From: Myceligenerans pegani
GTDB lineage: Bacteria > Actinomycetota > Actinomycetes > Actinomycetales > Cellulomonadaceae
Assembly: GCF_014892515.1 (NCBI RefSeq)
Contig: NZ_JADBGR010000019.1
Span: 33,230-97,229 of the forward strand
DNA: 64,000 nucleotides
Direction of reading: 5' to 3'
The notes beneath the pieces are model-generated. The model saw only the letters and a list, made by a program, of their open reading frames with translations, was not told where the DNA came from and did no database searches. Positions 1 through 64,000 of this stretch are shown piece after piece. The translations under genes were made by a program, and so were the position numbers. Position 1 is the stretch's first letter. Each line of letters begins with the position of its first letter.

Positions 1-606
1 CTCGTCCTGCGCCTCGCGGGTGATGCCCCACTTCGCGGTGGTGATGGCCTGGTGCTCGCCCATCGAGAGGCCGGTGCGCGGCTCGCCCGTGTCCGGTGTC
101 TCGGGTGCGAGCCACTTCGGGTGGCCCAGCACGGGAAGCAGCGCCTTGATGCGGTCGCCGGTGCTGCGCGCGTGGTTCGCCTGGAGCAGGGCACGGCGCA
201 GCTTGTCGCCGACGGCGATCGGCGCGTCGGAGATCGTGTCGGTCCCGCCTGCGACGGCGGACTCGATCTGGCCGAGCTTGATCTTGTTGGTGACCGCGAT
301 CGCGGCCTCCAGGCCCGTGCCGCAGGCCTGCTGCAGGTCGTACGCGGGCGTGGCGGGAGCGAGGGACGAGCCGAGCACGCTCTCCCGGATCAGGTTGAAG
401 TCGCGGCTGTTCTTCAGCACGGCGCCACCGACCACCTCGCCCAGGAGCTCGCCCTGCAGGCCGAAGCGGGCCACCAGCCCCTCGAGTGCGGCGGTGAACA
501 TGTCCTGGTTGCTGGTGCGGACGTACTTCTTGCCGGCCCGGGCGAACGGGATGCGGTTGCCGCCGATGATGACGGCCTCTCGAGTGGTGGGAATGGAAGA
601 GGCCAT
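1..606 (-). CDS. Acetyl-CoA C-acyltransferase (thiolase), 3' end outside window
   Basis: Thiolase that cleaves 3-ketoacyl-CoA to acetyl-CoA and a shortened acyl-CoA in beta-oxidation. The 202 visible residues are the N-terminal half: they begin MASSIPTTREAVIIGGNRIP, and the nucleophilic cysteine is Cys95 in LQQACGTGLEA. The C-terminal CxH catalytic block lies beyond the window. The ATG at 606 starts just before the conserved strand of the thiolase fold. It is transcribed divergently from a TetR regulator across a 137-bp gap with a long dyad operator, and an acyl-CoA oxidase-like gene follows the regulator, so a fatty-acid degradation unit under TetR control is likely. A biosynthetic (PhaA/AtoB) role cannot be excluded from half a protein. 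Confidence 0.9.
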   Translation of the reverse strand, partial: MASSIPTTREAVIIGGNRIPFARAGKKYVRTSNQDMFTAALEGLVARFGLQGELLGEVVGGAVLKNSRDFNLIRESVLGSSLAPATPAYDLQQACGTGLEAAIAVTNKIKLGQIESAVAGGTDTISDAPIAVGDKLRRALLQANHARSTGDRIKALLPVLGHPKWLAPETPDTGEPRTGLSMGEHQAITTAKWGITREAQDE

Positions 607-667
607 TTCGTCAGGTCCTTCACGTCGTTTGGGAAGTTCTTGGGCGGATGTCAACGTGGACGGTGTC

Positions 668-700
668 CGAGACTCACAGTACCTGATACTGTCAGTCTCG
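668..700. promoter_or_regulatory. Dyad operator between thiolase and tetR
   Basis: Inverted repeat GAGACTCACAGTA (669-681) - CCTGA - TACTGTCAGTCTC (687-699), 12 of 13 positions paired, extended by one more C-G pair at 668/700. It is centred 60 bp before the TetR start and 78 bp before the thiolase start. The size and symmetry fit a TetR-family operator, probably controlling both directions. That the neighbouring TetR binds it is inferred. Confidence 0.75.
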
Positions 701-743
701 TGAGGCGGAGCACAAGAGCGACGGCCCGTGAAGGAGAAAATCG

Positions 744-1457
744 ATGAGCGTCGGCGTGGACGGACGATCGACTCGCTGGGCGGACCACCGCACCGCGCGC
801 CGGGCAGAACTCGTGCGCGCAGCCCGGAAGGCCGTGCACCGCCTAGGTCCTACGGTATCCATGGACGAGATCGCCGCAGAGGCGGGAACGTCGAAGTCGA
901 TCGTGTACCGCTATTTCGACGACAAGGCGGGGCTGCGCCTCGCCGTGGCCGAGGCCGTCGTCGCTCAGATGCACGACACGCTGCAGGAGGCCGCGCACGG
1001 GGCCGCCACCCCCGAGGGGGCGCTGCGCGCCATGGTCCGCGTCTACCTCGAGATGATCGAACACTCGCCGAACGTGTACTGGTTCGTGACCCGGACGTCG
1101 ATCGGCGGCAACGACCCGGTCTCGCCCGTGGAGCAGCCCGGCGGGCGGGACACCCAGGCCACGGCCTCGCCGGTCGGCTCGTCGGACGCGCCGCTGGGTG
1201 CCTACCTGGAGTCGGTGATCGAGCTCGTCGCGGAGCCGTTCGCCCAGGCGGCCGACGTCACGCCCGAGGACGCCGCCGCCTGGGCGGCCGGCGCCGTCGG
1301 CTTCGTCCGGGGTGCCGGCGAGTGGTGGCTCGGTCACCGCGTCGCCGGGCAGTCCGTGACCCGCGAGCAGCTCACCGAGCGCGTGAGCCTGTGGCTCTGG
1401 ACGGGGCCCGTCGGCGTCCTGCATCCCGACGAACCCGCCGCGGCGACCACCGCCTGA
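744..1457 (+). CDS. TetR-family transcriptional regulator
   Basis: A 237-residue TetR repressor. The N-terminal helix-turn-helix is clear (MDEIAAEAGTSKSIVYRYF, about residues 39-57), and the rest is the alpha-helical ligand-binding domain. GGAG lies about 8 bp before the ATG. It is divergent from the thiolase and 57 bp upstream of the acyl-CoA oxidase-like gene on the same strand. By analogy with FadR/PsrA-type TetR proteins it probably senses an acyl-CoA and controls both neighbours through the dyad at 668-700. The ligand is inferred from context only. Confidence 0.9.
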   Translation: MSVGVDGRSTRWADHRTARRAELVRAARKAVHRLGPTVSMDEIAAEAGTSKSIVYRYFDDKAGLRLAVAEAVVAQMHDTLQEAAHGAATPEGALRAMVRVYLEMIEHSPNVYWFVTRTSIGGNDPVSPVEQPGGRDTQATASPVGSSDAPLGAYLESVIELVAEPFAQAADVTPEDAAAWAAGAVGFVRGAGEWWLGHRVAGQSVTREQLTERVSLWLWTGPVGVLHPDEPAAATTA

Positions 1458-1514
1458 CCTCCCGCACCCGCCTCAACCTCGCGGCTACCAGCCGCCGACC
1501 CTCGAGGAGAACCG

Positions 1515-3668
1515 ATGACGACCACCTCCGAACCTCCGACGACGACACTGGCCGTGCCGACCGCCGCGCCGCGCACCGCCACCCAGGACCGCAGGAACGA
1601 ACCGGCCCGCGGCGCCTCGACGGCGTCGGACGGTCCGCGCGTGAACGTCGCCGAACTGGAGCACCTCCTGCTCGGGCGCTGGAAGGAGGTGCGTTCCAAC
1701 GCCCGCCGTCTCGTCGCCGAACGCGAGGAGATCTGGAAGATCGACGGGATCTCGAAGGAGGAACATCGCGAGCGCACCCTCGAGACCATGAAGTTCATGG
1801 CGCGGGACGAGCACGGCCAGGTATGGCGTGCCTTCCCCGAGCGCCTCGGCGGCAACGACGACGCCGGCGGCAACCTGGTGGGCTGCGAGGAGCTCTTCGT
1901 CGCCGACCCGTCGCTGCAGATCAAGTCGGGCGTGCAGTGGGGCCTGTTCGCGGCCGCCATCCTGCACCTCGGCACCGAGGAGCAGCAGGACCGCCTGCTG
2001 CCGGGGGCGATGGACCTGTCGGTCCCGGGCGCCTTCGCGATGACGGAGACCGGGCACGGTTCGGACGTCGCGTCGGTCGGTACGACGGCGACGTACGACC
2101 CGGGGACCGAGGAGTTCGTCATCAACACCCCGTTCCGGGGGGCGTGGAAGCAGTACCTCGGGAACGCGGCGCGGCACGGCGTGGCCGCGACCGTGTTCGC
2201 CCAGCTGATCACGAACGGCGTGAACCACGGCGTGCACTGCTTCTACGTGCCGATCCGGGACCCGGAGACGCTCGAGTTCCTGCCCGGCGTCGGCGGCGAG
2301 GACGACGGCCACAAGGGTGGCCTCAACGGCATCGACAACGGCAAGCTGCACTTCACCGACGTGCGGATCCCGCGCCGGGACCTGCTGGCCCGCTACGGCG
2401 AGGTCGCCGCGGACGGCACGTACACGTCGTCGATCGACAGCCCGGGACGCCGCTTCTTCACGATGCTCGGCGCCCTGGTGCAGGGTCGCGTGACCCTGGA
2501 CGGGTCGGCGTCGGTCGCCGCGAAGGTCGGCCTGGCGATCGCCACGAAGTACGCCGACGAGCGCCGACAGTTCGCGGCCGGCGACGGCCAGGAGGAGATC
2601 ACGCTGCTCGACTACGCGATGCACCGCAAGCGGCTCCTCCCGCGCATCGCGGAGACGTACGCGATCTCGTTCGCGCACGAGGAGCTGCTGGAACTCTTCG
2701 ACGGCGTGTTCTCGGGTGCGACGGACACCCCGGAGAACCGCGAGGACCTGGAGACGACGGCCGCCGCGCTCAAGGCGACGTCGACCTGGTTCGCCATGGA
2801 CACGCTGCAGACGTGCCGCCAGGCGTGCGGCGGGGCCGGCTACCTGTCGGAGAACCGCTTCACGTCGATGCGGGCGGACCTCGATGTCTACACCACGTTC
2901 GAGGGCGACAACCACATCCTCCTGCAGCTCGCCGCGAAGCGGCTGGTGGGCGACCACGGCAAGCGGCTGGCCAGGGCCGCCAAGTCCCCCGCCGGCATGG
3001 CGGGCATCGTGGCCGGACGGCTGAAGGACACGCTGCTGCACAAGGCGCCGCTGCGGAAGCTCGGCCAGAACGTGGCCGACGGCGGCGGCGCGCGGGCGGC
3101 GAGCAACCTGCTCGACGCCAGGACCCAGCGAGCGCTGCTGCAGGAGCGCGTGGACGGCCTCGTGAACTCGGTGGCGATGGGCCTGCGGCCCGCGCTGGGG
3201 ACGAAGGACCCGGCCAAGGCGCAGGAGATCTTCGACGACAACCAGGTCGAGCTGATCACCTCGTCGATCGCGTGGGCCGAACTGTTCCGCTGGGACGCCT
3301 TCACCAAGGCGCTCGACGAGATCGAGGACGTCGGCACCCGCGCGATCATGACGACGGTGCGTGACGTCTACGGCCTGACCGTGATCGAGCGCAACCTCGA
3401 CTGGTACCTCGTGGGCGGGCGGCTGTCGGTGTCGCGCGCCAAGGCCGTGACGACGACGATCCACCACCTGCTCAAGCAGATCCGCCCGCACGCGGTGGAC
3501 CTCGTCGACGCGTTCGGCTACGGCCCGCGCCACCTCCGGGCGCCGATCGCCGACGGCTCGGAGCGGCTGCGCCAGGACGAGGCGAGACAGTACTACCGCG
3601 ATCTCGCAGCCAGCGGAAAGGCCCCGAGGTCGGAGAAGTCCCTCCGCAAGACCGGCGCAAAGGCCTGA
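1515..3668 (+). CDS. Acyl-CoA oxidase/dehydrogenase family flavoenzyme
   Basis: A 717-residue flavoprotein of the acyl-CoA dehydrogenase superfamily. Its length and architecture match acyl-CoA oxidases (about 650-720 residues) rather than ordinary dehydrogenases (about 380). The flavin-contacting motif is AMTETGHGSDVASVGTTATY, and the probable catalytic base is the Glu in YTTFEGDNHILLQLAAKRLV. It would introduce the alpha-beta double bond of acyl-CoA, with O2 as electron acceptor if a true oxidase. GAGGAG precedes the ATG. It follows the TetR gene closely and faces the thiolase system, so it is likely the first beta-oxidation step there. Oxidase versus dehydrogenase cannot be settled by sequence reading alone. 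Confidence 0.85.
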   Translation: MTTTSEPPTTTLAVPTAAPRTATQDRRNEPARGASTASDGPRVNVAELEHLLLGRWKEVRSNARRLVAEREEIWKIDGISKEEHRERTLETMKFMARDEHGQVWRAFPERLGGNDDAGGNLVGCEELFVADPSLQIKSGVQWGLFAAAILHLGTEEQQDRLLPGAMDLSVPGAFAMTETGHGSDVASVGTTATYDPGTEEFVINTPFRGAWKQYLGNAARHGVAATVFAQLITNGVNHGVHCFYVPIRDPETLEFLPGVGGEDDGHKGGLNGIDNGKLHFTDVRIPRRDLLARYGEVAADGTYTSSIDSPGRRFFTMLGALVQGRVTLDGSASVAAKVGLAIATKYADERRQFAAGDGQEEITLLDYAMHRKRLLPRIAETYAISFAHEELLELFDGVFSGATDTPENREDLETTAAALKATSTWFAMDTLQTCRQACGGAGYLSENRFTSMRADLDVYTTFEGDNHILLQLAAKRLVGDHGKRLARAAKSPAGMAGIVAGRLKDTLLHKAPLRKLGQNVADGGGARAASNLLDARTQRALLQERVDGLVNSVAMGLRPALGTKDPAKAQEIFDDNQVELITSSIAWAELFRWDAFTKALDEIEDVGTRAIMTTVRDVYGLTVIERNLDWYLVGGRLSVSRAKAVTTTIHHLLKQIRPHAVDLVDAFGYGPRHLRAPIADGSERLRQDEARQYYRDLAASGKAPRSEKSLRKTGAKA

Positions 3669-3713
3669 CCCCACGCTGACCCCCACGCGGCCCGCGAGGG
3701 ACGGCTTCGGCGT

Positions 3714-4697
3714 TCAGAGCCACCCCTTGCGGGCCGCGTGCCAGCCCAGCTGGATGCGCGTCGCCACGCCGGCCGTGTCCATCATCGACTTGACGCGCCG
3801 CTGAACCGTGCGAAGACCCAGCTCCAGATGCTTGGCCACAGCCTGGTCGGTCAGGCCGGAGAGCATGAGGCCGAGGATCTTCAGGTCGAGGTCGTCCAGC
3901 TCGCCGTGGACGCCTTCGGACTGCACCCGCAGCGGCACCGCGTCCCGCCAGAACGCCTCGAAGAGCGCGATGATCCCGTCGAGCAGCCCGCTCTCATGGA
4001 TGATCAGCGCGGAGACGGTGTCGACCTCGTCGTCGGGCCGCAGCTGGCTCTGCACCGGGACGATGGCGAGCCGCCGGTCGATGACGAACGCCTTGATCGG
4101 GACGTCGTCGGCGATGCGGACCTCCTCGCCCGCGCGGACGGCCTCGACCGCGGCCTCGACCGTCAGGAGGCCCTCGTCGAGCATCGACCGGTCCATCACG
4201 GCCCGGTAGCGCACGCCGCGTTCGACGGCGTCGTCCTCGGCGGTGTTCTCCTCGGTGCCCATCACCAGCACGGGAGGCCGGAGGAAGGTCTCGACGGTCT
4301 CGTGCGCGCCCGCCTGGAGCTGCAGGATGCGCTGCAGCACGGCGTCGGAGCCGCGCACCAGGTCGACGATGTCGCTCGCCGGGCGCAGGTCGGCGGACCG
4401 GCGGTACTCCTCCTCCAGGTCGAGCATCTCGAGCTGCGCGGACCGCAGTTCCTCGGTCCGGCGCGAGAGGATCGCACCGAGCGCGATCTCCGGGGGCGCC
4501 GCCTGGAATCGCGAGTCGTCGGTACCCTGCCGCGCGGCAAGCCCGTGCTCCTCGAGGACCTGCAGCACCGCGTAGGCCTCGCCGGGGTCGACGCCCATCC
4601 GCCGGGCCAGCTCGCTCGCGTCGAGCGAGGGCGAGCGGACGAGCTCGCGGTAGGCGAGCGCCTGTGCTTGCGACAGGCCGAGCACGTTGCCGAACAT
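3714..4697 (-). CDS. TrmB/LuxR-type helix-turn-helix regulator
   Basis: A 327-residue regulator. The N-terminus is a TrmB-like winged helix (LGLSQAQALAYRELVR; ASELARRMGVDPGEAYAVLQ). The middle is a PLD-like sensor domain as in actinobacterial TrmB-LuxR proteins. The C-terminus is a LuxR-type HTH (LDLKILGLMLSGLTDQAVAK, then LRTVQRRVKSMM). The ATG at 4697 is chosen because GGAGGG sits 8-10 bp upstream; an in-frame extension to 4751 has no ribosome binding site. A 6-bp-arm palindrome, TGGCGG-GTTA-CCGCCA (4751-4766), lies just upstream and may be an autoregulatory site. The regulated pathway is unknown. It is convergent with the acyl-CoA oxidase gene. Confidence 0.8.
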   Translation of the reverse strand: MFGNVLGLSQAQALAYRELVRSPSLDASELARRMGVDPGEAYAVLQVLEEHGLAARQGTDDSRFQAAPPEIALGAILSRRTEELRSAQLEMLDLEEEYRRSADLRPASDIVDLVRGSDAVLQRILQLQAGAHETVETFLRPPVLVMGTEENTAEDDAVERGVRYRAVMDRSMLDEGLLTVEAAVEAVRAGEEVRIADDVPIKAFVIDRRLAIVPVQSQLRPDDEVDTVSALIIHESGLLDGIIALFEAFWRDAVPLRVQSEGVHGELDDLDLKILGLMLSGLTDQAVAKHLELGLRTVQRRVKSMMDTAGVATRIQLGWHAARKGWL

Positions 4698-4852
4698 TCT
4701 CAACCCTCCAGCAGTAATCGATGCACCGAGGATGCGGCGAGGATACGCCATGGCGGGTTACCGCCACGAGACCTCAGGCGATTGCGCGCCGCCTCCGCCG
4801 TGGTATTCCCGAGCAGACGGACGGGGCGCCGGCGGGCGCAGCAACAAGGAGA

Positions 4853-4884
4853 GGCCCCGCACTCCGCCGTCGGAGTGCGGGGCC
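4853..4884 (-). terminator. Strong hairpin terminator of the MscS-like gene
   Basis: Perfect 14-bp-arm hairpin GGCCCCGCACTCCG - CCGT - CGGAGTGCGGGGCC, about 30 bp past the stop of the minus-strand membrane gene. On the minus strand it is followed by a T-rich stretch, fitting intrinsic termination. Confidence 0.8.
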
Positions 4885-4913
4885 CGACCGTGTGCCGGGG
4901 CCGATGTCGCGAT

Positions 4914-5645
4914 TCAGCCGTTGCTCGGCGGGGCGTAGGTGCCACCGGCCGACTGCTGCCCCGCACCGCTCTGGGCAGCACCACCCGGGCCGCCGGGCGC
5001 GCCGATCCCGGCGAGCCAGCCCTCCCACTTCGTCCGCATCGGGCCGATGAGGCCGCCTCCGACACCGACGATCAGGATTCCGGCGATCGTCGCCAGAACC
5101 GCGGTGAGCACCGACGTCGTCACCGACACCGCGATACCGACCTGGTTCAGGGCGGCGACAATGCCCAGGAAAAGGATCCCGACCCAGGCGACCTTCGCCA
5201 CCAGCGGGCCGTAGGAGACGCCGCCCATGGTCGATGTGAGCAGGTCCCTGACGGCGTTCGCGATCGCGCCCGCAATGACGACGATGACGATCGCGACGAC
5301 GAGCTGCGGCAGCCAGCCGACGATCTCGTTGACGATCTGGCTGACGGGATTGGTGGGCCCGAACGCACTGAGCGCGAGCTGCAGCACGATGAGCAGGATG
5401 AAGTAGTAGATGATCTTCGTGAGCAGCGAGATCGGCTCGACCCCGGAGCCGGCGAGCAACCGCCCGGCACCCGCCTTGTCGAGCAGTTTCGTGAAGCCGA
5501 TTCGGTTCAGGATCATGCCGACGAAGCGTGCGACCGCCTTCGCGATGATCCAGCCGATAAAGAGAATGACCAGGAACACGAGAAGCTTCGGGACGAAGCT
5601 TGCGATCGAGTTCCAGGCATTGGTGAGACCTGCCATCCAGTCCAT
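4914..5645 (-). CDS. Small MscS-like membrane protein (conserved TM helix family)
   Basis: A 243-residue integral membrane protein with about five hydrophobic segments, the first being LLVFLVILFIGWIIAKAV (residues ~22-39). The repeated pattern of a TM helix followed by an amphipathic stretch with RFVGMILNRIG fits the conserved TM helix family related to MscS and CmpX. The large cytoplasmic MscS beta-domain is missing. The tail is Gly/Pro/Ala-rich and disordered (GAPGGPGGAAQSGAGQQ). It probably acts in membrane-tension or ion homeostasis, but gating is not shown. It is a single-gene unit with its own terminator. Confidence 0.75.
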   Translation of the reverse strand: MDWMAGLTNAWNSIASFVPKLLVFLVILFIGWIIAKAVARFVGMILNRIGFTKLLDKAGAGRLLAGSGVEPISLLTKIIYYFILLIVLQLALSAFGPTNPVSQIVNEIVGWLPQLVVAIVIVVIAGAIANAVRDLLTSTMGGVSYGPLVAKVAWVGILFLGIVAALNQVGIAVSVTTSVLTAVLATIAGILIVGVGGGLIGPMRTKWEGWLAGIGAPGGPGGAAQSGAGQQSAGGTYAPPSNG

Positions 5646-5824
5646 GTGGTGTTTCCCCTTCCCCCTTCGAGATGATTCTCGCCGTGCCGGGCACGTTTAT
5701 CCCCGGACAGTTCCGGCACGTCACGAAGGTATCCCTGTGGGCGGTATGGCGCGCGTTCAGGAAATGTGGTGGAGGGAAATCAAAAGTGATATGTCAGATG
5801 ACGCCGCAGGTCGGACCTCGCAGG

Positions 5825-7303
5825 TCAGACCTCATCGGGCAGGCAGACGGCGACGTCCGCCAGGTAGCCGGCGGCCGCCGTGGCGAGCAGCCCGGCCAGG
5901 CCGGACCCCTCGGGCACCGGCCGCGGGTCGTCGACCACGACCCAGAGCCCGTCGACGACGTCGTACTGTGCCTGCGGCCCGTCGGTGACCAGCGTACGCA
6001 CCGCCGCGACGAGCCGCTCGACCTCCTCGCCGGCGGTTCCGACACCGACCGAGGCGCGCACGGCCCCGGCGTCGAACCCGAGACGTCCGAGCAGCGGGTG
6101 CGCGCAGAACCGCCCGTCGCGCACGCCGATCCCGTGCTCGGCCGACAGGTAGGCCGCGACGAGACCGGGGTCGTACCCCGCCACCGTGAAGGTCACCACC
6201 CCGACCGGGTCGACGGCGTCGTCCCACACCCGCACCACCGACACCCGGTCGATCGACTCCAGGCCGCTCACGAGGCGACGGCGCAGCGCGCCCTCGTGCG
6301 CACGAACCAGGTCGGGGTCCAGGGCGGCGAGCGCCTCGCACGCGGCGGCCAGCGCGACGGCCCCGATCACGTTCGGTGAACCCGCCTCGTGCCGCGCGGG
6401 CCCGTCGTGCCAGTCGGTCTCGCCGGTACGCACCCGCCGGACGGCACCGCCGCCGGCGAGGTAGGGAGTGCCCGCGTCGAGCCAGTCACGGCGGCCGATC
6501 AGGGCGCCGGCGCCGTAGGGCGCGTAGGTCTTGTGCCCGGAGAAGGCGAGGTAGTCGACGCCGCTGTCGGCGAGCGAGATCCGGCGGTGCGGGACGAGCT
6601 GGGCGCCGTCGAGCACGATGCGTGCGCCGTGCTCGTGGGCCGCACCGACCAGGTCCGCGAGGGGGAGCGACTCGCCCGTCACGTTGGACGCGCCCGTGAC
6701 GGCGAGCAGCACGTACGGCCTGCCGGTGCCGGCGCCGTCGGCGAGCTCGTCACGGACCTGCGCGAGCGTGTCCGCGACGGTCGTGCCGCCGGTGAGGACG
6801 GTGGCGTCGGTGAGCCGCTGCCAGGGCAGGAGGTTGGCGTGGTGCTCGACGTCGAGCACCAGCACCCGGCCGGGTGCCCCCGTGGCCGGATCGGCGGGGA
6901 CGCATCCCGCCAGCAGGTTGAGCGAGTCGGTGGTGTTGCGCGTGATGAGAGTGAGGTCCTCTGCGCGCGCACCGACGAAGTCCCCGATGGCGCGGCGGGA
7001 CGCCTCGTACAGGGCGGTGGAGACCTGGGAGAGGTAGCCCGCGCCCCGGTGCACGCTGGCGTACAGCGGCAGGGTCTCGGCGACGCGCTCCGCGACGGAC
7101 TCCAGCGCGGGAGCGGAGGCCGCGACGTCGAGGTTGGAGTAGGTGACCTGCCGCCCGTCGACGAGCGGGACGAGCGTGTCGTGCCCCACGACCGGCAGGA
7201 GCGGCGCGGTCGGGTCCGGCGCGGCCCGCTCGGCGGGCGCGGGAGCGGTCGACGTACGGGCCGAGCCGCCGGGCGTGGTCGTGGTGTCGGTGGCTGCCGT
7301 CAT
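5825..7303 (-). CDS. Class V aminotransferase / cysteine desulfurase-like PLP enzyme
   Basis: A 492-residue fold-type I PLP enzyme. The Schiff-base lysine is Lys258 in SGHKTYAPYGAGAL. The N-terminal part has the class V signature (YSNLDVAASAPALESVAERV, then HRGAGYLSQ). About 40 disordered residues (Thr/Ala/Pro) precede the domain. The start at 7303 has GGAGG 6 bp upstream; longer readings extend into the leader. Closest by eye are SufS/CsdA-like enzymes and isopenicillin epimerase-like class V proteins that release sulfur from cysteine or selenocysteine. The SAM-IV riboswitch in its leader ties it to sulfur/methionine metabolism. It lacks suf/isc neighbours, so a biosynthetic sulfur-transfer role is more likely than Fe-S assembly. 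Confidence 0.8.
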   Translation of the reverse strand: MTAATDTTTTPGGSARTSTAPAPAERAAPDPTAPLLPVVGHDTLVPLVDGRQVTYSNLDVAASAPALESVAERVAETLPLYASVHRGAGYLSQVSTALYEASRRAIGDFVGARAEDLTLITRNTTDSLNLLAGCVPADPATGAPGRVLVLDVEHHANLLPWQRLTDATVLTGGTTVADTLAQVRDELADGAGTGRPYVLLAVTGASNVTGESLPLADLVGAAHEHGARIVLDGAQLVPHRRISLADSGVDYLAFSGHKTYAPYGAGALIGRRDWLDAGTPYLAGGGAVRRVRTGETDWHDGPARHEAGSPNVIGAVALAAACEALAALDPDLVRAHEGALRRRLVSGLESIDRVSVVRVWDDAVDPVGVVTFTVAGYDPGLVAAYLSAEHGIGVRDGRFCAHPLLGRLGFDAGAVRASVGVGTAGEEVERLVAAVRTLVTDGPQAQYDVVDGLWVVVDDPRPVPEGSGLAGLLATAAAGYLADVAVCLPDEV

Positions 7304-7365
7304 GGCGCCCTCCAGCGAGTCCTGGGGGAGTGCGTCCCCGCGCTTGCCACGAACGGTCTCGAACG

Positions 7366-7455
7366 CGGCCTGGTCGTCACCCGGGGCACCCCACCGCGAG
7401 AGGAGGGTTGCCGGCCAGCAAGCCGGGGCTTGTCGCTGGCACTCATGACCTGGCG
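7366..7455 (-). promoter_or_regulatory. SAM-IV riboswitch in front of the PLP enzyme
   Basis: Read on the minus strand the leader begins CCAGGTCATGAGTGCCAGCG and continues through a GGCTTGCTGGCC-containing arm, CGGCAACCCTCC and GGTGGGGTGCCCC, to GACGACCAGG. CCAGGTC (7453-7447) pairs with GACCAGG (about 7374-7368) as P1 with one mismatch. The order and core motifs match the actinobacterial SAM-IV class as I remember it. It lies about 65 nt before the ribosome binding site, leaving room for an expression platform. SAM binding would lower expression of the downstream gene. Confidence 0.85.
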
Positions 7456-7457
7456 TC

Positions 7458-7486
7458 ATCCTGCGATCCCCGCACGGACGCGTCAA
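7458..7486 (-). promoter_or_regulatory. Sigma-70-type promoter for the SAM-IV transcript
   Basis: On the minus strand TTGACG (7486-7481), a 17-nt spacer, then CAGGAT (7463-7458). The expected transcription start (~7451) falls right at the first pairing strand of the riboswitch, which supports both calls. Confidence 0.6.
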
Positions 7487-7536
7487 CGAGCGTCCACATT
7501 CTGGTCTCACTGTGTGATCGGCCCGCGCCGGTGACG

Positions 7537-7542
7537 TACGAT
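7537..7542 (+). promoter_or_regulatory. Probable -10 box of the rhodanese-metZ operon
   Basis: TACGAT, about 8 bp before the first nucleotides of the plus-strand SAM riboswitch. No convincing -35 box is seen at the right distance. Confidence 0.4.
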
Positions 7543-7548
7543 CGCGTC

Positions 7549-7660
7549 GACCATCCCGAGCGGGCGAGTGACGTGGCACGTCGACCCCGCAGCAACCCGC
7601 GGGTCTCGCGCACACGCGACGCCTCCCGGACCAGGGTGCTAACGCCACGACCGATGGGAG
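7549..7660 (+). promoter_or_regulatory. SAM riboswitch (S-box/SAM-I type) of the rhodanese-metZ operon
   Basis: The leader shows the S-box order: CCATC (7551-7555), the kink-turn GAGCGGGCGAGTGAC, GGCACGTCGACCCCGCAGCAACC, and the conserved GGGTGCTAACGCC (7634-7646), closed by GATGG (7653-7657) pairing with CCATC. The closing strand overlaps the Shine-Dalgarno GGGAGGAG (7656-7663), 5 bp before the ATG at 7668. SAM binding should therefore hide the ribosome binding site and act on translation. SAM-I versus SAM-IV assignment rests on the core motifs; the adjacent minus-strand element is clearly the other type. Confidence 0.75.
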
Positions 7661-7667
7661 GAGTGCC

Positions 7668-8147
7668 ATGAGCAACCCCGAAGCCGACACCCCCGCGAAC
7701 GCGGGCCCCCCGCTGGACGCACGCCCGGCCGCGGGCTACGCCGGCGACATCACCCCGCAGCAGGCGTGGGACCTCCTGGCCACGGATCCGGACGCCACCC
7801 TCGTGGACGTCCGCACCGAGGGCGAGTGGCGCACCATCGGCGTGCCGGACGTCAGTTCGCTCGACAAGCAGGCCGTGTTCGCGGAGTGGGTGCACGCCGA
7901 CGGCCGCCCCAACCCGGCGTTCCTGGAGGAGCTGAAGGCCGGCGTCGGCGCCGCCGGTGGACCGGTCGTGTTCCTCTGTCGCTCCGGCCAGCGGTCGATC
8001 GGCGCCGCGCGGCTGGCCACCAGCGCCGGCATCGCGCCGTCGTACAACGTGCTGGAGGGGTTCGAAGGGCCGGCGGGGCCCGACGGTGTCCGCAACCACA
8101 GCGGCTGGAAGGTCCGCGACCTGCCGTGGGCGGAGGCCGACGCGTGA
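7668..8147 (+). CDS. Rhodanese-domain sulfurtransferase
   Basis: A 159-residue single-domain rhodanese. The active-site persulfide cysteine is Cys104 in FLCRSGQRSIGAARL, a canonical six-residue CRSGQR loop. The N-terminal part has LVDVRTEGEWRTIGVPDV, typical of the fold. It is the first gene of an operon with metZ; the stop overlaps the metZ GTG by 4 bp (GTGA), so the two are translationally coupled. Rhodanese-metZ pairs occur in several bacteria. It probably delivers or detoxifies reduced sulfur for homocysteine synthesis, and it is controlled by the SAM riboswitch directly upstream. Confidence 0.9.
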   Translation: MSNPEADTPANAGPPLDARPAAGYAGDITPQQAWDLLATDPDATLVDVRTEGEWRTIGVPDVSSLDKQAVFAEWVHADGRPNPAFLEELKAGVGAAGGPVVFLCRSGQRSIGAARLATSAGIAPSYNVLEGFEGPAGPDGVRNHSGWKVRDLPWAEADA

Positions 8148-9406
8148 CGACGACCGGCGCCTTCCCGCCCGACGCCGTCCCCGGCGGTTCCGGGCGCAAG
8201 CCGCTGCCCGCGGGTGTCCGGCCGCGCACCCTCGCCGTGCGTGCCGGGCACGCCCGCACGGAGTTCCAGGAGACCGGCGAGGCCGTCTTCCTCACCCAGG
8301 GGTACGTGTACGACTCCGCCGCGGACGCCGAGGCGGCGTTCTCCGGCGACCTGGACCGGTTCGTCTACTCGCGCTACGGCAACCCGACCGTGCACACCTT
8401 CGAGGAGCGCCTGCGCGTCCTGGAGGGCGCGGAAGCCTGCTACGCCACGGCTACCGGGATGTCGGCGGTGTTCACGGCGCTGGCCGCGCTGGTGCGGTCC
8501 GGGTCCCGGATCGTCGCGGCCCGGGCGCTGTTCGGGTCGAGCGTGGTGATCTTCGACGAGATCCTCGCCAAGTGGGGAGTGCGCACCGACTACGTGGACG
8601 GGCACGTGCTCTCCCAGTGGGAGGAGGCCCTCGCGGAGCCGGCGGACGTCGTCTTCTTCGAGACGCCGTCGAACCCGATGCAGGACATCGTCGACGTGCG
8701 GGCCGTGGTGGAGCTGGCGCACCGCGCGGGCGCGACCGTGGTGCTCGACAACGTGTTCGCGACGCCGCTCCTGCAACGGCCGCTGGAGCTCGGCGCCGAC
8801 GTCGTCGTCTACTCCGCGACCAAGCACATCGACGGGCAGGGACGCGTGCTCGGCGGCGCGATCCTCGGGACCACCGAGTTCGTCACGGGTCCGGTGCAGA
8901 CGCTGATCCGGAACACCGGGCCGTCCTTGTCGCCGTTCAACGCGTGGACACTGCTCAAGGGGCTGGAGACACTGCCGGTGCGGATCACCGCACAGAACGC
9001 GGCGGCGCTGGAGGTCGCGCGGGTGCTCGAGGGGTTCGACGGCGTCACCGGGGTGCGCTACCCGTTCCTCGACTCACACCCCCAGGCGGAGCTCGCGCGG
9101 TCGCAGATGTCGGGCGGCGGGACCGTGGTGACGTTCGACCTCGACGTCCCGCCCGGGACGGACGCCGACGGCGCCAAGAAGCGGACGTTCGCGTTCCTGG
9201 ACGCGCTGCGGATCGTCGACATCTCGAACAACCTCGGCGACGCGAAGTCCCTGATCACCCACCCCGCCACGACGACCCACCGCAAGCTGGGCGCCGACGG
9301 CCGCGCCAGGGTGGGCATCAACGAGACCACGGTGCGGCTGTCCGTGGGGCTCGAGGACGTCCAGGACATCGTCGAGGACGTGGAGCAGGCGCTGGCCACG
9401 TCGTAG
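8144..9406 (+). CDS. metZ: O-succinylhomoserine sulfhydrylase
   Basis: A 420-residue Cys/Met-metabolism PLP enzyme that makes homocysteine directly from an activated homoserine and sulfide. The PLP lysine is Lys227 in YSATKHIDGQGRVLGG; SRYGNPTVHTFEERL and FETPSNPMQDI are family motifs. The sequence DGQGRVLGG is typical of MetZ. The start is GTG at 8144, overlapping the rhodanese stop in GTGA. Co-transcription with a rhodanese and a SAM riboswitch leader fits end-product control of methionine synthesis. Whether the natural substrate is O-succinyl- or O-acetylhomoserine cannot be told from the sequence. Confidence 0.9.
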   Translation: MTTTGAFPPDAVPGGSGRKPLPAGVRPRTLAVRAGHARTEFQETGEAVFLTQGYVYDSAADAEAAFSGDLDRFVYSRYGNPTVHTFEERLRVLEGAEACYATATGMSAVFTALAALVRSGSRIVAARALFGSSVVIFDEILAKWGVRTDYVDGHVLSQWEEALAEPADVVFFETPSNPMQDIVDVRAVVELAHRAGATVVLDNVFATPLLQRPLELGADVVVYSATKHIDGQGRVLGGAILGTTEFVTGPVQTLIRNTGPSLSPFNAWTLLKGLETLPVRITAQNAAALEVARVLEGFDGVTGVRYPFLDSHPQAELARSQMSGGGTVVTFDLDVPPGTDADGAKKRTFAFLDALRIVDISNNLGDAKSLITHPATTTHRKLGADGRARVGINETTVRLSVGLEDVQDIVEDVEQALATS

Positions 9407-9490
9407 GCGCTGTCCCTGCGCCGGTGCCTTGACTCCACGGTCGGGGCACCGGCCTTGGTGTGATCCAGGCCACAGTTCAGCCCAGCCCGA

Positions 9491-9586
9491 ATCCTTTCGT
9501 TGTTCCGCGAGGTCGCTCGCGATTACGTTCGGAGAGCACTTTCCGATCTGTCGCAGATGACCGCTTTACCGGAACAACGAAGGGAT
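9491..9586 (+). promoter_or_regulatory. Long inverted repeat sequestering the protease ribosome binding site
   Basis: ATCCTTTCGTTGTTCCG (9491-9507) is complementary to CGGAACAACGAAGGGAT (9570-9586) at 16 of 17 positions (the exception is A-G), enclosing 62 nt that contain a smaller hairpin, ATCTG-TCG-CAGAT (9546-9558). The right arm contains GAAGGG, the only good Shine-Dalgarno for the TTG start at 9594. If both arms are in the mRNA, the RNA would fold over the ribosome binding site. Alternatively it is a DNA operator pair. Confidence 0.65.
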
Positions 9587-9593
9587 CTCACCC

Positions 9594-12500
9594 TTGCGTA
9601 CCCGATCAGTCACCGTAGCGGCCGTCGCCGCCGCGCTCGTCGCGAGCAGCTGCATGCTCCCGAGCGCGGCCGCGCAGCCAGGCAGTTCATCCGACGGCGC
9701 CGCCGCCGAAAGCGCCCCGGCCCTGGCCGAGTCCGTCACGGTCCCGCTCCTGACGGGCGATCGCGTGACCGTCACGACGGCCCCGGACGGAAGCCGGACG
9801 GCCGCCGTTCTCCGCGCCGAAGGACGCGAGGACGTCCCGTTCCTCCGGCGCGGCCACGGCGAGCACCTGTACGTCATCCCGGCCGATGTCGCCGAGTTCG
9901 TCGGCGAGACGCTCGACGAGCGGTTGTTCGACGTCGCCGCGCTGGCCGACGCCGGATTCGGCGGTCGGCCGACACTGCCGGTCATCGTGCAGCGGACCGG
10001 ACGGCCGAGCGACGTCTCGACCCTCGCGGCCCGCGGCGACTGGACGTCGGCCGGCATCACGCCGGAGCGCACCCTGGAGTCCGTCCGTGCCGTGTCCGAC
10101 GACGTCGACGCCGCGGCGGGCGCGAAACTGATCGACGCCCTGCGCACGCAGGCCGGCGAGGCCACGACGCGCGCCGCGCAGGAAGCGCCCGCGATCGAGC
10201 GCGTCTGGCTCGACGCGCCGGTGCGGGCGCTCGACGCCGACTCGGCACCCCAGATCGGCGCACCCCAGGCCTGGGAGGCAGGCTTCACCGGCGACGGGGT
10301 CACGGTCGCCATCCTGGACACCGGCATCGACGCGACCCACCCCGACCTGGACGAGCTCGTGGTGGCGCAGCAGGACTTCTCCGACACCGGGTCCGTCGTC
10401 GACGGGGACGGGCACGGCAGCCACGTCGCCTCCATCGTGGCCGGGTCCGGCGACGCGTCCGACGGCGTGAACTCCGGCATGGCTCCCGATGCCGACATCA
10501 TGGTCGGCAAGGTGCTGGACGACTACGGGTACGGTGACGAGTCGTCGATCATCGACGGCATGGAATGGGCCGCCTCGCAGGGCGCGGACATCATCAACAT
10601 GTCCCTCGGCGCGTCCGAGTACACCGACGGCACGGACCCCATGGCGCTGGCCGTCGACCAGCTGACCGCGGAGCACGACGCCCTGTTCGTCGTCGCGGCC
10701 GGCAACGACGGCATGGACGAATCGATCGCGACGCCCGGCTCGGCGTCGTCGGCCCTCACGGTCGGCGCGGTCGACGACGACGACGTGGTCACCGACTTCT
10801 CGAGCCGCGGGCCACGAACCGACGGTGCCATCAAACCCGACGTCGTCGCTCCCGGCGAGGAGATCGTCGCCGCGCGTGCGGCGGGGACGCAGCTCGGCAG
10901 CCCCGTCGGGGAGCACTACACGGCCCTGAGCGGAACCTCGATGGCGACGCCGCACGTCGCGGGTGCGGCGGCGGTCGTCCTGGAGGCTCGGCCCCACCTG
11001 GGCGCGGCCGAACTGAAGGCCGTCCTGATGGGGTCGGCGGACCCGACCGGTGCGTCCGTCTTCGAGGAGGGTGCGGGGCGGGTCTTCCTGCCCGCCGCGA
11101 TCGAGCAGCCGGTGCTGGCCGATCCGGCGTCGGTCTCGCTCGGCGCCTTCGAGCACCCGCACGAGGGCACGGCGTCGGACACGGTCACGTACCGGAACAC
11201 CGGCGACCAGGACGTCGTCCTCGGCGTGGATCTCGCCGTGACCGGCCCTGACGGCGAGGCCGCCGAGGGCGCGTCCGTCTCGGACGACCGGGTGACCGTT
11301 CCGGCGAACGGCACCGCCGAGGTCGCCGTGACCGTGGACCTTGCGCTCGGGCCCATCGGCCGGTACTCCGGCGTGGTCACGGCGACCGGCCCGGACGGCG
11401 CGACGGTGCGGACACCCGTGGGCTGGGAGAAGGAGCCCGAGCTGTTCGACCTGGAGGTGGAGTTCGTCGGACGGGACGGAATGCCGTTCGAGGACGGAAT
11501 GACGGACCTCGCCGTCATGAACGTCGACGACGCCGGGCAGTTCCTGTTCTCCGACCTCACCGAGGACGCGACGCACACCCTGCGCGTGCCCGCGGGCCAC
11601 TACTCGGTCGCCGCAAGCATGCTCAACGACACGTTCACGCAGGTCACGGACGCGTTCGCGCCCGAGGTGACCGTCACCGCCGACACGACCGTGACGCTTG
11701 ACGCGCGGGAGGCCCTGCCGGTGTCGATCGCCACGCCGCGCAGGGCGTCGGTGAGGGAGCTCGGCCTGGACGAGCAGCGGACCGACCCGAACGGGGGCGG
11801 CATCTCGACGGGGGTGAGCGTCGGGGGCGCCGACGCCTTCGTCACGCCGACCGAGCCGGTGTCGATCGGAGAGTTCGACCACGTCACCTCGGCGCACCTG
11901 GACCAGCCGACCTCGGATGGGACGGGACCGTCGTACACCTACGACCTGGTGTTCCAGCAATCCCCGGTGACCACGGGGACATTCACCGCGCGCCGCGGGG
12001 ACCTGGCGGCCGTGAGGACGACGCACGCGGAACCGGCACGGGACGTCGCGATCTTGACGGGCCGCGGTGCCCTGCCGGAAGGTCGGTTCTTCGGTTCCGC
12101 GACGTTGGTCCCCGTGGAGCCGGGTACCCGGACCGAGTACGTGAGCGCGCGGAACGTGAACTGGTTCCAGGGCACGCTCTACGGCACCCCCGCCGGGGAG
12201 GAGATCCTCGGCGGCTACGACTCGCCGCTGACCGCGTACGAGCCCGGTTCAACCGTCGAGGAGACGATCGGCGGGGCGCCCCGCACTCCGCAGGCCGACG
12301 CCGCGCAGCTGGGAGACCTGCTCGCGATCTTCCCGAACGGCTGGTCGGACTCGGCCGGAAACACGTTCACGGGCTGGGGCGAGGACGACGAACGACTCAC
12401 CGTCTGGCAGGACGGCGAGGTCGTCGTGGACGACGCACCCGGATGGGCCGAGCTGACGATGCCGCCCGGCGGCGCGGGCTACCGGGTCGCCTACCACGGG

Positions 12501-12896
12501 ATCCCGGCGTCCGACCAGTGGTACACCGCGAAGCGCGTCACGGGCGAGTGGACGTTCCACGCCGAACCGGTCGGCGAGGACGAGGTCGTGCCGCGGGAAC
12601 TGCCCGATGTCCGGTACGACGTCGCGGGGATCGATCTGCGAGGCGCGGCACCGCGGCGCACCAAGGTCGGGGTCGAGGTGACCGGTACCGAGGGTGACGC
12701 CGACGTACGCCTGTGGTGGTCCGCGAACGACGGCAGGGACTGGAAGGAGGCCAGGACCAGGAACGGCGTGGCCATGGTGAAGGTCCCGAAGGGCACCTCG
12801 GCGGTGTCGCTCCGTGCCGAGGTGACGGACGCGGCGGGGAACAGTCTGCGGGAGACCGTGATCGAGGCGTATACCGTGAAGAAGTGGCCGTGGTGA
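9594..12896 (+). CDS. Secreted S8 family subtilisin-like serine protease
   Basis: An 1100-residue subtilase. A Sec signal peptide occupies about residues 1-28 (RTRSVTVAAVAAALVASS, cleavage near AAAQPG), and a pro-region follows to about 220. The catalytic triad is Asp242 (ILDTGIDATHPDL), His274 (GHGSHVASIVAG) and Ser449 (SGTSMATPHVAGA), with the oxyanion Asn in VVAAGNDG. About 570 C-terminal residues are beta-rich and look like Fn3/Ig-type accessory domains. The TTG start is chosen because it precedes the basic n-region and follows GAAGGG. This is a typical large actinobacterial extracellular protease for protein scavenging. It is monocistronic, with an unusual leader dyad. Confidence 0.88.
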   Translation: MRTRSVTVAAVAAALVASSCMLPSAAAQPGSSSDGAAAESAPALAESVTVPLLTGDRVTVTTAPDGSRTAAVLRAEGREDVPFLRRGHGEHLYVIPADVAEFVGETLDERLFDVAALADAGFGGRPTLPVIVQRTGRPSDVSTLAARGDWTSAGITPERTLESVRAVSDDVDAAAGAKLIDALRTQAGEATTRAAQEAPAIERVWLDAPVRALDADSAPQIGAPQAWEAGFTGDGVTVAILDTGIDATHPDLDELVVAQQDFSDTGSVVDGDGHGSHVASIVAGSGDASDGVNSGMAPDADIMVGKVLDDYGYGDESSIIDGMEWAASQGADIINMSLGASEYTDGTDPMALAVDQLTAEHDALFVVAAGNDGMDESIATPGSASSALTVGAVDDDDVVTDFSSRGPRTDGAIKPDVVAPGEEIVAARAAGTQLGSPVGEHYTALSGTSMATPHVAGAAAVVLEARPHLGAAELKAVLMGSADPTGASVFEEGAGRVFLPAAIEQPVLADPASVSLGAFEHPHEGTASDTVTYRNTGDQDVVLGVDLAVTGPDGEAAEGASVSDDRVTVPANGTAEVAVTVDLALGPIGRYSGVVTATGPDGATVRTPVGWEKEPELFDLEVEFVGRDGMPFEDGMTDLAVMNVDDAGQFLFSDLTEDATHTLRVPAGHYSVAASMLNDTFTQVTDAFAPEVTVTADTTVTLDAREALPVSIATPRRASVRELGLDEQRTDPNGGGISTGVSVGGADAFVTPTEPVSIGEFDHVTSAHLDQPTSDGTGPSYTYDLVFQQSPVTTGTFTARRGDLAAVRTTHAEPARDVAILTGRGALPEGRFFGSATLVPVEPGTRTEYVSARNVNWFQGTLYGTPAGEEILGGYDSPLTAYEPGSTVEETIGGAPRTPQADAAQLGDLLAIFPNGWSDSAGNTFTGWGEDDERLTVWQDGEVVVDDAPGWAELTMPPGGAGYRVAYHGIPASDQWYTAKRVTGEWTFHAEPVGEDEVVPRELPDVRYDVAGIDLRGAAPRRTKVGVEVTGTEGDADVRLWWSANDGRDWKEARTRNGVAMVKVPKGTSAVSLRAEVTDAAGNSLRETVIEAYTVKKWPW

Positions 12897-12971
12897 GGTA
12901 AGAGGTCGCGCGAGGGCGCCGGCGCCGGACCTCCGCCCGGTGCCGGCGCCCTGAGCGCGTAGCGTGGGGGC

Positions 12972-13772
12972 GTGAGAATCGTGACGCCGTTCGTGTCGAT
13001 GCTGCGGGCCGACAACCCCGGCCCGATGACGCTCGACGGGACCCGGTCCTATGTGCTGCGGGCGCCCGGCGCCGTGGGGTGCGTGGTGGTGGATCCGGGG
13101 CCGGACCTCGACGAGCACCTCGACGCGCTGGCCGGTGCCGGGCCCGTCGAACTGGTGCTGATCACGCACCGGCATCCGGACCACACCGCGGGGTCAGCCG
13201 GGTTGCGGGAGCGGACCGGAGCGCCCGTGCGGGCCCATGACCCCGAGTTCTGTCTCGGCGGGGAGCCGCTGCGCGGGGGCGAGGTGCTCGACGCGGCGAG
13301 CCTGCGGATCGAGGTTCTGGCAACGCCAGGACACACACGCGACTCCGTGTCGTTCGTGGTCAGCGGGCCGGCGTCGTCGGACACGGAGACCGTCGTGCTG
13401 ACGGGGGACACCGTCCTCGGTAAGGGCACCACGGTCATCGCCGAGCCGGACGGCTCGCTGCACGACTACTTCGAGAGCCTCGATACCCTCGAATCGGCGG
13501 GTGCCGGCACCCTCGGGCTCCCCGCGCACGGCGAGCCGATCGGTGACCTGGCGGCGGCCGTGCGCATGTACCGTGCGCACCGGATCGAGCGGCTCGAGCA
13601 GGTGCGGCGCGCGCTGGACCGGCTCGGCGTGCCCGACGACGGCCGGAGCGCGGAGATCTCGGAGCTCGCCGACGCGGTGGTGGGGATCGTGTACGCCGAC
13701 GTCGACCCGAGCGTCCTGGGCGCGGCTCGGCAGAGCGTCACGGCGCAGCTGAGCTACCTGCGCGGGGAGTAG
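12972..13772 (+). CDS. MBL-fold metallo-hydrolase
   Basis: A 266-residue metallo-beta-lactamase-fold hydrolase. The metal motif is H66-x-H68-x-D70-H71 in LITHRHPDHTAG; further ligands are in TPGHTRDS and LPAHGEPIG. A C-terminal helical/winged region (RIERLEQVRRALDRLG) resembles LACTB2-type proteins, which can be RNases or thioester hydrolases. The start is GTG at 12972. It stands alone between the secreted protease and a convergent GNAT gene. The substrate is not predictable. Confidence 0.85.
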   Translation: MRIVTPFVSMLRADNPGPMTLDGTRSYVLRAPGAVGCVVVDPGPDLDEHLDALAGAGPVELVLITHRHPDHTAGSAGLRERTGAPVRAHDPEFCLGGEPLRGGEVLDAASLRIEVLATPGHTRDSVSFVVSGPASSDTETVVLTGDTVLGKGTTVIAEPDGSLHDYFESLDTLESAGAGTLGLPAHGEPIGDLAAAVRMYRAHRIERLEQVRRALDRLGVPDDGRSAEISELADAVVGIVYADVDPSVLGAARQSVTAQLSYLRGE

Positions 13773-13796
13773 GAGGAGCAGGAGGAGCCTGCCCGG

Positions 13797-14444
13797 TCAG
13801 AGAGCCTTGCCGTAGCAGCGCTGGTCTTCCTCGCCCGCGTACTTGCCGTAGGGCGCGATGCGCTCGTAGCCGAGCTTCTCGTAGAGCGAGATCGCCTCGG
13901 GCTGCGCCGTCCCGGTCTCCAGGACGACTCGCGTCAGGCCCGCCTCACGGGCGGAGCACTCGAGTTCCTCCATGATCAGCGTCGAGAGGCCGCGGCGCCG
14001 GAACACGGCGCCCACGAAGACGCGCTTGACCTCGCCCGTCCCCGACGGGTGCCGGCCACCCACGCCGTCGTCGGCCCCGGACAGGTCCCGGAGGCTCCCG
14101 CCCGCGGCGGCGACACCGCCGGCCCTGATCACGACCGTCGCGACGATGGTCGCCGGGTCGAAGTACTCGTCCGCGTCGCCATCGTCGCCGTAGCGCTCGG
14201 CGAGTTCCGCGACGGCGGCGAGCCGGAGGGCGACGGCGTCCGGATGGTCGAACGGGACCCGCTCGACCACGACCTGCTCGGACGCAACCTGCTCGGCCGC
14301 GACACGCTGGGCCACGACCTGCCCCGAGGCGGCCTGCCTGGCTCGACCGGACTCGGTCACGACCCGCCCGACCCGCCCGGCCGGCCCGCGCTCGGTCGCG
14401 GCCTCGGCGAGCGCGCCGTCGTGCGCCCCGACCGCCATCGTCAC
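13797..14444 (-). CDS. GNAT family N-acetyltransferase
   Basis: A 215-residue acetyltransferase. The acetyl-CoA site is [20 protein letters not shown] (motif A), followed by [20 protein letters not shown] (motif B). Residues 1-55 are a low-complexity Val/Ala/Glu segment ([20 protein letters not shown]) with no family match. The GTG at 14444 overlaps the purQ stop (GTGA), and an ATG two codons later is the alternative. It lies downstream of purS-purQ in the same transcription unit, probably by convenience rather than function. The acceptor substrate is unknown. Confidence 0.82.
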
Positions 14445-15154
14445 GCCCCGACGAGCGACGCCAGGACCGACCGGAAGAACGGGAGCCCGTCCGTGCCCGC
14501 GCGCGGGCCGTCCGCGCCGGCGGGGCCGAAGCCCGGTTCGACGGCGTGCTCGGGGTGCGGCATCAGGCCCACCACGTTGCCCCTCTCGTTGGTGATGCCC
14601 GCGATGTCGCGGCGCGAGCCGTTCGGGTTCCAGCCGTCGTAGCGGAAGGCGACGCGGCCCTCACCCTCGAGCCGGTCGAGCGTGGCCTCGTCCGCGACGT
14701 ACTGACCGTCCTGGTTCTTCAGGGGGATGGTGATCCTCTGCCCCGTGGCGAACTCGTTGGTCCAGGCCGTGTTGGCGTTGGCGACCACGAGCGTCTGCTC
14801 ACGGCAGACGAAGTGCAGGTGGTCGTTCTTGATCATCGAACCGGGCAGCAGGTGGGCCTCGGTGAGGACCTGGAACCCGTTGCAGATGCCGAGCACCGGC
14901 ATGCCACCGCGCGCGGCGTCGATCACGGACGACATCGCCGGGGCGAACCGGCTGATCGCGCCGGCCCGCAGGTAGTCGCCGTAGGAGAAGCCGCCCGGGA
15001 GCACGACGGCCTCGACGTCCCGCAGGTCGGCGTCCGCGTGCCAGAGGGCGACGGGTTCGCCGCCGGCCAGGCGGATGGCCCGGGCCGCGTCGCGGTCGTC
15101 GAGCGTGCCCGGGAAGGTGACGACACCGATCCTGGCGCTGTTCAGCGTGCCCAT
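14441..15154 (-). CDS. purQ: FGAM synthase, glutamine amidotransferase subunit
   Basis: A 237-residue class I glutamine amidotransferase subunit of phosphoribosylformylglycinamidine synthase (purine synthesis step 4). The nucleophile cysteine is in [15 protein letters not shown], and the His-Glu pair is in [14 protein letters not shown]. The N-terminus [20 protein letters not shown] is typical. It supplies ammonia to PurL, which is not in this window. Its start shares one base with the purS stop (TGATG), so the two are coupled. Confidence 0.95.
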
Positions 15155-15447
15155 CAGGCCAGCCCGGCGCGCTGTGCGACGGGGGCGGTCCCGGCGTCCG
15201 CCGAGGCATCGGTCACGGCGACGATGTCCTCGATGATCGGGTTCGACAGGACCTCCTCGGCCGCCTTGCGAGCCTGCTCCAGGATCTCGGGCGTGACCTC
15301 GCCGTCGACCTCCAGTTCGAATCGCTTGCCCTGGCGGACACCGGTGAACTGCGTGAACCCGAGGCGCGGCAGCGCCCCGACCACGGCCTTGCCCTGGGGG
15401 TCCAGGATCTCGGGCTTGGGCATGACCTCGACGACGACGCGTCCCAC
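15154..15447 (-). CDS. purS: FGAM synthase subunit PurS
   Basis: A 97-residue PurS, the small structural subunit that bridges PurQ and PurL in the three-part FGAM synthase. It opens with the usual strand [19 protein letters not shown] and contains [10 protein letters not shown]. About 20 extra C-terminal residues ([17 protein letters not shown]) exceed the usual 80-85. The start is GTG at 15447 with AAGGAG upstream. It overlaps purQ by one base. The gene upstream on the same strand ends 39 bp away, so purSQ may have its own promoter in that short gap. Confidence 0.93.
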
Positions 15448-15486
15448 GGGGGCTCCTTGAAAGACGAGGGAATTCCGGGGCCGAGT

Positions 15487-17835
15487 CTACTGGGAGGCGG
15501 GGAACGGCGAGGCATCGGCCTGTGGACGCACGCGTGAGGTGCGCCACGGCGTCGCCTCGGTGCCCTCCGTCCCGTCCGGATCGCCCTGGAAGCCCAGGAC
15601 CATCAGCACCCCGACCATCCGGGCCCGCACTCCCGCGTCGTCGGTGACGGTCGTGGCCCGGGCGCGCACCCAGAGCTCACGGCCGTCGGCCGCCATGAGG
15701 CGGTGCTCCAGGTCCAGTGGTTCACACGCCCCGGCGAGCTGCTGCGCGATCGCGGATCGCACCGCGCGCTGGTCGTCCGCGTGGACACGGCTCGTCCACT
15801 CCTCGATGCCAGTGCCGACCTCGGTGTCGGTCAGTCCGAGCAGCGACTTCCAGGTGCGTGAGTAGTACACGTGACCCGTGGTGATGTCCCAGTCCCAGGT
15901 GCCTTCCAGCGCCACCTCCTCGACCAGGCGGTAACGCACCTGGCCCGCCCGCAGGTCGAGGGCCAGCGCCCGCTCGCGCGCGGCCATGTCGGCGAGGGCG
16001 GCCCGCTGCGTGCGCAGCGAGACCAGCCGGGCCTCGCGGTCCAGCGCGACCGCGAGCATCGCCGCCCAGTGGTCGAACTTGTCGCGAGCACTGGTGGCGT
16101 GCGTGTCGATCGCACCGCCGATGAGCAGCAGCCCCCAGTCGCTCGTGTCGAAGGTGACCGGGATGACGAAGGCGATCCCGTCGGCGGAGTCGAGCAGGGC
16201 CCGCGTGGGGAAGGACGCCACGGGCAGCTTCGTTCCGACGAGCGCGCGGGCCTGGGCCGACGTCGACGTGGTGCCGACGACGGTGAGCTCGCGCGCCGGG
16301 TCCGCCGCGGTCCCCGCCGGAGGCCGTGGCGCCGGGCTGTCGATCTCACCCGCGTAGTCCCGCAGGCCGGGCCGGGGGACGTCGTCGGGCACGGGCGGGT
16401 GGGCGAGTCGCTCGGCGGCGTCGGACCAGAGCGCGAGCGTGGCGGGACCGCGGTGTCCCGTGGGCAGCCAGCGCAGCGTCCGGATGGTGGGAGCGTCCGC
16501 GTGCAGCAGCCCCAGGTCGAGCTCGTACTGCTCGCCGATCGTCCGCTCGAGGCGGCCGGCCCTGGCGAGCAGCGTCTGCGTGCACCCGGTGCTGAGCGCG
16601 ACGATGACGTCGGTGATGGCGCGGGCCACGGCACGGCGCCGGGCCGTCGGCCCGGGCTCGCCGGGAGCCCGGGTCCCGCCCTTCCGAGCCTTGGCCAGCT
16701 CCTCCTCGACCGAGCGGAGCGCCGGCACGAGCTGCTCCAGGGCCTCGGGGTGCGGGCGGAGCGCGCGGGTGATGTCCACGAGCGACGCGAGCGCGTCGGC
16801 GTCGGGCAGCACGGCGAGCGCGTCGGCAGCCCGGACGATCCGTTGCACGCTGCGCATCCACGCCTCGATGCCCGGGGTGGCCCCCGCGCCGTCGAGCACG
16901 ATCTCCGCGACACCGGCGAGGCGTGCCCAGGAGCTCGACGCCCCGCCGCCGGTGCCCTGCACGGGGCCCACGCTCGCCTCCCGGCAGCCGCACGACTCGC
17001 GGGTGATCAGGCTCGCCGCGGAGAGATGCCGCCCCCGCGGCCGCTCGCCACGGATCTGCGCGACGAGGAGCGAGACGGCGAGCTCGCCGACGCCGTCGTG
17101 ATGCGGGTCGACGGTCGCGAGCCGCGGACGCATGCGCGCGCCGAGGTCGGAGTGGTCGAAGCCGACGATCGCCTGCCGCCTCGGCAGGGCGAGCCCGCTG
17201 ACCTGGAGCATCCTGGTGAAGCCGGCGGCATTGCGGTCGGTGGCGACGAACGTCGCGGTGGTCGGCATCCCCGCGGCCAGGGCCTGCCGCGCTGCCGCCG
17301 CGCCCGCCGCCTCCTGGTTGTCGGCCGCCTGGTAGACCCACTCGTCGCGCGGTTCGATGCCGTGGTCGCGCAGCGTGGCCCGGTAGGCCTCGTAGCGCTC
17401 CACGATGTCGGACTGCCGCAGACTGCCCACGAAACCGATTTCGACGTGGCCGTGCGAGATGAGGTGCTCGACGGCCGCGCGTGTGCCTCCCGCGTTGTCG
17501 GGCGCGACGGCGGGCGCCTGCGCGCCGGGCGAGTGCTCGCCGACCAGCACCATGGGCCGGTCCTCCGCGCCGAGCCGTTGCACGGTCTCGGCGTCGACGG
17601 CGGTCGTCACCACGATCAGGCCGTCCGCCGCGTCCAGCCCGACCGGCACGCCGACGGGCGGCTCCTCCGGGAACTGGGCGCGCTCCAGGTCGGCCGGGTA
17701 CGTCTGCACGACGACGACCCGGTGGCCTCCCGCCCGGGCCGCGCGGGACACGCCCGCCAGGACCTTGCCGAAGTAGTGCCCACCGACGACCGGTGACAAC
17801 ACGGCCAGAGAGTACTTGCCCCTTACGGATGTCAT
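15487..17835 (-). CDS. LacI-type sugar-sensor / GAF-like / PAS protein without DNA-binding domain
   Basis: A 782-residue protein. Residues ~8-285 are a LacI/GalR-type periplasmic-binding fold ([48 protein letters not shown]-rich tail [17 protein letters not shown]) lacking the N-terminal HTH. The region ~520-630 is GAF-like ([20 protein letters not shown]). Residues ~645-755 are a PAS_3 domain ([35 protein letters not shown]). No GGDEF, EAL or kinase domain follows. It is divergent from a LacI regulator and near the cellulase, so it may sense a sugar and relay it by protein contact. ATG 17835 is preferred; a GTG at 17841 is possible. Confidence 0.8.
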
Positions 17836-17896
17836 GCTCACACCCCGTCCTCGTCGACGCTGTGCAAAGTATGGGCTAACAGGGCATGCTACGGGA

Positions 17897-19039
17897 ATGG
17901 TCTCGACGGCGCGACCGAATCATCACGAAGATCCAGATAACTCGGCGGGAAAAGGTGGAATTCCTGCCTCACCCCGGGGAGGCCGGTCACGTTCCGGCGA
18001 GGGCAGGCGACGACCGACGATCGTCGACGTCGCGCGGGCGGCCGGCGTGTCCACGGCCGTGGTCTCGTACGCCCTCAACGGCAGACGCGGCGTGGCGGAG
18101 GTGACGCGCGAGCGCGTGCTCCGGGTGGCCGACGAACTGGGCTGGCGTCCCGCCACGGCCGCCCGCTCCCTGCGTGCCGGCCCCGGCGCGGCCGCCCTCG
18201 TCGCGGTGCACGACGGCGCCGCCGGGTCGCGCGCCGCCTCCACGCTCGATCTCGTCACGGCCGCGGCCGAGGTGCTCGACGAGGCCGGTGTCACGCTCGC
18301 GGTCCACACCGCGAGCAGCGTGGAGCAGGCCGCGCACCTCATGCGCCAGTGGTGGGCGGAGCGCCGCTACGCCGGCTTCGTCGTGACGGGCCTACGGTCC
18401 GACGACGCCCGGCTCGCCGCCCTGCGCCACCTGCCCGCCCCGGCGGTCATGGTCGGAGACCCGGCCCTCCCGGCCCCACCCGCGTGGCGCAGCGTGGTGC
18501 TCGACGACGCGACGGCGTTCGCCCAGGTCGGCGAGTTCCTGGCGGATCTGGGACATCGCCGGGTCGCCATGCTCACCGGGGCAGAGGGTCTCCTGTCGAC
18601 CCGGCGGCGCGCGACCGCGCTCGGCGGGGCGCTGAACAAGTCCGGAATCGATTTCGAGGCGGTCTCCGGGGACGGGGTCGACCGGGCGGCGGCCGCCGTC
18701 GGCTCGCTGCTCTCGTCGGGGAGCCATCCCACCGCCGTCGTGACCGACGACGACGTCACGGCCGGCGTCGTGCTCGACGTCGCGCGGCGGCTGAACGTCA
18801 ACGTGCCCTGGCAGCTCTCCGTCGTGGCCGGGACCGACGCCGCGGCGTGCCGGCTCACGACGCCGTCGCTGACCGCCGTGCCGTATCCGGTGGAACGCCT
18901 GGGGAACGCCGTCGGACACGCGCTCCTCGGCGTGCTGCGTGCGGACGGGACGAAACGCGAGAAGGCACCTCCTTCCACGACGGTGGCCGCCGGCGGGCTG
19001 GTGGTCCGCGGCTCGACCGCGCCGCCGGATCCGCGGTGA
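17897..19039 (+). CDS. LacI-family transcriptional regulator
   Basis: A 380-residue LacI/GalR repressor. After a ~35-residue basic N-terminal extension comes the HTH with hinge (TIVDVARAAGVSTAVVSYAL, then GRRGVAEVTRERVLRVADEL), followed by the sugar-binding fold. The start at 17897 is the last ATG before the HTH; upstream in-frame starts would overlap the divergent promoter. It is divergent from the HTH-less sensor protein, and the GH6 cellulase follows 228 bp downstream. This suggests control of the cellulase by cello-oligosaccharides, as with CelR/CebR. That role is inferred from neighbourhood. Confidence 0.85.
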   Translation: MVSTARPNHHEDPDNSAGKGGIPASPRGGRSRSGEGRRRPTIVDVARAAGVSTAVVSYALNGRRGVAEVTRERVLRVADELGWRPATAARSLRAGPGAAALVAVHDGAAGSRAASTLDLVTAAAEVLDEAGVTLAVHTASSVEQAAHLMRQWWAERRYAGFVVTGLRSDDARLAALRHLPAPAVMVGDPALPAPPAWRSVVLDDATAFAQVGEFLADLGHRRVAMLTGAEGLLSTRRRATALGGALNKSGIDFEAVSGDGVDRAAAAVGSLLSSGSHPTAVVTDDDVTAGVVLDVARRLNVNVPWQLSVVAGTDAAACRLTTPSLTAVPYPVERLGNAVGHALLGVLRADGTKREKAPPSTTVAAGGLVVRGSTAPPDPR

Positions 19040-19072
19040 GACGGCGCCTGCTCACTCGCTCCGTCTCCGAGA

Positions 19073-19098
19073 CGCCGCACGGCGGTGACCGTGCGGCG
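19073..19098 (+). terminator. Hairpin after the LacI gene
   Basis: Perfect 10-bp-arm hairpin CGCCGCACGG - CGGTGA - CCGTGCGGCG, 34 bp past the LacI stop. No T-run follows, so it could be a weak terminator or an operator in the cellulase promoter region. The rest of 19040-19266 contains GTTAAACGATTC (about 19118), which partly resembles LacI-family operators. Confidence 0.5.
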
Positions 19099-19266
19099 GC
19101 GTGGAAGCGGCCGCCTGTTAAACGATTCGTCTGGTGTCGTCCAAGTCGTCGCCCGGGCAACGATTCCCAGGCCACGCAGAAAGGCCTGCGGGGTGCGCGC
19201 GCCGCCGGCCCCACCGCGGAGGAGGGCCGGCGGGCGCGTGCGAAACGAACGACCCGGGAGGGCATC

Positions 19267-21048
19267 GTGCAACGAGAGAAGAAGGTGCGCGCGGGAATCG
19301 CGGCCGGAGCCACAGGGGCGCTGGTCACCGCGTCGGCCCTGGTGGCGCTGGCGGCGGCGCCATCGGCCACCGCGGCGGTGGGCAACCCGTACGAAGGGGC
19401 CGCGCAGTACATCAACCCTGACTGGCGCGAGGACGTGCTGGAGGCCGCCGACGTGGCGGGAGGCTCGCTCGGCGAGGACATGCGCGCCATCGCGAACGAA
19501 CCCACCCACGTGTGGATGGACCGCATCCAGGCGATCGAGGGCATCGACCGGCAGCACGGCCTGGAGTGGCATCTCGACCAGGCCGTCGCGCAGGCCGGCG
19601 GCAGCCCGCTGGTGTTCAACCTCGTCATCTACGACCTGCCCGGCCGCGACTGCTTCGCCCTCGCGTCCAACGGTGAACTGCCCGCCACGGACGAGGGCAT
19701 GGAGCGCTACAAGACCGAGTACATCGACGCCATCGTCGAGATCCTCGACCGTCCGGAGTACGAGAACCTGCGGATCTCGGCCGTGATCGAGCCGGACTCG
19801 CTGCCGAACCTGGTGACGAACGCGTCCCACCCGCCCTGCCAGCAGTCCGCGCCGTACTACCGCGAGGGCGTGCGGTACGCCCTCGACCGGCTGCACGAGG
19901 TGGGCAACGTCTACTCGTACATCGACGCGGCGCACTCGGGCTGGCTGGGCTGGCCGGACAACGCGAGCGGCAGCGCGCAGGAGTTCGCGAGCGTGATCGA
20001 GGGCTCCACCTACGGCTGGGACGCCGTGGCGGGCTTCGTCACCAACACGGCGAACACGACGCCGCTCGAGGAGCCGTTCCTGACCAACCCGAACCTGCAG
20101 GTCGGCGGCGGCCAGGTGCGCTCGGCGAACTACTACGAGTGGAACCCGGACTTCGACGAGATCGACTGGACCGCCGACCTGTACGACCGGATGGTCGCCC
20201 AGGGAGCGCCGTCGCGCATCGGCATGCTGATCGACACGTCCCGCAACGGCTGGGGCGGCCCGGAGCGCCCGACGTCGGCGTCGTCGTCGAGCGACCTCAA
20301 CACCTACGTGGACGAGTCCCGCGTGGATCGTCGCAACCACCGTGGCGCCTGGTGCAACCCCGACGGAGCCGGCATCGGCGAGCGCCCGACCGTGTCGCCC
20401 GCCGGCTACGCCGAGTCGCACCTGCACGCCTTCGTGTGGGTCAAGCCGCCGGGCGAGTCCGACGGCGCCTCGGAGGAGATCCCGAACGACGAGGGCAAGG
20501 GCTTCGACCGGATGTGCGACCCGACCTACCAGGCGGACAAGCTCGGCGGCGCCTACACCGGCGCGCTGCCGAACGCCCCGCTGTCGGGCTGGTGGTTCCA
20601 GGAGCAGTTCGAGATGCTCGTGGCCAACGCGTACCCGCCGATCGGTGACGGGCCCACCCCGGACCCGACCGAGGACCCCACGGAGGACCCGACCGAGGAT
20701 CCCACCGAGGACCCCACGGAAGATCCCACCGAGGACCCGACCGAGGACCCCGGGCCCGGGACCTGCGCGGCGTCCTTCGACGTCGTGAACAACTGGGGCA
20801 GCGGATTCCAGGGCCAGATCACGGTCACCGGCGGTTCCTCCGGCGTGAGCGGCTGGACGACGCAGTTCACGCTGCCGTCCGGCACGACGATCGGAAGCCT
20901 GTGGAACGCGAGCTACTCCGTCAGCGGATCCACGGTCACCGCGAGTGACGTGGGCTGGAACGGCACGCTGAGCGCCGGCCAGTCGACGTCGTTCGGCTTC
21001 ACGGCCAACGGCAGTGCCCCGTCGTCGATGGCGGTCTCCTGCTCCTGA
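19267..21048 (+). CDS. Secreted GH6 cellobiohydrolase with C-terminal CBM2
   Basis: A 593-residue secreted cellulase. Signal peptide ~1-37 (RAGIAAGATGALVTASALVA, cleavage after SATA). GH6 catalytic domain ~40-460, opening NPYEGAAQYINPDW; Asp177 in VIEPDSLPNLV is the expected acid-site aspartate. The loop-rich organisation (NPNLQVGGGQVRSANYYEWN) matches exo-acting bacterial Cel6B/CbhA enzymes that release cellobiose from non-reducing ends. A linker of repeated TEDP units (~465-500) leads to a CBM2 (~502-593, CAASFDVVNNWGSGFQGQIT) with cysteines at both ends. The start is GTG with GGAGGG 5 bp upstream. It lies downstream of a LacI regulator and ends at a bidirectional terminator. Confidence 0.93.
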   Translation: MQREKKVRAGIAAGATGALVTASALVALAAAPSATAAVGNPYEGAAQYINPDWREDVLEAADVAGGSLGEDMRAIANEPTHVWMDRIQAIEGIDRQHGLEWHLDQAVAQAGGSPLVFNLVIYDLPGRDCFALASNGELPATDEGMERYKTEYIDAIVEILDRPEYENLRISAVIEPDSLPNLVTNASHPPCQQSAPYYREGVRYALDRLHEVGNVYSYIDAAHSGWLGWPDNASGSAQEFASVIEGSTYGWDAVAGFVTNTANTTPLEEPFLTNPNLQVGGGQVRSANYYEWNPDFDEIDWTADLYDRMVAQGAPSRIGMLIDTSRNGWGGPERPTSASSSSDLNTYVDESRVDRRNHRGAWCNPDGAGIGERPTVSPAGYAESHLHAFVWVKPPGESDGASEEIPNDEGKGFDRMCDPTYQADKLGGAYTGALPNAPLSGWWFQEQFEMLVANAYPPIGDGPTPDPTEDPTEDPTEDPTEDPTEDPTEDPTEDPGPGTCAASFDVVNNWGSGFQGQITVTGGSSGVSGWTTQFTLPSGTTIGSLWNASYSVSGSTVTASDVGWNGTLSAGQSTSFGFTANGSAPSSMAVSCS

Positions 21049-21063
21049 TCCGTCCCTGACAAC

Positions 21064-21098
21064 GTGGTTGGGAACTCCGTATCGGGGTTCCCAACCAC
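21064..21098. terminator. Bidirectional terminator between cellulase and purD
   Basis: Perfect 12-bp-arm hairpin GTGGTTGGGAAC (21064-21075) / GTTCCCAACCAC (21087-21098) between the converging stops at 21048 and 21109. Confidence 0.85.
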
Positions 21099-21108
21099 CG
21101 TCCTTCCG

Positions 21109-22404
21109 TCAGGCCGGGACCGTGAGGGTGCCGGCAGCGGCCTTGGCGGCGATGTCCGTCCGGTGCTGGGAGCCGGGCAAAGAGATCCTGCCCACCCCCT
21201 CGTACGCCCTCTCGCGCGCCTCCCGCAGGTCTCCGCCCAGTCCGACGACCGACAGCACGCGGCCGCCCGCGGCGACGAGCACGTCGTCCTCGGACAGGGC
21301 CGTGCCCGCCTGCAGGACGTGCACGCCGGCGAGCGCCTCGGCCTCCTCGATCCCCGTGATCGGATCGCCCTTCCGGGACGACGCCGGGTAACCGGCGGAC
21401 GCCACGACGACGGTGACCGCCGCCTCGTCCCGCCAGTGCAGCGACTCCAGGTCCGCGAGCTCGCCCCGGGCAGCGGCCAGCATGACCCGGCTCAGCGGCG
21501 TCACCAGACGCGCGAGCACCGCCTGCGTCTCCGGGTCCCCGAAGCGCGCGTTGAACTCGACCACGCGCATACCGCGCGAGGTGAGCGCGAGTCCGCAGTA
21601 GAGAACGCCGCTGAACGGGGTCCCGCGTCGGGCCATCTCGTCGACGGTCGGCCGCGCGACCCGCGACACGACCTCGTCCACCAGACCCGCGGGTGCCCAC
21701 GGCAGCGGGCTGTAGGCGCCCATGCCGCCGGTGTTGGGGCCCTCGTCGCCGTCGAAGATGCGCTTGAAGTCCTGGGCGGGGGCGAGCGGCACGACGCTCC
21801 TCCCGTCGCACACGCAGAAGAGCGAGACCTCGGGGCCGTCCAGGTACTCCTCGACCACGACCTGGCCGGCGCCGCCGCGGGCGTCCAGGGCGGCGCGTGC
21901 GTGTTCGAGCGCCACGTCCCGGTCCTCGGTGACGACGACACCCTTGCCGGCGGCCAGGCCGTCGTCCTTCACCACGTAGGGGGCGCCGAACGCGTCGAGG
22001 GCGGCGCCCACCTCGTCGAGGTCGGTGCACACGTGGGCCATCGCGGTCGGCACGCCGGCCGCGGCCATGACCTCCTTGGCGAAGGCCTTGCTGCCCTCCA
22101 GCCGCGCGGCCTCGGCGCCCGGGCCGAACACGGGGAAGCCGGCCTCCCGCAGGGCGTCGCCGACACCGGCCACCAGTGGCGCCTCCGGCCCGACCACGAC
22201 CAGGTCCGCGTCGATCTCGCGGGCGATCGCGACGACGGCCGCGCCGTCCTCCGCATCCACCGGATGGAGCGTGGCCTCGGCGGCGATGCCCGGGTTGCCC
22301 GGCGCGGCGTGGATCTCGTGCGCCTCGCCGCTCTTCGCCTCCGCGGCGAGTGCGTGGACGATGGCGTGCTCACGGGCACCGGGCCCGACGACGAGGATCT
22401 TCAC
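21109..22404 (-). CDS. purD: Phosphoribosylamine-glycine ligase
   Basis: A 431-residue ATP-grasp enzyme making GAR from phosphoribosylamine, glycine and ATP (purine step 2). It opens MKILVVGPGAREHAIVHALA; ATP-grasp motifs include PYVVKDDGLAAGKGVVV and GMRVVEFNARFGDPETQAVL. The start is GTG at 22404, immediately before the Rossmann-like strand. It lies 74 bp downstream of purA on the same strand, a common actinobacterial order, and ends at the shared terminator with the cellulase gene. Confidence 0.95.
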   Translation of the reverse strand: MKILVVGPGAREHAIVHALAAEAKSGEAHEIHAAPGNPGIAAEATLHPVDAEDGAAVVAIAREIDADLVVVGPEAPLVAGVGDALREAGFPVFGPGAEAARLEGSKAFAKEVMAAAGVPTAMAHVCTDLDEVGAALDAFGAPYVVKDDGLAAGKGVVVTEDRDVALEHARAALDARGGAGQVVVEEYLDGPEVSLFCVCDGRSVVPLAPAQDFKRIFDGDEGPNTGGMGAYSPLPWAPAGLVDEVVSRVARPTVDEMARRGTPFSGVLYCGLALTSRGMRVVEFNARFGDPETQAVLARLVTPLSRVMLAAARGELADLESLHWRDEAAVTVVVASAGYPASSRKGDPITGIEEAEALAGVHVLQAGTALSEDDVLVAAGGRVLSVVGLGGDLREARERAYEGVGRISLPGSQHRTDIAAKAAAGTLTVPA

Positions 22405-22447
22405 GGGGCTCCAGTGTAGGAGGTCGCGCGGCGGCGGGTGGCGTCGG

Positions 22448-22478
22448 CTCCGGATACGGGACGCTCCGGATACGGGAC
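22448..22478. repeat. 15-bp direct repeat between purA and purD
   Basis: CTCCGGATACGGGAC occurs at 22448-22462 and 22464-22478, period 16 bp, ending exactly at the purA stop. Function unknown; it could be a slippage duplication or a paired binding site. Confidence 0.7.
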
Positions 22479-23777
22479 TCAGTGACCGCGCGCGTGGATC
22501 AGGTCGTGGACCGGGATGATCGCGTCCCGGGCCGGGCCCACGCCGATGGCCGAGATCCGCGTGCCCGACATCTGCTCCAGGGCGTCCACGTAGGCGCGTG
22601 CGGCGGGCGGGAGATCCTCCAGCGTGCGGGCTCCGGAGATGTCCTCCCACCAGCCGTCGAGCTCCTCGTAGATCGGCGTCGCGTGGTGGAACGCCGTCTG
22701 GTCGGTCGGCATCTCGTCGTGGCGGACGCCGTCGACGTCGTACGCCACGCAGACCGGGACCTTCTCCAGGCCGGTCAGCACGTCCAGCTTGGTCACCACG
22801 AGATCGGTGAGCCCGTTGACCCGCGAGGCGTAGCGGGCGATGACCGCGTCGTACCAGCCGCAGCGGCGAGGCCGCCCCGTCGTCGTGCCGTACTCGTGAC
22901 CCACCTTGGCGAGGAACGCGCCGTTGTCGTCGAAGAGCTCGGTGGGGAACGGGCCCTCACCGACGCGCGTGGTGTAGGCCTTGATGACGCCGATCACGGA
23001 GTCGATCCGCGTCGGCCCGACGCCGGAGCCCGTGACCGCACCGCCCGCGGTCGCGCTGCTGCTGGTGACGAACGGGTAGGTGCCGTGGTCGATGTCGAGC
23101 ATCGTGGCCTGGCCCGCCTCGAACAGGACGTTCTTGCCCTCGTCGAGCGCTCGGTTCAGCTCCACCGACGTGTCGGTGACCATGGGGCGGAGCCGGTCGG
23201 CGTGCTTCAGCAGCTCGTCGACCGTCTCGTCGACGTCCACCGCGCGGCGGTTGTAGACCTTCACGAGCAGGTGGTTCTTCTGGTCGAGGGCGCCCTCGAT
23301 CTTGGCGCGCAGGATCTTCTCGTCGAACAGGTCCCACATCCGTAGGCCGACGCGGCTGATCTTGTCCGCGTACGCGGGGCCGATGCCACGGCCCGTGGTC
23401 CCGATCCGGCGCTTGCCCAGGAACCGCTCTGTCACCTTGTCGATGGTGCGGTGGTACGGCGCGATGACGTGGGCGCTGCCGGACACGAGGAGGCGCGAGA
23501 CGTCGACCCCCCGCGCCTCCAGGGCGTCGAGCTCCGAGAACAGCACGTCGATGTCGACCACGACGCCGTTCGCGATGACCGGCGTGACGCCTGGCGACAG
23601 GATGCCGGACGGAAGCAGGTGCAGCGCGTACTTCTCGTCGCCGATCACGACGGTGTGGCCGGCGTTGTTTCCACCGTTGAACTTCACGACATGGTCGACA
23701 CGCGAACCCAGAAGATCGGTTGCCTTCCCCTTGCCCTCATCGCCCCACTGGGCACCGACGAGCACCACGCCTGGCAT
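22479..23777 (-). CDS. purA: Adenylosuccinate synthetase
   Basis: A 432-residue GTP-dependent enzyme joining IMP and aspartate on the way to AMP. Signature [20 protein letters not shown] at the start is the P-loop; [10 protein letters not shown] and [11 protein letters not shown] are the IMP-binding motifs, and the catalytic Asp/His pair is in QWGDEGKGK and NAGHT. Length is normal for the family. It sits between DUF3151 and purD on the same strand and probably has its own promoter in 23778-23875. Confidence 0.97.
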
Positions 23778-23875
23778 GGATTTCCCACCTTCTCGGGAGT
23801 TTGTTGAGCGACGGCGAGTTTACCCGTGACCACCGACATCGACGAAGGAGGGGTCGATCCGGCGGCCCGGGTGCC

Positions 23876-24355
23876 TCACCGGCCGGCGACGACCAGGGCC
23901 CGCACCTCGTCGGCCGAGCTGCCCGAGTCCACGAGGAACTGGCGGCACCGGTCGCGCTCCTCGGCCTCCCCGATCAGCGCGGCGGCCTCGGACAGCGCCA
24001 GCAGCGCCCGTAGGAAGCCCTGGTTGGGCACGTGTGCCGCGGGGATCGGGCCCTGCCCGCGCCACCCGGCCCGGCGCAGCGCGTCGAGGCCGCGGTGGTA
24101 GCCGGTGCGTGCGTAGGCGTACGCCGCCACGGGCGCGGTGGCGGTGTTGCCCGCACCGTCGCCCGGGGTGTCGCCCGCGCCGTCGCCCGCGGCGAGGACG
24201 CGTTCCGCGAGCGCCGCCCAGGCCAGGGAGGACGCCGGGTTCCCCGCGGCCACGGCCGCCGGGTCGTCGCCGGCAGCGAGGCGGGTGCGGACGTCGGGGA
24301 AGTCGTCGGGAAGCTCGACCGGGGCGGGACCCGCGAGCAGGTTGTCGTGGCTCAT
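23876..24355 (-). CDS. DUF3151 family protein
   Basis: A 159-residue protein of the actinobacterial DUF3151 family, recognised by DNLLAGPAPVELP at the start, the ARTGYHRGLDALRRAGWRG core and the VPNQGFLRALLALSEAAALI helix. A Gly/Asp/Thr-rich insert (GDGAGDTPGDGAGN) interrupts the N-terminal half. DUF3151 genes are commonly found near fba and purA in actinobacteria, as here (fba is 4 kb away). No biochemical role is established to my knowledge. It is soluble with no signal peptide. Confidence 0.85.
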   Translation of the reverse strand: MSHDNLLAGPAPVELPDDFPDVRTRLAAGDDPAAVAAGNPASSLAWAALAERVLAAGDGAGDTPGDGAGNTATAPVAAYAYARTGYHRGLDALRRAGWRGQGPIPAAHVPNQGFLRALLALSEAAALIGEAEERDRCRQFLVDSGSSADEVRALVVAGR

Positions 24356-24472
24356 GAGGACATTCTCCCCTCTCGGGCCCAGGACTGTTCCATATTTCCC
24401 GGAAGGGTCCGATCCGGGCGAATCCTTCCACTCAACCGGTGGGATCGGCGATCTGTGGTTACTCTCGTGAGC

Positions 24473-24868
24473 ATGATCGAGATCGCGACGTCACCGACGA
24501 CGACGACTCTCGTGATCGCCGGAGAGCTCGACCTGCAGGAACGGGACCAGTTTCCAGGCATCGCGGCTCGTGTCGTCGGCCTTCGCCGTCAACTCCTGGT
24601 GATCGACATGTGCCGTGTCACGTTCATGGACTCGACGGGCGCGGCGTTCCTCATCTCGCTGGCGGATTCCGGCGCGAAGCGTGGCGGCGCCACGGTGATC
24701 CGGGGCGCCGACGAGAGGGACCTGTTCGTGCTCGAGGTGTGCGGCGCGATGGACCTGTTCCGGATCGACAACGAGCACCGCTGCGAGCCGGCGACCCCGG
24801 CGACGGGGTTCCACGTCGTCACGCCGCGGATGATCGCCGCGGACCGGGCGGACCGTCGCGCGATGTAG
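24473..24868 (+). CDS. STAS-domain anti-sigma factor antagonist
   Basis: A 131-residue single STAS domain (SpoIIAA/RsbV type). The phosphorylation site is the Ser/Thr pair in VTFMDSTGAAFLISLADSG (~residues 56-74). In partner switching the unphosphorylated form binds an anti-sigma kinase and frees the sigma factor. The start may be ATG 24473 or GTG 24467; no strong ribosome binding site is visible, so the mRNA may be leaderless. A second STAS gene and a SpoIIE-type phosphatase lie within 1 kb, forming one signalling module. Confidence 0.85.
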   Translation: MIEIATSPTTTTLVIAGELDLQERDQFPGIAARVVGLRRQLLVIDMCRVTFMDSTGAAFLISLADSGAKRGGATVIRGADERDLFVLEVCGAMDLFRIDNEHRCEPATPATGFHVVTPRMIAADRADRRAM

Positions 24869-24880
24869 CAGGCCGCGCGG

Positions 24881-24910
24881 CGGAGCCCAGCCGCTCGGGA
24901 AACCCAACAG
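24881..24910. repeat. Hairpin repeat, copy a
   Basis: Diverged copy of a short repeat (consensus CGGAGCCYGGCGGCTCSGGA plus AAACACAG) after the STAS gene. Here it reads CGGAGCCCAGCCGCTCGGGA followed by AACCCAACAG. The GGAGCC/GGCTCC arms, intact in other copies, are broken here. Confidence 0.6.
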
Positions 24911-24930
24911 CCCCCCCCCCCCACACACAC
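24911..24930. repeat. C12 homopolymer followed by (AC)4
   Basis: Twelve consecutive C (24911-24922), then ACACACAC. It is intergenic, between a STAS gene and the converging STAS gene, directly after repeat copy a. The tract is prone to slippage; its true length may also be uncertain in the assembly. Confidence 0.85.
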
Positions 24931-25002
24931 GCAACCGATCCCCGGCCGCCGGATGCGAAGCGTCGCGACGGCGCCCGCAGGCGACGCAGGAGCCGAGGAC
25001 GA

Positions 25003-25029
25003 CGGAGCCCGGCGGCTCGGGAAACACAG
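25003..25029 (-). repeat. Hairpin repeat, copy b
   Basis: CGGAGCCCGGCGGCTCGGGA plus AACACAG. GAGCC/GGCTC pair around CGGC-type loop. Preceded by GCGACGCAGGAGC (24981-24993), which also precedes copy d. Confidence 0.7.
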
Positions 25030-25031
25030 GA

Positions 25032-25059
25032 CGGAGCCTGGCGGCTCGGGAAAACACAG
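25032..25059 (-). terminator. Hairpin repeat, copy c, abutting the STAS stop codon
   Basis: CGGAGCCTGGCGGCTCGGGA plus AAACACAG, ending one base before the minus-strand stop at 25060. On the minus strand it reads stop, CTGTGTTTTCC, then a GAGCCGCC/GGCTC hairpin. It probably works as a terminator; copy d has the same position relative to another stop codon. Confidence 0.6.
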
Positions 25060-25515
25060 TCAGTTCGTGGCCAGGTCCTCGTCGACGATCTCCAGCAGGT
25101 CGCCGATGCGCGTGACCTCGAGCAGGAAGCGCACCGTCGGTGGCGCCCGGAGCACCCGGACCTTGTGCGGGCTCCGGCTGGCCAGCCGGGCCAGGAACGC
25201 CACGCCGGACGAGTCCATGAAGGTCACGTGGTGCGCGTCGATCTCGACCGGGAGCCGCGATCCCTCGGCCTCGCTGATGGCGTTCTGCAGATCGCCCGCG
25301 ATCTTCGCGTCGATCTCGCCGGCGAGCACGAGCCGGGACCGCTGGTCGACGGTGAGGACGTGGACGCTCGCCGGTTCTCCCAGATCAGGATGAGCGTGCG
25401 CATGAGCAGGTGCGCTCTGCTGCGGCTCCGGCGTGGCAGGCTCCGGCGTGGCAGCCTGGTCGCGCGAACCCGTGGCCTGCGGCTCACGGGTCGGATCGTT
25501 CCGGTCGTCCTGCAC
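25060..25515 (-). CDS. STAS-domain anti-sigma factor antagonist
   Basis: A 151-residue protein. The first ~45 residues are disordered and rich in Pro/Glu/His/Ala (PEPATPEPQQSAPAHAHAHP). A STAS domain follows (~50-150) with the phospho-acceptor serines in VTFMDSSGVAFLARLASRSP. It is divergent from the SpoIIE-type phosphatase gene, which is the natural enzyme to dephosphorylate it. Together with the STAS protein at 24473 it suggests a two-input partner switch controlling a stress sigma factor not encoded here. Confidence 0.88.
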   Translation of the reverse strand: MQDDRNDPTREPQATGSRDQAATPEPATPEPQQSAPAHAHAHPDLGEPASVHVLTVDQRSRLVLAGEIDAKIAGDLQNAISEAEGSRLPVEIDAHHVTFMDSSGVAFLARLASRSPHKVRVLRAPPTVRFLLEVTRIGDLLEIVDEDLATN

Positions 25516-25692
25516 GGTTCTCCTTCCGAGGCGATCGGCTGCGGTGTCACGCTGTCGGCTGGGGCTGCCATCGGCTCTGATTTGTCATTGAGATGATAGA
25601 GGTTGGGGGTTCACCTCTCGGACTGTCCCAATCTACGGTTGAATGTCCTGTTGGAACAGAGGCAACGCAGAGATTGTCGAAAGGGGGACAGG

Positions 25693-28128
25693 ATGATAGG
25701 CAACTTGTCCTGGTCGGTCCCCCCCGACGGCCCAGGTCAGGGTCGCACACCGCCGGTCCCGCCGCTTCCCGCCGGCCCGATCACGTCGGCCATGGGTCCG
25801 CGCTCGTCGGCCATGGGTCCGCCGTCGTCGGACGGGGAGAACGCGTCCCCGGCGGCCGCGGGGGGCTCCGGAGTCCCCGAGCCGCTCGCCGCGCCGCGCC
25901 GTACCGACCCGCCGCAGGCGCGTCGGCCGATGCCGCCGTCGGTCGGTGATCTCGTGCTGCGCGGCGCCGCGAGTATCGGCGTCCCGGTGTTCCTCACCGG
26001 TTCCTTCGAGGACGGCCTGCCCCTGCTGTGGGCGAACGAGGCGTTCGAGAAGTACGCGGATGTGCGCTTCACCGACCTCGCGGGGCGCAAGCTCTCCGTC
26101 CTGGGCGACAGGCTCGGTGACCCCGAGGACTTCGCCAAGCTGCGGGAGCACCTGGCCGCGGGCGAGGAGGTGCAGACGATGGCGCGGTCCGCGCTGCGCG
26201 GCGGGGTCTCGGGCTGGGTGCAGCTCACCCTGACCCCCGCCCGGGCGGCGCACCACGGCCGGGTCACGCACTGGATCGGGATCAGCGTCGACGTCTCGGA
26301 GCACATGGAGCGCCAGGCGGCCCAGCTCGCCAGCCAGGCCATGGAGAACCGGCAGCGCGAGGACAGCGATCTGATCGCGCAGACCACGGAGCTGCTCGCG
26401 GACCTCGAGTACCCGTACGTGCTGCGCGACATCGCCGAGCTGCTCGGCCACGTGGTGAAGTGGGCCGGCTTCTACGTGAACGACGACGGCCTCAAGCCCG
26501 CGGAGGGCATCGACGTCGCGAACCCCCCGTCGGGTCGTGGTCGCCGGCACGCCCGGTACGTCGCCGGGGACGACCAGCCCCGCAGCGCACCGCACCGCGG
26601 CGTCCAGGACCAGCTCGGCGACACCACGGCCGCGGGTGATGCGACGACGGTCGCCCCGGGCCGGCTGCTCGAGGTCGTCGACAACGTCCAGGACCTCCTC
26701 GACGGCAAGGGCGACGAACCGGTCACCCTGCACCTCGACATCCCGCACGCGCAGTACTCCGCCTCCGGCTGGCTGCAGCGCGAGCTGAACCGGCGTCTGA
26801 CGGACGAGATGGGCGGGGTTCCCCGCAGCGTCGTCGTGCACCCCGTGGCCGGACGGAAGAGCACGCTGGGCCTGCTGGTGGTCTGGCTGGCCGACGCCGG
26901 CGCTGACGAGGTCCTGTTCTACGAAGGCACCGACGAGTCCGAGGAGGTCCGGGGCGTGCTGGAGGTGGTCGCGCGCCGGGCCGGGAACGCGATCGACAAC
27001 GCGCGCCTCTACGCCCGCGAACACCGCCTCGCGGAGACCCTGCAGCGCGCGATGCTGCCGGAACAGGCGGACGTCCCGGGCATCGACGTGTGGACTTACT
27101 ACGCCCCCAACGCCGAGCACGCCCAGGTGGGGGGCGACTGGTACGACATCCTGCAGATCTCGACGGAGGTGGTGGGGCTCGTCATCGGGGACGTCGTCGG
27201 GCACGACGTCGAGGCGGCCGCCACCATGGGCCAGCTGCGCTCCGTGGTCCGGTCCTACGCGTTCGAGCTGTTCACGCCCGGGCAGGTGCTGGAGAAGGTC
27301 GATCAGCTCGTGGCGGGGATGGGGATCCCCCGCTCGGCGAGCATGGTGTACGCGGCCCTGCACAAGGACGACGAGGGCTGCCATGCCATCGAGTACTCCC
27401 GGGCCGGGCACCTTCCGCCACTGCTGCTGCGCGCCGGTGAGGTCATCACGCTGGATCAGGGCGGGGGCGCGCTGATCGGCTTCGGTTCGCGCGAGCGCAC
27501 CACCGGGACGCACGAGCTGCGCCGGGGCGACACGCTGCTGTTCTACACGGACGGCCTGATCGAACGCCGCGACCGGCCGCTGCGTCTCGGGCTGGAGGCG
27601 CTGCTGGAGACCGCCGCGGCGATCCAGGCCAAGGACGCGGCCGGCGTCGGCGAGGAGCTGCTGGCGCGGCTGGCCGACAAGCCGGAGGACGACGTCGCGA
27701 TCGTCGTCGTGCGGGTCCCCGATCCCGAGGGCGACCGCGCCCAGCCGACGCTGTCGCCGCGGTGGCGGCGCTGGATGCTGCCGAGCGAGCCGTCGTCGAT
27801 CGGGCGGGCGAGGCACGCGGTGCTGCGCACGTGCCAGGCGTGGGGCATCGAGGAGTCGGCGCAGGCCGAGCTGGTGGTGTCGGAGCTCGTGGCCAACGGC
27901 GTGCTGCACGGCTGGGGCCACATCGCACTGCGGCTCTACGACACGGGCGAGGGGCTGCGGATCGAGGTCGAGGACTCCAACCCGGCGCCGCCGGTCGCGA
28001 CGGACGGGCACCCGAACCGCCTGGGCGGCTTCGGCATGCAGATCGTGGACCGTCTCGCCGAGTGGGGCTGGCGGCCGTCCGGCACGGGGAAACTGGTCTG
28101 GGCCAAGCTCCGCGACCAGGCGAAGTAG
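25693..28128 (+). CDS. PAS / SpoIIE-type PP2C phosphatase / HATPase signalling protein
   Basis: An 811-residue cytosolic regulator. Residues ~1-75 are Pro/Ser-rich and disordered; PAS ~81-205 (FLTGSFEDGLPLLWANEAFE); GAF-like ~215-440; SpoIIE/PP2C phosphatase ~450-670 with the metal-site GGDWYDI and VIGDVVGHDVEAAATMGQL; RsbW-type HATPase ~700-811 (AELVVSELVANGVLHGWG; GGFGMQIVDRLAEWGW). The phosphatase would dephosphorylate STAS antagonists and the HATPase could act as anti-sigma kinase, so one protein may hold both opposing activities. The ATG at 25693 follows AGGGGG; a longer frame to 25603 lacks a ribosome site. It is divergent from a STAS gene. Confidence 0.88.
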   Translation: MIGNLSWSVPPDGPGQGRTPPVPPLPAGPITSAMGPRSSAMGPPSSDGENASPAAAGGSGVPEPLAAPRRTDPPQARRPMPPSVGDLVLRGAASIGVPVFLTGSFEDGLPLLWANEAFEKYADVRFTDLAGRKLSVLGDRLGDPEDFAKLREHLAAGEEVQTMARSALRGGVSGWVQLTLTPARAAHHGRVTHWIGISVDVSEHMERQAAQLASQAMENRQREDSDLIAQTTELLADLEYPYVLRDIAELLGHVVKWAGFYVNDDGLKPAEGIDVANPPSGRGRRHARYVAGDDQPRSAPHRGVQDQLGDTTAAGDATTVAPGRLLEVVDNVQDLLDGKGDEPVTLHLDIPHAQYSASGWLQRELNRRLTDEMGGVPRSVVVHPVAGRKSTLGLLVVWLADAGADEVLFYEGTDESEEVRGVLEVVARRAGNAIDNARLYAREHRLAETLQRAMLPEQADVPGIDVWTYYAPNAEHAQVGGDWYDILQISTEVVGLVIGDVVGHDVEAAATMGQLRSVVRSYAFELFTPGQVLEKVDQLVAGMGIPRSASMVYAALHKDDEGCHAIEYSRAGHLPPLLLRAGEVITLDQGGGALIGFGSRERTTGTHELRRGDTLLFYTDGLIERRDRPLRLGLEALLETAAAIQAKDAAGVGEELLARLADKPEDDVAIVVVRVPDPEGDRAQPTLSPRWRRWMLPSEPSSIGRARHAVLRTCQAWGIEESAQAELVVSELVANGVLHGWGHIALRLYDTGEGLRIEVEDSNPAPPVATDGHPNRLGGFGMQIVDRLAEWGWRPSGTGKLVWAKLRDQAK

Positions 28129-28183
28129 TGTCGCCCGGCCGCGAAGCCGCCAGAGGTCGCTACCTACTCGCGCGGCCTCCGAG

Positions 28184-29206
28184 TCACTTCAGCTTGGTGC
28201 CGGCGCTGCGCAGCTGCCGGCAGGCCTCGACGACGCGGGCGGCCATGCCGGCCTCCGCGAGCTTGCCCCACGCGCGCGGGTCGTAGGCCTTCTTGTTGCC
28301 GACCTCGCCGTCGACCTTCAGGACGCCGTCGTAGTTCTTGAAGAAGTGGTCGGCCACCGGACGGCTGAACGCGTACTGCGTGTCCGTGTCGATGTTCATC
28401 TTGATGACGCCGTTGTCGACCGCCTCGGCGATCTCCGCCTCGGTCGAACCCGAGCCGCCGTGGAAGACGAGGTCGAACGGGTTCTCCTTGCCGATCTCGT
28501 CACCGACCGCCTTCTGGATGTCCGCCAGGATCGACGGGCGCAGCTTGACGGCGCCGGGCTTGTAGACGCCGTGCACGTTGCCGAAGGTCAGCGCCGTCAG
28601 GTAACGACCCTTCTCCCCCGCGCCGAGCGCTTTGACCGTGGCCAGGCCGTCCGCCGGCGTCGTGTACAGCTTCTCGTTGATCTCGGCCTCGTGGCCGTCC
28701 TCCTCGCCACCGACGACGCCGACCTCGATCTCCAGGATCGTCTTCGCGGCCTGCGACAGCTCGAGGAGCTCGGCGGAGATCACCAGGTTCTCGTCCAGCG
28801 GGACGGTGGAGCCGTCGTACATGTGCGACTGGAACGTCGGGTTCTGGCCGTTCTTGACCTGCTCCGCCTCGATGGCGAGCAGCGGCTTCACCCAGGACTC
28901 GAGGTTCTCCTTGACGCAGTGGTCGGTGTGGATCGCGATGTTCACGGGGTAGTTCTTCGCGACCTCGGTGGCGTAGGCGGCGAGGGCGAGCGAACCGGCG
29001 ATGCGGTCCTTGACCGTCGCGCCCGAGCCGTACTCGCTGCCGCCGACCGAGACCTGGATGATCCCGTCCGACTCCGCCTCGGCGAAGCCGCGCAGAGCTG
29101 CGGTGATGGTCTGGGACGACGTGATGTTGACCGCGGGGTAGGCGAACTTACCGGCCTTGGCCCGGTCGATCATCTCGCCGTAGACCTCGGGGGTTGCGAT
29201 GGGCAT
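28184..29206 (-). CDS. fbaA: Class II fructose-bisphosphate aldolase
   Basis: A 340-residue zinc-dependent aldolase of glycolysis and gluconeogenesis (fructose 1,6-bisphosphate to DHAP plus GAP). Zinc-ligand and active-site motifs: IAIHTDHCVKENLESWVKP, EIEVGVVGGEEDG, FGNVHGVYKPG and FHGGSGSTEAEI. The start at 29206 (MPIATPEVYGEMIDRAKAG) is standard for the family; an in-frame GTG 23 codons upstream is less likely. It is convergent with the SpoIIE protein gene. The 274-bp upstream gap to the methyltransferase should contain its promoter. Confidence 0.96.
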   Translation of the reverse strand: MPIATPEVYGEMIDRAKAGKFAYPAVNITSSQTITAALRGFAEAESDGIIQVSVGGSEYGSGATVKDRIAGSLALAAYATEVAKNYPVNIAIHTDHCVKENLESWVKPLLAIEAEQVKNGQNPTFQSHMYDGSTVPLDENLVISAELLELSQAAKTILEIEVGVVGGEEDGHEAEINEKLYTTPADGLATVKALGAGEKGRYLTALTFGNVHGVYKPGAVKLRPSILADIQKAVGDEIGKENPFDLVFHGGSGSTEAEIAEAVDNGVIKMNIDTDTQYAFSRPVADHFFKNYDGVLKVDGEVGNKKAYDPRAWGKLAEAGMAARVVEACRQLRSAGTKLK

Positions 29207-29480
29207 CTGCTCCAGCTCCAAGTAACTCGTGGTGTGGGCGTCCGTCGCTTCCAGGTCCGCCCGGGTATGCACCAACGATCTTATGCGCGCACGGACCCGG
29301 TGGCGTGGCCGTCCACGACAAGAACGCCCGCCGAGGATTGCGGTTCATGGCCACCCGGCGCCGACAGCGACGGGCACGACGGCGGTCGGGCAGCGGGCAC
29401 CGCTTGCGCCGGGGGCGGCCCGGCGTAAGCCGAGCGGTGGCCACGGCACCCGTCGGCCGGGAGACGCGACACGCGCCGGG

Positions 29481-30326
29481 TCACAGGTGCTGCGCGACCC
29501 ACGCGTGCATGGCGATGGCCGCGGCGGCCCCGGCGTTGACCGAACGGGTGGAGCCGTACTGCGTGATGTGGAGGACGACGTCGCACACCGCCTGCGCCTC
29601 GGGCGTCAGGCCCGTCGACTCCTGCCCGAACAGCAGGATGCACCGCGGGGGGAGATCGTGGCCCTCGATCGGGACGGAGCCCGGGATGTTGTCGATGCCG
29701 ATGATCGGGAGGGCGCGGCCGTCGTCACCGGGCTCCTCGCCGACGGTGCGCTCGGTGCCGCTCGGACCGGCGGAACCGTCCTCGCCGACGGCGCGCTCGC
29801 CGCGACCGGGTCGAGCGGGACCGCTCTCGCCGACTTCCTGGCCGGCGGCCCAGGCCGCCAGCTCCGCGGCGTGGGGGTGGTGGTGGACGTGCAGGTAGCG
29901 ATCCGTCACCATCGCTCCGCGCCGGTTCCACCGTCGTCGTCCCACCACGTGCACGCCCGCCACGTTGAACGCGTTCGCGGTACGCACCACCGATCCGATG
30001 TTCAGGTCGTGCGACCAGTTCTCGATCGCGACGTGCAGTTGCCGGTCCGCCGGGCGGCGGGCGTCCATGTCCGCGACGATGGCCTCGACCGTCCAGTACC
30101 GGTATCGGTCGGCGACGTTCCGCCGGTCACCCTCGGCGAGCAGCTCGGGGTCGTAGCGCGGGTCGGGTCGGGGCCCGGCGCCGTCGTCCACCGTGGGCCA
30201 CGCCTCCGGGCCGCCCGGCCACGGCCCGACGCCGACCGCGGGGGCGGGGCCCGGCGTACCGGAGCCGTCGGCGACCATGCCGGCCCGGGCCCCCTCGGCA
30301 GGCGTCCCGCCCGGGTCAGGCGTCAC
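29481..30326 (-). CDS. SpoU/TrmH-family RNA 2'-O-ribose methyltransferase
   Basis: A 281-residue SPOUT methyltransferase. Family motifs: IENWSHDLNIGSVVRTANAF (motif 1), ILLFGQESTGLTPEA (motif 2) and TQYGSTRSVNAGAAAAIAMH (motif 3, knot). The target could be tRNA Gm18 (TrmH) or rRNA. Two oddities: a ~60-residue Gly/Pro-rich N-terminal extension, and a ~45-residue Gly/Glu-rich insert (ESGPARPGRGERAVGEDGSA region) between motifs 1 and 2. The GTG start overlaps the end of the DUF368 gene by 11 bp, so both are probably co-transcribed. Confidence 0.87.
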   Translation of the reverse strand: MTPDPGGTPAEGARAGMVADGSGTPGPAPAVGVGPWPGGPEAWPTVDDGAGPRPDPRYDPELLAEGDRRNVADRYRYWTVEAIVADMDARRPADRQLHVAIENWSHDLNIGSVVRTANAFNVAGVHVVGRRRWNRRGAMVTDRYLHVHHHPHAAELAAWAAGQEVGESGPARPGRGERAVGEDGSAGPSGTERTVGEEPGDDGRALPIIGIDNIPGSVPIEGHDLPPRCILLFGQESTGLTPEAQAVCDVVLHITQYGSTRSVNAGAAAAIAMHAWVAQHL

Positions 30327-31269
30327 GAGCCACCCGGGACTCCCACAGCATCGCGATCAGCACGACGCCCGCACCGGCCAGCGCGAGCAGCACCGGGCCG
30401 GCCACCGAGCCCGTCGGCGCGAGCAGTTCGTTGGACTCGCCCTGCCACGGCCAGAGTGATCGCAGCGAGCCCAGCATCAGGCCCGCGAGCACCGCCATCG
30501 TGCCCTGGCGACGATGGTGCAGCAGCCACCTGAGCACCTTGACGAAGCTCCCGAGCCCCACCAGGGCGCCCAGGGCGAAGACCGCGACGAACCCGAGGTC
30601 GCGCTCTTCGATCGCGTGCTGGACGGGGATGTAGAGGCCCATCACGAGCAGCAGGAACGAGCCCGACACACCCGGCAGCACGAGGGCGTTGATCGCCAGT
30701 GCGGCGCCGATGAAGACGTACCAGAGCTCAGGCTCTCCGACCTCGGCCGCGGGAAGACCGGTCAGCAGGAACGCCGCGCCCGCGGCCGCGAGGAAGAGGA
30801 GGGCGTCGAGCGCGCGGAACCGGAGCGGCATCATGCGCAGCGGCACGGCGATGCTGACCGCGATCATGCCGAAGAACACGGAGCGTGTGGGCACGGGGTT
30901 CGACTCGAGCAGCGGAGCGATCAGCCTGAGGGAGAGCAGCAGCACCACGGCCATGCCGATCAGCACCGGCACCAGGAGGGGCCAGTTGACCTCCTTCAGC
31001 GCGCGCAGGCCGGCGCCGACGCCACGCCCGCGGGCGATGCCGGTGACGAACTCACGAGCGGCGTGGACGAGCTGGCTCGCGGCGTCGATCAGATGGTCGT
31101 ACAGGCCGACGACGAGCGCGATCGTGCCGCCCGAGATGCCGGGCACCGACTCGGCGGCGCCGACGAGCCCGCCCCGCACGGCGTTCAGCGGGGCGGACGA
31201 CCACGACGAGGCCCGGCCGGCGGACGACGTGGCATGGCGGGGCGACGTGGCGTCGTGCTGGGTAGTCAC
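30316..31269 (-). CDS. DUF368 family membrane protein (PopT-type undecaprenyl-phosphate translocase)
   Basis: A 317-residue polytopic protein with about 8-9 TM segments. The two hallmark half-repeats are AAESVPGISGGTIALVVGLY (~residues 38-57) and INALVLPGVSGSFLLLVMGL (~200). DUF368 proteins have been linked to recycling undecaprenyl phosphate across the membrane (PopT), parallel to DedA/UptA. The start is GTG at 31269 after a short Ser/Ala/His-rich N-terminus. It overlaps the downstream methyltransferase gene. A 38-bp tandem duplication lies 26 bp upstream of its start. Confidence 0.87.
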   Translation of the reverse strand: MTTQHDATSPRHATSSAGRASSWSSAPLNAVRGGLVGAAESVPGISGGTIALVVGLYDHLIDAASQLVHAAREFVTGIARGRGVGAGLRALKEVNWPLLVPVLIGMAVVLLLSLRLIAPLLESNPVPTRSVFFGMIAVSIAVPLRMMPLRFRALDALLFLAAAGAAFLLTGLPAAEVGEPELWYVFIGAALAINALVLPGVSGSFLLLVMGLYIPVQHAIEERDLGFVAVFALGALVGLGSFVKVLRWLLHHRRQGTMAVLAGLMLGSLRSLWPWQGESNELLAPTGSVAGPVLLALAGAGVVLIAMLWESRVARDA

Positions 31270-31294
31270 GACACGCAGCGTACTGGCCTCCCCT

Positions 31295-31370
31295 GACACT
31301 CGGGACGGAACGTCGCGACCGCGAGTGGTGGCGACACCCGGGACGGAACGTCGCGACCGCGGATGGTGGC
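31295..31370. repeat. Two tandem 38-bp units upstream of the DUF368 gene
   Basis: Units 31295-31332 and 31333-31370 are identical at 35 of 38 positions; both contain CGGGACGGAACGTCGCGACC. They lie in the non-coding gap before the DUF368 start, where they could be promoter-proximal binding sites or a recent duplication. Confidence 0.8.
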
Positions 31371-31403
31371 GTGCGCCGGCAGAACCCGCCGCGCCGGAGG
31401 CCG

Positions 31404-32132
31404 TCAGATCTTCTCGAAGCCCATGCCCGGGAGGCCGATGTCTCCGCCCTGTTCGAAGACCGGCTGGCCCTTCTCCAGCGGGATCGTCAGGCGGGCGACC
31501 TCGACGAGCCTCGACGACAGCTCGGCGAGGTTGTCCGCGCTGGTCCGACCCGAGGTCCACAGCAGCACCGACGGGCCGTCCACGCGGATCCGCGTGCGCT
31601 GGTAGTCGGGCAGCATCAGCATCGACATGAAGCGGGGGTCGAGCACGCGGCGGGCGAAGCCGTCGTCGGAGGCACGGACCCGCCAGGCGTCGTCGAACGC
31701 CGGGTTGCCCAGCTGGACGTCCTGTCCGCCGAACACCTTCTGCAGCTTGTCCCGCCAGCCCTCGGGTGTGAGCTCGAGGCGCGGCTCCGCCGGCTCCTCG
31801 TCGAGCGCGACCACATGGGCGTACCGCTTCCGGGAGAACCTGGACTCGGGAGTGCCCGTCCGCCAGGTGTGGGTGAACGAGATCATGCGCTGACCGGCGA
31901 CCTCGCCGTACAGCACGTCCGTGGCGGGCTGGGGGACGCCTTGCAGGAACGGGCCGCCCTGCCAGCGGCCGGGCAGTTCGGGGTCGGAGGTGGCCTCCGG
32001 GCGCTCCCAGCCGTTCATGTCCGCCCACTCGGCGATCTCCCGGACACGACGGCGCTCGCGCAGCGGCCGGGTGGCCAGCACGCCGACGGCGAGCGCCACG
32101 ACCACCGCCAGGAATAGGACAAAAGGCTCCAT
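31404..32132 (-). CDS. Membrane-anchored protein of unknown function
   Basis: A 242-residue protein not recognised as a named family. One N-terminal TM helix (VLFLAVVVALAVGVLATRPL, ~residues 5-24) is followed by a basic stop-transfer RERRR and a soluble domain of about 210 residues with many Trp/Arg (REIAEWADMNGWERPEA; MISFTHTWRTGTPESRFSRK). The beta-rich C-terminus contains RTRIRVDGPSVLLWTSG. The orientation suggests a cytoplasmic soluble domain. TACATT lies 8-13 bp before the ATG and could be the -10 of a leaderless mRNA. It is on the same strand as the DUF368 gene but 134 bp away. Confidence 0.7.
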   Translation of the reverse strand: MEPFVLFLAVVVALAVGVLATRPLRERRRVREIAEWADMNGWERPEATSDPELPGRWQGGPFLQGVPQPATDVLYGEVAGQRMISFTHTWRTGTPESRFSRKRYAHVVALDEEPAEPRLELTPEGWRDKLQKVFGGQDVQLGNPAFDDAWRVRASDDGFARRVLDPRFMSMLMLPDYQRTRIRVDGPSVLLWTSGRTSADNLAELSSRLVEVARLTIPLEKGQPVFEQGGDIGLPGMGFEKI

Positions 32133-32151
32133 GGCGTAAATGTATCGTCAA

Positions 32152-32170
32152 GTGAGGCCCATGTCCTCAC
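32152..32170 (-). terminator. Small hairpin downstream of the septum-formation gene
   Basis: GTGAGG-CCCATGT-CCTCAC, between the stop at 32282 and the next minus-strand start at 32132. Short arms and no clear T-run; a weak terminator at best. Confidence 0.35.
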
Positions 32171-32281
32171 CTGCGGCAATATCAGTGCAGGTCGTTTACG
32201 TGCACGGCCCTCGCCTGTGGGGCCCCGACAAACGTCCCGGCGGGGCGACGCGCGATGTCGGTCCAGCTGTCGGTCCAGATG

Positions 32282-34243
32282 TCAGTCCAGCAGGGAGGCC
32301 GTGAGCGCCGTGTCGCTGGCCGCCACGCAGAGGCCGATCCGGTCGCCGTCGTCCCAGGACGACTCGCTCGGTGTCCAGACCACGTAACGGAGCCGCTTCG
32401 CCCGTTCGCTCTTCCGGACCTCGGCGCTGAGCTGCTTGGCACCGCAGACCCGCGCGACCTTCTGGCCGGCGGCGTCCTCGCCGGGCCAGATCGCGTCCTG
32501 CCCGAAGTCCGTGCGACCCACCACCTGCGCCTCGTGCGGCGAGCCGCACGGGACGACACGCACCGTGTCCACCGCCCCGTCGAGCGGGATCTTGTCGATG
32601 CACGACCCCAGCACCAGCTGAACGGAATTGACCTCGCGCGCCTCGGCGAGATCGGCCGCGACGGGCTCCCAGCCGCGCTCGGTCATCGCGCTCCCGATCA
32701 TCGTGAGGACGACGGCGACCACCGCCACGCCCGCGATCGCGGCGCCGGCGAGGCCGAGGTTCCTCTTGCGGCGCTTCTCGGCTGCGGCGAGCTCGGTCGG
32801 ATCCCAGCCTGCGTAGGCCGTCCCGGCCGCGTAGTCGTGGGCTTCGTTCCAGGCCGGCGGGAGCTGCGCCTGCTGGGGGAACGCGCCGGGCGCCGGGCGG
32901 GCCCCGGTGTCGGCGGGGGAGAGCGGTGGTTGGGCCTGTTGGGGGGCCTGTGGCACCTGCGGGGGCGCCGGCTGGGCCTGCGGAGTGTGCGGGGGTGCCG
33001 GCTGGGCCTGCGACGACGGCTGGGCGTCCGGCATGTAGCCGGGCGCCGAGGGGGCGGCCTGGTCCTGTGCGGGCGCCTGCCACGGCAGGACACGCTGGGC
33101 CGGGGGCGGCGGCGGTGGCACCTGCTCCGCGGGCCGCACGGGAGCAGGCGGTACCGGTCCGACGGCGGACGTGGGCCCGCTCGGCGGCGCGAACGTCGGC
33201 TCGGCCTCGGGCTGAGCCCCGGACGCCGCCTCCGGCTCCGGTCCTGAGCCGGATTCCGGACGGGGCAGTGGCCCTGGCCGCCACCCGGGTTCTGGGGTCC
33301 GCTCGAGCGCAGATTCCGATTCGGACGCCGGCTCCGGCTCCGGGGAGGCTCCCTGTTCCGGCTCGTCGCCGCCAGGGGTCTTCGTGTCGGCGCCGGTGTC
33401 TACCGTGGCGAGCTCATCGGCTCCGGCCGCGGGCTCGTCTTCTCCGGTAGCCGCGGGTTGCGGGATCGCGCGCGGCCCCGTCTGCGTCTCGTGTGCCGAC
33501 GAGATGGCCAGCAGAGCGAGGTCCTCGAACGACGCGGCCGCGTCGGACTCCTCGTCCGCGCCGCCGTCCACCTCGTCGCCGTCGCCGCGGCCCGCTGCGG
33601 CGGCGCTCCGGTCGGCCGGATCCGACGTATCGGCCGTATCAGCTGCTTCGGCACGCTGTTCGCGCGGGCCTGCAGGAGCCCCGGCGTCTGCGGGGACGTC
33701 GGCGGGCTCCGCGCTCTCGGCTGCCGCCGGCTCCTGTGCCGGTTCCGCCGGCCGTGCGCCGTCGGCCGCATCGCCGCTCGGCGCCGTCACGGTCTCGCCC
33801 GGGCCACGGGATCCGTCCTCCGAACCGGCGTCGGGGCCGGCCGTGGGCTCCCCGCTGCCGTCCGCTCCCGCCGCGGCATGGTCCACAGCCGCCTCGTCGA
33901 CCGCCTCGTCGGCTGTCGCGTCGACCGCCTCGTCGGCTGTCGCGTCGGCTGTCGCGTCGTCCGCCGCCGCGTCGTCCACCAGAGCGCTGTCCACCGCAGC
34001 GCTGTCCGCAGCAACCTCGTCAACGGCGGCGTCGTCCACCACCGTGGCGTCGTCCGCCGCCGCGTCGCGCACCACAGTGTCGTCCGCAGCGGGCTCGTCG
34101 CTCGGCTCGGGCGGGGCGGGCTCGCTGTCGTGCACCCGATCCGTGGCGCTCGGTTCGGCGTGGTCGTCCGGCGCCGCGGCAGGTGTCGACTGGTCCGGTT
34201 CGTTGACCTCTTCGTTGACCTCGGGCTGGTCGGGCGACGTCAT
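32282..34243 (-). CDS. Septum-formation domain protein with long disordered cytoplasmic region
   Basis: A 653-residue protein. Residues 1-~490 are disordered: first Asp/Ala/Val-rich near-repeats (ATADATADEAVDATADEAVD), then Pro/Glu-rich, then Pro/Gln/Ala-rich (PPHTPQAQPAPPQVPQAPQQ). One TM helix follows (~505-525, GLAGAAIAGVAVVAVVLTMI) after RRKRN. The C-terminal ~125 residues are an extracytoplasmic septum-formation domain with conserved cysteines (VLGSCIDKIPL; VVPCGSPHEAQVVG; ARVCGAK; GLCVA). The family is associated with mycobacterial septation, but the exact role is unclear. ATG 34243 is preferred over an in-frame TTG at 34252. A terminator-like dyad separates it from xth upstream. Confidence 0.82.
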   Translation of the reverse strand: MTSPDQPEVNEEVNEPDQSTPAAAPDDHAEPSATDRVHDSEPAPPEPSDEPAADDTVVRDAAADDATVVDDAAVDEVAADSAAVDSALVDDAAADDATADATADEAVDATADEAVDEAAVDHAAAGADGSGEPTAGPDAGSEDGSRGPGETVTAPSGDAADGARPAEPAQEPAAAESAEPADVPADAGAPAGPREQRAEAADTADTSDPADRSAAAAGRGDGDEVDGGADEESDAAASFEDLALLAISSAHETQTGPRAIPQPAATGEDEPAAGADELATVDTGADTKTPGGDEPEQGASPEPEPASESESALERTPEPGWRPGPLPRPESGSGPEPEAASGAQPEAEPTFAPPSGPTSAVGPVPPAPVRPAEQVPPPPPPAQRVLPWQAPAQDQAAPSAPGYMPDAQPSSQAQPAPPHTPQAQPAPPQVPQAPQQAQPPLSPADTGARPAPGAFPQQAQLPPAWNEAHDYAAGTAYAGWDPTELAAAEKRRKRNLGLAGAAIAGVAVVAVVLTMIGSAMTERGWEPVAADLAEAREVNSVQLVLGSCIDKIPLDGAVDTVRVVPCGSPHEAQVVGRTDFGQDAIWPGEDAAGQKVARVCGAKQLSAEVRKSERAKRLRYVVWTPSESSWDDGDRIGLCVAASDTALTASLLD

Positions 34244-34321
34244 GGAGGCCAACCTATCGATTTCGTCTGCGATCGGGTGAATCTGCTGGTGGCCCTCGCC
34301 ACATCACACCAGATCTCCCCA

Positions 34322-34361
34322 GAGTCGCCGCAGAGGTCGGCCCGACCTCGCTCGGCGACTC
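34322..34361 (-). terminator. Nested perfect dyad after xth
   Basis: Outer arms GAGTCGCCG (34322-34330) / CGGCGACTC (34353-34361), inner arms AGGTCGG (34334-34340) / CCGACCT (34342-34348). It starts 13 bp past the xth stop and probably terminates it. The inner GGTCGG/CCGACC core recalls the dyad elements at 35257, 37932 and 38621. Confidence 0.65.
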
Positions 34362-34373
34362 CTGCCGCACGGG

Positions 34374-35213
34374 TCAGTCGGTCAGCTCGAGGATCACCGG
34401 CACGTGGTCGCTGGCGCCCTTTCCCTTGCGCTCCTCGCGGTCGATGTGCACACCACGCACCCGCTCCGCCACGGCCGCCGTCGTCCAGGCGAAGTCGATG
34501 CGGAGCCCTTTGTTCCGCGGGAACGCGAGCTGCTGGTAGTCCCAGTAGGTATAGGTGTGCTCCGTCGGCACGTGCTCGCGGCTCACCTCCGTGTACCCCG
34601 CCTGTGCGAAGTCGTCGAACGCCGCGCGTTCCCGCGGGGAGACGTGGGTCTTCCCGGCGAAGTCGGCCACGTCGTAGACGTCCGTGTCCAGCGGGATCAC
34701 GTTCCAATCACCCAGCAGGGCGACCTGCGACGCCGGATCGACGGCCCAGTCGCGCGCGACCACGCGCAGCTGCTCCAGCCAGGTGAGCTTGTACTCGTAG
34801 TGCGGGTCGCCGAGCGCCCGGCCGTGCGGCACGTACAGACTCCAGACGCGGATCCCGCCGCAGGTCGCGCCGATGGCGCGGGCCTCGACCGGCGGCGCCA
34901 CGTCGAGCAGGGTGTCCGCGGACGGCGCCGGGTCGGTGTCCGCCGTCAGCTTCCGGAACCCTGGCTGACCGGGGAACGACGTCGCGACGTCGTCCAATCC
35001 GACGCGGGAGGCGATCGCGACGCCATTCCACTGATTCAGCCCCGTGTGCGCCACCTCGTAGCCGGCCTCGGCAAACGCGACGAGCGGGAACTGGTCGTCG
35101 CGGCACTTGGTCTCCTGGAGCGCCAGGACGTCGAGGTCCCAGCGTTCGAGGACGGCGAGCGTACGGTCGATCCGCGCGCGAAGACTGTTGACGTTCCAGG
35201 TGGCGATCCGCAC
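34374..35213 (-). CDS. xth: Exodeoxyribonuclease III
   Basis: A 279-residue AP endonuclease / 3'-5' exonuclease for base-excision repair. Family motifs: MRIATWNVNSLRARI (metal-site Asn), LALQETKCRDDQFP (metal Glu), YVPHGRALGDPHYEYKL, LLGDWNVIPLDTDVYD (catalytic Asp/Asn) and GASDHVPVILEL (terminal Asp-His). A loop is enlarged around FRKLTADTDPAPSADTLLDV. The start is GTG at 35213, directly before the conserved first strand. It has no SD-rich leader. Its upstream intergenic DNA carries a long dyad element. Confidence 0.94.
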   Translation of the reverse strand: MRIATWNVNSLRARIDRTLAVLERWDLDVLALQETKCRDDQFPLVAFAEAGYEVAHTGLNQWNGVAIASRVGLDDVATSFPGQPGFRKLTADTDPAPSADTLLDVAPPVEARAIGATCGGIRVWSLYVPHGRALGDPHYEYKLTWLEQLRVVARDWAVDPASQVALLGDWNVIPLDTDVYDVADFAGKTHVSPRERAAFDDFAQAGYTEVSREHVPTEHTYTYWDYQQLAFPRNKGLRIDFAWTTAAVAERVRGVHIDREERKGKGASDHVPVILELTD

Positions 35214-35256
35214 GCGGGCCAGGCTACGCGCTCGGGACCGGCGTGGTCGGGCGCTG

Positions 35257-35335
35257 GTGTGGGGTGGTCGGTCGGATGTCGCATCGTCGGCCGCCCGGGG
35301 ACCGATCATGCGACGTGCGGCCGACCACCCCACAC
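35257..35335. repeat. Nested dyad element 1 (GGTCGG/CCGACC family)
   Basis: Perfect 15-bp outer arms GTGTGGGGTGGTCGG (35257-35271) / CCGACCACCCCACAC (35321-35335) and perfect inner arms GTCGCAT (35278-35284) / ATGCGAC (35308-35314). It lies in the 178-bp gap between xth and the GlxA-like gene's 3' end. Two related elements lie at 37932-37993 and 38621-38684. Confidence 0.85.
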
Positions 35336-35391
35336 AACGGACCGGCCGCTCGACAACCGGCCGACCGCGCCCCACGTCCGGCCGACCACAC

Positions 35392-36525
35392 CTACCCGCG
35401 CGTTCCCTCGCCGTGGAACGCCCGGCGGTAGCCGGCGGGGCTCGTGCCCATCGCGCGCGTGAAGTGGTGGCGGAACGTCACCGGGCTGTCGAAGCCGACC
35501 AGCGCGGCCGTCCGGGTCACCGACTCCCCGGCCTCCAGCAGCGGGAGGCTGGCCTGGACCCGCTGGGCGATGAGCCAGCGGATCGGCGACGTCCCGGTAC
35601 GGCGCGCGAAGTGTCGCGCGAACGTGCGGGGCGCCATGTGGGCGCGGCGAGCGAGCGACTCCACGGTGATCGACTCCGTCAGGTGGTCGAGGGCCCAGGC
35701 GAGCGCGGCTCCGACGTCGTCCCGTTCCGCCACCGGGACCACCGGCGCCTCGATGAACTGCGCCTGCCCGCCCTCACGATGCGGCGGCACGACGAGGCGG
35801 CGGGCCACGGTGTTCGCCACCGCCGCGCCGTGGTCGATGCGCACCAGGTGCAGGCACAGGTCGAGGCCCGCCGCGCTGCCCGCGCTGGTCAGGACGTCGC
35901 CGTGGTCCACGTACAGCACGTCGGGACGAACCGAGACCGCCGGGAACCGCTCCGCGAGGAGGCCGGCGTACTGCCAGTGGGTCGTCGCCTCGCGCCCGTC
36001 CAGCAGCCCGGCCGCCGCGAGGGCGAACGCGCCGGAGCAGATCGAGACCACCCGTGCCCCGCGGGCGTGCGCGGCCCGGAGCGCCCGGACGACGTCGTCC
36101 CCGGGTCCGGAGCGCGGATCGACGACGGCGGGAACGATCACGGTGTCCGCGCCGGCGAGCACGTCGAGACCGTGCTCGGCCGACAGGGTGAACCCGCCGG
36201 TCATACGCAACGGGGTGCCGGGGCGGTCGCTGCACACGTCCAGGGCGTACCAGGGCCCGTCGACCTCCGGACGCGGCAGTCCGAACACCTCGACGACGGA
36301 ACTCAGCTCGAACGGCGCCATGCCCTCGGTCACCAGCGCGGCGATGCGGTGCGGGCGGGACCGAGCGGCGACCACGACAGGAGCGACGGTGTCAGGAGCA
36401 ACCACGTCAGGAACAACCACGTCAGGAGCAACCACGTCAGGAGCAACCACGTCAGGAGCAACCACGTCAGGAGCAACCACGTCAGGAGCAACGACGTCGG
36501 CGGCGCGCCCGTCAGAAGGAGCCAT
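35392..36525 (-). CDS. GlxA-like AraC regulator with DJ-1/PfpI domain
   Basis: A 377-residue regulator. Residues ~57-225 form a DJ-1/PfpI-like (class I glutamine amidotransferase fold) domain; the elbow is RVVSICSGAFALAAAGLLDG with its Cys. The C-terminal ~110 residues are a double AraC HTH (ESLARRAHMAPRTFARHFAR; RTAALVGFDSPVTFRHHFTR). The N-terminus is a run of VVAPD pentapeptides encoded by a 15-bp minisatellite. If the ATG at 36525 is right, the repeat is translated; a GTG just after the repeat (about 36370) is a plausible shorter start that would put the repeat in the leader. The effector is unknown. Confidence 0.82.
   Translation of the reverse strand: MAPSDGRAADVVAPDVVAPDVVAPDVVAPDVVAPDVVVPDVVAPDTVAPVVVAARSRPHRIAALVTEGMAPFELSSVVEVFGLPRPEVDGPWYALDVCSDRPGTPLRMTGGFTLSAEHGLDVLAGADTVIVPAVVDPRSGPGDDVVRALRAAHARGARVVSICSGAFALAAAGLLDGREATTHWQYAGLLAERFPAVSVRPDVLYVDHGDVLTSAGSAAGLDLCLHLVRIDHGAAVANTVARRLVVPPHREGGQAQFIEAPVVPVAERDDVGAALAWALDHLTESITVESLARRAHMAPRTFARHFARRTGTSPIRWLIAQRVQASLPLLEAGESVTRTAALVGFDSPVTFRHHFTRAMGTSPAGYRRAFHGEGTRG
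36391..36495. repeat. 15-bp minisatellite, seven units, in the glxA-like gene
   Basis: Seven tandem units of GTCAGGAGCAACCAC (36391-36495). The second unit has one change (GAACAACC) and the last has one; a degenerate eighth unit precedes at 36376-36390. The 15-bp period keeps the reading frame (VVAPD on the minus strand), so copy-number changes would be tolerated. Confidence 0.93.
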
Positions 36526-36595
36526 GGCAGGATCTTAGCGATCACGGTCGTTTCTGCCCCTCCCGTCGCCAGCTCCTGGCGGTGAGGATCGAGCC

Positions 36596-37042
36596 ATGAC
36601 GATCACTCCGGACCCCACCCCCTACGACCCCACCGCCGCCGTCGCACACTTCGGCCGCCGCCTCGCCTTCGAGACCGACGTCGCCGACGTCCACGCGGCA
36701 CTCTCCGACGACCGGACGGAGTTCACGCTCCTTGACGTCCGATCCCCCGAGGCGTGGGACGCCGGCCACCTTCCCGGTGCCCTCCACCTGCCGGGCGGCA
36801 AGATCCGCCTGCGCGCCGAGCGGACCGTCCCCCGCGACATGCCCGTCGTCGTGTACTGCTGGGGCCCCGGCTGCAACGCGGCGACCAAGGCCGCCCACGA
36901 GCTCGCGAAGCAGGGCTACGAGGTCAAGGAGATGCTCGGTGGCTTCGAGTACTGGGTCCGCGAGGGCTTCGCCTACGACACGGCGACGGGCCGGATCGAC
37001 CCCGCCGCCGACCCCCTCGCGGCCGTGCCCGGCACGAACTGA
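36596..37042 (+). CDS. Rhodanese-like protein
   Basis: A 148-residue single rhodanese domain. LLDVRSPEAWDAGHLPGALH is the CH2A-type motif, and the active-site cysteine is Cys88 in VVVYCWGPGCNAATKAAHEL. The loop CWGPGCN is unusual compared with the CRxGxR of thiosulfate sulfurtransferases; it has a second Cys93, which may favour a redox or regulatory role. It is divergent from the GlxA-like regulator over a 70-bp gap, so that regulator may control it. Confidence 0.88.
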   Translation: MTITPDPTPYDPTAAVAHFGRRLAFETDVADVHAALSDDRTEFTLLDVRSPEAWDAGHLPGALHLPGGKIRLRAERTVPRDMPVVVYCWGPGCNAATKAAHELAKQGYEVKEMLGGFEYWVREGFAYDTATGRIDPAADPLAAVPGTN

Positions 37043-37144
37043 CGCCGGTGGCGCGGCAGCCGCGCACGTTCCCGGATCCGCGGACCGCGCACGTATGACC
37101 GCGCACCGTGACCGCCGCCCGGCAGAGCGCCTACCCTGCGCCCT

Positions 37145-37912
37145 ATGGGTACGGCACTGATCACCGGCGCCTCCGCCGGGTTGGGACTGGAGTTCGCGTG
37201 GCAGCTCGCCGCGGCGCAGCACGACCTGGTGCTGGTGGCGCGGAACGAGGAACGCCTGAAGGAGGTCGCGGAGAACATCCACACCGTGACCGGCGTGGCC
37301 GTCGAGGTCCTCCCGGCCGACCTGTCGGTGCCCGGCGACGTCGACCGCGTGGCCGACCGCCTCGCCGCCACGGGTGCGGCCGGCGGACCCGCCGCCGTCG
37401 GGCTGCTGGTCAACAACGCCGGGTTCGCGACCCCCGGCAACTTCACGCGCGGACGGGTGACCAGCGAACTCCGTGGGATCGACGTCATGATCCGCGCCCT
37501 GGTGCACCTCAGCCACGCCGCCGTGCAGCAGATGGTGCCGCGCGGGCGAGGGGCGATCCTCAACGTCGCCTCGGTCGCCGCGCTCACCGCCGGCGGCACC
37601 TACGCGGCGGCGAAGGCCTACGTGCGGGCCTTCACCGAGGGCCTCGCCGTCGACCTGAAGGGCACCGGCGTCACCGCCACGGTCCTGTGCCCCGGCTTCA
37701 CGCACACCGAGTTCCACGCGCGGGCCGGCATTCCCGAGACCGCCATCCCGAGCTGGGCCTGGCTGGACGCTCCGCCCGTGGTCCGGCAGGCGCTCGCGGA
37801 CGTACGCCGGGGTGCCGTGATCTCCACGCCGTCCGTCCGCTACAAGGTGGCGTCGGCACTGCTGCGCGCCGCGCCGCGCTGGGCGGTCAGGGCGGTGGGC
37901 AAGGTCCGCTGA
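37145..37912 (+). CDS. Short-chain dehydrogenase/reductase
   Basis: A 255-residue classical SDR. The NAD(P) site is ALITGASAGLGLEFAWQLAA, the NNAG motif is in LLVNNAGFATPGN, the catalytic Ser is in ILNVASVAALTAGG, and Tyr-x3-Lys is in GTYAAAKAYVRAFTEG. The C-terminus (RYKVASALLRAAPRWAVRAV) resembles the DltE/YdfG-like subgroup. The arginine after the glycine-rich strand (LVLVARNEERL) suggests an NADPH preference. The substrate is unknown. It stands between the rhodanese and pyrE genes on the same strand without overlap. Confidence 0.9.
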   Translation: MGTALITGASAGLGLEFAWQLAAAQHDLVLVARNEERLKEVAENIHTVTGVAVEVLPADLSVPGDVDRVADRLAATGAAGGPAAVGLLVNNAGFATPGNFTRGRVTSELRGIDVMIRALVHLSHAAVQQMVPRGRGAILNVASVAALTAGGTYAAAKAYVRAFTEGLAVDLKGTGVTATVLCPGFTHTEFHARAGIPETAIPSWAWLDAPPVVRQALADVRRGAVISTPSVRYKVASALLRAAPRWAVRAVGKVR

Positions 37913-37931
37913 CCGCGGCCTCCGGCGAGGC

Positions 37932-37993
37932 GGTCGGTAGCTTCGTGAGTGATCGGTCATTCGAACTGCCGATCGCTCACGAAGGGACCGACC
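37932..37993. repeat. Nested dyad element 2 (GGTCGG/CCGACC family)
   Basis: Outer arms GGTCGGT (37932-37938) / ACCGACC (37987-37993); inner arms CTTCGTGAGTGATCGG (37941-37956) / CCGATCGCTCACGAAG (37969-37984), 15 of 16 paired. The 12-nt loop contains TTCGAA. It begins 20 bp past the SDR stop and ends 36 bp before pyrE. Confidence 0.85.
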
Positions 37994-38028
37994 ACACGGG
38001 CACAACGGCGCGACGTACGCTTGCTCCC

Positions 38029-38604
38029 GTGAGTGCTGACTTCTCCCCCACACCTCGCGAGCAGCTGATCGAGCTCATCAAGGAGCTCGCGGTCGTGCAC
38101 GGCAAGGTGACCCTGAGCTCCGGCCGTGAGGCGGACTACTACGTCGACCTGCGCCGGGTCTCGCTGCACCACCGCGCGGCCCCGCTGATCGGTCACGTGC
38201 TGCTGGACCACCTGGAGGAGGCCGGGCTCGGTACGGCCGAGGTGGACGCCGTGGGCGGCCTGACGATGGGCGCGGACCCGATCGCCACGGCGCTCCTGCA
38301 CGCCGCGGCGTCGCGCGGGCAGGACCTCGACGCGTTCGTGATCCGCAAGGAGGCCAAGTCGCACGGCACGGGTCGGCGCATCGAGGGGCCGGGGATCGCG
38401 GGCCGCAGGGTCGTGGTGGTCGACGACACGACCACCACCGGCGGCTCCCTGCTCCAGGCCGTCGAGGCCGTGCGGGCCGAGGGGGCCGAGATCGCCGGTG
38501 TGGCGACGCTCGTCGACCGGGACACCGGCGCCAGGGAGAAGATCGAGGCGCTCGGGCTGGAGTACCACTTCCCGATCGGCCTGAAGGACCTGGGGCTGGC
38601 GTAG
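38029..38604 (+). CDS. pyrE: Orotate phosphoribosyltransferase
   Basis: A 191-residue PRTase that makes OMP from orotate and PRPP in pyrimidine synthesis. The PRPP loop is RRVVVVDDTTTTGGSLLQAV; other family motifs are LSSGREADYYVDLRRV and DAVGGLTMGADPIATALLHA. The start is GTG at 38029 (MSADFSPTPREQLIELIKEL). Length is normal. It is flanked on both sides by copies of the nested dyad element, one upstream in the leader region and one between its stop and clpB. Confidence 0.95.
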   Translation: MSADFSPTPREQLIELIKELAVVHGKVTLSSGREADYYVDLRRVSLHHRAAPLIGHVLLDHLEEAGLGTAEVDAVGGLTMGADPIATALLHAAASRGQDLDAFVIRKEAKSHGTGRRIEGPGIAGRRVVVVDDTTTTGGSLLQAVEAVRAEGAEIAGVATLVDRDTGAREKIEALGLEYHFPIGLKDLGLA

Positions 38605-38620
38605 TCGGCCGGCTGTCGGA

Positions 38621-38684
38621 TGGTCGGTCCGACGTCGGATGATCGGCCGCTCAGGCGACCGATCATCCGGCAAAGGACCGACCA
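38621..38684. repeat. Nested dyad element 3 (GGTCGG/CCGACC family)
   Basis: Perfect outer arms TGGTCGGTCC (38621-38630) / GGACCGACCA (38675-38684) and inner arms GTCGGATGATCGG (38634-38646) / CCGATCATCCGGC (38659-38671), 12 of 13 paired. It fills the gap between the convergent pyrE and clpB stops and could serve as a bidirectional terminator. Confidence 0.85.
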
Positions 38685-38701
38685 CTCCACAGGAACCGAC
38701 C

Positions 38702-41317
38702 TCAGGCCGGGACCGGCGTGGTCGTGAGGGTGAGGCCGTCCGCGCCCTCCGTCCGGTCGACGGCGACCGTGTCGCCGTCCGAGGCCTCGCCCGCCAGCAG
38801 GAGCTTGGCGAGCTGGTCGCCGATCTCGCGCTGCACCAGCCGGCGCAGCGGCCGCGCCCCGTACGCGGGGTCGTAGCCCTCGAGCGCCAGCCACTCGCGG
38901 GCGGCCGGGGTGACCTCGAGCGCGATCCGCCGTTCGGCGAGACGCTTGGTGAGGGCCTCGACCTGCAGGTCCACGATGCGGCCGAGCTCGTCGAGGGTGA
39001 GCGCGTCGAAGATCACGACGTCGTCCAGCCGGTTGAGGAACTCCGGCTTGAACGCCGCACGGACCGCCGTCATGACGGAGTCCTTCTTCTCCGCCTCGTC
39101 GAGCGTCGGTTCCACGAGGAACTGCGACCCGAGGTTGGACGTCAGCACGAGGATCGTGGACCGGAAGTCCACGGTGCGGCCCTGGCCGTCGGTGAGACGC
39201 CCGTCGTCGAGCACCTGGAGCAGGATGTCGAAGACCTCGGGATGGGCCTTCTCCACCTCGTCCAGCAGGACGACGGAGTAGGGCCGACGCCGGACCGCCT
39301 CGGTGAGCTGTCCGCCCTCCTCGTAGCCGACGTAGCCCGGGGGCGCCCCGACGAGCCGGGCGACCGAGTGCTTCTCGCCGTACTCGGACATGTCGATGCG
39401 CACCATGGCGCGTTCGTCGTCGAACAGGAAGTCCGCGAGGGACTTCGCGAGCTCGGTCTTGCCGACGCCCGTCGGCCCGAGGAACAGGAACGAGCCGGTG
39501 GGGCGGTCCGGGTCGGCGACGCCCGCCCGGGAGCGGCGGACGGCGTCGGACACCGCGGCGACCGCCGACTTCTGGCCGATCAGTCGCGCCCCCAGCACGT
39601 CCTCCATGTGCAGGAGCTTCTCCTGCTCGCCCTGGAGCAGGCGACCCGCGGGGATGCCGGTCCACGCGGACACGACCTCGGCGATCTCGTCCGCGGACAC
39701 CTTGTCCGCGACGAGCGGCGCCTCCGCGGGGACGACCCCGTCCGCGCCCTCGGACTCGGCGGCCTCGGCCTCCGCGATCTGCCGCTCCACGACCGGCATC
39801 TCGCCGAACCGCAGCCGGCCGGCGTCCTCGTAGCGGCCCTCGCGCTCGGCACGGTCCGCGTCGGTGCGCAGCTGGTCGAGCTTGGCCCGCAGGTCACCGA
39901 TGAGGTTGCGGCCCGACTTCTCGGCCTCCCAGCGCGCCGTGAGGGACGCGAGCGCCTCGCGCTTGTCGGCGAGGTCGGCGCGGAGCTTGCCGAGGCGTTC
40001 GCGAGAGGCGGCGTCCTCGGACTCCGACAGCACGACCTCCTCCATCTCCAGCCGGGTCACGGCGCGCTGCAGCTCGTCGATCTCGACGGGCGAGGAATCG
40101 AGCTCCATGCGCAGGCGCGAGGCGGCCTCGTCGACCAGGTCGATTGCCTTGTCGGGAAGCTGGCGCCCGGTGATGTACCGGTCGGAGAGCGCGGCGGCGG
40201 CCACGAGCGCGCTGTCGGCGATGGTCACCTTGTGGTGCGCCTCGTAGCGTTCCTTGAGGCCGCGCAGGATGGCGACGGTGTCCTCGACGGACGGCTCGCC
40301 GACGAAGACCTGCTGGAAGCGCCGCTCCAGGGCCGGGTCCTTCTCGACGTGCTCGCGGTACTCGTCGAGGGTGGTGGCGCCGACCATGCGGAGCTCGCCG
40401 CGGGCGAGCATGGGCTTGAGCATGTTGCCCGCGTCCATGGCGCCCTCGCTGCCCGCCCCGGCGCCGACGACGGTGTGCAGCTCGTCGATGAAGGTCACGA
40501 CCTCGCCGTCGGAGGCGGTGATCTCCTCGAGGACGGCCTTGAGGCGTTCCTCGAACTCGCCACGGTACTTGGCGCCGGCGACCATGCCCGCGAGGTCGAG
40601 GGCGACGAGGCGCTTGCCCTTGAGGGACTCGGGCACGTCGCCGTCGACGATGCGCTGGGCCAGGCCTTCGACGACGGCGGTCTTGCCGACGCCGGGCTCG
40701 CCGATCAGCACGGGGTTGTTCTTGGTGCGGCGGCTCAGGACCTGGACGACGCGGCGGATCTCGGAGTCGCGGCCGATCACCGGGTCGAGCGCGCCGTCGC
40801 GGGCGCGCTGGGTGAGGTCGCTGCCGTACTGCTCGAGCGCCTTGTACGTGCCCTCGGGGTTGGGGCTGGTGACGCGGCCGGAGCCGCGCACGGCGGGCAG
40901 TGCGGCGCGGAGGGCGTCCGCGCCCGCTCCGGCGTCGGACAGGATCTGCGCGGCCGGCGACCGGCCCGCGGCGATGCCGATGAGCAGGTGCTCGGTGGAG
41001 ACGTACTCGTCGCCGAGCGCCTGGGCCTCCTTCCCGGCGAGGTCGAGGACGCCCGCCATGGCGCGGCTCGCTCCCGGCTGCGCCGTGCTCTCACCGCTGA
41101 CCTGCGGCAGCGCGACGAGGGCGGCGCGCGTCCGCTGCCCGACGGCGGCCGCGTCGGCGCCGACGGCCTCGAGCAGGCCGACGGCGACGCCGCCCTGCTG
41201 CGCCAGGAGTGCCGCGAGCAGGTGCACCGGTTCGAGCTGCGGGTTGCCCGCGGCGGACGCCGATTGCAGCGCGTCCCCGATCGCTTCCTGCGACCTCGTC
41301 GTGAACTTCGTCTCCAT
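38702..41317 (-). CDS. clpB: ATP-dependent disaggregase ClpB
   Basis: An 871-residue Hsp100 chaperone that resolubilises aggregated protein with DnaK. N-domain ~1-150 ([20 protein letters not shown]); AAA1 with Walker [21 protein letters not shown] and Walker [18 protein letters not shown]; coiled-coil middle domain ~400-525 ([20 protein letters not shown]); AAA2 with Walker [21 protein letters not shown] and the arginine finger region [15 protein letters not shown]. The start has GGAGGACC directly upstream. A HAIR-type dyad 89 bp upstream suggests HspR repression with heat induction. dnaK and hspR are not in the window. Confidence 0.96.
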
Positions 41318-41405
41318 GGGTCCTCCGTCCGCCATGTGTCCGTCCGCTGCCGTTGCACGGCCCTGCCGCGGCCTGTGGTCGAGCCGCGTCCGATCCAACT
41401 ATCTC

Positions 41406-41432
41406 AAAGTTGAGTCTATTCCGCTCAACTTT
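41406..41432 (-). promoter_or_regulatory. HAIR (HspR) operator upstream of clpB
   Basis: Perfect 9-bp arms AAAGTTGAG (41406-41414) / CTCAACTTT (41424-41432). Written as HAIR it is GTTGAGT-N7-GCTCAAC, close to the known CTTGAGT-N7-ACTCAAG. It sits in the clpB promoter region and 58 bp before the divergent lipoprotein gene. Confidence 0.82.
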
Positions 41433-41489
41433 GCGTCGTGGCAGGCGCGGGCCTTGGGCGGCGGGCCGTCCTGCGGCACACTGGCCCGC

Positions 41490-42410
41490 GTGACTCCTCG
41501 CCCGGGACCTGCCGCGCGCCGCCTCCTCGCGGCGGCGACCGCCGTCGTGCTCGTGCTCGCACTGTCCGGATGCGTCCGGATGGGGCTGGAGCTGGAGCTC
41601 GCGCCCGACGACGTCGCCCGGCCGAACCTGGTCCTCGGCGTCGAGGACCAGGTCCTGGAGAACACCGGCCAGTCGGCCGAGGACTTCATCGACACCCTGG
41701 TCCGGGGCAACGATCCCGCCGACACCGCCGTCCGCGTCGAGGACTGGGCGGCCGACGGGTACACGGGCGAGCGCTACGTCTACGGCGAGGTGAACATCTC
41801 CCAGGTCGGCACGGCCACGAGCCTGCCCGTGAACGTCGTGCGCGAGGGCGACGAGTACGTGGTGTCGGGCACGCTCGATCTCACCGCCGACGGGCTCGGG
41901 CTGGGCGGGGGCGCGTCGCTCGACGACATCGACGTCGTCGTCGACATCGCGTTCCCCGGCCCGGTCACCGAGTCGAACGGCACGATCGACGGGAACACCG
42001 TGCGCTGGGACCCGCCGCTGGGCGGGCAGTACGAGATCCACGCCCGCGGCTCCGCCGTCGTGCCGGCGGAGCCGTCCCCGACGCCGGAGACCGGCACGGC
42101 GGCGCCGGGCGGCGCGACGACGTCCGGCGTCCCCGACTGGCTGGTCCTCCTCATCGGCGCCGGCGGGCTCGTGATCCTGCTCCTCCTGGCGATCGTGGTG
42201 TGGCAGGCGCTCCGCGTCCGCAGGAACGACGACGGCGCGCACCCGGGCGGGCCCGCACCCTACCCGCAACAGCCGCCCTACTCGCCGTACCCGTATCCGC
42301 CGCAGGGCTACGCGCAGCCAGGACCTCCGCCGCCTGGACAGGCCCACCCCCAGCAGAACGTCACGCCGCCTAGGCCGAACCGGCCGCCCAGCATTCCGCC
42401 GCAGGGCTGA
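41490..42410 (+). CDS. LppM-type lipoprotein with C-terminal TM helix and Pro-rich tail
   Basis: A 306-residue protein. The lipoprotein signal is [19 protein letters not shown] with the lipobox LSGC (Cys at ~27), followed by [13 protein letters not shown], as in the LppM domain of mycobacteria. The extracytoplasmic beta-rich domain spans ~28-195. A Pro/Thr linker leads to a TM helix (~215-235, [20 protein letters not shown]), and a cytoplasmic tail rich in Pro/Tyr/Gln follows ([20 protein letters not shown]). It is therefore anchored twice. The start is GTG at 41490. It is divergent from clpB and convergent with argS. Function is unknown beyond envelope localisation. Confidence 0.82.
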
Positions 42411-42491
42411 GTCCGTGAAGGTCATGGGCCACCCGCGAACAGCCTTCCTGATCCACCGACGCGTGTCGGATTCGACCTTCGACTGCAGTTC

Positions 42492-44315
42492 TCACATGCG
42501 TTCGGGTGCGGTGATGCCGAGGAGTCCGAGGCCGGTGTCGAGGGTTCGGCCGGTGAGGTCGCACAGGGCGAGGCGGTTGGTGCGGGTGGTGGGGTTGGGG
42601 GCGGTCAGGACGGGGCACGTGTCGTAGAACTTGGTGTAGGCGGTCGCGACGGCGTAGAGGTAGCCGCACAGGCGGTGGGGTTCGAGGGTGTCGGCCACGT
42701 CGCGCAGGGCTTGGTCGAACTCGTCCAGGGCGAGTGCGAGGGCACGCTCGGCGGGTTCGAGGGGCGCGGTCACGTCCACACCGGCGAGCATGCCCGGCTC
42801 GCCGGCGTCGGGTCCGGCTGCGGAGGTCGCAGCGGTGCCGGTCGCCGTGGTGTCGGGTGGTGTCTGTTCGGCTTTGCGGAGGATGGAGCGGATGCGGGCG
42901 TGGGCGTATTGGAGGTAGACGCCGGTGTTGCCGGTGAAGGAGACCATCTGGGCCGGGTCGTACACGTAGTCCTTGGTGCGCGTGTTCGACAGGTCGGCGT
43001 ACTTGACCGCCGCGATCCCGGCGGCGTTCGCGATCGCGTCCAACTCTTCAGCGTCCAGGCCGGTGTCCCGTTCGGCCAGGATCGCATGCGCGCGCCCGAC
43101 CGCTTCGTCCAAGAGATCGGTCAAGCGCACAGTGTCCCCGGAGCGGGTCTTGAAGGGGCGTCCGTCGGTGCCCAGCACGGTCCCGAACGCCACATGCCGG
43201 GCATGCACGCTCTCGGGTAGCCAGCCGGCGCGGCGTGCGGTGTCGAACACCAAGCGGAAGTGCAGCGCCTGGCGGGCGTCGACCACGTACAGGATCCGGT
43301 CGGCCCGATACTCGTCCACGCGCAGGCGGATGGTGGCCAGGTCGGTGGCGGCGTACCCGTACCCGCCGTCTCGTTTGCGCACGATCAACGGCACCGGGTC
43401 TCCGTCGGCGTTGACCACGCCGTCGGTGAAGGTGACCATCGCGCCGTCGGACTCGATCGCGATACCGGCTTCGGTCAGGGCCTCGACGATGCCGGGCAGG
43501 GCGGGGTTGTAGCGCGATTCCCCGTCGAAGTTGTCGTGGTCGAGCTGGATGTTCAGCCGCTGGTAGATGGCCTCGAACGCGGTCTCGGACTCCGCGACCA
43601 GGTCCCGCCACGTGGCCACCGTCGCCTCATCCCCGGCTTGGAGGGCCACCACGCGGGAACGGGCGCGGTCGGCGAAGGCGGGGTCGGCCTCGAACTCCTT
43701 GCGCGCGGCCTTGTACAAGCCGTCCAGCGCGTCCATGGTTTCGGCGCCCCGGCCGCGCCAGGCCGCGTCGGGGTGTTCGTCCAGGTATTGGATGAGCATG
43801 CCGAACTGGGTGCCCCAGTCCCCGATGTGATTCTGCCGGATCACTCCTGCGCCGAGGTGGTCGAAGACGCGGGCCAGGGTGTCACCGATGATCGTGGAGC
43901 GCAGATGGCCCACGTGCATCTGCTTGGCCACGTTCGGCGCCGAGTAGTCCACCACCACCCGCTCACCGGTCCGCGACGTGCTCACGCCGAGACGGTCATC
44001 AGCGAGACGCGCGGCCACGTTCGACCAGATCATCTGGTCCGGAACCGTGAGGTTCAAGAACCCCGGACCCGACACCTCGGCGTCGATCTTCGGGCTCTCG
44101 CCTTCTGCGACGTGGGTGACGACGTCGGCGGCGATGTCCCGGGGAGCCCGGTGGGCCTTCTTCGCCACGGCCAAGGTGGCGTTGGACTGGAAGTCCGCGC
44201 GGTCGGATCGTCGGACCACCGGGTCGGCGCCGGCCAGCTCAGCCGGCAGCACCTCGGTCAGGGCAGCCTGAACGGCTGCTTCCACCTGGTCCTTGATCGC
44301 GACAACGTCAGTCAC
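42492..44315 (-). CDS. argS: Arginyl-tRNA synthetase, E. coli-like type
   Basis: A 607-residue class I aaRS charging tRNA-Arg. The HIGH-type motif is YSAPNVAKQMHVGHLRSTII, with HIGDWGTQFGMLIQYLDEHP next to it; the C-terminal anticodon-binding domain ends CDLTGRTLDTGLGLLGITAP. KMSKS is replaced by GRPFKTRSGD, as usual for ArgRS. The YSAPNVAK form resembles proteobacterial ArgRS rather than the VEFVSANPTGP form common in actinobacteria, so a second argS may exist elsewhere. The GTG at 44315 is preferred, because GAGAGG lies 8 bp upstream; an in-frame ATG at 44330 has no ribosome site. Divergent from cysS across 464 bp. Confidence 0.93.
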   Translation of the reverse strand: MTDVVAIKDQVEAAVQAALTEVLPAELAGADPVVRRSDRADFQSNATLAVAKKAHRAPRDIAADVVTHVAEGESPKIDAEVSGPGFLNLTVPDQMIWSNVAARLADDRLGVSTSRTGERVVVDYSAPNVAKQMHVGHLRSTIIGDTLARVFDHLGAGVIRQNHIGDWGTQFGMLIQYLDEHPDAAWRGRGAETMDALDGLYKAARKEFEADPAFADRARSRVVALQAGDEATVATWRDLVAESETAFEAIYQRLNIQLDHDNFDGESRYNPALPGIVEALTEAGIAIESDGAMVTFTDGVVNADGDPVPLIVRKRDGGYGYAATDLATIRLRVDEYRADRILYVVDARQALHFRLVFDTARRAGWLPESVHARHVAFGTVLGTDGRPFKTRSGDTVRLTDLLDEAVGRAHAILAERDTGLDAEELDAIANAAGIAAVKYADLSNTRTKDYVYDPAQMVSFTGNTGVYLQYAHARIRSILRKAEQTPPDTTATGTAATSAAGPDAGEPGMLAGVDVTAPLEPAERALALALDEFDQALRDVADTLEPHRLCGYLYAVATAYTKFYDTCPVLTAPNPTTRTNRLALCDLTGRTLDTGLGLLGITAPERM

Positions 44316-44330
44316 GCGGAAGCCTCTCAT

Positions 44331-44779
44331 CTGATAGGGAGACCCGCCCAGGCGGCGGGTCGGGGCAAGTCTACGAACGACCCGCCCGTCAGGACTGGTC
44401 AGAACGGATGCGCCGGGCGGGGAGCGCTTCGGAGCAAGTCCCTTCGACGTCCTGAGCGGACAACGTGAGTAGAGGTCACAGTGTCCCTGGAGACAGCCTG
44501 GAAGTGAATCGCACCGATAGCTGGTTCGGCGAGTCGGTCGGGGTGACTTGTGCGGCTAGTCACCTCGGCTGGTCGCCTGCGTCTTGGCCTCCCGCTGGAG
44601 CGACATTGGCCATAGCCTGCTGAGCGAGCGAGAGACCCGAGTCGTTGTGGGCCCGCTCCGAGCGGACGCGGCAGGGTGGCTCGTAGCGCAGGTCGCAGGG
44701 CCGTCACGTCACGGGTTGAACGCCGGCCATCTCGTCGTAGGTTCGCTGCACTCATATCGGACAGATCTGGAGAGTAGGC
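44331..44779. other. Intergenic region between argS and cysS
   Basis: Holds a GACCCGCC-CAGGC-GGCGGGTC hairpin (44341-44361) in the argS leader and the 175-bp promoter repeat R1 (44478-44652). A further ~125 bp before the cysS start shows no convincing ORF. GGAGAG lies 6 bp before the cysS ATG. Confidence 0.7.
44478..44652 (+). promoter_or_regulatory. Promoter repeat R1 (upstream of cysS)
   Basis: About 80 percent alike (by eye) to 48852-49027. Shared blocks: GGCGAGTCGGTCGG, the dyad GTGACT-N9-AGTCAC (44543-44548 / 44558-44563), a third half-site GGTCGC (44571-44576), and ATTGGCCATAGCCTGCTGAG with a likely -10 TAGCCT (44613-44618). The most conserved block is the dyad and the ATTGGCCATAGCCT segment, as expected for an operator plus promoter. 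Confidence 0.75.
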
Positions 44780-46207
44780 ATGGGGATTGCCCTGTACAAC
44801 ACGCTGACGAGGCGCGTGGAGCCGCTTGAACCGATGACGCCCGGGGTCGTGCGGATGTTCGTATGTGGCCCCACGGTGTACGACCTCGCTCATGTAGGGC
44901 ATGCCAAGACCTACACCCAGTTCGACTTTCTCGCTCGCTACCTGCGGCTTCGCGGCTTCAAGGTGACGTATGCGCAGAACATCACCGATATCGACGACAA
45001 GATCATCCGTCGCGCCCACGAGCTGGGGCGTGAGCCCCGTGATGTTGCCGCGGAATTCGAGGACGCCTACCGACAGGACATGTCGGCGCTCGGGAACACG
45101 GAGGTGGATGTCTACGCGCGTGCGCATGACCACATCGATGAGATCGTCGCTCAGGTGCGGGCGCTGGTCGATCGTGGGCATGCCTACCAGTTGGACGACG
45201 GGTGGTACTTCGACCTGTCCACGTTCCCGGGCTACGGCAAGCTCTCGGGGCGGACCGAGGCCGCCGAGGGCGACTCCGTGGCGCGGATCGACGAGAACGA
45301 CGCCAAGCGCAATCGTGGCGACTTCGCGTTGTGGAAAGCCCGGAAGCCGGGCGACCCGTCCTGGGACACATCGTTGGGACCGGGGCGGCCGGGGTGGCAC
45401 ATCGAGGACACCGCGATCACGGAGGCTCTTTTCGGTCCGCAGTATGACCTGCACGGCGGGGCGGTCGACCTGATCTTTCCCCACCACGAGGCGGAGATCG
45501 CCCAGATGGAAGCGGCCTCGGGCAAGGAGCCGCTGGTACGCCATTGGGTACACACCGGTCTGCTGCGCGTCGACGGCGCGAAGATGTCCAAGAGCTCGGG
45601 CAACTTCCTGACGGTTCGTGACGCTCTCGCGATGAGCGACTACCGGACCTTGCGGTACGCGTTCCTGTCCCAGCAGTACCGGTCATCGATGGAGCTGTCA
45701 GTGACCGCGCTGGAGCAGGCACGGAGTGCGCGTCGCAGGGTGGAGAACTTCGCCCGTCAGGTCGATCGGTCCGCGCAGGAAGCCTCGATGGCCGTGGATG
45801 CAGCGGAGGAGGCGTGGACCGAAATGCTTATGCGCCTGGACGACGACCTGGATACGCCGGCCGCGCTGGCTGTGCTGTTCGGCTACATCCGGGAACAGAA
45901 CCGCAGTGACCTGCAGCCAGGGCCGTCGGCGGGGCAGCTCCTTGACCGCGTGAACGAACTGTTCGACGTGTTCGATCTGGAGGTCCGGTCTGCGGATGAC
46001 GCCGAGATCGAGGCCGAGCTTGTGCGTCGCGCTGAGCTGCGCAAGGCGCGCGACTTCGCCGCTGCCGACCAGATCCGTGACACTTTGGCCAGCCGGGGGA
46101 TCGTGATCGAGGACACCGCTGACGGCACCCGCTGGTGGTTGGCCGACGACACGGACTCGGATGATGACCGTGACCAGGCAGCGCCGGGCGTTAGCGCTGA
46201 CGGCTGA
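44780..46207 (+). CDS. cysS: Cysteinyl-tRNA synthetase with altered zinc site
   Basis: A 475-residue class I aaRS. The HIGH motif is in FVCGPTVYDLAHVGHAKTYT and KMSKS is in VDGAKMSKSSGNFLTVRDAL. Zinc ligands by comparison with E. coli CysRS: Cys29, His235 and Glu239 (IFPHHEAEIAQMEAASGKEP) are present, but the fourth, normally Cys in GWHIEC, is Asp210 (PGWHIEDTAITEALFGPQYD). I recall this HIEDTAI form from archaeal-type CysRS. The C-terminal domain and the ARDFAAADQIRDTLASRG motif are normal, so it is a CysRS and not MshC. It lies downstream of promoter repeat R1 and ends at a strong terminator. It is probably an extra copy, since housekeeping cysS usually sits near ispDF. Confidence 0.9.
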   Translation: MGIALYNTLTRRVEPLEPMTPGVVRMFVCGPTVYDLAHVGHAKTYTQFDFLARYLRLRGFKVTYAQNITDIDDKIIRRAHELGREPRDVAAEFEDAYRQDMSALGNTEVDVYARAHDHIDEIVAQVRALVDRGHAYQLDDGWYFDLSTFPGYGKLSGRTEAAEGDSVARIDENDAKRNRGDFALWKARKPGDPSWDTSLGPGRPGWHIEDTAITEALFGPQYDLHGGAVDLIFPHHEAEIAQMEAASGKEPLVRHWVHTGLLRVDGAKMSKSSGNFLTVRDALAMSDYRTLRYAFLSQQYRSSMELSVTALEQARSARRRVENFARQVDRSAQEASMAVDAAEEAWTEMLMRLDDDLDTPAALAVLFGYIREQNRSDLQPGPSAGQLLDRVNELFDVFDLEVRSADDAEIEAELVRRAELRKARDFAAADQIRDTLASRGIVIEDTADGTRWWLADDTDSDDDRDQAAPGVSADG

Positions 46208-46226
46208 CTGGCAGCAAAGGCGAGCG

Positions 46227-46253
46227 CGGTGCCCAGGGGGATCCTGGGCACCG
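46227..46253 (+). terminator. Terminator between cysS and the C39-like gene
   Basis: Perfect 11-bp arms CGGTGCCCAGG (46227-46237) / CCTGGGCACCG (46243-46253), followed by TGCTTGCTTCG. It lies between convergent stops at 46207 and 46275 and may act both ways. Confidence 0.8.
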
Positions 46254-46274
46254 TGCTTGCTTCGTGCGTGCAGG

Positions 46275-47030
46275 TCAGGCCAGCTGGTGTTCCCGGACTG
46301 GGACGTCCACGACCGAGCGGACCGCGACTCGTGCTCGGCTTCCGACGACGTCCTGGAAGGGGTAGGGGTCGTACCCGAGGCCGAGACCGGCGACGGCGAT
46401 CTCGATCTCGCCGTCGACGGGGTGGTGCTCCTCGACGACCCAGGTGAGTTCCGCGTCGCCCTCCGGGGTGATGAGGTCGGCCCACTGGCGGGCCTTGTCA
46501 CACGCGAGGCCGTCCGGGAGCTTGATGCTCGCGTTGAGGGCAGTGATGGACCGCAACTCGCACCGGGCGTGCGGGTGGCGGGGTGCACCGACGGTGACGA
46601 CCAGCTGGTTGGTCGTCGGTCCGACGGCCTCGATCCGGGCGGACATGGACATGGGTGCCGGCATCGCGGCGAAGCACGCGGTCGTGTTGCACAGCAGCAG
46701 AGCCAGGTCCTGTGAGGTGAGGGCGGTCAGGCCGTGGCGGTCTCCGCCCCACTCGGCGCGCCACGGGTCGCCGACGAGGAAGGTGCCGTCCTCGTCGGCG
46801 TAGCCCACGACAGCCACGACGTGGCCTTCGCGGTCGACCTTGTGCACCAGGTCGTTGTCAGGCATCGGGTAGGCGACCCCGGGGTGGAGCCGGACGATCA
46901 CCGAGTACCCGGTGGCCAGGTGCTCCTTGAGGTTGGCGATGAACCGCGGCTGGAACGGGTCGTAGCTGCCAACCGGCAAGAGACCCGCGCCGTCCAGCGC
47001 GCCGGTGCTGATGTCACGGACGGTGAGCAT
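46275..47030 (-). CDS. C39/papain-like domain protein lacking the catalytic Cys half
   Basis: A 251-residue cytosolic protein. Residues ~38-95 match the second half of a C39-type papain fold: LATGYSVIVRLHPG, GHVVAVVGYADEDGTFLVGD (catalytic-type His) and DPW. The usual N-terminal QxxCGPA helix with the catalytic Cys is absent, so it is truncated or non-catalytic. Residues ~120-250 are a beta-sandwich-like region (NQLVVTVGAPRHPHARCELR; EHHPVDGEIEIAVAGLG). AAGGAGAGG lies 8 bp upstream of the ATG. It starts 30 bp after the propeller gene and in the same frame, separated by TGA at 47061-47063. The function is unknown; the two genes form an operon. Confidence 0.65.
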   Translation of the reverse strand: MLTVRDISTGALDGAGLLPVGSYDPFQPRFIANLKEHLATGYSVIVRLHPGVAYPMPDNDLVHKVDREGHVVAVVGYADEDGTFLVGDPWRAEWGGDRHGLTALTSQDLALLLCNTTACFAAMPAPMSMSARIEAVGPTTNQLVVTVGAPRHPHARCELRSITALNASIKLPDGLACDKARQWADLITPEGDAELTWVVEEHHPVDGEIEIAVAGLGLGYDPYPFQDVVGSRARVAVRSVVDVPVREHQLA

Positions 47031-47060
47031 TGCGCATCCTCTCCTTCTTCGTGTTGCCGG

Positions 47061-48776
47061 TCATTGCGTCGAGGCGTCGTGGTGACCGCCCTTCTCCCAC
47101 TCCTCGATGACGCTGACCACGTCCGACTGTGTCGGCGTCCGGGAGAGCATCTCCGGGAGTGGAAGCGAGGACGAGGCGATGATCCGGGCAGATCCGCCTC
47201 GCCAGATGTGGTGGGGGTCGATGCCCTGCCCGCGCATGTACTGCGCGGCATCCTCGGCCAGGCCGGGGTCGACGGACTTGCCGTGCGCGGCGAGGACGGC
47301 TGTGAGCACAGGGCCGCCGGAGTTCGCGCGAGAGGTGGCGGGTGCGGGCAACTCGGCGTCGCCGAGCGCCCGGGCCTGCGCGACTTCCGGGCGCCGCATG
47401 GAGCCGGTGTCGATGACGAAGCTCATGACCCGCCGATTGGTGCCGGAGTGCAGGCGACCGTAGATCGCCACCTCGGCGTAGCGCTTGTCTTGGTCGACCT
47501 CGCCCGCCCAGTAGTACGAACGCGGGCCGCTGCGCAGCATCCGCTCGTGGCCGGTGCGTCCGAAGTGCCGCAGGTCCAGGTCGATCTCGTCGGGGTGCTC
47601 GTCCGTCTGGTACTCCACACGGAGGAAGTCGCGGTCGGTGCCCATCACGTACTCGGACTCGATACTTGGTGAGGCGCCGGCATCGGTCAGGGAGACCGAG
47701 ACGAGATAGCCGTCCGCAGGTGGGTCACCGCCGCAGATGAGGATCCGCTCGGCGTCGGCGACCACAGGTGCGGAGTACGCGTTGAAGCCGATCGGGACTT
47801 CCCAGCTCACCGAGAGGTCGGTGAGACTGCGCTGGCTCAGCCAGGCGCCGCCGTGTACGTAGACGCTCCCGTCGTGGATCGCCGGTGTGGACCAGATCCC
47901 GAGCGGATCCACCTGTGTCGAGCGAATCACGTTCCCATCGATCGCCCCCAGGAGATGCAGAGCACCTTCGAGTGTCCCAACCGCCACGAGGCCGTCCGCG
48001 ACACACGGTGCCGACCGCACCGCGACGCCACGGTCTGGGAGTTCGGTCTTCCACCTGATGGTTCCCGCCTCGAGGTCGACCGCTACGACGTGACCATCGC
48101 TCGTTCCCGCCACCACCAGGCCGTTTGCCGTGTCCAGCGCCGGGCCGGCCGTGTCCGAGGCGACGACGTAGTCCCGGCCGATCGGCGTAGCCCAGGAGAC
48201 TCGGCTCGACGACCTCTCGAAACACACGAGGGCCAAGGACGCACCGTCACCGCGACGTAGGCCGGCGAGCGAGTAGAACCTCCCGTCGGAGACCACCGGC
48301 TTGCCGAAGAAGATCGATCCTGGGAGCACGGCAAGCTCGGTGACACCGTCGACGCCGAACTCAAGGATGTGATTCCCGATGAAGGTGATGTACCGGCTGC
48401 CCACCGCTACCGCCGTCGACCGGATGCGTGACCCCAGGTCAGCTTCCCAGCGAACTCGGCCATCGCGGGGGTCGAGCGCCGAGTACTTGGTGAACGAGTT
48501 CGGAACGCACAACTCGTCGGTATCGGCGTTGTAGAGGCTCTGCGCGTACGACCCCATCGGGAAGGAACGCCGCCAACGTTCCTCATGGCCGTCGGTCGTC
48601 AGCCGATAGTCGAACGTCTTGGCCTGATCGTCGTAGCCGACAGCAAGAATCCCGTGCGGCGTCACCAGGGGCACACGACCAACGCCGTGCAGCGACGTCG
48701 CTGCCAGAACAGTTGCACGAACGTCGCAATCCTTGCGGGGCGTCGCTCGCCGCCAGAGCTTGTGATCGGACCTCAT
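47061..48776 (-). CDS. PQQ-type beta-propeller repeat protein, cytosolic
   Basis: A 571-residue protein with about seven WD/PQQ-like blades at ~25-360, recognisable from YSALDPRDGRVRWEADLG, LVVAGTSDGHVVAVDLEAGT, LVAVGTLEGALHLLGAIDG and SVYVHGGAWLSQRSLTDLSV. No signal peptide is present. Residues ~370-455 are beta-rich (LRVEYQTDEHPDEIDLDLRH). The C-terminus contains ANSGGPVLTAVLAAHGKSVD, reminiscent of the N-terminal helix of a C39 fold but without its Cys. A perfect anti-SD match AAGGAGGTGATC precedes the ATG. It is divergent from the XRE regulator and is the first gene of the propeller-C39 operon. Ligand and role are unknown. Confidence 0.75.
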   Translation of the reverse strand: MRSDHKLWRRATPRKDCDVRATVLAATSLHGVGRVPLVTPHGILAVGYDDQAKTFDYRLTTDGHEERWRRSFPMGSYAQSLYNADTDELCVPNSFTKYSALDPRDGRVRWEADLGSRIRSTAVAVGSRYITFIGNHILEFGVDGVTELAVLPGSIFFGKPVVSDGRFYSLAGLRRGDGASLALVCFERSSSRVSWATPIGRDYVVASDTAGPALDTANGLVVAGTSDGHVVAVDLEAGTIRWKTELPDRGVAVRSAPCVADGLVAVGTLEGALHLLGAIDGNVIRSTQVDPLGIWSTPAIHDGSVYVHGGAWLSQRSLTDLSVSWEVPIGFNAYSAPVVADAERILICGGDPPADGYLVSVSLTDAGASPSIESEYVMGTDRDFLRVEYQTDEHPDEIDLDLRHFGRTGHERMLRSGPRSYYWAGEVDQDKRYAEVAIYGRLHSGTNRRVMSFVIDTGSMRRPEVAQARALGDAELPAPATSRANSGGPVLTAVLAAHGKSVDPGLAEDAAQYMRGQGIDPHHIWRGGSARIIASSSLPLPEMLSRTPTQSDVVSVIEEWEKGGHHDASTQ

Positions 48777-48851
48777 GCGATCACCTCCTTACTCACGTGT
48801 GGTGCGGTACGCCCGGCCGTGGCTCTCGTGGCCCGAAGCGCTTGGGACCAC

Positions 48852-49027
48852 CACGTTTCCCCTGGTGACGTGCCGGAAGTGAGCCGCGCGGGTAGCCGGT
48901 CCGGCGAGTCGGTCGGAGTGACTCGTGCTGCTAGTCACCTCTGCTGGTCACTTGCCTCGGAGCCTCCCGTCGGAGTGGCATTGGCCATAGCCTGCTGAGC
49001 GAAGGAGAGACCAGCGTCGTTGGGGGC
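48852..49027 (+). promoter_or_regulatory. Promoter repeat R2 (upstream of the XRE regulator)
   Basis: Second copy of R1 in the same orientation. Dyad GTGACT (48918-48923) / AGTCAC (48933-48938), third half-site GGTCAC (48946-48951), and ATTGGCCATAGCCTGCTGAG with -10 TAGCCT (48988-48993). The regulator ATG is 40 bp past the -10. The dyad is probably the regulator's own binding site. Confidence 0.75.
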
Positions 49028-49032
49028 CTGCC

Positions 49033-49410
49033 ATGAATGTCGACCCGTACGGGAACGAGCCGATCAGTCCGGCGGTCTGGGAGCGCGCCGAGATGCGCAC
49101 CGCCCTGGCCCGCCGCGACCTGAAGCAGGTCTACGAACTGTTGCAGCGTGCCGGCATCTCCCAGCGTTCGATCGCGCGCCGCACGATGCAGAGCCCGTCG
49201 GAGGTGTACGAGATTCTCCGCGGCCGACAGGTCCTGGCGCACGACGTGCTGGTCCGTATCGCCGACGGGCTCGGAGTGCCGCGCGGATACATGGGAGTGG
49301 CTTATGACGAGTCCACCGAATCGGTGCTCGACATGGCGGTGGCGAACGTCTCGACCGATCCTTCTGAGCGTGAAGAGGCTCGCCGGATGTGTCACACGCC
49401 GCGAACATGA
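49033..49410 (+). CDS. XRE-family regulator, N-terminal (DNA-binding) half; frameshifted
   Basis: 125 residues: NVDPYGNEPISPAVWERAEM, then an XRE-type HTH (ISQRSIARRTMQSPSEVYEI, ~50-70) and VRIADGLGVPRGYMGVAYDE. In related actinobacterial proteins, as I remember them, this runs directly into a TPR region beginning RRLLSHAA. Here the frame reads RRMCHTPRT and stops at 49410, while the next frame continues as SHAANMTMEADVADVASWWQ. A single missing base near 49389 (ATG-TG-TCA for ATG-CTG-TCA) would restore one protein of about 460 residues. So this is either a true frameshift, a sequencing error, or a coupled two-protein version. Confidence 0.8.
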   Translation: MNVDPYGNEPISPAVWERAEMRTALARRDLKQVYELLQRAGISQRSIARRTMQSPSEVYEILRGRQVLAHDVLVRIADGLGVPRGYMGVAYDESTESVLDMAVANVSTDPSEREEARRMCHTPRT

Positions 49411-50405
49411 CCATGGAAGCTGACGTCGCCGACGTGGCCTCATGGTGGCAGCCGGTAGAACGGCAGACCGCCCCAGTGCCGACAAAGGTCGGAGCTGCCG
49501 ACGTCGTCCAGCTCAAGTCCTTGACCGCCACGATGCGCGCCGTCGACTACCAGTACGGCGGTGGAGCGTGCCGCGATGCGATCGCCGCCCAGGTGCGATG
49601 GGCGCAGCAGCTGCTCCTGGCCGACACCTCGGAGAAGAATCGTCACGACCTGCTTGTCGCCCTGGCTGATCTGCATAATCTCGCCGGGTGGACATCATTC
49701 GATACCGGGATGTTCACGGTGGCCAGGCGTCACTTCTCCCGCGCCCTGGAGCAGGCAAAGGCCGTGGGCGATCAGTCGTTGTCAGCAAACATCCTGTACC
49801 GGATGGGGCGCCTTCATCTGCATCGAGGACTCCCGCACGAGGCACTGAGATTCTTCCAGCTCGGACAGATCGCAGCGCAGGACTCCGGGTGCGGTGTGAC
49901 GACCTCGATGATCTGCGTCAACGAAGCCTGGGCATATGCGGCCCTGGGCGACCGCACTCAGATGGGCCGCTCCCTGAACCGCGCGAGAGTCGAATGGGAG
50001 CACGCCGACCGTGACCGCGCGGCAGCATGGGTGCAAGAGTTCGGCAGGTCCGACCTGCACCTCCACGCTGTGACGGGCGTCGTCCTCACCACAGGACCCG
50101 ACGTCCCCGCAGCAGACATGGAACAAGCCATCGGGCACATCACTCATGCTCTCGACCAGCGTGGCCCCGAGATGGCTCGCAGCCGAACCTTCGATCTCAC
50201 CGCCCTCGCGACAGCCCACCTGCGTACGGGAGACATCGACGAAGGACTACGTGCCGGCCAGGATGTCGTCGCAAGCGCCACAACAGTCCGCTCCGTTCGG
50301 ACGCTGGACAGATTCGAACCGCTCCAGACCGCACTGAACGACGTGCCGCAGAACGAAAACACAACGGCACTGCAGCGTCAGCTGAGCACGCTGCGAGGTG
50401 CCTAG
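49389..50405 (+). CDS. TPR half of the split XRE regulator
   Basis: 338 residues of tetratricopeptide-like helices: DYQYGGGACRDAIAAQVRWA, LVALADLHNLAGWTSFDTGM, ARRHFSRALEQAKAVGDQSL, LYRMGRLHLHRGLPHEALRF and GQIAAQDSGC. This is the sensor part of the actinobacterial HTH-TPR regulator family. It overlaps the HTH half by 22 bp in the other frame. If translated separately, GTG 49389 is the start, with GAAGAGG about 10 bp upstream permitting reinitiation. Alone it could not bind DNA. It shows no internal stop codons, so the break is recent or the two-part form is functional. Confidence 0.78.
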   Translation: MSHAANMTMEADVADVASWWQPVERQTAPVPTKVGAADVVQLKSLTATMRAVDYQYGGGACRDAIAAQVRWAQQLLLADTSEKNRHDLLVALADLHNLAGWTSFDTGMFTVARRHFSRALEQAKAVGDQSLSANILYRMGRLHLHRGLPHEALRFFQLGQIAAQDSGCGVTTSMICVNEAWAYAALGDRTQMGRSLNRARVEWEHADRDRAAAWVQEFGRSDLHLHAVTGVVLTTGPDVPAADMEQAIGHITHALDQRGPEMARSRTFDLTALATAHLRTGDIDEGLRAGQDVVASATTVRSVRTLDRFEPLQTALNDVPQNENTTALQRQLSTLRGA

Positions 50406-50850
50406 AAACGGCAGTCCCGAACGCTGCCCACGGCGAGAGGGCACGGCCGCTTCGACACACTCCGCGCCGAAGACCCACCGCGATGGCCCCGCCATGACTG
50501 ACCGGCTCGTAGCCCAACCAGGTCTGCTCAGCGCTGCACCCGCCCACCCATGGCGGCCGTGCCCCTACGGCCGCGGGCGCCCACGGCTCTCTCTGCTGAC
50601 TCGTCGCGACGTTGCGGCCTGCACGGATACGCGTGCAAGAGCTGACTCCCCGAGGCGCCCAGCCGCGCTAGGCACCGCGCCCGCCTCCCGTAGCGGGCCA
50701 CGCCTGCGACTCACATCGCGACAGAACTCCGATGGAGCCTGAGAACAGCCCCGCAGACGTCGGCCGGAAGGGATCGCCGTCTGCGGGATGCACCAACCAG
50801 GCCGAACGGTCTGATCCGCGACGTGACCCCGAACGCCGAGGGAGTCCCTC
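50406..50850. other. 445-bp non-coding stretch
   Basis: No gene supported. An ATG at 50496 opens 82 codons of Arg/Pro/Ala-rich sequence without ribosome site or family likeness, judged fortuitous. A strong hairpin lies at 50750-50787. GAGGGAG precedes the next gene. Confidence 0.6.
50750..50787 (+). terminator. Hairpin upstream of the resolvase-like gene
   Basis: Perfect 10-bp arms CCCGCAGACG (50750-50759) / CGTCTGCGGG (50778-50787) with an 18-nt loop. It is 345 bp past the regulator stop and 63 bp before the next ATG, so it may be a leader structure (attenuator) rather than the regulator's terminator. Confidence 0.5.
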
Positions 50851-51252
50851 ATGACGTCGACCACGCCCCGCCCGACCGCCGTCGGGTACGTGTCCGCGTC
50901 CGATCCGGAAGTCCTCGATGCGCAGCGTCACGCCGTCACGGAGTACGCGCGGGTCGAGGGGTTCGCGCTGGCGCAGATCGTCACGGACAGGTTCGACGGG
51001 TTCACGCTGAGCCAAGTCGTCCAGGCCGCCCGCCTGCACGAGGCGCGGCTGGTCATCGTTCCCGCCGACACCACCCTCGCGACGGCGCATGCCCGCCTGG
51101 TTCACGAACTCGAGCCCGACGGCGCGGCCTGCACCGTCATCGACGCCTCGGCCGCGGCCGCCGTCCAACCCCGGACCGACGCGGTGGCGCCACGTCTGAC
51201 CGACGCGCTCCGACCCCGCACCGCCCGACACGCAGCAAGGACGACGCAATGA
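50851..51252 (+). CDS. Resolvase N-terminal-like small protein
   Basis: 133 residues. The first ~95 residues follow the serine-recombinase N-terminal fold (TAVGYVSASDPEVLDAQRHA; VTEYARVEGFALAQIVTDRF; LHEARLVIVPADTTLATAHA). The expected Ser is in GYVSAS, but the Arg-rich active-site pattern (RVS, DR-SR) is not clear. The C-terminal recombinase HTH is missing, replaced by a Thr/Arg/Ala tail. It is therefore probably not an active recombinase. GAGGGAG precedes the ATG, and the stop overlaps the HAD start (ATGA), so both are translated together. The biological role is unknown. Confidence 0.6.
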   Translation: MTSTTPRPTAVGYVSASDPEVLDAQRHAVTEYARVEGFALAQIVTDRFDGFTLSQVVQAARLHEARLVIVPADTTLATAHARLVHELEPDGAACTVIDASAAAAVQPRTDAVAPRLTDALRPRTARHAARTTQ

Positions 51253-52127
51253 ACGCCACCCACACCATCCCGGTAACCACAGACCCGCCCACCACCGCAA
51301 TCACTGCCACGGCGGACGGGCCCATGCTCGTCGCGCTCGACGTCGACGGCACTCTCCTGCCCGAGGGCACGATCGACGTGCCGCCGGTCAACGCGGATGC
51401 CGTGCAGGACGTGATCGCCGCCGGCCATCATGTGGTCCTGTCCACCGGAAGGTCGCTGGTCGGGGTGATGCCGGTGGCCGCCAGCCTCGGGCTGACCAGC
51501 GGGTGGGTGGTCGCCTCCAACGGCGCGGTGACCGCACGCCTGACCCCGAACGCCCCAGGCGGCTACGAGATCGCCGACGCCTTCACCCTCGACGTGCCGC
51601 CCGTCGTCGCCCTCGTGCGCGAACTCATGGCCGAGACCCAGATCGCCGCCGAGGAGGTCGGCTACGGGTATCACGTCACCCGTGAGTTCGAGGCCGGGCT
51701 GCTCAACGGACGCCAGACCGTCGTCACCCACGACCGTCTCCCCGAGGCCACCCCGCGGCTCGTGCTGCACGCGCCCGGCGTTACCACTCTGCTGGGTCAC
51801 CTGCGCACACTCGACGTGACCGCTACTCCCGCAGGCGAGAACTGGATCGACCTGGCCGTAGGTCTGGTCTCGAAGGCGACGGCGCTCTACCGCATCCGGC
51901 GCCGCCTGGGCGTCCACCCCGACCGCACCCTCGCGATCGGAGACGGCGCCAACGATCTGCCGATGTTCAAATGGGCCGCCACCGCCATCGCCATGGGAGA
52001 CGCGCCCGCCGCCGTCCGCCTAGCCGCCGACGCGGTCACCGGCACCCTCCAACAACACGGCGCCGCCTCCATCCTCGACGCCATCGCCGCAGGCAAACCC
52101 CCCACCCCACCAGCCGGCTGCCACTGA
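51249..52127 (+). CDS. HAD-superfamily (Cof-like) phosphatase
   Basis: A 292-residue HAD hydrolase of the Cof/YidA subgroup. After a Thr/Pro-rich N-terminus of ~25 residues, motif I is MLVALDVDGTLLPEG, motif II is VVLSTGRSLVGVMP, the Lys of motif III is in GLVSKATALYRIRRRLGV, and motif IV is LAIGDGANDLPMFKWA. The C2-type cap lies between motifs II and III. Such enzymes dephosphorylate sugar or nucleotide phosphates; the specific substrate is unknown. Coupled by ATGA to the resolvase-like gene. It ends at a strong terminator that closes the accessory region. Confidence 0.88.
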   Translation: MNATHTIPVTTDPPTTAITATADGPMLVALDVDGTLLPEGTIDVPPVNADAVQDVIAAGHHVVLSTGRSLVGVMPVAASLGLTSGWVVASNGAVTARLTPNAPGGYEIADAFTLDVPPVVALVRELMAETQIAAEEVGYGYHVTREFEAGLLNGRQTVVTHDRLPEATPRLVLHAPGVTTLLGHLRTLDVTATPAGENWIDLAVGLVSKATALYRIRRRLGVHPDRTLAIGDGANDLPMFKWAATAIAMGDAPAAVRLAADAVTGTLQQHGAASILDAIAAGKPPTPPAGCH

Positions 52128-52209
52128 ACCGGCCACCACAGAACTTGCCGCCGGTGCACCGCCCCGCACCGGCCGCAGGGCCCGCCGCCGCCCGGACCAG
52201 CGGCGGGAA

Positions 52210-52240
52210 GCGGGCCGGGACCTCCACGGTCCCGGCCCGC
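52210..52240 (+). terminator. Terminator after the HAD gene
   Basis: Perfect 12-bp arms GCGGGCCGGGAC (52210-52221) / GTCCCGGCCCGC (52229-52240), 7-nt loop, 83 bp past the HAD stop. Confidence 0.75.
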
Positions 52241-52324
52241 CATATGCGGCCCGAGATAGTCCGGTGAGTCGTGCACCATCACAAACGCCGCCGGAGATCC
52301 GCCCGTCGGACCCGTGCGACGCTC

Positions 52325-52330
52325 TAGAAT
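52325..52330 (+). promoter_or_regulatory. Likely -10 box of the alpha/beta hydrolase gene
   Basis: TAGAAT, 39 bp before the ATG at 52369. A good -35 box is not evident at 16-18 bp. Confidence 0.4.
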
Positions 52331-52368
52331 CGCGGCATCTCTCGCCCTCGCCGCAACGGAGCCGCCCG

Positions 52369-53352
52369 ATGAGTTCCTGGTCCCCCGACGTCCTCGGTGA
52401 CGGCTTCGAGGCGCGCTCGCTGTCCGTGCCCGCTCCCCGGCGTTCCCGCGGCGTGCGACGCGGCAGTGGCGCCTCGTCGCCGGACGACCGCGCGGCGACG
52501 CTCGTCCGGCACGTGGCCTCGACCGGCACCGACACGGCCAGGCCCGCCGTCCTGTACGTGCACGGCTTCGTCGACTACTTCTTCCAGACCCATGTCGCGG
52601 AACACCTGGCGGCCGCCGGTTACCCGTTCTACGCCGTCGACCTGCGCGGATACGGGCGTTCGGTGCGCGAGCACGACGACCGGACCATCGTTCCGTTCGT
52701 GCACGAGCACGCCGCCGACCTCGACGCCGCGACGGACGCCGTCCGCGCGGAGGGGCACGAGCGGATCGTCATCCTGGGGCACTCCACCGGTGGCCTCATC
52801 GCCTCGCTGTGGGCGGCCGCGCGGCCGGGCGTCGTCGTCGGCCTCGTGCTCAACTCGCCGTGGGTCGACCTGAACCGGGGCTGGTTCGACCGCGTCGTCA
52901 CCACGCAGCTCATGCGCGGGATCGGCGCCGCGGCGCCGCGGGCCCGGGTCAGCGCGCTGGGAGGCGACTACGCGAACGCCATGCACCGCGACCACGGCGG
53001 CGAATGGGACTTCGACCTGCGGTGGAAGCCCGACGCCGCGTTCCCGGTGCGGGCGGGATGGCTGAACTCGGTGCGTCGCGCCCACGCACGCCTCGCGCGC
53101 GGGTTGTCGCTGGACATACCGGTGCTGGTCACGACGTCGGACCGGACGACGCCGGGCCGGACCCGCGAGGAGAACACCGGGACCGACGCCGTGCTCGACG
53201 TGCGACACATGTGGAAGCGCGCGCCGAAGCTCGGCTCCGACGTCCAGGTCGAGATCATCCCCGGCGGCTCCCACGACCTCGCCCTGTCCCCCGCCCCGGC
53301 CCGCGATCTGTACCTCAAGACGATCACGGACTGGCTCGACACGCGATTCTGA
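52369..53352 (+). CDS. Alpha/beta-fold hydrolase (monoacylglycerol lipase-like)
   Basis: A 327-residue serine hydrolase. The oxyanion HG is in VLYVHGFVDYFFQTHVAEHL, the nucleophile is Ser139 in VILGHSTGGLIASLWA, and the His is in IIPGGSHDLALSPAPA; DLRGYGRSVREHDDRT is typical of the hydrolase_4 subgroup. No signal peptide. It probably acts on lipid or carboxyl esters. The ATG at 52369 follows CGGAG. It is convergent with the giant membrane-protein gene. Confidence 0.85.
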   Translation: MSSWSPDVLGDGFEARSLSVPAPRRSRGVRRGSGASSPDDRAATLVRHVASTGTDTARPAVLYVHGFVDYFFQTHVAEHLAAAGYPFYAVDLRGYGRSVREHDDRTIVPFVHEHAADLDAATDAVRAEGHERIVILGHSTGGLIASLWAAARPGVVVGLVLNSPWVDLNRGWFDRVVTTQLMRGIGAAAPRARVSALGGDYANAMHRDHGGEWDFDLRWKPDAAFPVRAGWLNSVRRAHARLARGLSLDIPVLVTTSDRTTPGRTREENTGTDAVLDVRHMWKRAPKLGSDVQVEIIPGGSHDLALSPAPARDLYLKTITDWLDTRF

Positions 53353-53444
53353 CGACAGCCCGCCACACACCTACGCCGTCGTGGCACCTCGTGACGGTTC
53401 CGCCGGGTCAACGGTCGAGCCTCCGAGTCCGGCAACGGCGCGTG

Positions 53445-56400
53445 TCAGCGCAGGTCGCGGAGGTAGGCCGCCGTGCCGCCCGATGCCGCCGTGCGGCGCT
53501 CGTCGAGAGTGGCGATGATCAGCAGCACGATCGCCGCGGGAACGAGGGTGAGGATCCACGGCAGGGGCGAGACGCCTACGCCGAGCTTCGCGAACACCAC
53601 CAGGACCTCCACGCCCAGAGTGACGACCCCGAGCCAGAACGGGGCCGAGAGGCGCAGCCGTGACCCCGCGAGCACCGCCATGAGCGCGACGAACACCACG
53701 CCGCTGGCGCGGACCGTGAGCGGGTCGGTGGCCGTGGACAGCACGGACGGGCCCACGAGCGCCAGGATGCCGAGGGCGAGCGTCCGCCACGAGCCGGCGA
53801 ACCCCACCGGCCAGGTGCCGATCCGCGGCGGCGTCCCGCCCGGCGCGCCCGCCGCCGTCGTACCGGCCGCCGTCGCGCCCGCCGTCGCGGAACCCGCCGT
53901 CGCGCCCGCCCGGTCCCGCCGGATCCCGTCCCGCAGCGCCACCCAGCCCGCGAGGATCAGCGCCACGCCCAGCGGCGCGGAAAACGTCTCCACGCGTAGC
54001 TCGCGCGGTGCCCACGCCGCGATCGCGACGAGCGCGGCACACACCCAGACGAGCCACGGCGGCGCACCCACCGCGCCGCCCGCGACCAGTCGGCGCACGC
54101 CAAGCACCAGCAGCGTCAGGAGGCCGAGCTCGACCACGAGCAGGGTGATCACGGCGCCCCAGGCGGGCTCCATGTGGGCCAGCACGGACGCGGTCCCCAG
54201 CACGAGCGCGGGGACGAACCCGTATCCCCGCAGCAGGCCGGTGAGCCGCGGCCCCGCCGCCGGCCGCGCCGCGAGCACGCTCAGCACGAGCACCGCGACG
54301 GCGACCGCCGCCCAGACCAGCCCGACGACGAACGCGGGATCGGTCGCGGCCGGGATGCCGACGAACGGCTCCCCGATCCGGTCGACGGTGGACGACGACG
54401 CCCCGCCGACGTCCGCCACCCGGCTCCGCACCCCGCGGTCACCGGGCCAGGCGCCCGGCATCGGCGCCACTCGCCACGACTCGATCACCCCGGCGAGCGC
54501 GGCGAACGCGGCGGCCCCGGTCAGCCCGAGCCGCGCGGGGCGTGCCCAGGTGAGACGCCCGGCCAGGAGTGTGGAGCCGAGCGCGGCAAGCGCGACGGCC
54601 GCGAGCGCCCAGGCCCGCCAGTCTCCGGCGTCGGCCCTGGTCAGGTAGACGATGAAGGTGGGTACGACGGCGAGGGCCACGCCCGCGCCGGCGAGCGCCC
54701 AGGCGTTCCTCGCGGGACGTGGGGGCGCGGTCGGCCCGTCGGCATCCCGCGTTCCCGGCCTGTCCGCCCGGCCGCGCAGGCCGTCGTCGTCCCCGTCGGT
54801 CGTGCGAGATCTTCCCAGCCGCCAGGCGATCAGCACGCCGACCAGGACGGCGCCCGCGGCGGGCGGGAACGTGTAGGCCTCGACCAGGCGCACGCCCCGC
54901 GAGGAGAGCGCCGTCCACAGCGCCGCGAGCAGGAGCGCCCCGGCGAGCAGCCAGACTCGCCTGCGTCCCCGCTCGCGCGCGACGAGCGCGGCGCCGGCGG
55001 CGAGGACGAGCAGCACGGCGACGGCGATGTCGGGCCCGGCGGCCGGGCGCGCGTACGCGAGGAGGATCGTGATCGACCCGGTGAGCAGCGCGGAACGCTC
55101 CAGCATCCCGCGGATGACGCGGGCGAGGTCGGGGCCGCCGTCGGGCACCCGCGCGTCGATCCGCTCGGCGACCCGCGCGGCTCCGGCAGCGACCGCGGAG
55201 ACGAACGTCGCCGCGGTGGGCAGCACGTACGGGGACCCGGAGACCTCGAGGATCATCGCGCCGGCGCTGGTGATCATCACCGACGCCGTGGGAAGCAGCA
55301 GGAACGCCGACCCCGCGCGGACGAGCACGGGCAGGCCCGCCCGGGCGGTGAGCAGCAGCACCAGCTCGAGCGCGAGCATCGCGGCCGCGGCGCCCGCCGA
55401 CCACCACGTCCGCTCGAACACGACGGTGACGACGCCCGCCAGGAACGGCAGCGCCGTCACGCCGAGCACCACGTACCACTCGTTCCGCGAGGTGCGGCTG
55501 CCGAGCGTGACGGCGATCGTCACGAGCGACGCGACCGCGGACACGGTGCAGACCGCGGCGACGAGCGACAGGTCGAGCCATGCGAGCACCACGCCGAGCA
55601 CGACCAGCGGGTACACGTACGCGACGCCGACGAGCCACGGGTGGGCGGGCCTCGGGTACGTGCCGCGCAGCGCCAGGACGAGGGCAGAGACGGCGAGCGC
55701 TCCGGCGACGGCCGTCGGGCGGGAGAGCCACGAGTACGCGCCCAGCAGGGCGATCACGGCGACGCTGCCCGCGAGCGCGGCGTGCCGCACGTGCCGGCGT
55801 TCGACGGCGGCGACCGGGCGGCCGCCGATCACGCGTAGGCCCTCGGCCGCGCGGGCCAGCACTCGGCCCGCGTTCTGGACGGCGTCCACGACGGGGACGA
55901 GACGGGGCCACGCGGCCTGTCGCGCGGCGGTCGCGGCGACGAGCGCGAGGCCCAGCAGCCCCAGGAGGACGAGCGTGGCAACGGCGGGGAGCCCCGGGTG
56001 CAGGGTGAGCCCGACCATCGCCAGCAGGGCGAGGTACGGGGCGGCGAGCCGTTCGAGCCGGGCCGGGTGGTCTCCCGGGGCGAGCCGCGTGGCCAGGAGC
56101 GTGATCGCCGCCAGGGCGACGGTCCCGAGGCCTGCCCAGGCGGGAAGCGCGGAGGCGACGCCGGCGCCGAACATCGGGCCGACGGGGGCACTCGCGGGCA
56201 GGAGCCAGTCGGCGCGCGGGGCCGACAGCGCGGCGGCCCACAGGTCCATCGCGCGGCCCAGCACGAGGATCGCCGCGGGCACGGCAGCGGCCGCCACGAC
56301 GACCCAGCCGCTCAGCAGCAGGTCGTCGCGGGTCCGGGAGGCGAGCGCGCCGTGCACCGATCCGAGCCGGGCGGACCGGATCAGGCGCGGCGCGGTCAGC

Positions 56401-59150
56401 ACGGCGAGGGCGGTCCACGCGCAGGCCGCGCCGAGGGGCGCCCACCCCACGGACGGGTCTCCCGGCCCCCAGCCGAGAAGGGCCCCGGCGGCGACCGCGA
56501 GCGCACCACCGGCGAACAGCCAGATCCGGTGGTGCGTGAAACGCCGCAGCAGGGCGGCGGTCACGGCCGCCAGCGCGACGAGCACGGCGGTGCCGCCCGT
56601 CCCGGGCAGCAGATCCGGCTGCTGGACGCCGATGGACCTGATCACGGCGATCACGACGGCGACCCCGGCGCCGACGTCGAGCACGGTCCGCTCGGGAGCG
56701 AAGCGAGCCGCGAGACGCAGTCCGGAGACGACGTCGGCCGCGCGCGGCAACAGCGTCAGGAGCGCCGCGGCCAGGTAGGCGAGGGAGATCGGCCAGCTGA
56801 CGCCGAACTCCGCGTCGAGCACCCCGACCGCCCAGAAGGGCAGCAGCGGCGCGGTGAGCAGTGCGGCCGAGAGCCAGGCGCGAACGCGCAGCCAGTGCCC
56901 GGCGACCGCGCCGAACAGGATGACGGCCAGCCACAGCGCTGCCGAGGTGAGGGGGAACCTGCCGGAGAGCGCGGTGTCGGGCGGGGAGCCGAATGCCGCC
57001 ACCAGCGGCAGCGCGGTCGCGGCCGCGAGGGCGAGCGGGATCCCGGCACCCCGGACAAGCCGAAGGAAGAACAGCTCGGCCCGGAACGTCGCGGCGGGGT
57101 CGGTCACGCCGAGGCGCCGTGCGATCGGCCCCACGACCCGGCCGCCCACCCACGCCAGGACCGCCACCAGGAGGAACTCGCCGGTCCACCGCCAGGCAAC
57201 GCCCGGCATGCCGCCCAGGAACGCCGGCTCGCCGAGCAGGGGGAGCGGCAGGACAGCCAGCAGGGCCACGGACATCCACGACCGGACGCGGAGTGCCCAG
57301 CCCGCCCCCAGGGCGACGGCCACGACCGCGGACCACAGCACCGTCGTCGTCCCCCAGCCGTTCAGCGGCGGGATCGCGGTCGCGAGGCACGACGCCAGGA
57401 GGGCCAGCGGGAAGCCCGCGCCGCGGACGACCCGCAGCACTCCGGCCTCCGCGGTGAACGGCCGCCCGAGCCCGTCCCCGAGACGCCGGGCCGCCCGGGG
57501 CAGCCCGCGCAGGGCCACCAGTGCGGTGAAGGCCGTCACCACCCCTGCGGACGTCCACGACCACGCGCTCCACGCCGAGACGGGCAGCGCGGCGGCGACG
57601 AGCGCCGGGACCGCGAGCGACGCGAGCACGGCGGCGGTCACCCAGGAGCGCACCCTCAGCAGGTACCCGCCCAGCAGCGCCGCCGCGACGACGGCGGACC
57701 ACAGGATCGCCGTCGTCCCCGCGTGGGACAACGGCGGCGTCGCGGGCGCGGCGACGGACACGACGAGCGCGGCCGGGATGCCGGCGGCACGCACGACGCG
57801 CAGGAACTGGGACTCCGCGTCGAAGGGGGTGACGGGGTCGTCGCCGAGCCGCCGGCCGAACGCCGGCACGGCGCGCATCGCGGCCAGCGCAACGAACGCC
57901 ACCAGCACGCACCCGAGGGTCCACCACCAGGCGGACCACGGCGCCGACGTCGTCCACGCCGCTCCGGGCACGCCGGCCACGGCGAGCGCCGGCGTCGCCG
58001 GCGCGGCCAGCGCGGCGACGGACATCCAGGAGCGGATCCGCAGCAGGTACCCGCCCGCGACGGCCACCGCGACGACCGCGGACCACAGCGCCGTGATCGC
58101 GCCCATCCGGGTGAGCGAGAGGATCTCCGTGGCCATGAGAGACGCCGCGAGCGCGGCCGGGAGCGCCGCCGCCCGGACCGCGCGGAGCATGCCGCGCTCG
58201 ACGCCGAGCGACGTGCCGAGGCGCGTCGCGATGGTCGGCACGAGGCGCATCGCCGCCCACGCCACGAAGGCGACCAGCACGAACGCCGCGACCCACCACC
58301 AGGCCGACCAGGCCGACCGTGCCGGACCCGGCAGGCCCGCGGCCGCCGACAGGGGTACCGCCAGCGCCGCGACCAGACCCGCCGACGCCCACGTGCGCAC
58401 CCGCAGCCGGTACCCGACCGCGACGAAGGCGGGCGCCAGCCCGGCCAGGACGACGGCACGCGCCATCGCCGGGTCCAGCCCGCCGAGGAACCCCGCCTGC
58501 ATCGCCAGTTCGACGTCGACCCAGCACAGGACCGCGGCGAGGGCGGCGACGGCCTCGCTCGTGGTCCGGAGGCCGCCACGGCGGAGCAGGGCCGCGACGG
58601 TGGCCGCCGTCACCGTGACGATGCCGGTGACGACCGCGCGCAGGGCCAGGTTGTCGCCGAACGTGAAGAAGACGAAGACGATTGCCGCGACGGCGAGCAG
58701 CGCCGCGCCCGCACCGGCGAGGATCGGCTGCATCGAGATGTCGCGGCGCGGCCGGAGCCGCTTCGCGGGCGATCGGGGCGGTGCCGCGACCCGGACCGGG
58801 GTCGACGGCGTCCTCCGACGGGCCGGGGCGGATCGTCCCGCCTCGCCGGCGCCAACCTTCGGGGCGGCCGGCAGGCTCGTGGGAGCCGGTGGCAGCTCGC
58901 GCTCCGCGGGCGCTGTGACCCGTTGGAGGGCGTGCGCGGCGCGCATCTCGGCGATCAGCGCGTCGCGGCGGCGCAACAGGCCCGCGGCCTCGAACGACAG
59001 CCGCCGCACCTCGTGGGCGCGGTCGACGCCGAGGTCGAGGCCGCACCTGGTGCACACGGACGTCACGAGGTCCGTCCCGCAGTCCGGGCACCTCGTCGTG
59101 TCCGTGAGCCGACGTTCGATGTCACGCCATGGCCCCCACATGTCGGTCAT
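53445..59150 (-). CDS. Giant polytopic membrane protein with N-terminal zinc ribbon and tandem repeats
   Basis: A 1901-residue protein. Residues ~20-38 are a zinc ribbon (CPDCG-x8-CTRCG), then a short coiled region and a Pro/Arg-rich linker. From ~140 to the end there are several dozen hydrophobic segments, of the type annotated SCO7613 C-terminal domain or DUF2157-like. Between ~250 and ~880 at least five modules of 120-135 residues repeat; each opens with R-[LIV]-R-[ST/A]-W-x-[ST] (residues ~250, 372, 500, 622, 757) and several contain WSAWWW and RRLG. No enzyme motif is seen. ATG at 59150 precedes the ribbon. Monocistronic, convergent with the hydrolase. Confidence 0.8.
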   Translation of the reverse strand: MTDMWGPWRDIERRLTDTTRCPDCGTDLVTSVCTRCGLDLGVDRAHEVRRLSFEAAGLLRRRDALIAEMRAAHALQRVTAPAERELPPAPTSLPAAPKVGAGEAGRSAPARRRTPSTPVRVAAPPRSPAKRLRPRRDISMQPILAGAGAALLAVAAIVFVFFTFGDNLALRAVVTGIVTVTAATVAALLRRGGLRTTSEAVAALAAVLCWVDVELAMQAGFLGGLDPAMARAVVLAGLAPAFVAVGYRLRVRTWASAGLVAALAVPLSAAAGLPGPARSAWSAWWWVAAFVLVAFVAWAAMRLVPTIATRLGTSLGVERGMLRAVRAAALPAALAASLMATEILSLTRMGAITALWSAVVAVAVAGGYLLRIRSWMSVAALAAPATPALAVAGVPGAAWTTSAPWSAWWWTLGCVLVAFVALAAMRAVPAFGRRLGDDPVTPFDAESQFLRVVRAAGIPAALVVSVAAPATPPLSHAGTTAILWSAVVAAALLGGYLLRVRSWVTAAVLASLAVPALVAAALPVSAWSAWSWTSAGVVTAFTALVALRGLPRAARRLGDGLGRPFTAEAGVLRVVRGAGFPLALLASCLATAIPPLNGWGTTTVLWSAVVAVALGAGWALRVRSWMSVALLAVLPLPLLGEPAFLGGMPGVAWRWTGEFLLVAVLAWVGGRVVGPIARRLGVTDPAATFRAELFFLRLVRGAGIPLALAAATALPLVAAFGSPPDTALSGRFPLTSAALWLAVILFGAVAGHWLRVRAWLSAALLTAPLLPFWAVGVLDAEFGVSWPISLAYLAAALLTLLPRAADVVSGLRLAARFAPERTVLDVGAGVAVVIAVIRSIGVQQPDLLPGTGGTAVLVALAAVTAALLRRFTHHRIWLFAGGALAVAAGALLGWGPGDPSVGWAPLGAACAWTALAVLTAPRLIRSARLGSVHGALASRTRDDLLLSGWVVVAAAAVPAAILVLGRAMDLWAAALSAPRADWLLPASAPVGPMFGAGVASALPAWAGLGTVALAAITLLATRLAPGDHPARLERLAAPYLALLAMVGLTLHPGLPAVATLVLLGLLGLALVAATAARQAAWPRLVPVVDAVQNAGRVLARAAEGLRVIGGRPVAAVERRHVRHAALAGSVAVIALLGAYSWLSRPTAVAGALAVSALVLALRGTYPRPAHPWLVGVAYVYPLVVLGVVLAWLDLSLVAAVCTVSAVASLVTIAVTLGSRTSRNEWYVVLGVTALPFLAGVVTVVFERTWWSAGAAAAMLALELVLLLTARAGLPVLVRAGSAFLLLPTASVMITSAGAMILEVSGSPYVLPTAATFVSAVAAGAARVAERIDARVPDGGPDLARVIRGMLERSALLTGSITILLAYARPAAGPDIAVAVLLVLAAGAALVARERGRRRVWLLAGALLLAALWTALSSRGVRLVEAYTFPPAAGAVLVGVLIAWRLGRSRTTDGDDDGLRGRADRPGTRDADGPTAPPRPARNAWALAGAGVALAVVPTFIVYLTRADAGDWRAWALAAVALAALGSTLLAGRLTWARPARLGLTGAAAFAALAGVIESWRVAPMPGAWPGDRGVRSRVADVGGASSSTVDRIGEPFVGIPAATDPAFVVGLVWAAVAVAVLVLSVLAARPAAGPRLTGLLRGYGFVPALVLGTASVLAHMEPAWGAVITLLVVELGLLTLLVLGVRRLVAGGAVGAPPWLVWVCAALVAIAAWAPRELRVETFSAPLGVALILAGWVALRDGIRRDRAGATAGSATAGATAAGTTAAGAPGGTPPRIGTWPVGFAGSWRTLALGILALVGPSVLSTATDPLTVRASGVVFVALMAVLAGSRLRLSAPFWLGVVTLGVEVLVVFAKLGVGVSPLPWILTLVPAAIVLLIIATLDERRTAASGGTAAYLRDLR

Positions 59151-59377
59151 GCGGCCCAGCGTGGCGGAGTCCCTGCGGCGCGCCGGGGATATGTGACGCT
59201 CCGCCCGGAATCTTCCCAGGTTCTCCCCAGGAATCGATCCACCGCGTCACGGATCGCGGGTCGGCTGCCCCGAGGTCCGCGGGCAGCGCGTCGAACTTCC
59301 AGGGCTGTGCCGGGCGGCGCATCGTCGCGTCCGATTCCCGCTAGCCGCTGCTCCCGACGGCGGCGCACGATGGGACC

Positions 59378-61225
59378 ATGACCGACGTCGTCCACGACTC
59401 CCCAGCCACCCGGGACACACCCGACGGCCTGCTCTTCGCCGAGCGGTACCGCGCCATCGCGGCGCGTGACGCACGCTTCGACGGGCAGTTCTTCACGGCG
59501 GTCCGGACCACCGGGATCTACTGCCGCCCGTCGTGCCCGGCGCGCACCCCGAAGCCGTCCAACGTCACCTTCTACCTGACCAGCGCCGCCGCGCACGACG
59601 CCGGGTTCCGGGCCTGCAAGCGCTGCCTCCCGGAGGCCACGCCCGGCACGCCCGAATGGAACCTGCGCCGGGACCTCGCGGGACGCGCGATGCGGCTCAT
59701 CGCCGACGGCGTCGTCGACCGCGACGGCGTCGAGGGGCTGGCCGTGCGGCTCGGCTACTCGGTACGGCAGATCAACCGGCTGCTGGTCGCGGAACTCGGC
59801 GCCGGCCCCCTGGCACTGGCCCGCGCGCAGCGGGCACAGACCGCGCGGGCCCTGCTGACCGGCACGGACCTCAAGCTGGCCGACGTCGCGTTCGCGGCCG
59901 GCTTCGGCTCGATCCGCCAGTTCAACGACACGATCGCGGAGATCTTCGCGGCCACGCCGTCGGAGATCCGGGCGCGCGGGCGCGGCGCCAGGGGCGGTGA
60001 CGGCGCGGTCGGGGGGTTGCCTCGGGGCCGGGCGATCGCTCGCACGACCACGCGGGAAACCCCCGACCACACGGAGGAGTACGCTCGGGACCGCGTGGAG
60101 GACCACGGGGCCGAGCGGCAGTCGCTCCGGCTCAGCCTGCCCGTCCGGCTGCCGTTCGACGCGCGCGGCGTGCTCGAGTTCCTCGCCGCCCGCGCCGTCG
60201 ACGGTGTGGAGTCCGCGGATCTCGCGGGCCCCGCGCTCCGCTACGCCCGGACCGTCGCTCTCCCGCACGGACCGGGTGCCTTCGAGGTGCGCTACCAGGA
60301 ACCGGACCACGGCACCGGCCCGGCGGCCACGGTGCTGCCCTCCGGCACCGACGGCCGGGATCGCCACTCCTCGACGCCGGCCGGCGAGCCCGGGGCGACG
60401 GTCCGCGCACGGGGCGGGGTCCCGGGCGCCGACCGTGCGGGGAGCGCACGGGGCGGAGCCCCGGGCGCCGACCGTGCGGGGAGCGCACGGGGCGGAGCCT
60501 CGGGTGCCGACCGCGCCGCAAGCGTCGGTGTCACGCTCGAGGTGACGCACCTCGCCGACGTACCCGTCGCCGTGTCCCGGATCCGGCGGCTGCTCGACCT
60601 CGACGCGGACCCCGTCGCCGTCGACGACGCCCTGGGCGCCGATCCCGGCCTGGCCGCGAGCGTCGCCGCCGTGCCGGGGATCCGCGTGCCGGGCGCGGTG
60701 GACGCCGGCGAGCTGCTGGTGCGGGCGATCGTCGGGCAGCAGATCAGCGTCGCGGCCGCACGCACGCACCTGTCCCGTCTCGCGGCGGCGGTGGGGACGC
60801 CGTACGTGTCCGGCATCGCCGGGCTCTCACGCCTGTTCCCCACGCCCGATCAGGTGGCCGACGGCGCACGCGACCACCTGCGGCTCCCCTCCCGCAACGT
60901 CGCCGCCATCGAGTCGACCACGCGTGCGCTCGCCGCGGGCGACCTCACCGTGACCGTCGGCGACGACGCCGACGACCTACGCGAACGCCTTGTCGCGCGG
61001 CCGGGGATCGGTCCCTGGACGGCCGGCTACGTCGCGTTGCGCGTGCTCGGCGACCCGGACGTCCTCATGGACGGCGACGTCGCGCTGCTGGCGGGCGCAC
61101 GCACGCTGGGCCTGCTCGACGGCGAGGCGAAGCGCTCCCGGCAGTTCCGGGAACTCGCCGAGCGCGGCTCGGCCTGGGCGCCCTGGCGGTCCTATGCCGC
61201 CATGCATCTCTGGCGCAACGCGTGA
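59378..61225 (+). CDS. alkA: Ada-type methyl-phosphotriester / AraC / AlkA glycosylase fusion
   Basis: A 615-residue alkylation-repair fusion. Zinc domain with Cys49, Cys53, Cys80, Cys83 ([35 protein letters not shown]); AraC HTH ~100-205 ([40 protein letters not shown]); AlkA N-domain ~250-390; HhH-GPD glycosylase ~400-615 ([40 protein letters not shown] with the catalytic Asp near [10 protein letters not shown]). It would sense phosphotriester methylation, activate repair genes, and excise 3-methyladenine. A 39-bp repeat (60407-60523) inserts three ARGG-PGADRA units in the AlkA part. Ogt follows 42 bp downstream, probably in the same operon. Confidence 0.92.
60407..60523 (+). repeat. Three in-frame 39-bp repeats inside alkA
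   Basis: Units 60407-60445, 60446-60484 and 60485-60523. Each encodes a 13-residue ARGG-[VAS][12 protein letters not shown] unit (third unit more diverged). They lie in a Gly/Asp/Arg-rich insert between secondary structures of the AlkA N-domain and keep frame. Confidence 0.9.
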
Positions 61226-61266
61226 CCCGCCGCCGACCCGCACGACCCAACCGAAAGGAACCCGCC

Positions 61267-61851
61267 GTGCACGCCACCACCCTCGACACCCCGGACGGAC
61301 CGTTCACCATCATCGGGTCCGAGGCCCCGACCGGCCCGGACCAGCCTGACGCGGCCGTCCTCGCCTCCGGCTGGACCGACGACGCCGAATCCCTCGTCGC
61401 CCTGATCCACCGCTCCCTGCGCACGGATCCCGTGAGCGGTCACCCGCCGCGGACCGCCGGCCTCACCCGGGACCACGGTCCCGCGCCCGCGGCCGACGCG
61501 CAGCCGCCGTCGGCCGGCATCCTGACCACGGCCACCGAGGCCGTCCTGGCCTACTACGACGGCGATCACGGGGCCCCGGCGCGCGTGCCGGTGCGGCAGG
61601 CGAGTGGCGAGTACCGCACGCATGCCTGGGACGTGCTGCGCGACGTCGCGCCCGGCGAACGCCTCACCTACACGGAGTACGCGGCCCGGACCGGGCGGCC
61701 TGCCGCGGTACGCGCCGCAGCGGGGGCCTGCGCGATGAACGCGGCGGCACTGTTCGTACCGTGCCACCGCGTGCTGCGCACGGACGGCACCCTGGGCGGC
61801 TTCCGCTACGGCCTGGAGATCAAGCAAAGCCTCCTGGCCCGGGAGTCGTGA
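61267..61851 (+). CDS. ogt: Methylated-DNA-protein-cysteine methyltransferase
   Basis: A 194-residue O6-alkylguanine-DNA alkyltransferase. The alkyl acceptor is Cys166 in ALFVPCHRVLRTDGTLGGFR; the HTH region is TYTEYAARTGRPAAVRAAAG. The N-terminal half is longer and more diverged than usual (GLTRDHGPAPAADAQPPSAG insert). The GTG at 61267 follows GAAAGGA; an upstream GTG overlapping the alkA stop (GTGA, 61222) would add 15 residues. It pairs with alkA as a second, direct-reversal arm of alkylation repair and is probably under Ada-like self-control. Confidence 0.93.
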   Translation: MHATTLDTPDGPFTIIGSEAPTGPDQPDAAVLASGWTDDAESLVALIHRSLRTDPVSGHPPRTAGLTRDHGPAPAADAQPPSAGILTTATEAVLAYYDGDHGAPARVPVRQASGEYRTHAWDVLRDVAPGERLTYTEYAARTGRPAAVRAAAGACAMNAAALFVPCHRVLRTDGTLGGFRYGLEIKQSLLARES

Positions 61852-61964
61852 ACCCGGAACCGCCGGGGCAGCGAGGACCGTCACCTCACCACCCCGGCAA
61901 CCGGTCCCGGGCCGCCGGACCCGTTGCGACGACCGAGGACGCGACGCAGGAGCGCCCGCAGCGG

Positions 61965-61992
61965 CGGAGCCCGGCGGCTCCGGAAAACGCAG
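61965..61992 (-). terminator. Hairpin repeat, copy d, abutting the permease stop codon
   Basis: CGGAGCCCGGCGGCTCCGGA plus AAACGCAG, perfect GGAGCC/GGCTCC arms, ending one base before the minus-strand stop at 61993. Same sequence and same position relative to a stop codon as copy c at 25032. Preceded by GCGACGCAGGAGC (61941-61953), also found before copy b. Confidence 0.65.
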
Positions 61993-62922
61993 TCAGCCCT
62001 TGACCGCTCCCGCGAGCATGCCGCGCACGAAGTACCGCTGCAGCACCAGGAACACGATCACGGGCACCACCATCGAGATGAAGGCGCCGGCCGACAGCAC
62101 GTGCCAGTCACCGCCGCGCGAACCCGCCAGCTCCGCGATGCGCACGGTGAGCGGGAAGGTCCGCAGATCGCCCATGACCAGGGCGACGAGCAGGTCGTTC
62201 CACACCCACAGGAACTGGAAGATCGCGAACGCCGCGATCGCCGGAGTGAGCAGCGGCATCATCACCTGGAAGAAGATCTTCACGTGGCCGGCGCCGTCGA
62301 CCCGCGCCGCCTCGACGAGCGATCGCGGCACGTCCTTCATGAAGTTGTGCAGCAGGAAGATCGCCAGCGGCAGGGCGAAGATCGAGTGCGACAGCCAGAT
62401 GGTCCAGAAGGTGCCGTTGATGCCGAGGTCGACGTACGCCGACAGCAGCGGCACCAGCGTGATCTGGATCGGCACGATCTGCAGGGCGAAGACCGCGATG
62501 AACAGGATGTCGCGCCCCTTGAAGTCGATCCACGCGAACCCGTAGGCGGCCAGGAGCGCGATCGTGATCGGGATGAACACCGCGGGCAGCGTGACCACGA
62601 ACGAGTTCACGAAGAAGTCGATCATGTTGGTCGAGCTGCCGAACAGCGCCGTCTCGTAGTTGCGCAGCGAGAACACGCCCTCGCCGGCGAGGGCGTCCCC
62701 GAAGACCGTCCACCACCCGCTCGTGCGGATGTCCAGTTCGGGGCGGAACGAGGTGACCAGCAGGCCCACGGTCGGCACGGTCCAGAGGACCGCGATCACG
62801 ATCGCAAGGGTGCTCGCCCACGGATTGCTGAGCGCCTTGCGCGCCTTGCGCGCCCGTTCGTTGATGCCCGACGACGCCGGGCGGACCGGCTGCGGCGGCA
62901 TCTGCGGCGTTGTCGTGGTCAT
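61993..62922 (-). CDS. Carbohydrate ABC transporter permease (MalG type)
   Basis: A 309-residue inner-membrane permease with six TM helices after a ~35-residue cytoplasmic N-terminus rich in Pro. The EAA loop that contacts the ATPase is VEAARVDGAGHVKIFFQVMM. It is one of two permeases of a CUT1-type sugar importer; the ATG overlaps the stop of the MalF-type gene in ATGA. The ATPase is not adjacent, as is common for actinobacterial CUT1 systems that share MsiK. The substrate is unknown; the cellulose-degrading context of the genome makes an oligosaccharide plausible. Confidence 0.92.
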   Translation of the reverse strand: MTTTTPQMPPQPVRPASSGINERARKARKALSNPWASTLAIVIAVLWTVPTVGLLVTSFRPELDIRTSGWWTVFGDALAGEGVFSLRNYETALFGSSTNMIDFFVNSFVVTLPAVFIPITIALLAAYGFAWIDFKGRDILFIAVFALQIVPIQITLVPLLSAYVDLGINGTFWTIWLSHSIFALPLAIFLLHNFMKDVPRSLVEAARVDGAGHVKIFFQVMMPLLTPAIAAFAIFQFLWVWNDLLVALVMGDLRTFPLTVRIAELAGSRGGDWHVLSAGAFISMVVPVIVFLVLQRYFVRGMLAGAVKG

Positions 62923-63905
62923 CGGATCTCCTCCACCTTGCGCTGCTGGCGCACGTTGTACACGACCACCGGGACGACGATGACGAACAGCAGGACGGCC
63001 AGTGCGGCGGCCATGCCGGCGTCCTGCTGGCGGAAGCCCTGGTCGTAGAACTCGAGGGCCACGATCGACGTGCCGAACTGTCCGGCCGTCATGGTCCGCA
63101 CGATGTCGAAGGTCTTGAGCGTGGTCATGGCGATGGTGGTGAGGACGACGACGAGCGCCGGGCGGATGCTCGGGATCGTGATGCGCCAGAACATGCCGAG
63201 CCCACTGACGCCGTCGAGCCGCGCGGCCTCCGTGATGTCGGTCGGGATCGCCTTGATCGACGCCGAGAGCAGCGTCATCGCGAAGCCCGTCTGGATCCAG
63301 ACGAAGACGACCATGATCAGGAAGGTGTTCAGCGGCCTGCCCAGCAGCCACTGCTGCGGTTCACCACCGAGCCACACCAGGAACTGGTTCAGCAGACCGG
63401 TCTGCTCGACGCCCTCAGGCTTGAACTCGTAGACGAACTTCCAGATGATCGAGGCGCCCACCATGGAGATCGCCATCGGCAGGAAGACGAGCCCCTTGGC
63501 GAGCTTCTCGAACCGGCTGCGATCCACGACGTAGGCGTAGACCAGGCCGAGGAAGGTGGCGACGAGCGGCGCCACGAGGACCCACAGGGCGGTGTTCCCC
63601 AGCACGACGAGGAACTGGGGCTCCGTGAAGGCCCGCACGTAGTTGGCGAGGCCGATGAATTCGCCGGAGTTGCGGCGCAGGAACGATGTCCAGATGGTGT
63701 GCACGGCCGGGTACACGAGCCCGGCCAGCAGCAACAGCAGGGCGATGCCGGTGAAGCCGAAGCCGACGAACCAGCGCGCCGGGTTCCGCGGGCGATCGAC
63801 GACGAAGAGGATGATCGCCATCAGCGCCACGAACAGCCCGATCGCGATCAGCATGAGAAGCAGCTTGTGCACCGGGTCGTCGCCGGCGTGCAGTAGCCAG
63901 TCCAA
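62919..63905 (-). CDS. Carbohydrate ABC transporter permease (MalF type)
   Basis: A 328-residue permease with about eight TM helices: two N-terminal extra helices (LLLMLIAIGLFVALMAIILF; GFTGIALLLLLAGLVYP) and the six-helix core. The EAA loop is TEAARLDGVSGLGMFWRITI. The periplasmic insert between helices (EFKPEGVEQTGLLNQFLVWL) is typical of the MalF side. Translationally coupled to the MalG-type gene. AGGAGA lies about 10 bp before the ATG. The solute-binding protein gene is expected just beyond the right edge of the window. Confidence 0.92.
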   Translation of the reverse strand: MDWLLHAGDDPVHKLLLMLIAIGLFVALMAIILFVVDRPRNPARWFVGFGFTGIALLLLLAGLVYPAVHTIWTSFLRRNSGEFIGLANYVRAFTEPQFLVVLGNTALWVLVAPLVATFLGLVYAYVVDRSRFEKLAKGLVFLPMAISMVGASIIWKFVYEFKPEGVEQTGLLNQFLVWLGGEPQQWLLGRPLNTFLIMVVFVWIQTGFAMTLLSASIKAIPTDITEAARLDGVSGLGMFWRITIPSIRPALVVVLTTIAMTTLKTFDIVRTMTAGQFGTSIVALEFYDQGFRQQDAGMAAALAVLLFVIVVPVVVYNVRQQRKVEEIR

Positions 63906-63974
63906 GGGAGTTCTCCTGACTTGAGGGGTGCGGTCCGCGTCGTCGGGGACCCTGATCTGCTGAGACGGCCCGGC

Positions 63975-64000
63975 GGTGACGCACGCGAGGGGGCGTCACC
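63975..64000 (-). terminator. Hairpin upstream of the permease operon, at window edge
   Basis: Perfect 8-bp arms GGTGACGC (63975-63982) / GCGTCACC (63993-64000); the arms may continue past the edge. On the minus strand it lies after the presumed solute-binding protein gene and before the permeases, where partial terminators commonly set the binding-protein excess. Confidence 0.5.

Follow-up and report, generated by a model that had tools for sequence, protein, structure and literature searches.

Accessory cysteinyl-tRNA synthetase gene in a composite insertion of Myceligenerans pegani, with a probable copy of a regulator's upstream region ahead of it

The window analyzed here, a 64-kb stretch of the Myceligenerans pegani genome, contains a block of genes that the preliminary description had taken for an accessory island. 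Alignment within the genus supports this assignment. The homology of the left flank stops at 42410 and that of the right flank resumes at 52316-52324, and in all three of the other same-genus genomes the flanks are joined and the block is missing (empty site). These boundaries, drawn by same-genus comparison, are an observation absent from the preliminary description. The G+C content of the island is 0.68, against comparison values of 0.73 and 0.76. The genes lie where they had been placed, argS2 and cysS2 being divergent (Table 1). The region is a composite insertion of three modules and not a single cassette. Module A consists of argS2, module B is a three-gene cassette in which cysS2 converges on the C39-like and propeller genes, and module C holds an NsdA-type HTH/TPR regulator, a resolvase-N-like gene and a Cof-type HAD gene. 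No tRNA gene was found in the 64-kb window.

Table 1. Features of the insertion, in window coordinates
Feature	Position	Strand	Remarks
Insertion (island)	42411..52315	.	right end approximate; ~9.9 kb
argS2, accessory arginyl-tRNA synthetase	42492..44330	-	TIGR00456 469 bits, cut-off 262
R1, probable copy of regulator's upstream region, 5' of cysS2	44485..44656	+	81% identical to R2
Dyad GACT-N8-TAGTC in R1, predicted operator	44545..44561	+	
cysS2, accessory cysteinyl-tRNA synthetase	44780..46207	+	TIGR00435 439 bits, cut-off 340
C39-like protein	46275..47030	-	PF13529 25.6 bits, cut-off 24; module B
PQQ/BamB-like beta-propeller protein	47061..48776	-	PQQ_2 53 bits, cut-off 28; module B
R2, regulator upstream region	48860..49031	+	aligns with region upstream of G189 orthologue
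Dyad GACT-N8-TAGTC in R2, predicted operator	48920..48936	+	
HTH ORF of split NsdA-type regulator	49033..49410	+	HTH_31 32 bits
TPR ORF of split NsdA-type regulator	49389..50405	+	NF053720 238 bits, cut-off 75
Resolvase-N-like small protein	50851..51252	+	PF00239 14.6 bits, below cut-off
Cof-type HAD hydrolase	51249..52127	+	PF08282 122 bits

Both synthetases had been called unusual in subtype, and their distance from the other copies in the host agrees with this: argS2 shares 28% identity with the other argS copy of the host (contig C65), and cysS2 41% with the other cysS (C45). The presence of these copies, and of an mshC gene (C76), fits the accessory-system idea, which the absence of other argS and cysS genes had been named as contradicting. 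The proposal that argS belongs with the rest in one cassette and regulon did not survive. Of 221 family genomes, 17 carry argS2, and only in the window's genome does it adjoin cysS2; in G191, where both genes are present too, they lie 300 kb apart. Given this independent distribution, we rejected argS2 as part of one regulon and read it as an independent passenger, travelling on its own. Plasmid origin was rejected as well, since the matches to cysS2 in 623 plasmid records and to argS2 in 106 are all below 60% identity. So was phage origin, the viral contigs holding no relative of a Kitasatospora cysS2 (the single query scanned).

CysRS2 retains the catalytic, DALR and C-terminal domains of a CysRS, including the anticodon-binding domains, and both the HIGH motif (as HVGH) and KMSKS are present. 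The zinc ligands of E. coli CysRS are Cys, Cys, His and Glu. In CysRS2 the counterpart of E. coli Cys209 is Asp and the other three are kept, and thus normal charging cannot be assumed. The substitution is that of a large actinomycete CysRS family to which cysS2 belongs: of 120 listed homologues, 119 have Asp here, and the remaining one could not be read by the motif. This weakens the claim of ordinary zinc chemistry and leaves that of a CysRS fold unaffected. In a search for cysS2 at E <= 1e-130, the window's own genome was the only one of 394 at class level to give a match, and a Kitasatospora cysS2 query found matches in 4 of 239 genomes in the family to which G590 belongs. CysRS2 is predicted to charge tRNA-Cys.

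The match of the C39-like protein to PF13529 is barely above the cut-off and covers profile positions 88-143 only, which is the His/Asp end, leaving the Cys end unmatched. Its predicted architecture (mean pLDDT of the model, 75) is the His/Asp end of a C39-like domain followed by a C-terminal beta-sandwich. The propeller protein, whose structure model matches BamB, has a tail of ~200 residues. A C39 domain divided between this tail and the C39-like protein was considered as a possibility. When the two sequences were joined, the PF13529 match was no longer than before, and in the PDB the joined sequence returned only matches to the His region of cathepsins, none with an E value better than 0.25. 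Two unstudied families are defined here, that of the propeller and that of the half-C39 protein. Co-occurrence with conserved gene order had been proposed as a check, and for module B it came out positively: the order cysS2, C39-like, propeller is the same in three genomes (the window's, Antribacter and Populi), and all five of the propellers on long contigs have the C39-like gene and cysS2 on the same contig, which for two of them was judged from the length of the contig. All named carriers of the module are Promicromonosporaceae. Comparison of the window with Populi indicates purifying selection on each gene, with dN/dS of 0.093/0.780 for cysS2, 0.098/0.474 for the C39-like gene and 0.109/0.643 for the propeller gene. 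The objection that the genes might be scattered independently holds for argS and the regulator and fails for these three. We found no literature in which a CysRS, a beta-propeller and a C39 protein are treated together.

The repeat that had been noted upstream of both cysS2 and the regulator is real. R1 and R2, each 172 nt long, are repeated in direct orientation at 81% identity, and they flank module B. Each holds the dyad GACT-N8-TAGTC, found nowhere else in the window; the chance expectation is 0.06, and one of 100 shuffles reached two occurrences. The dyad lies 96 nt ahead of the HTH ORF and 218 nt ahead of cysS2, and genome G189 has the same dyad in front of two related regulators, at distances of 79 and 87 nt. 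The dyad and a CATTGGCCATAGCCTGCTGAGCGA stretch are unchanged between R1 and R2, while other positions differ, and both reappear in part in the upstream region of the orthologue in G189. R2 aligns with that upstream region at a score of 78 (shuffled maximum 40). For R2, no significant alignment was obtained with the sequence preceding the second G189 regulator (score 36, against 38 for the best shuffle) or with that preceding the host's paralogue on contig C56 (26 against 53). Since the alignment with the orthologue's upstream region includes the dyad, R1 is, on this sequence comparison, best read as a captured, derived copy of the regulator's upstream region. Such a duplicate would likely put cysS2 under the regulator's switch. 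Across 221 family genomes, the R sequence was found in two copies, both in the window, plus two 29-nt matches. A promoter-like block, recognized by eye ahead of cysS2 at four other loci, is unrecognizable in the window, and no sigma-70 promoter or terminator consensus was found in 44300-49100. An RNA element was considered and rejected: Rfam gave no match at gathering level, and one miRNA match, at 22 bits, fell short of its cut-off of 58.

The regulator itself departs from the HTH-TPR protein first described. Both parts are present, but as two overlapping ORFs in different frames, with an ATG for the TPR ORF at 49407 overlapping the HTH stop. The homologue in G189 is one ORF of 456 aa, to whose N-terminus the HTH ORF is 73% identical; for the TPR ORF the identity is 64%. 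The split regulator may work otherwise than its homologues. The genes of module C are companions of FxLD-lanthipeptide loci. Homologues of the resolvase-N-like gene occur at all three LanB loci of the host and at none of 40 control loci, and those of the HAD gene occur near cysS2 at two loci (L060 and L061), in weak form near the cysS2 of G191, and also near LanB loci. The regulator and the resolvase-like gene were rejected as general companions of accessory synthetases, being found at none of 25 other accessory-aaRS loci.

We propose, with a probability of about 0.5, that the region is a composite insertion in which cysS2 has come under a captured promoter/operator of the regulator and serves as a back-up CysRS for an inhibited or short housekeeping enzyme. 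Ahead of cysS2 would stand a duplicate of the NsdA-type regulator's upstream region, with its predicted promoter and operator dyad. The HTH protein would bind the predicted operator dyads and regulate itself, R1 would drive cysS2, and through R1 the regulator would switch it. CysRS2 would then charge tRNA-Cys whenever the housekeeping enzyme is inhibited or in short supply; a switchable back-up CysRS is its most likely role. The C39-like and propeller proteins would be its partners, perhaps a scaffold or a sensor whose C39-like part is non-proteolytic. The genes for the resolvase-like protein and the HAD hydrolase would be left over from the lanthipeptide-locus setting that supplied the regulator. 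In a bolder version, which we consider distinctly unlikely, the three proteins of module B would form an undescribed translation-protection module. Here the propeller tail and the C39-like half would rebuild a non-proteolytic papain-like signal-sensing domain, the CysRS with altered zinc site would take over Cys-tRNA synthesis, and the regulator would be borrowed from a lanthipeptide locus. The signal in that version would be cysteine-derived or a peptide.

The island could instead be a pile-up of unrelated, horizontally acquired genes, functionally unlinked. Direct repeats on either side of module B mean that R1 could be a recombination footprint, and the independent occurrence of argS2 and the regulator kit, the split of the regulator and the lack of genome-wide enrichment of the short dyad motif (14 matches against 24 for the reversed control) all agree with this. 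The conserved order of module B and the selection on it speak against such a pile-up, as does the preservation in both R copies of precisely those elements that partly recur upstream of the G189 orthologue; we regard it as possible but rather unlikely. LanB and PEARL enzymes use aminoacyl-tRNA, and CysRS2 might supply Cys-tRNA for chemistry of this kind on a peptide or small molecule, not for translation. The regulator homologue and its kit belong to FxLD-lanthipeptide loci encoding LanB-like enzymes, the host has three LanB genes, and on contig C56 a serS2 gene adjoins an NsdA-like/FxLD-methyltransferase locus. Yet the three PF04738 matches lie on contigs C88, C11 and C44 and none on C6, the window's contig. 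None of the 25 other accessory-aaRS loci has a LanB match, CysRS2 retains its anticodon-binding domains, and a simple filter found no FxLD-type precursor ORF in the island (of loci L070, L071, L086, L087 and L088, it found one each in L070 and L088 only). A role in such modification thus appears unlikely.

It is very doubtful that CysRS2 is a resistant copy directed against a single CysRS inhibitor or cysteine analogue, whether from the host itself or from competitors. We know of no described natural CysRS inhibitor, and the island has no recognized biosynthetic genes for such a compound, although the near-constant Asp at the zinc site would suit this role and duplicated aaRSs do confer resistance in other cases treated in PMC9437257. 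Module B might be a system for defense or of the toxin-antitoxin kind, with the propeller and C39-like proteins as its active components and cysS2 in the protective role. The small size of the cassette, its sporadic occurrence and its lineage-restricted pair suggest as much; we hold this to be extremely improbable, as the recognized C39-like part has no match to the profile's Cys end, and a PADLOC scan of eight proteins left cysS2, the C39-like protein and the propeller unmatched, the sole match being a weak one to the HTH ORF. A known anti-phage system was likewise rejected on the core genes that PADLOC calls for.

A review (PMC9437257) presents duplicated aaRSs as common and mostly unexplained, with precedents in stress and antibiotic resistance; its auxiliary enzymes include the two TrpRSs of Streptomyces coelicolor, the two SerRSs of an albomycin producer and the paired IleRSs of Bacilli. 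The locus resembles these cases in having a divergent second aaRS gene beside a housekeeping copy, and differs from them in the zinc-ligand Asp of CysRS2, the duplicated upstream region of a nearby regulator and the fixed propeller and C39-like partners. It thus offers a duplicated aaRS with a testable private control site, a constant partner pair and a diagnostic zinc-ligand Asp. If the proposed wiring is true, a promoter duplication brings an accessory aaRS under the control of a regulator that comes from a peptide-antibiotic locus. CysRS2 shares its fold with MshC, the CysRS-like mycothiol ligase, and is 38% identical to the host's mshC product over residues 20-373, but it has C-terminal domains that are missing in MshC and scores 290 bits on TIGR03447, below the cut-off of 485. 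The propeller of module B has the predicted fold of BamB and PQQ-type propellers and, unlike them, a long C-terminal tail; to our knowledge, an actinobacterium offers no clear outer-membrane setting for a BamB-type propeller. The C39-like protein shares with C39 peptidases the His/Asp end of the domain, with no match to the Cys end of their profile. Among NsdA-family regulators, the window's is typical in its TPR part, which scores well above the NF053720 cut-off, and atypical in carrying HTH and TPR in two frames. Finally, FxLD-lanthipeptide loci have homologues of the regulator, the resolvase-like gene and the HAD gene, whereas neither their LanB nor their precursor was found in the island, nor, among its scanned proteins, a match to their methyltransferase (TIGR04364).

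The island carrying argS2 and cysS2, the genes for an accessory ArgRS and an accessory CysRS, lies between an LppM-like lipoprotein gene and an alpha/beta-hydrolase gene, which are directly adjacent in all three of the other same-genus genomes compared (G163, G164 and G165). Its G+C content is 0.68, compared to 0.73 and 0.76 in the flanks, and the longest direct repeat near its ends measures 10 bp. Genome searches covered one genome per species. Genes in the compared loci were called with a simple script, and some neighbors were named by eye, others from profile searches.

Coordinates of the island borders, repeats and regulator features (window positions unless a contig is given)
Feature	Position	Remark
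LppM-like lipoprotein gene, end	42410	left border
Left-flank homology to same-genus genomes	42410	furthest reach
R1	44485-44656	ahead of cysS2
R2	48860-49031	ahead of the regulator
Overlap of HTH and TPR ORFs	49389-49410	
ATG overlapping the HTH stop	49407	ATGA
Right-flank homology to same-genus genomes	52316-52324	resumes
Alpha/beta-hydrolase gene, start	52369	right border
Host locus L071	G000:C56:28000-42000	regulator paralogue, 55%

R1 and R2 are direct repeats of 172 nt (81% identity) on either side of the module made up of cysS2 and the C39-like and propeller genes. When 221 family genomes were searched at the DNA level with the repeat sequence, the matches were R1, R2 and two of 29 nt (G098 and G137). 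R2 aligned to the region upstream of the regulator orthologue in genome G189 with a score of 78 (50 shuffles: mean 28, maximum 40). Its alignments upstream of the second G189 regulator (36, shuffled maximum 38) and of the host paralogue on contig C56 (26, shuffled maximum 53) were not significant. The dyad GACT-N8-TAGTC occurred four times in 717 kb (34 loci and the window, with some overlap), namely in R1, in R2, and upstream of the two G189 regulators at distances of 79 and 87 nt; 796 kb of 40 control loci contained it twice, plus once in the other orientation. The motif by itself is little proof, since the whole host genome holds 14 matches at 13 places versus 24 for a reversed control. Among the 11 host places besides R1 and R2, one scored clearly above shuffles (52 vs 35) and one barely (36 vs 35), both inside called genes; one other place is intergenic and had no extended similarity (32 vs 39 shuffled). 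At four other loci a GTCTG..GATGC block, read by eye, lies about 100 nt upstream of cysS2; it is not recognizable ahead of cysS2 in the window. The R2–G189 alignment, the placement of the dyad and the unrecognizable block together suggest that R2 is ancestral and R1 a captured copy. The best-supported model is one in which the regulator would bind the dyad and control its own gene and, via R1, cysS2, with CysRS2 presumably charging as a back-up to CysRS.

The G189 homologue of this NsdA-type regulator is a single 456-aa ORF, and the window's copy is in two frames, with identities of 73% for the HTH part and 64% for the TPR part. Translational coupling of the two ORFs is possible, given the ATG that overlaps the HTH stop. 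Both pieces look conserved (dN/dS against G189, 0.156/1.026 and 0.315/1.563). Close to the G189 homologue lie genes for an FxLD methyltransferase scoring 444 bits (cut-off 320) and a LanB-like protein scoring 66 bits with TIGR03891 (cut-off 48), as well as a precursor-like ORF that contains FELD. Three LanB genes occur in the host, at L086 (C88), L087 (C11) and L088 (C44), and each of these loci also gives matches to the queries for the resolvase-like protein, the HAD and the FxLD methyltransferase; at L087 the HAD match is a short ORF. The C56 paralogue is accompanied by APH-like, FxLD-methyltransferase (366 bits), resolvase-like and serS (TIGR00414, 386 bits) genes; a radical SAM gene there is MoaA-like, below cut-offs. 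The 40 control loci gave no resolvase-like, no NsdA and one HAD match, and 25 other accessory aminoacyl-tRNA synthetase (aaRS) loci gave none, none and three. Thus, the kit of regulator, resolvase-like and HAD genes accompanies lanthipeptide loci and not accessory aaRSs generally, and its joining with accessory aaRS genes is peculiar to the host genome. L087 also encodes a MobF relaxase (NCBIfam); L088 has a similar-looking relaxase by eye and a precursor-like ORF with FDLD.

The arrangement in which cysS2 is faced by the C39-like and propeller genes is shared by the window, Antribacter soli (L008 and L017) and Promicromonospora sp. Populi (L014). The full-length propeller is present in three of the 221 family genomes, host included (G052 has a partial match only, 28%), and is missing from G184 and G187, two of the five genomes with cysS2. 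The protein database holds six such propellers, the window's included (73-100% identity over at least 93%), the other 29 matches being partial. Five are on contigs above 90 kb, the sixth on a 10-kb contig; all five long contigs carry the C39-like gene and cysS2, as judged from sequence for three (window, L008, L014) and from identical contig size for two (216250 and 134912). Between the window and Populi, dN/dS (NG86) was 0.109/0.643 for the propeller, 0.098/0.474 for the C39-like gene and 0.093/0.780 for cysS2. The propeller model (mean pLDDT 62, mostly below 50 at residues 366-571) matched a BamB structure best at E 1.1e-15. In the C39-like model (mean pLDDT 75), the C-terminal beta-sandwich is confident and a region around residues 50-120 is weak; the best match in the PDB had a TM of 0.31, and no C39 peptidase was among the 50 matches listed. 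This protein has six distant relatives (35-42% identity).

ArgS2 scores above the TIGR00456 cut-off, shares 28% identity with the other argS of the host (C65), and occurs in 17 of the 221 family genomes, host included, at 18 places; its nearest match in the plasmid collection is from Nocardia (59% identity). In G191, argS2 and cysS2 are 300 kb apart. Another aaRS gene (nine queries) was found at 7 of 26 argS2 or cysS2 loci, each spanning about 20 kb (range 14.5-20 kb), versus 1 of 40 control loci, drawn from seven genomes at positions picked by the analyst. Independent cases are fewer than seven, since the count includes the window, the sister loci L056 and L058, and L044 with its housekeeping-type argS. 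At L044 (G165:C1), a distance of 1.7 kb separates argS2 from an argS matching the host's housekeeping type; at L056 (G165) and L058 (G164), of the same genus, serS, split into two ORFs at L056, and gltX follow argS2. The genes tyrS and proS lie near cysS2 in G184 and Antribacter. Of 25 accessory-aaRS loci, 7 (six argS2, one cysS2: L045, L048, L050, L051, L053, L056 and L061) have a DUF4291 homologue inside their 20-kb stretch, versus 0 of 40 control loci.

CysS2 scores above the TIGR00435 cut-off, shares 41% identity with the other cysS of the host and 38% with the host's mshC, and occurs in 5 of the 221 family genomes, host included (E <= 1e-100). The plasmid collection gave cysS-like matches in 623 records (503 Klebsiella), some of them chromosome-sized, and locus L100 (G714:C216) groups cysS2 and another CysRS/MshC-like gene with an ATP-grasp gene and gltX within 16 kb. 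The protein database holds at least 2448 homologues at E <= 1e-120, the number obtained among 8000 candidates. Among the 120 matches listed, the top tier shares 82-87% identity across almost the whole protein (with higher values for two short entries) and has Antribacter, Promicromonospora and Myceligenerans as named carriers; the next tier (60-73%) includes Kitasatospora, Saccharothrix and Streptomyces. The KMSKS-type motif in these 120 reads KMSKS in 61, KMAKS in 46 and KMGKS in 7, and none was found in 6. Asp follows the GWH[IL]E motif in 119 of the 120, the remaining one being unreadable. This position is Cys in the host's cysS and mshC; in Escherichia coli CysRS (1li5) it is Cys209, a zinc ligand.
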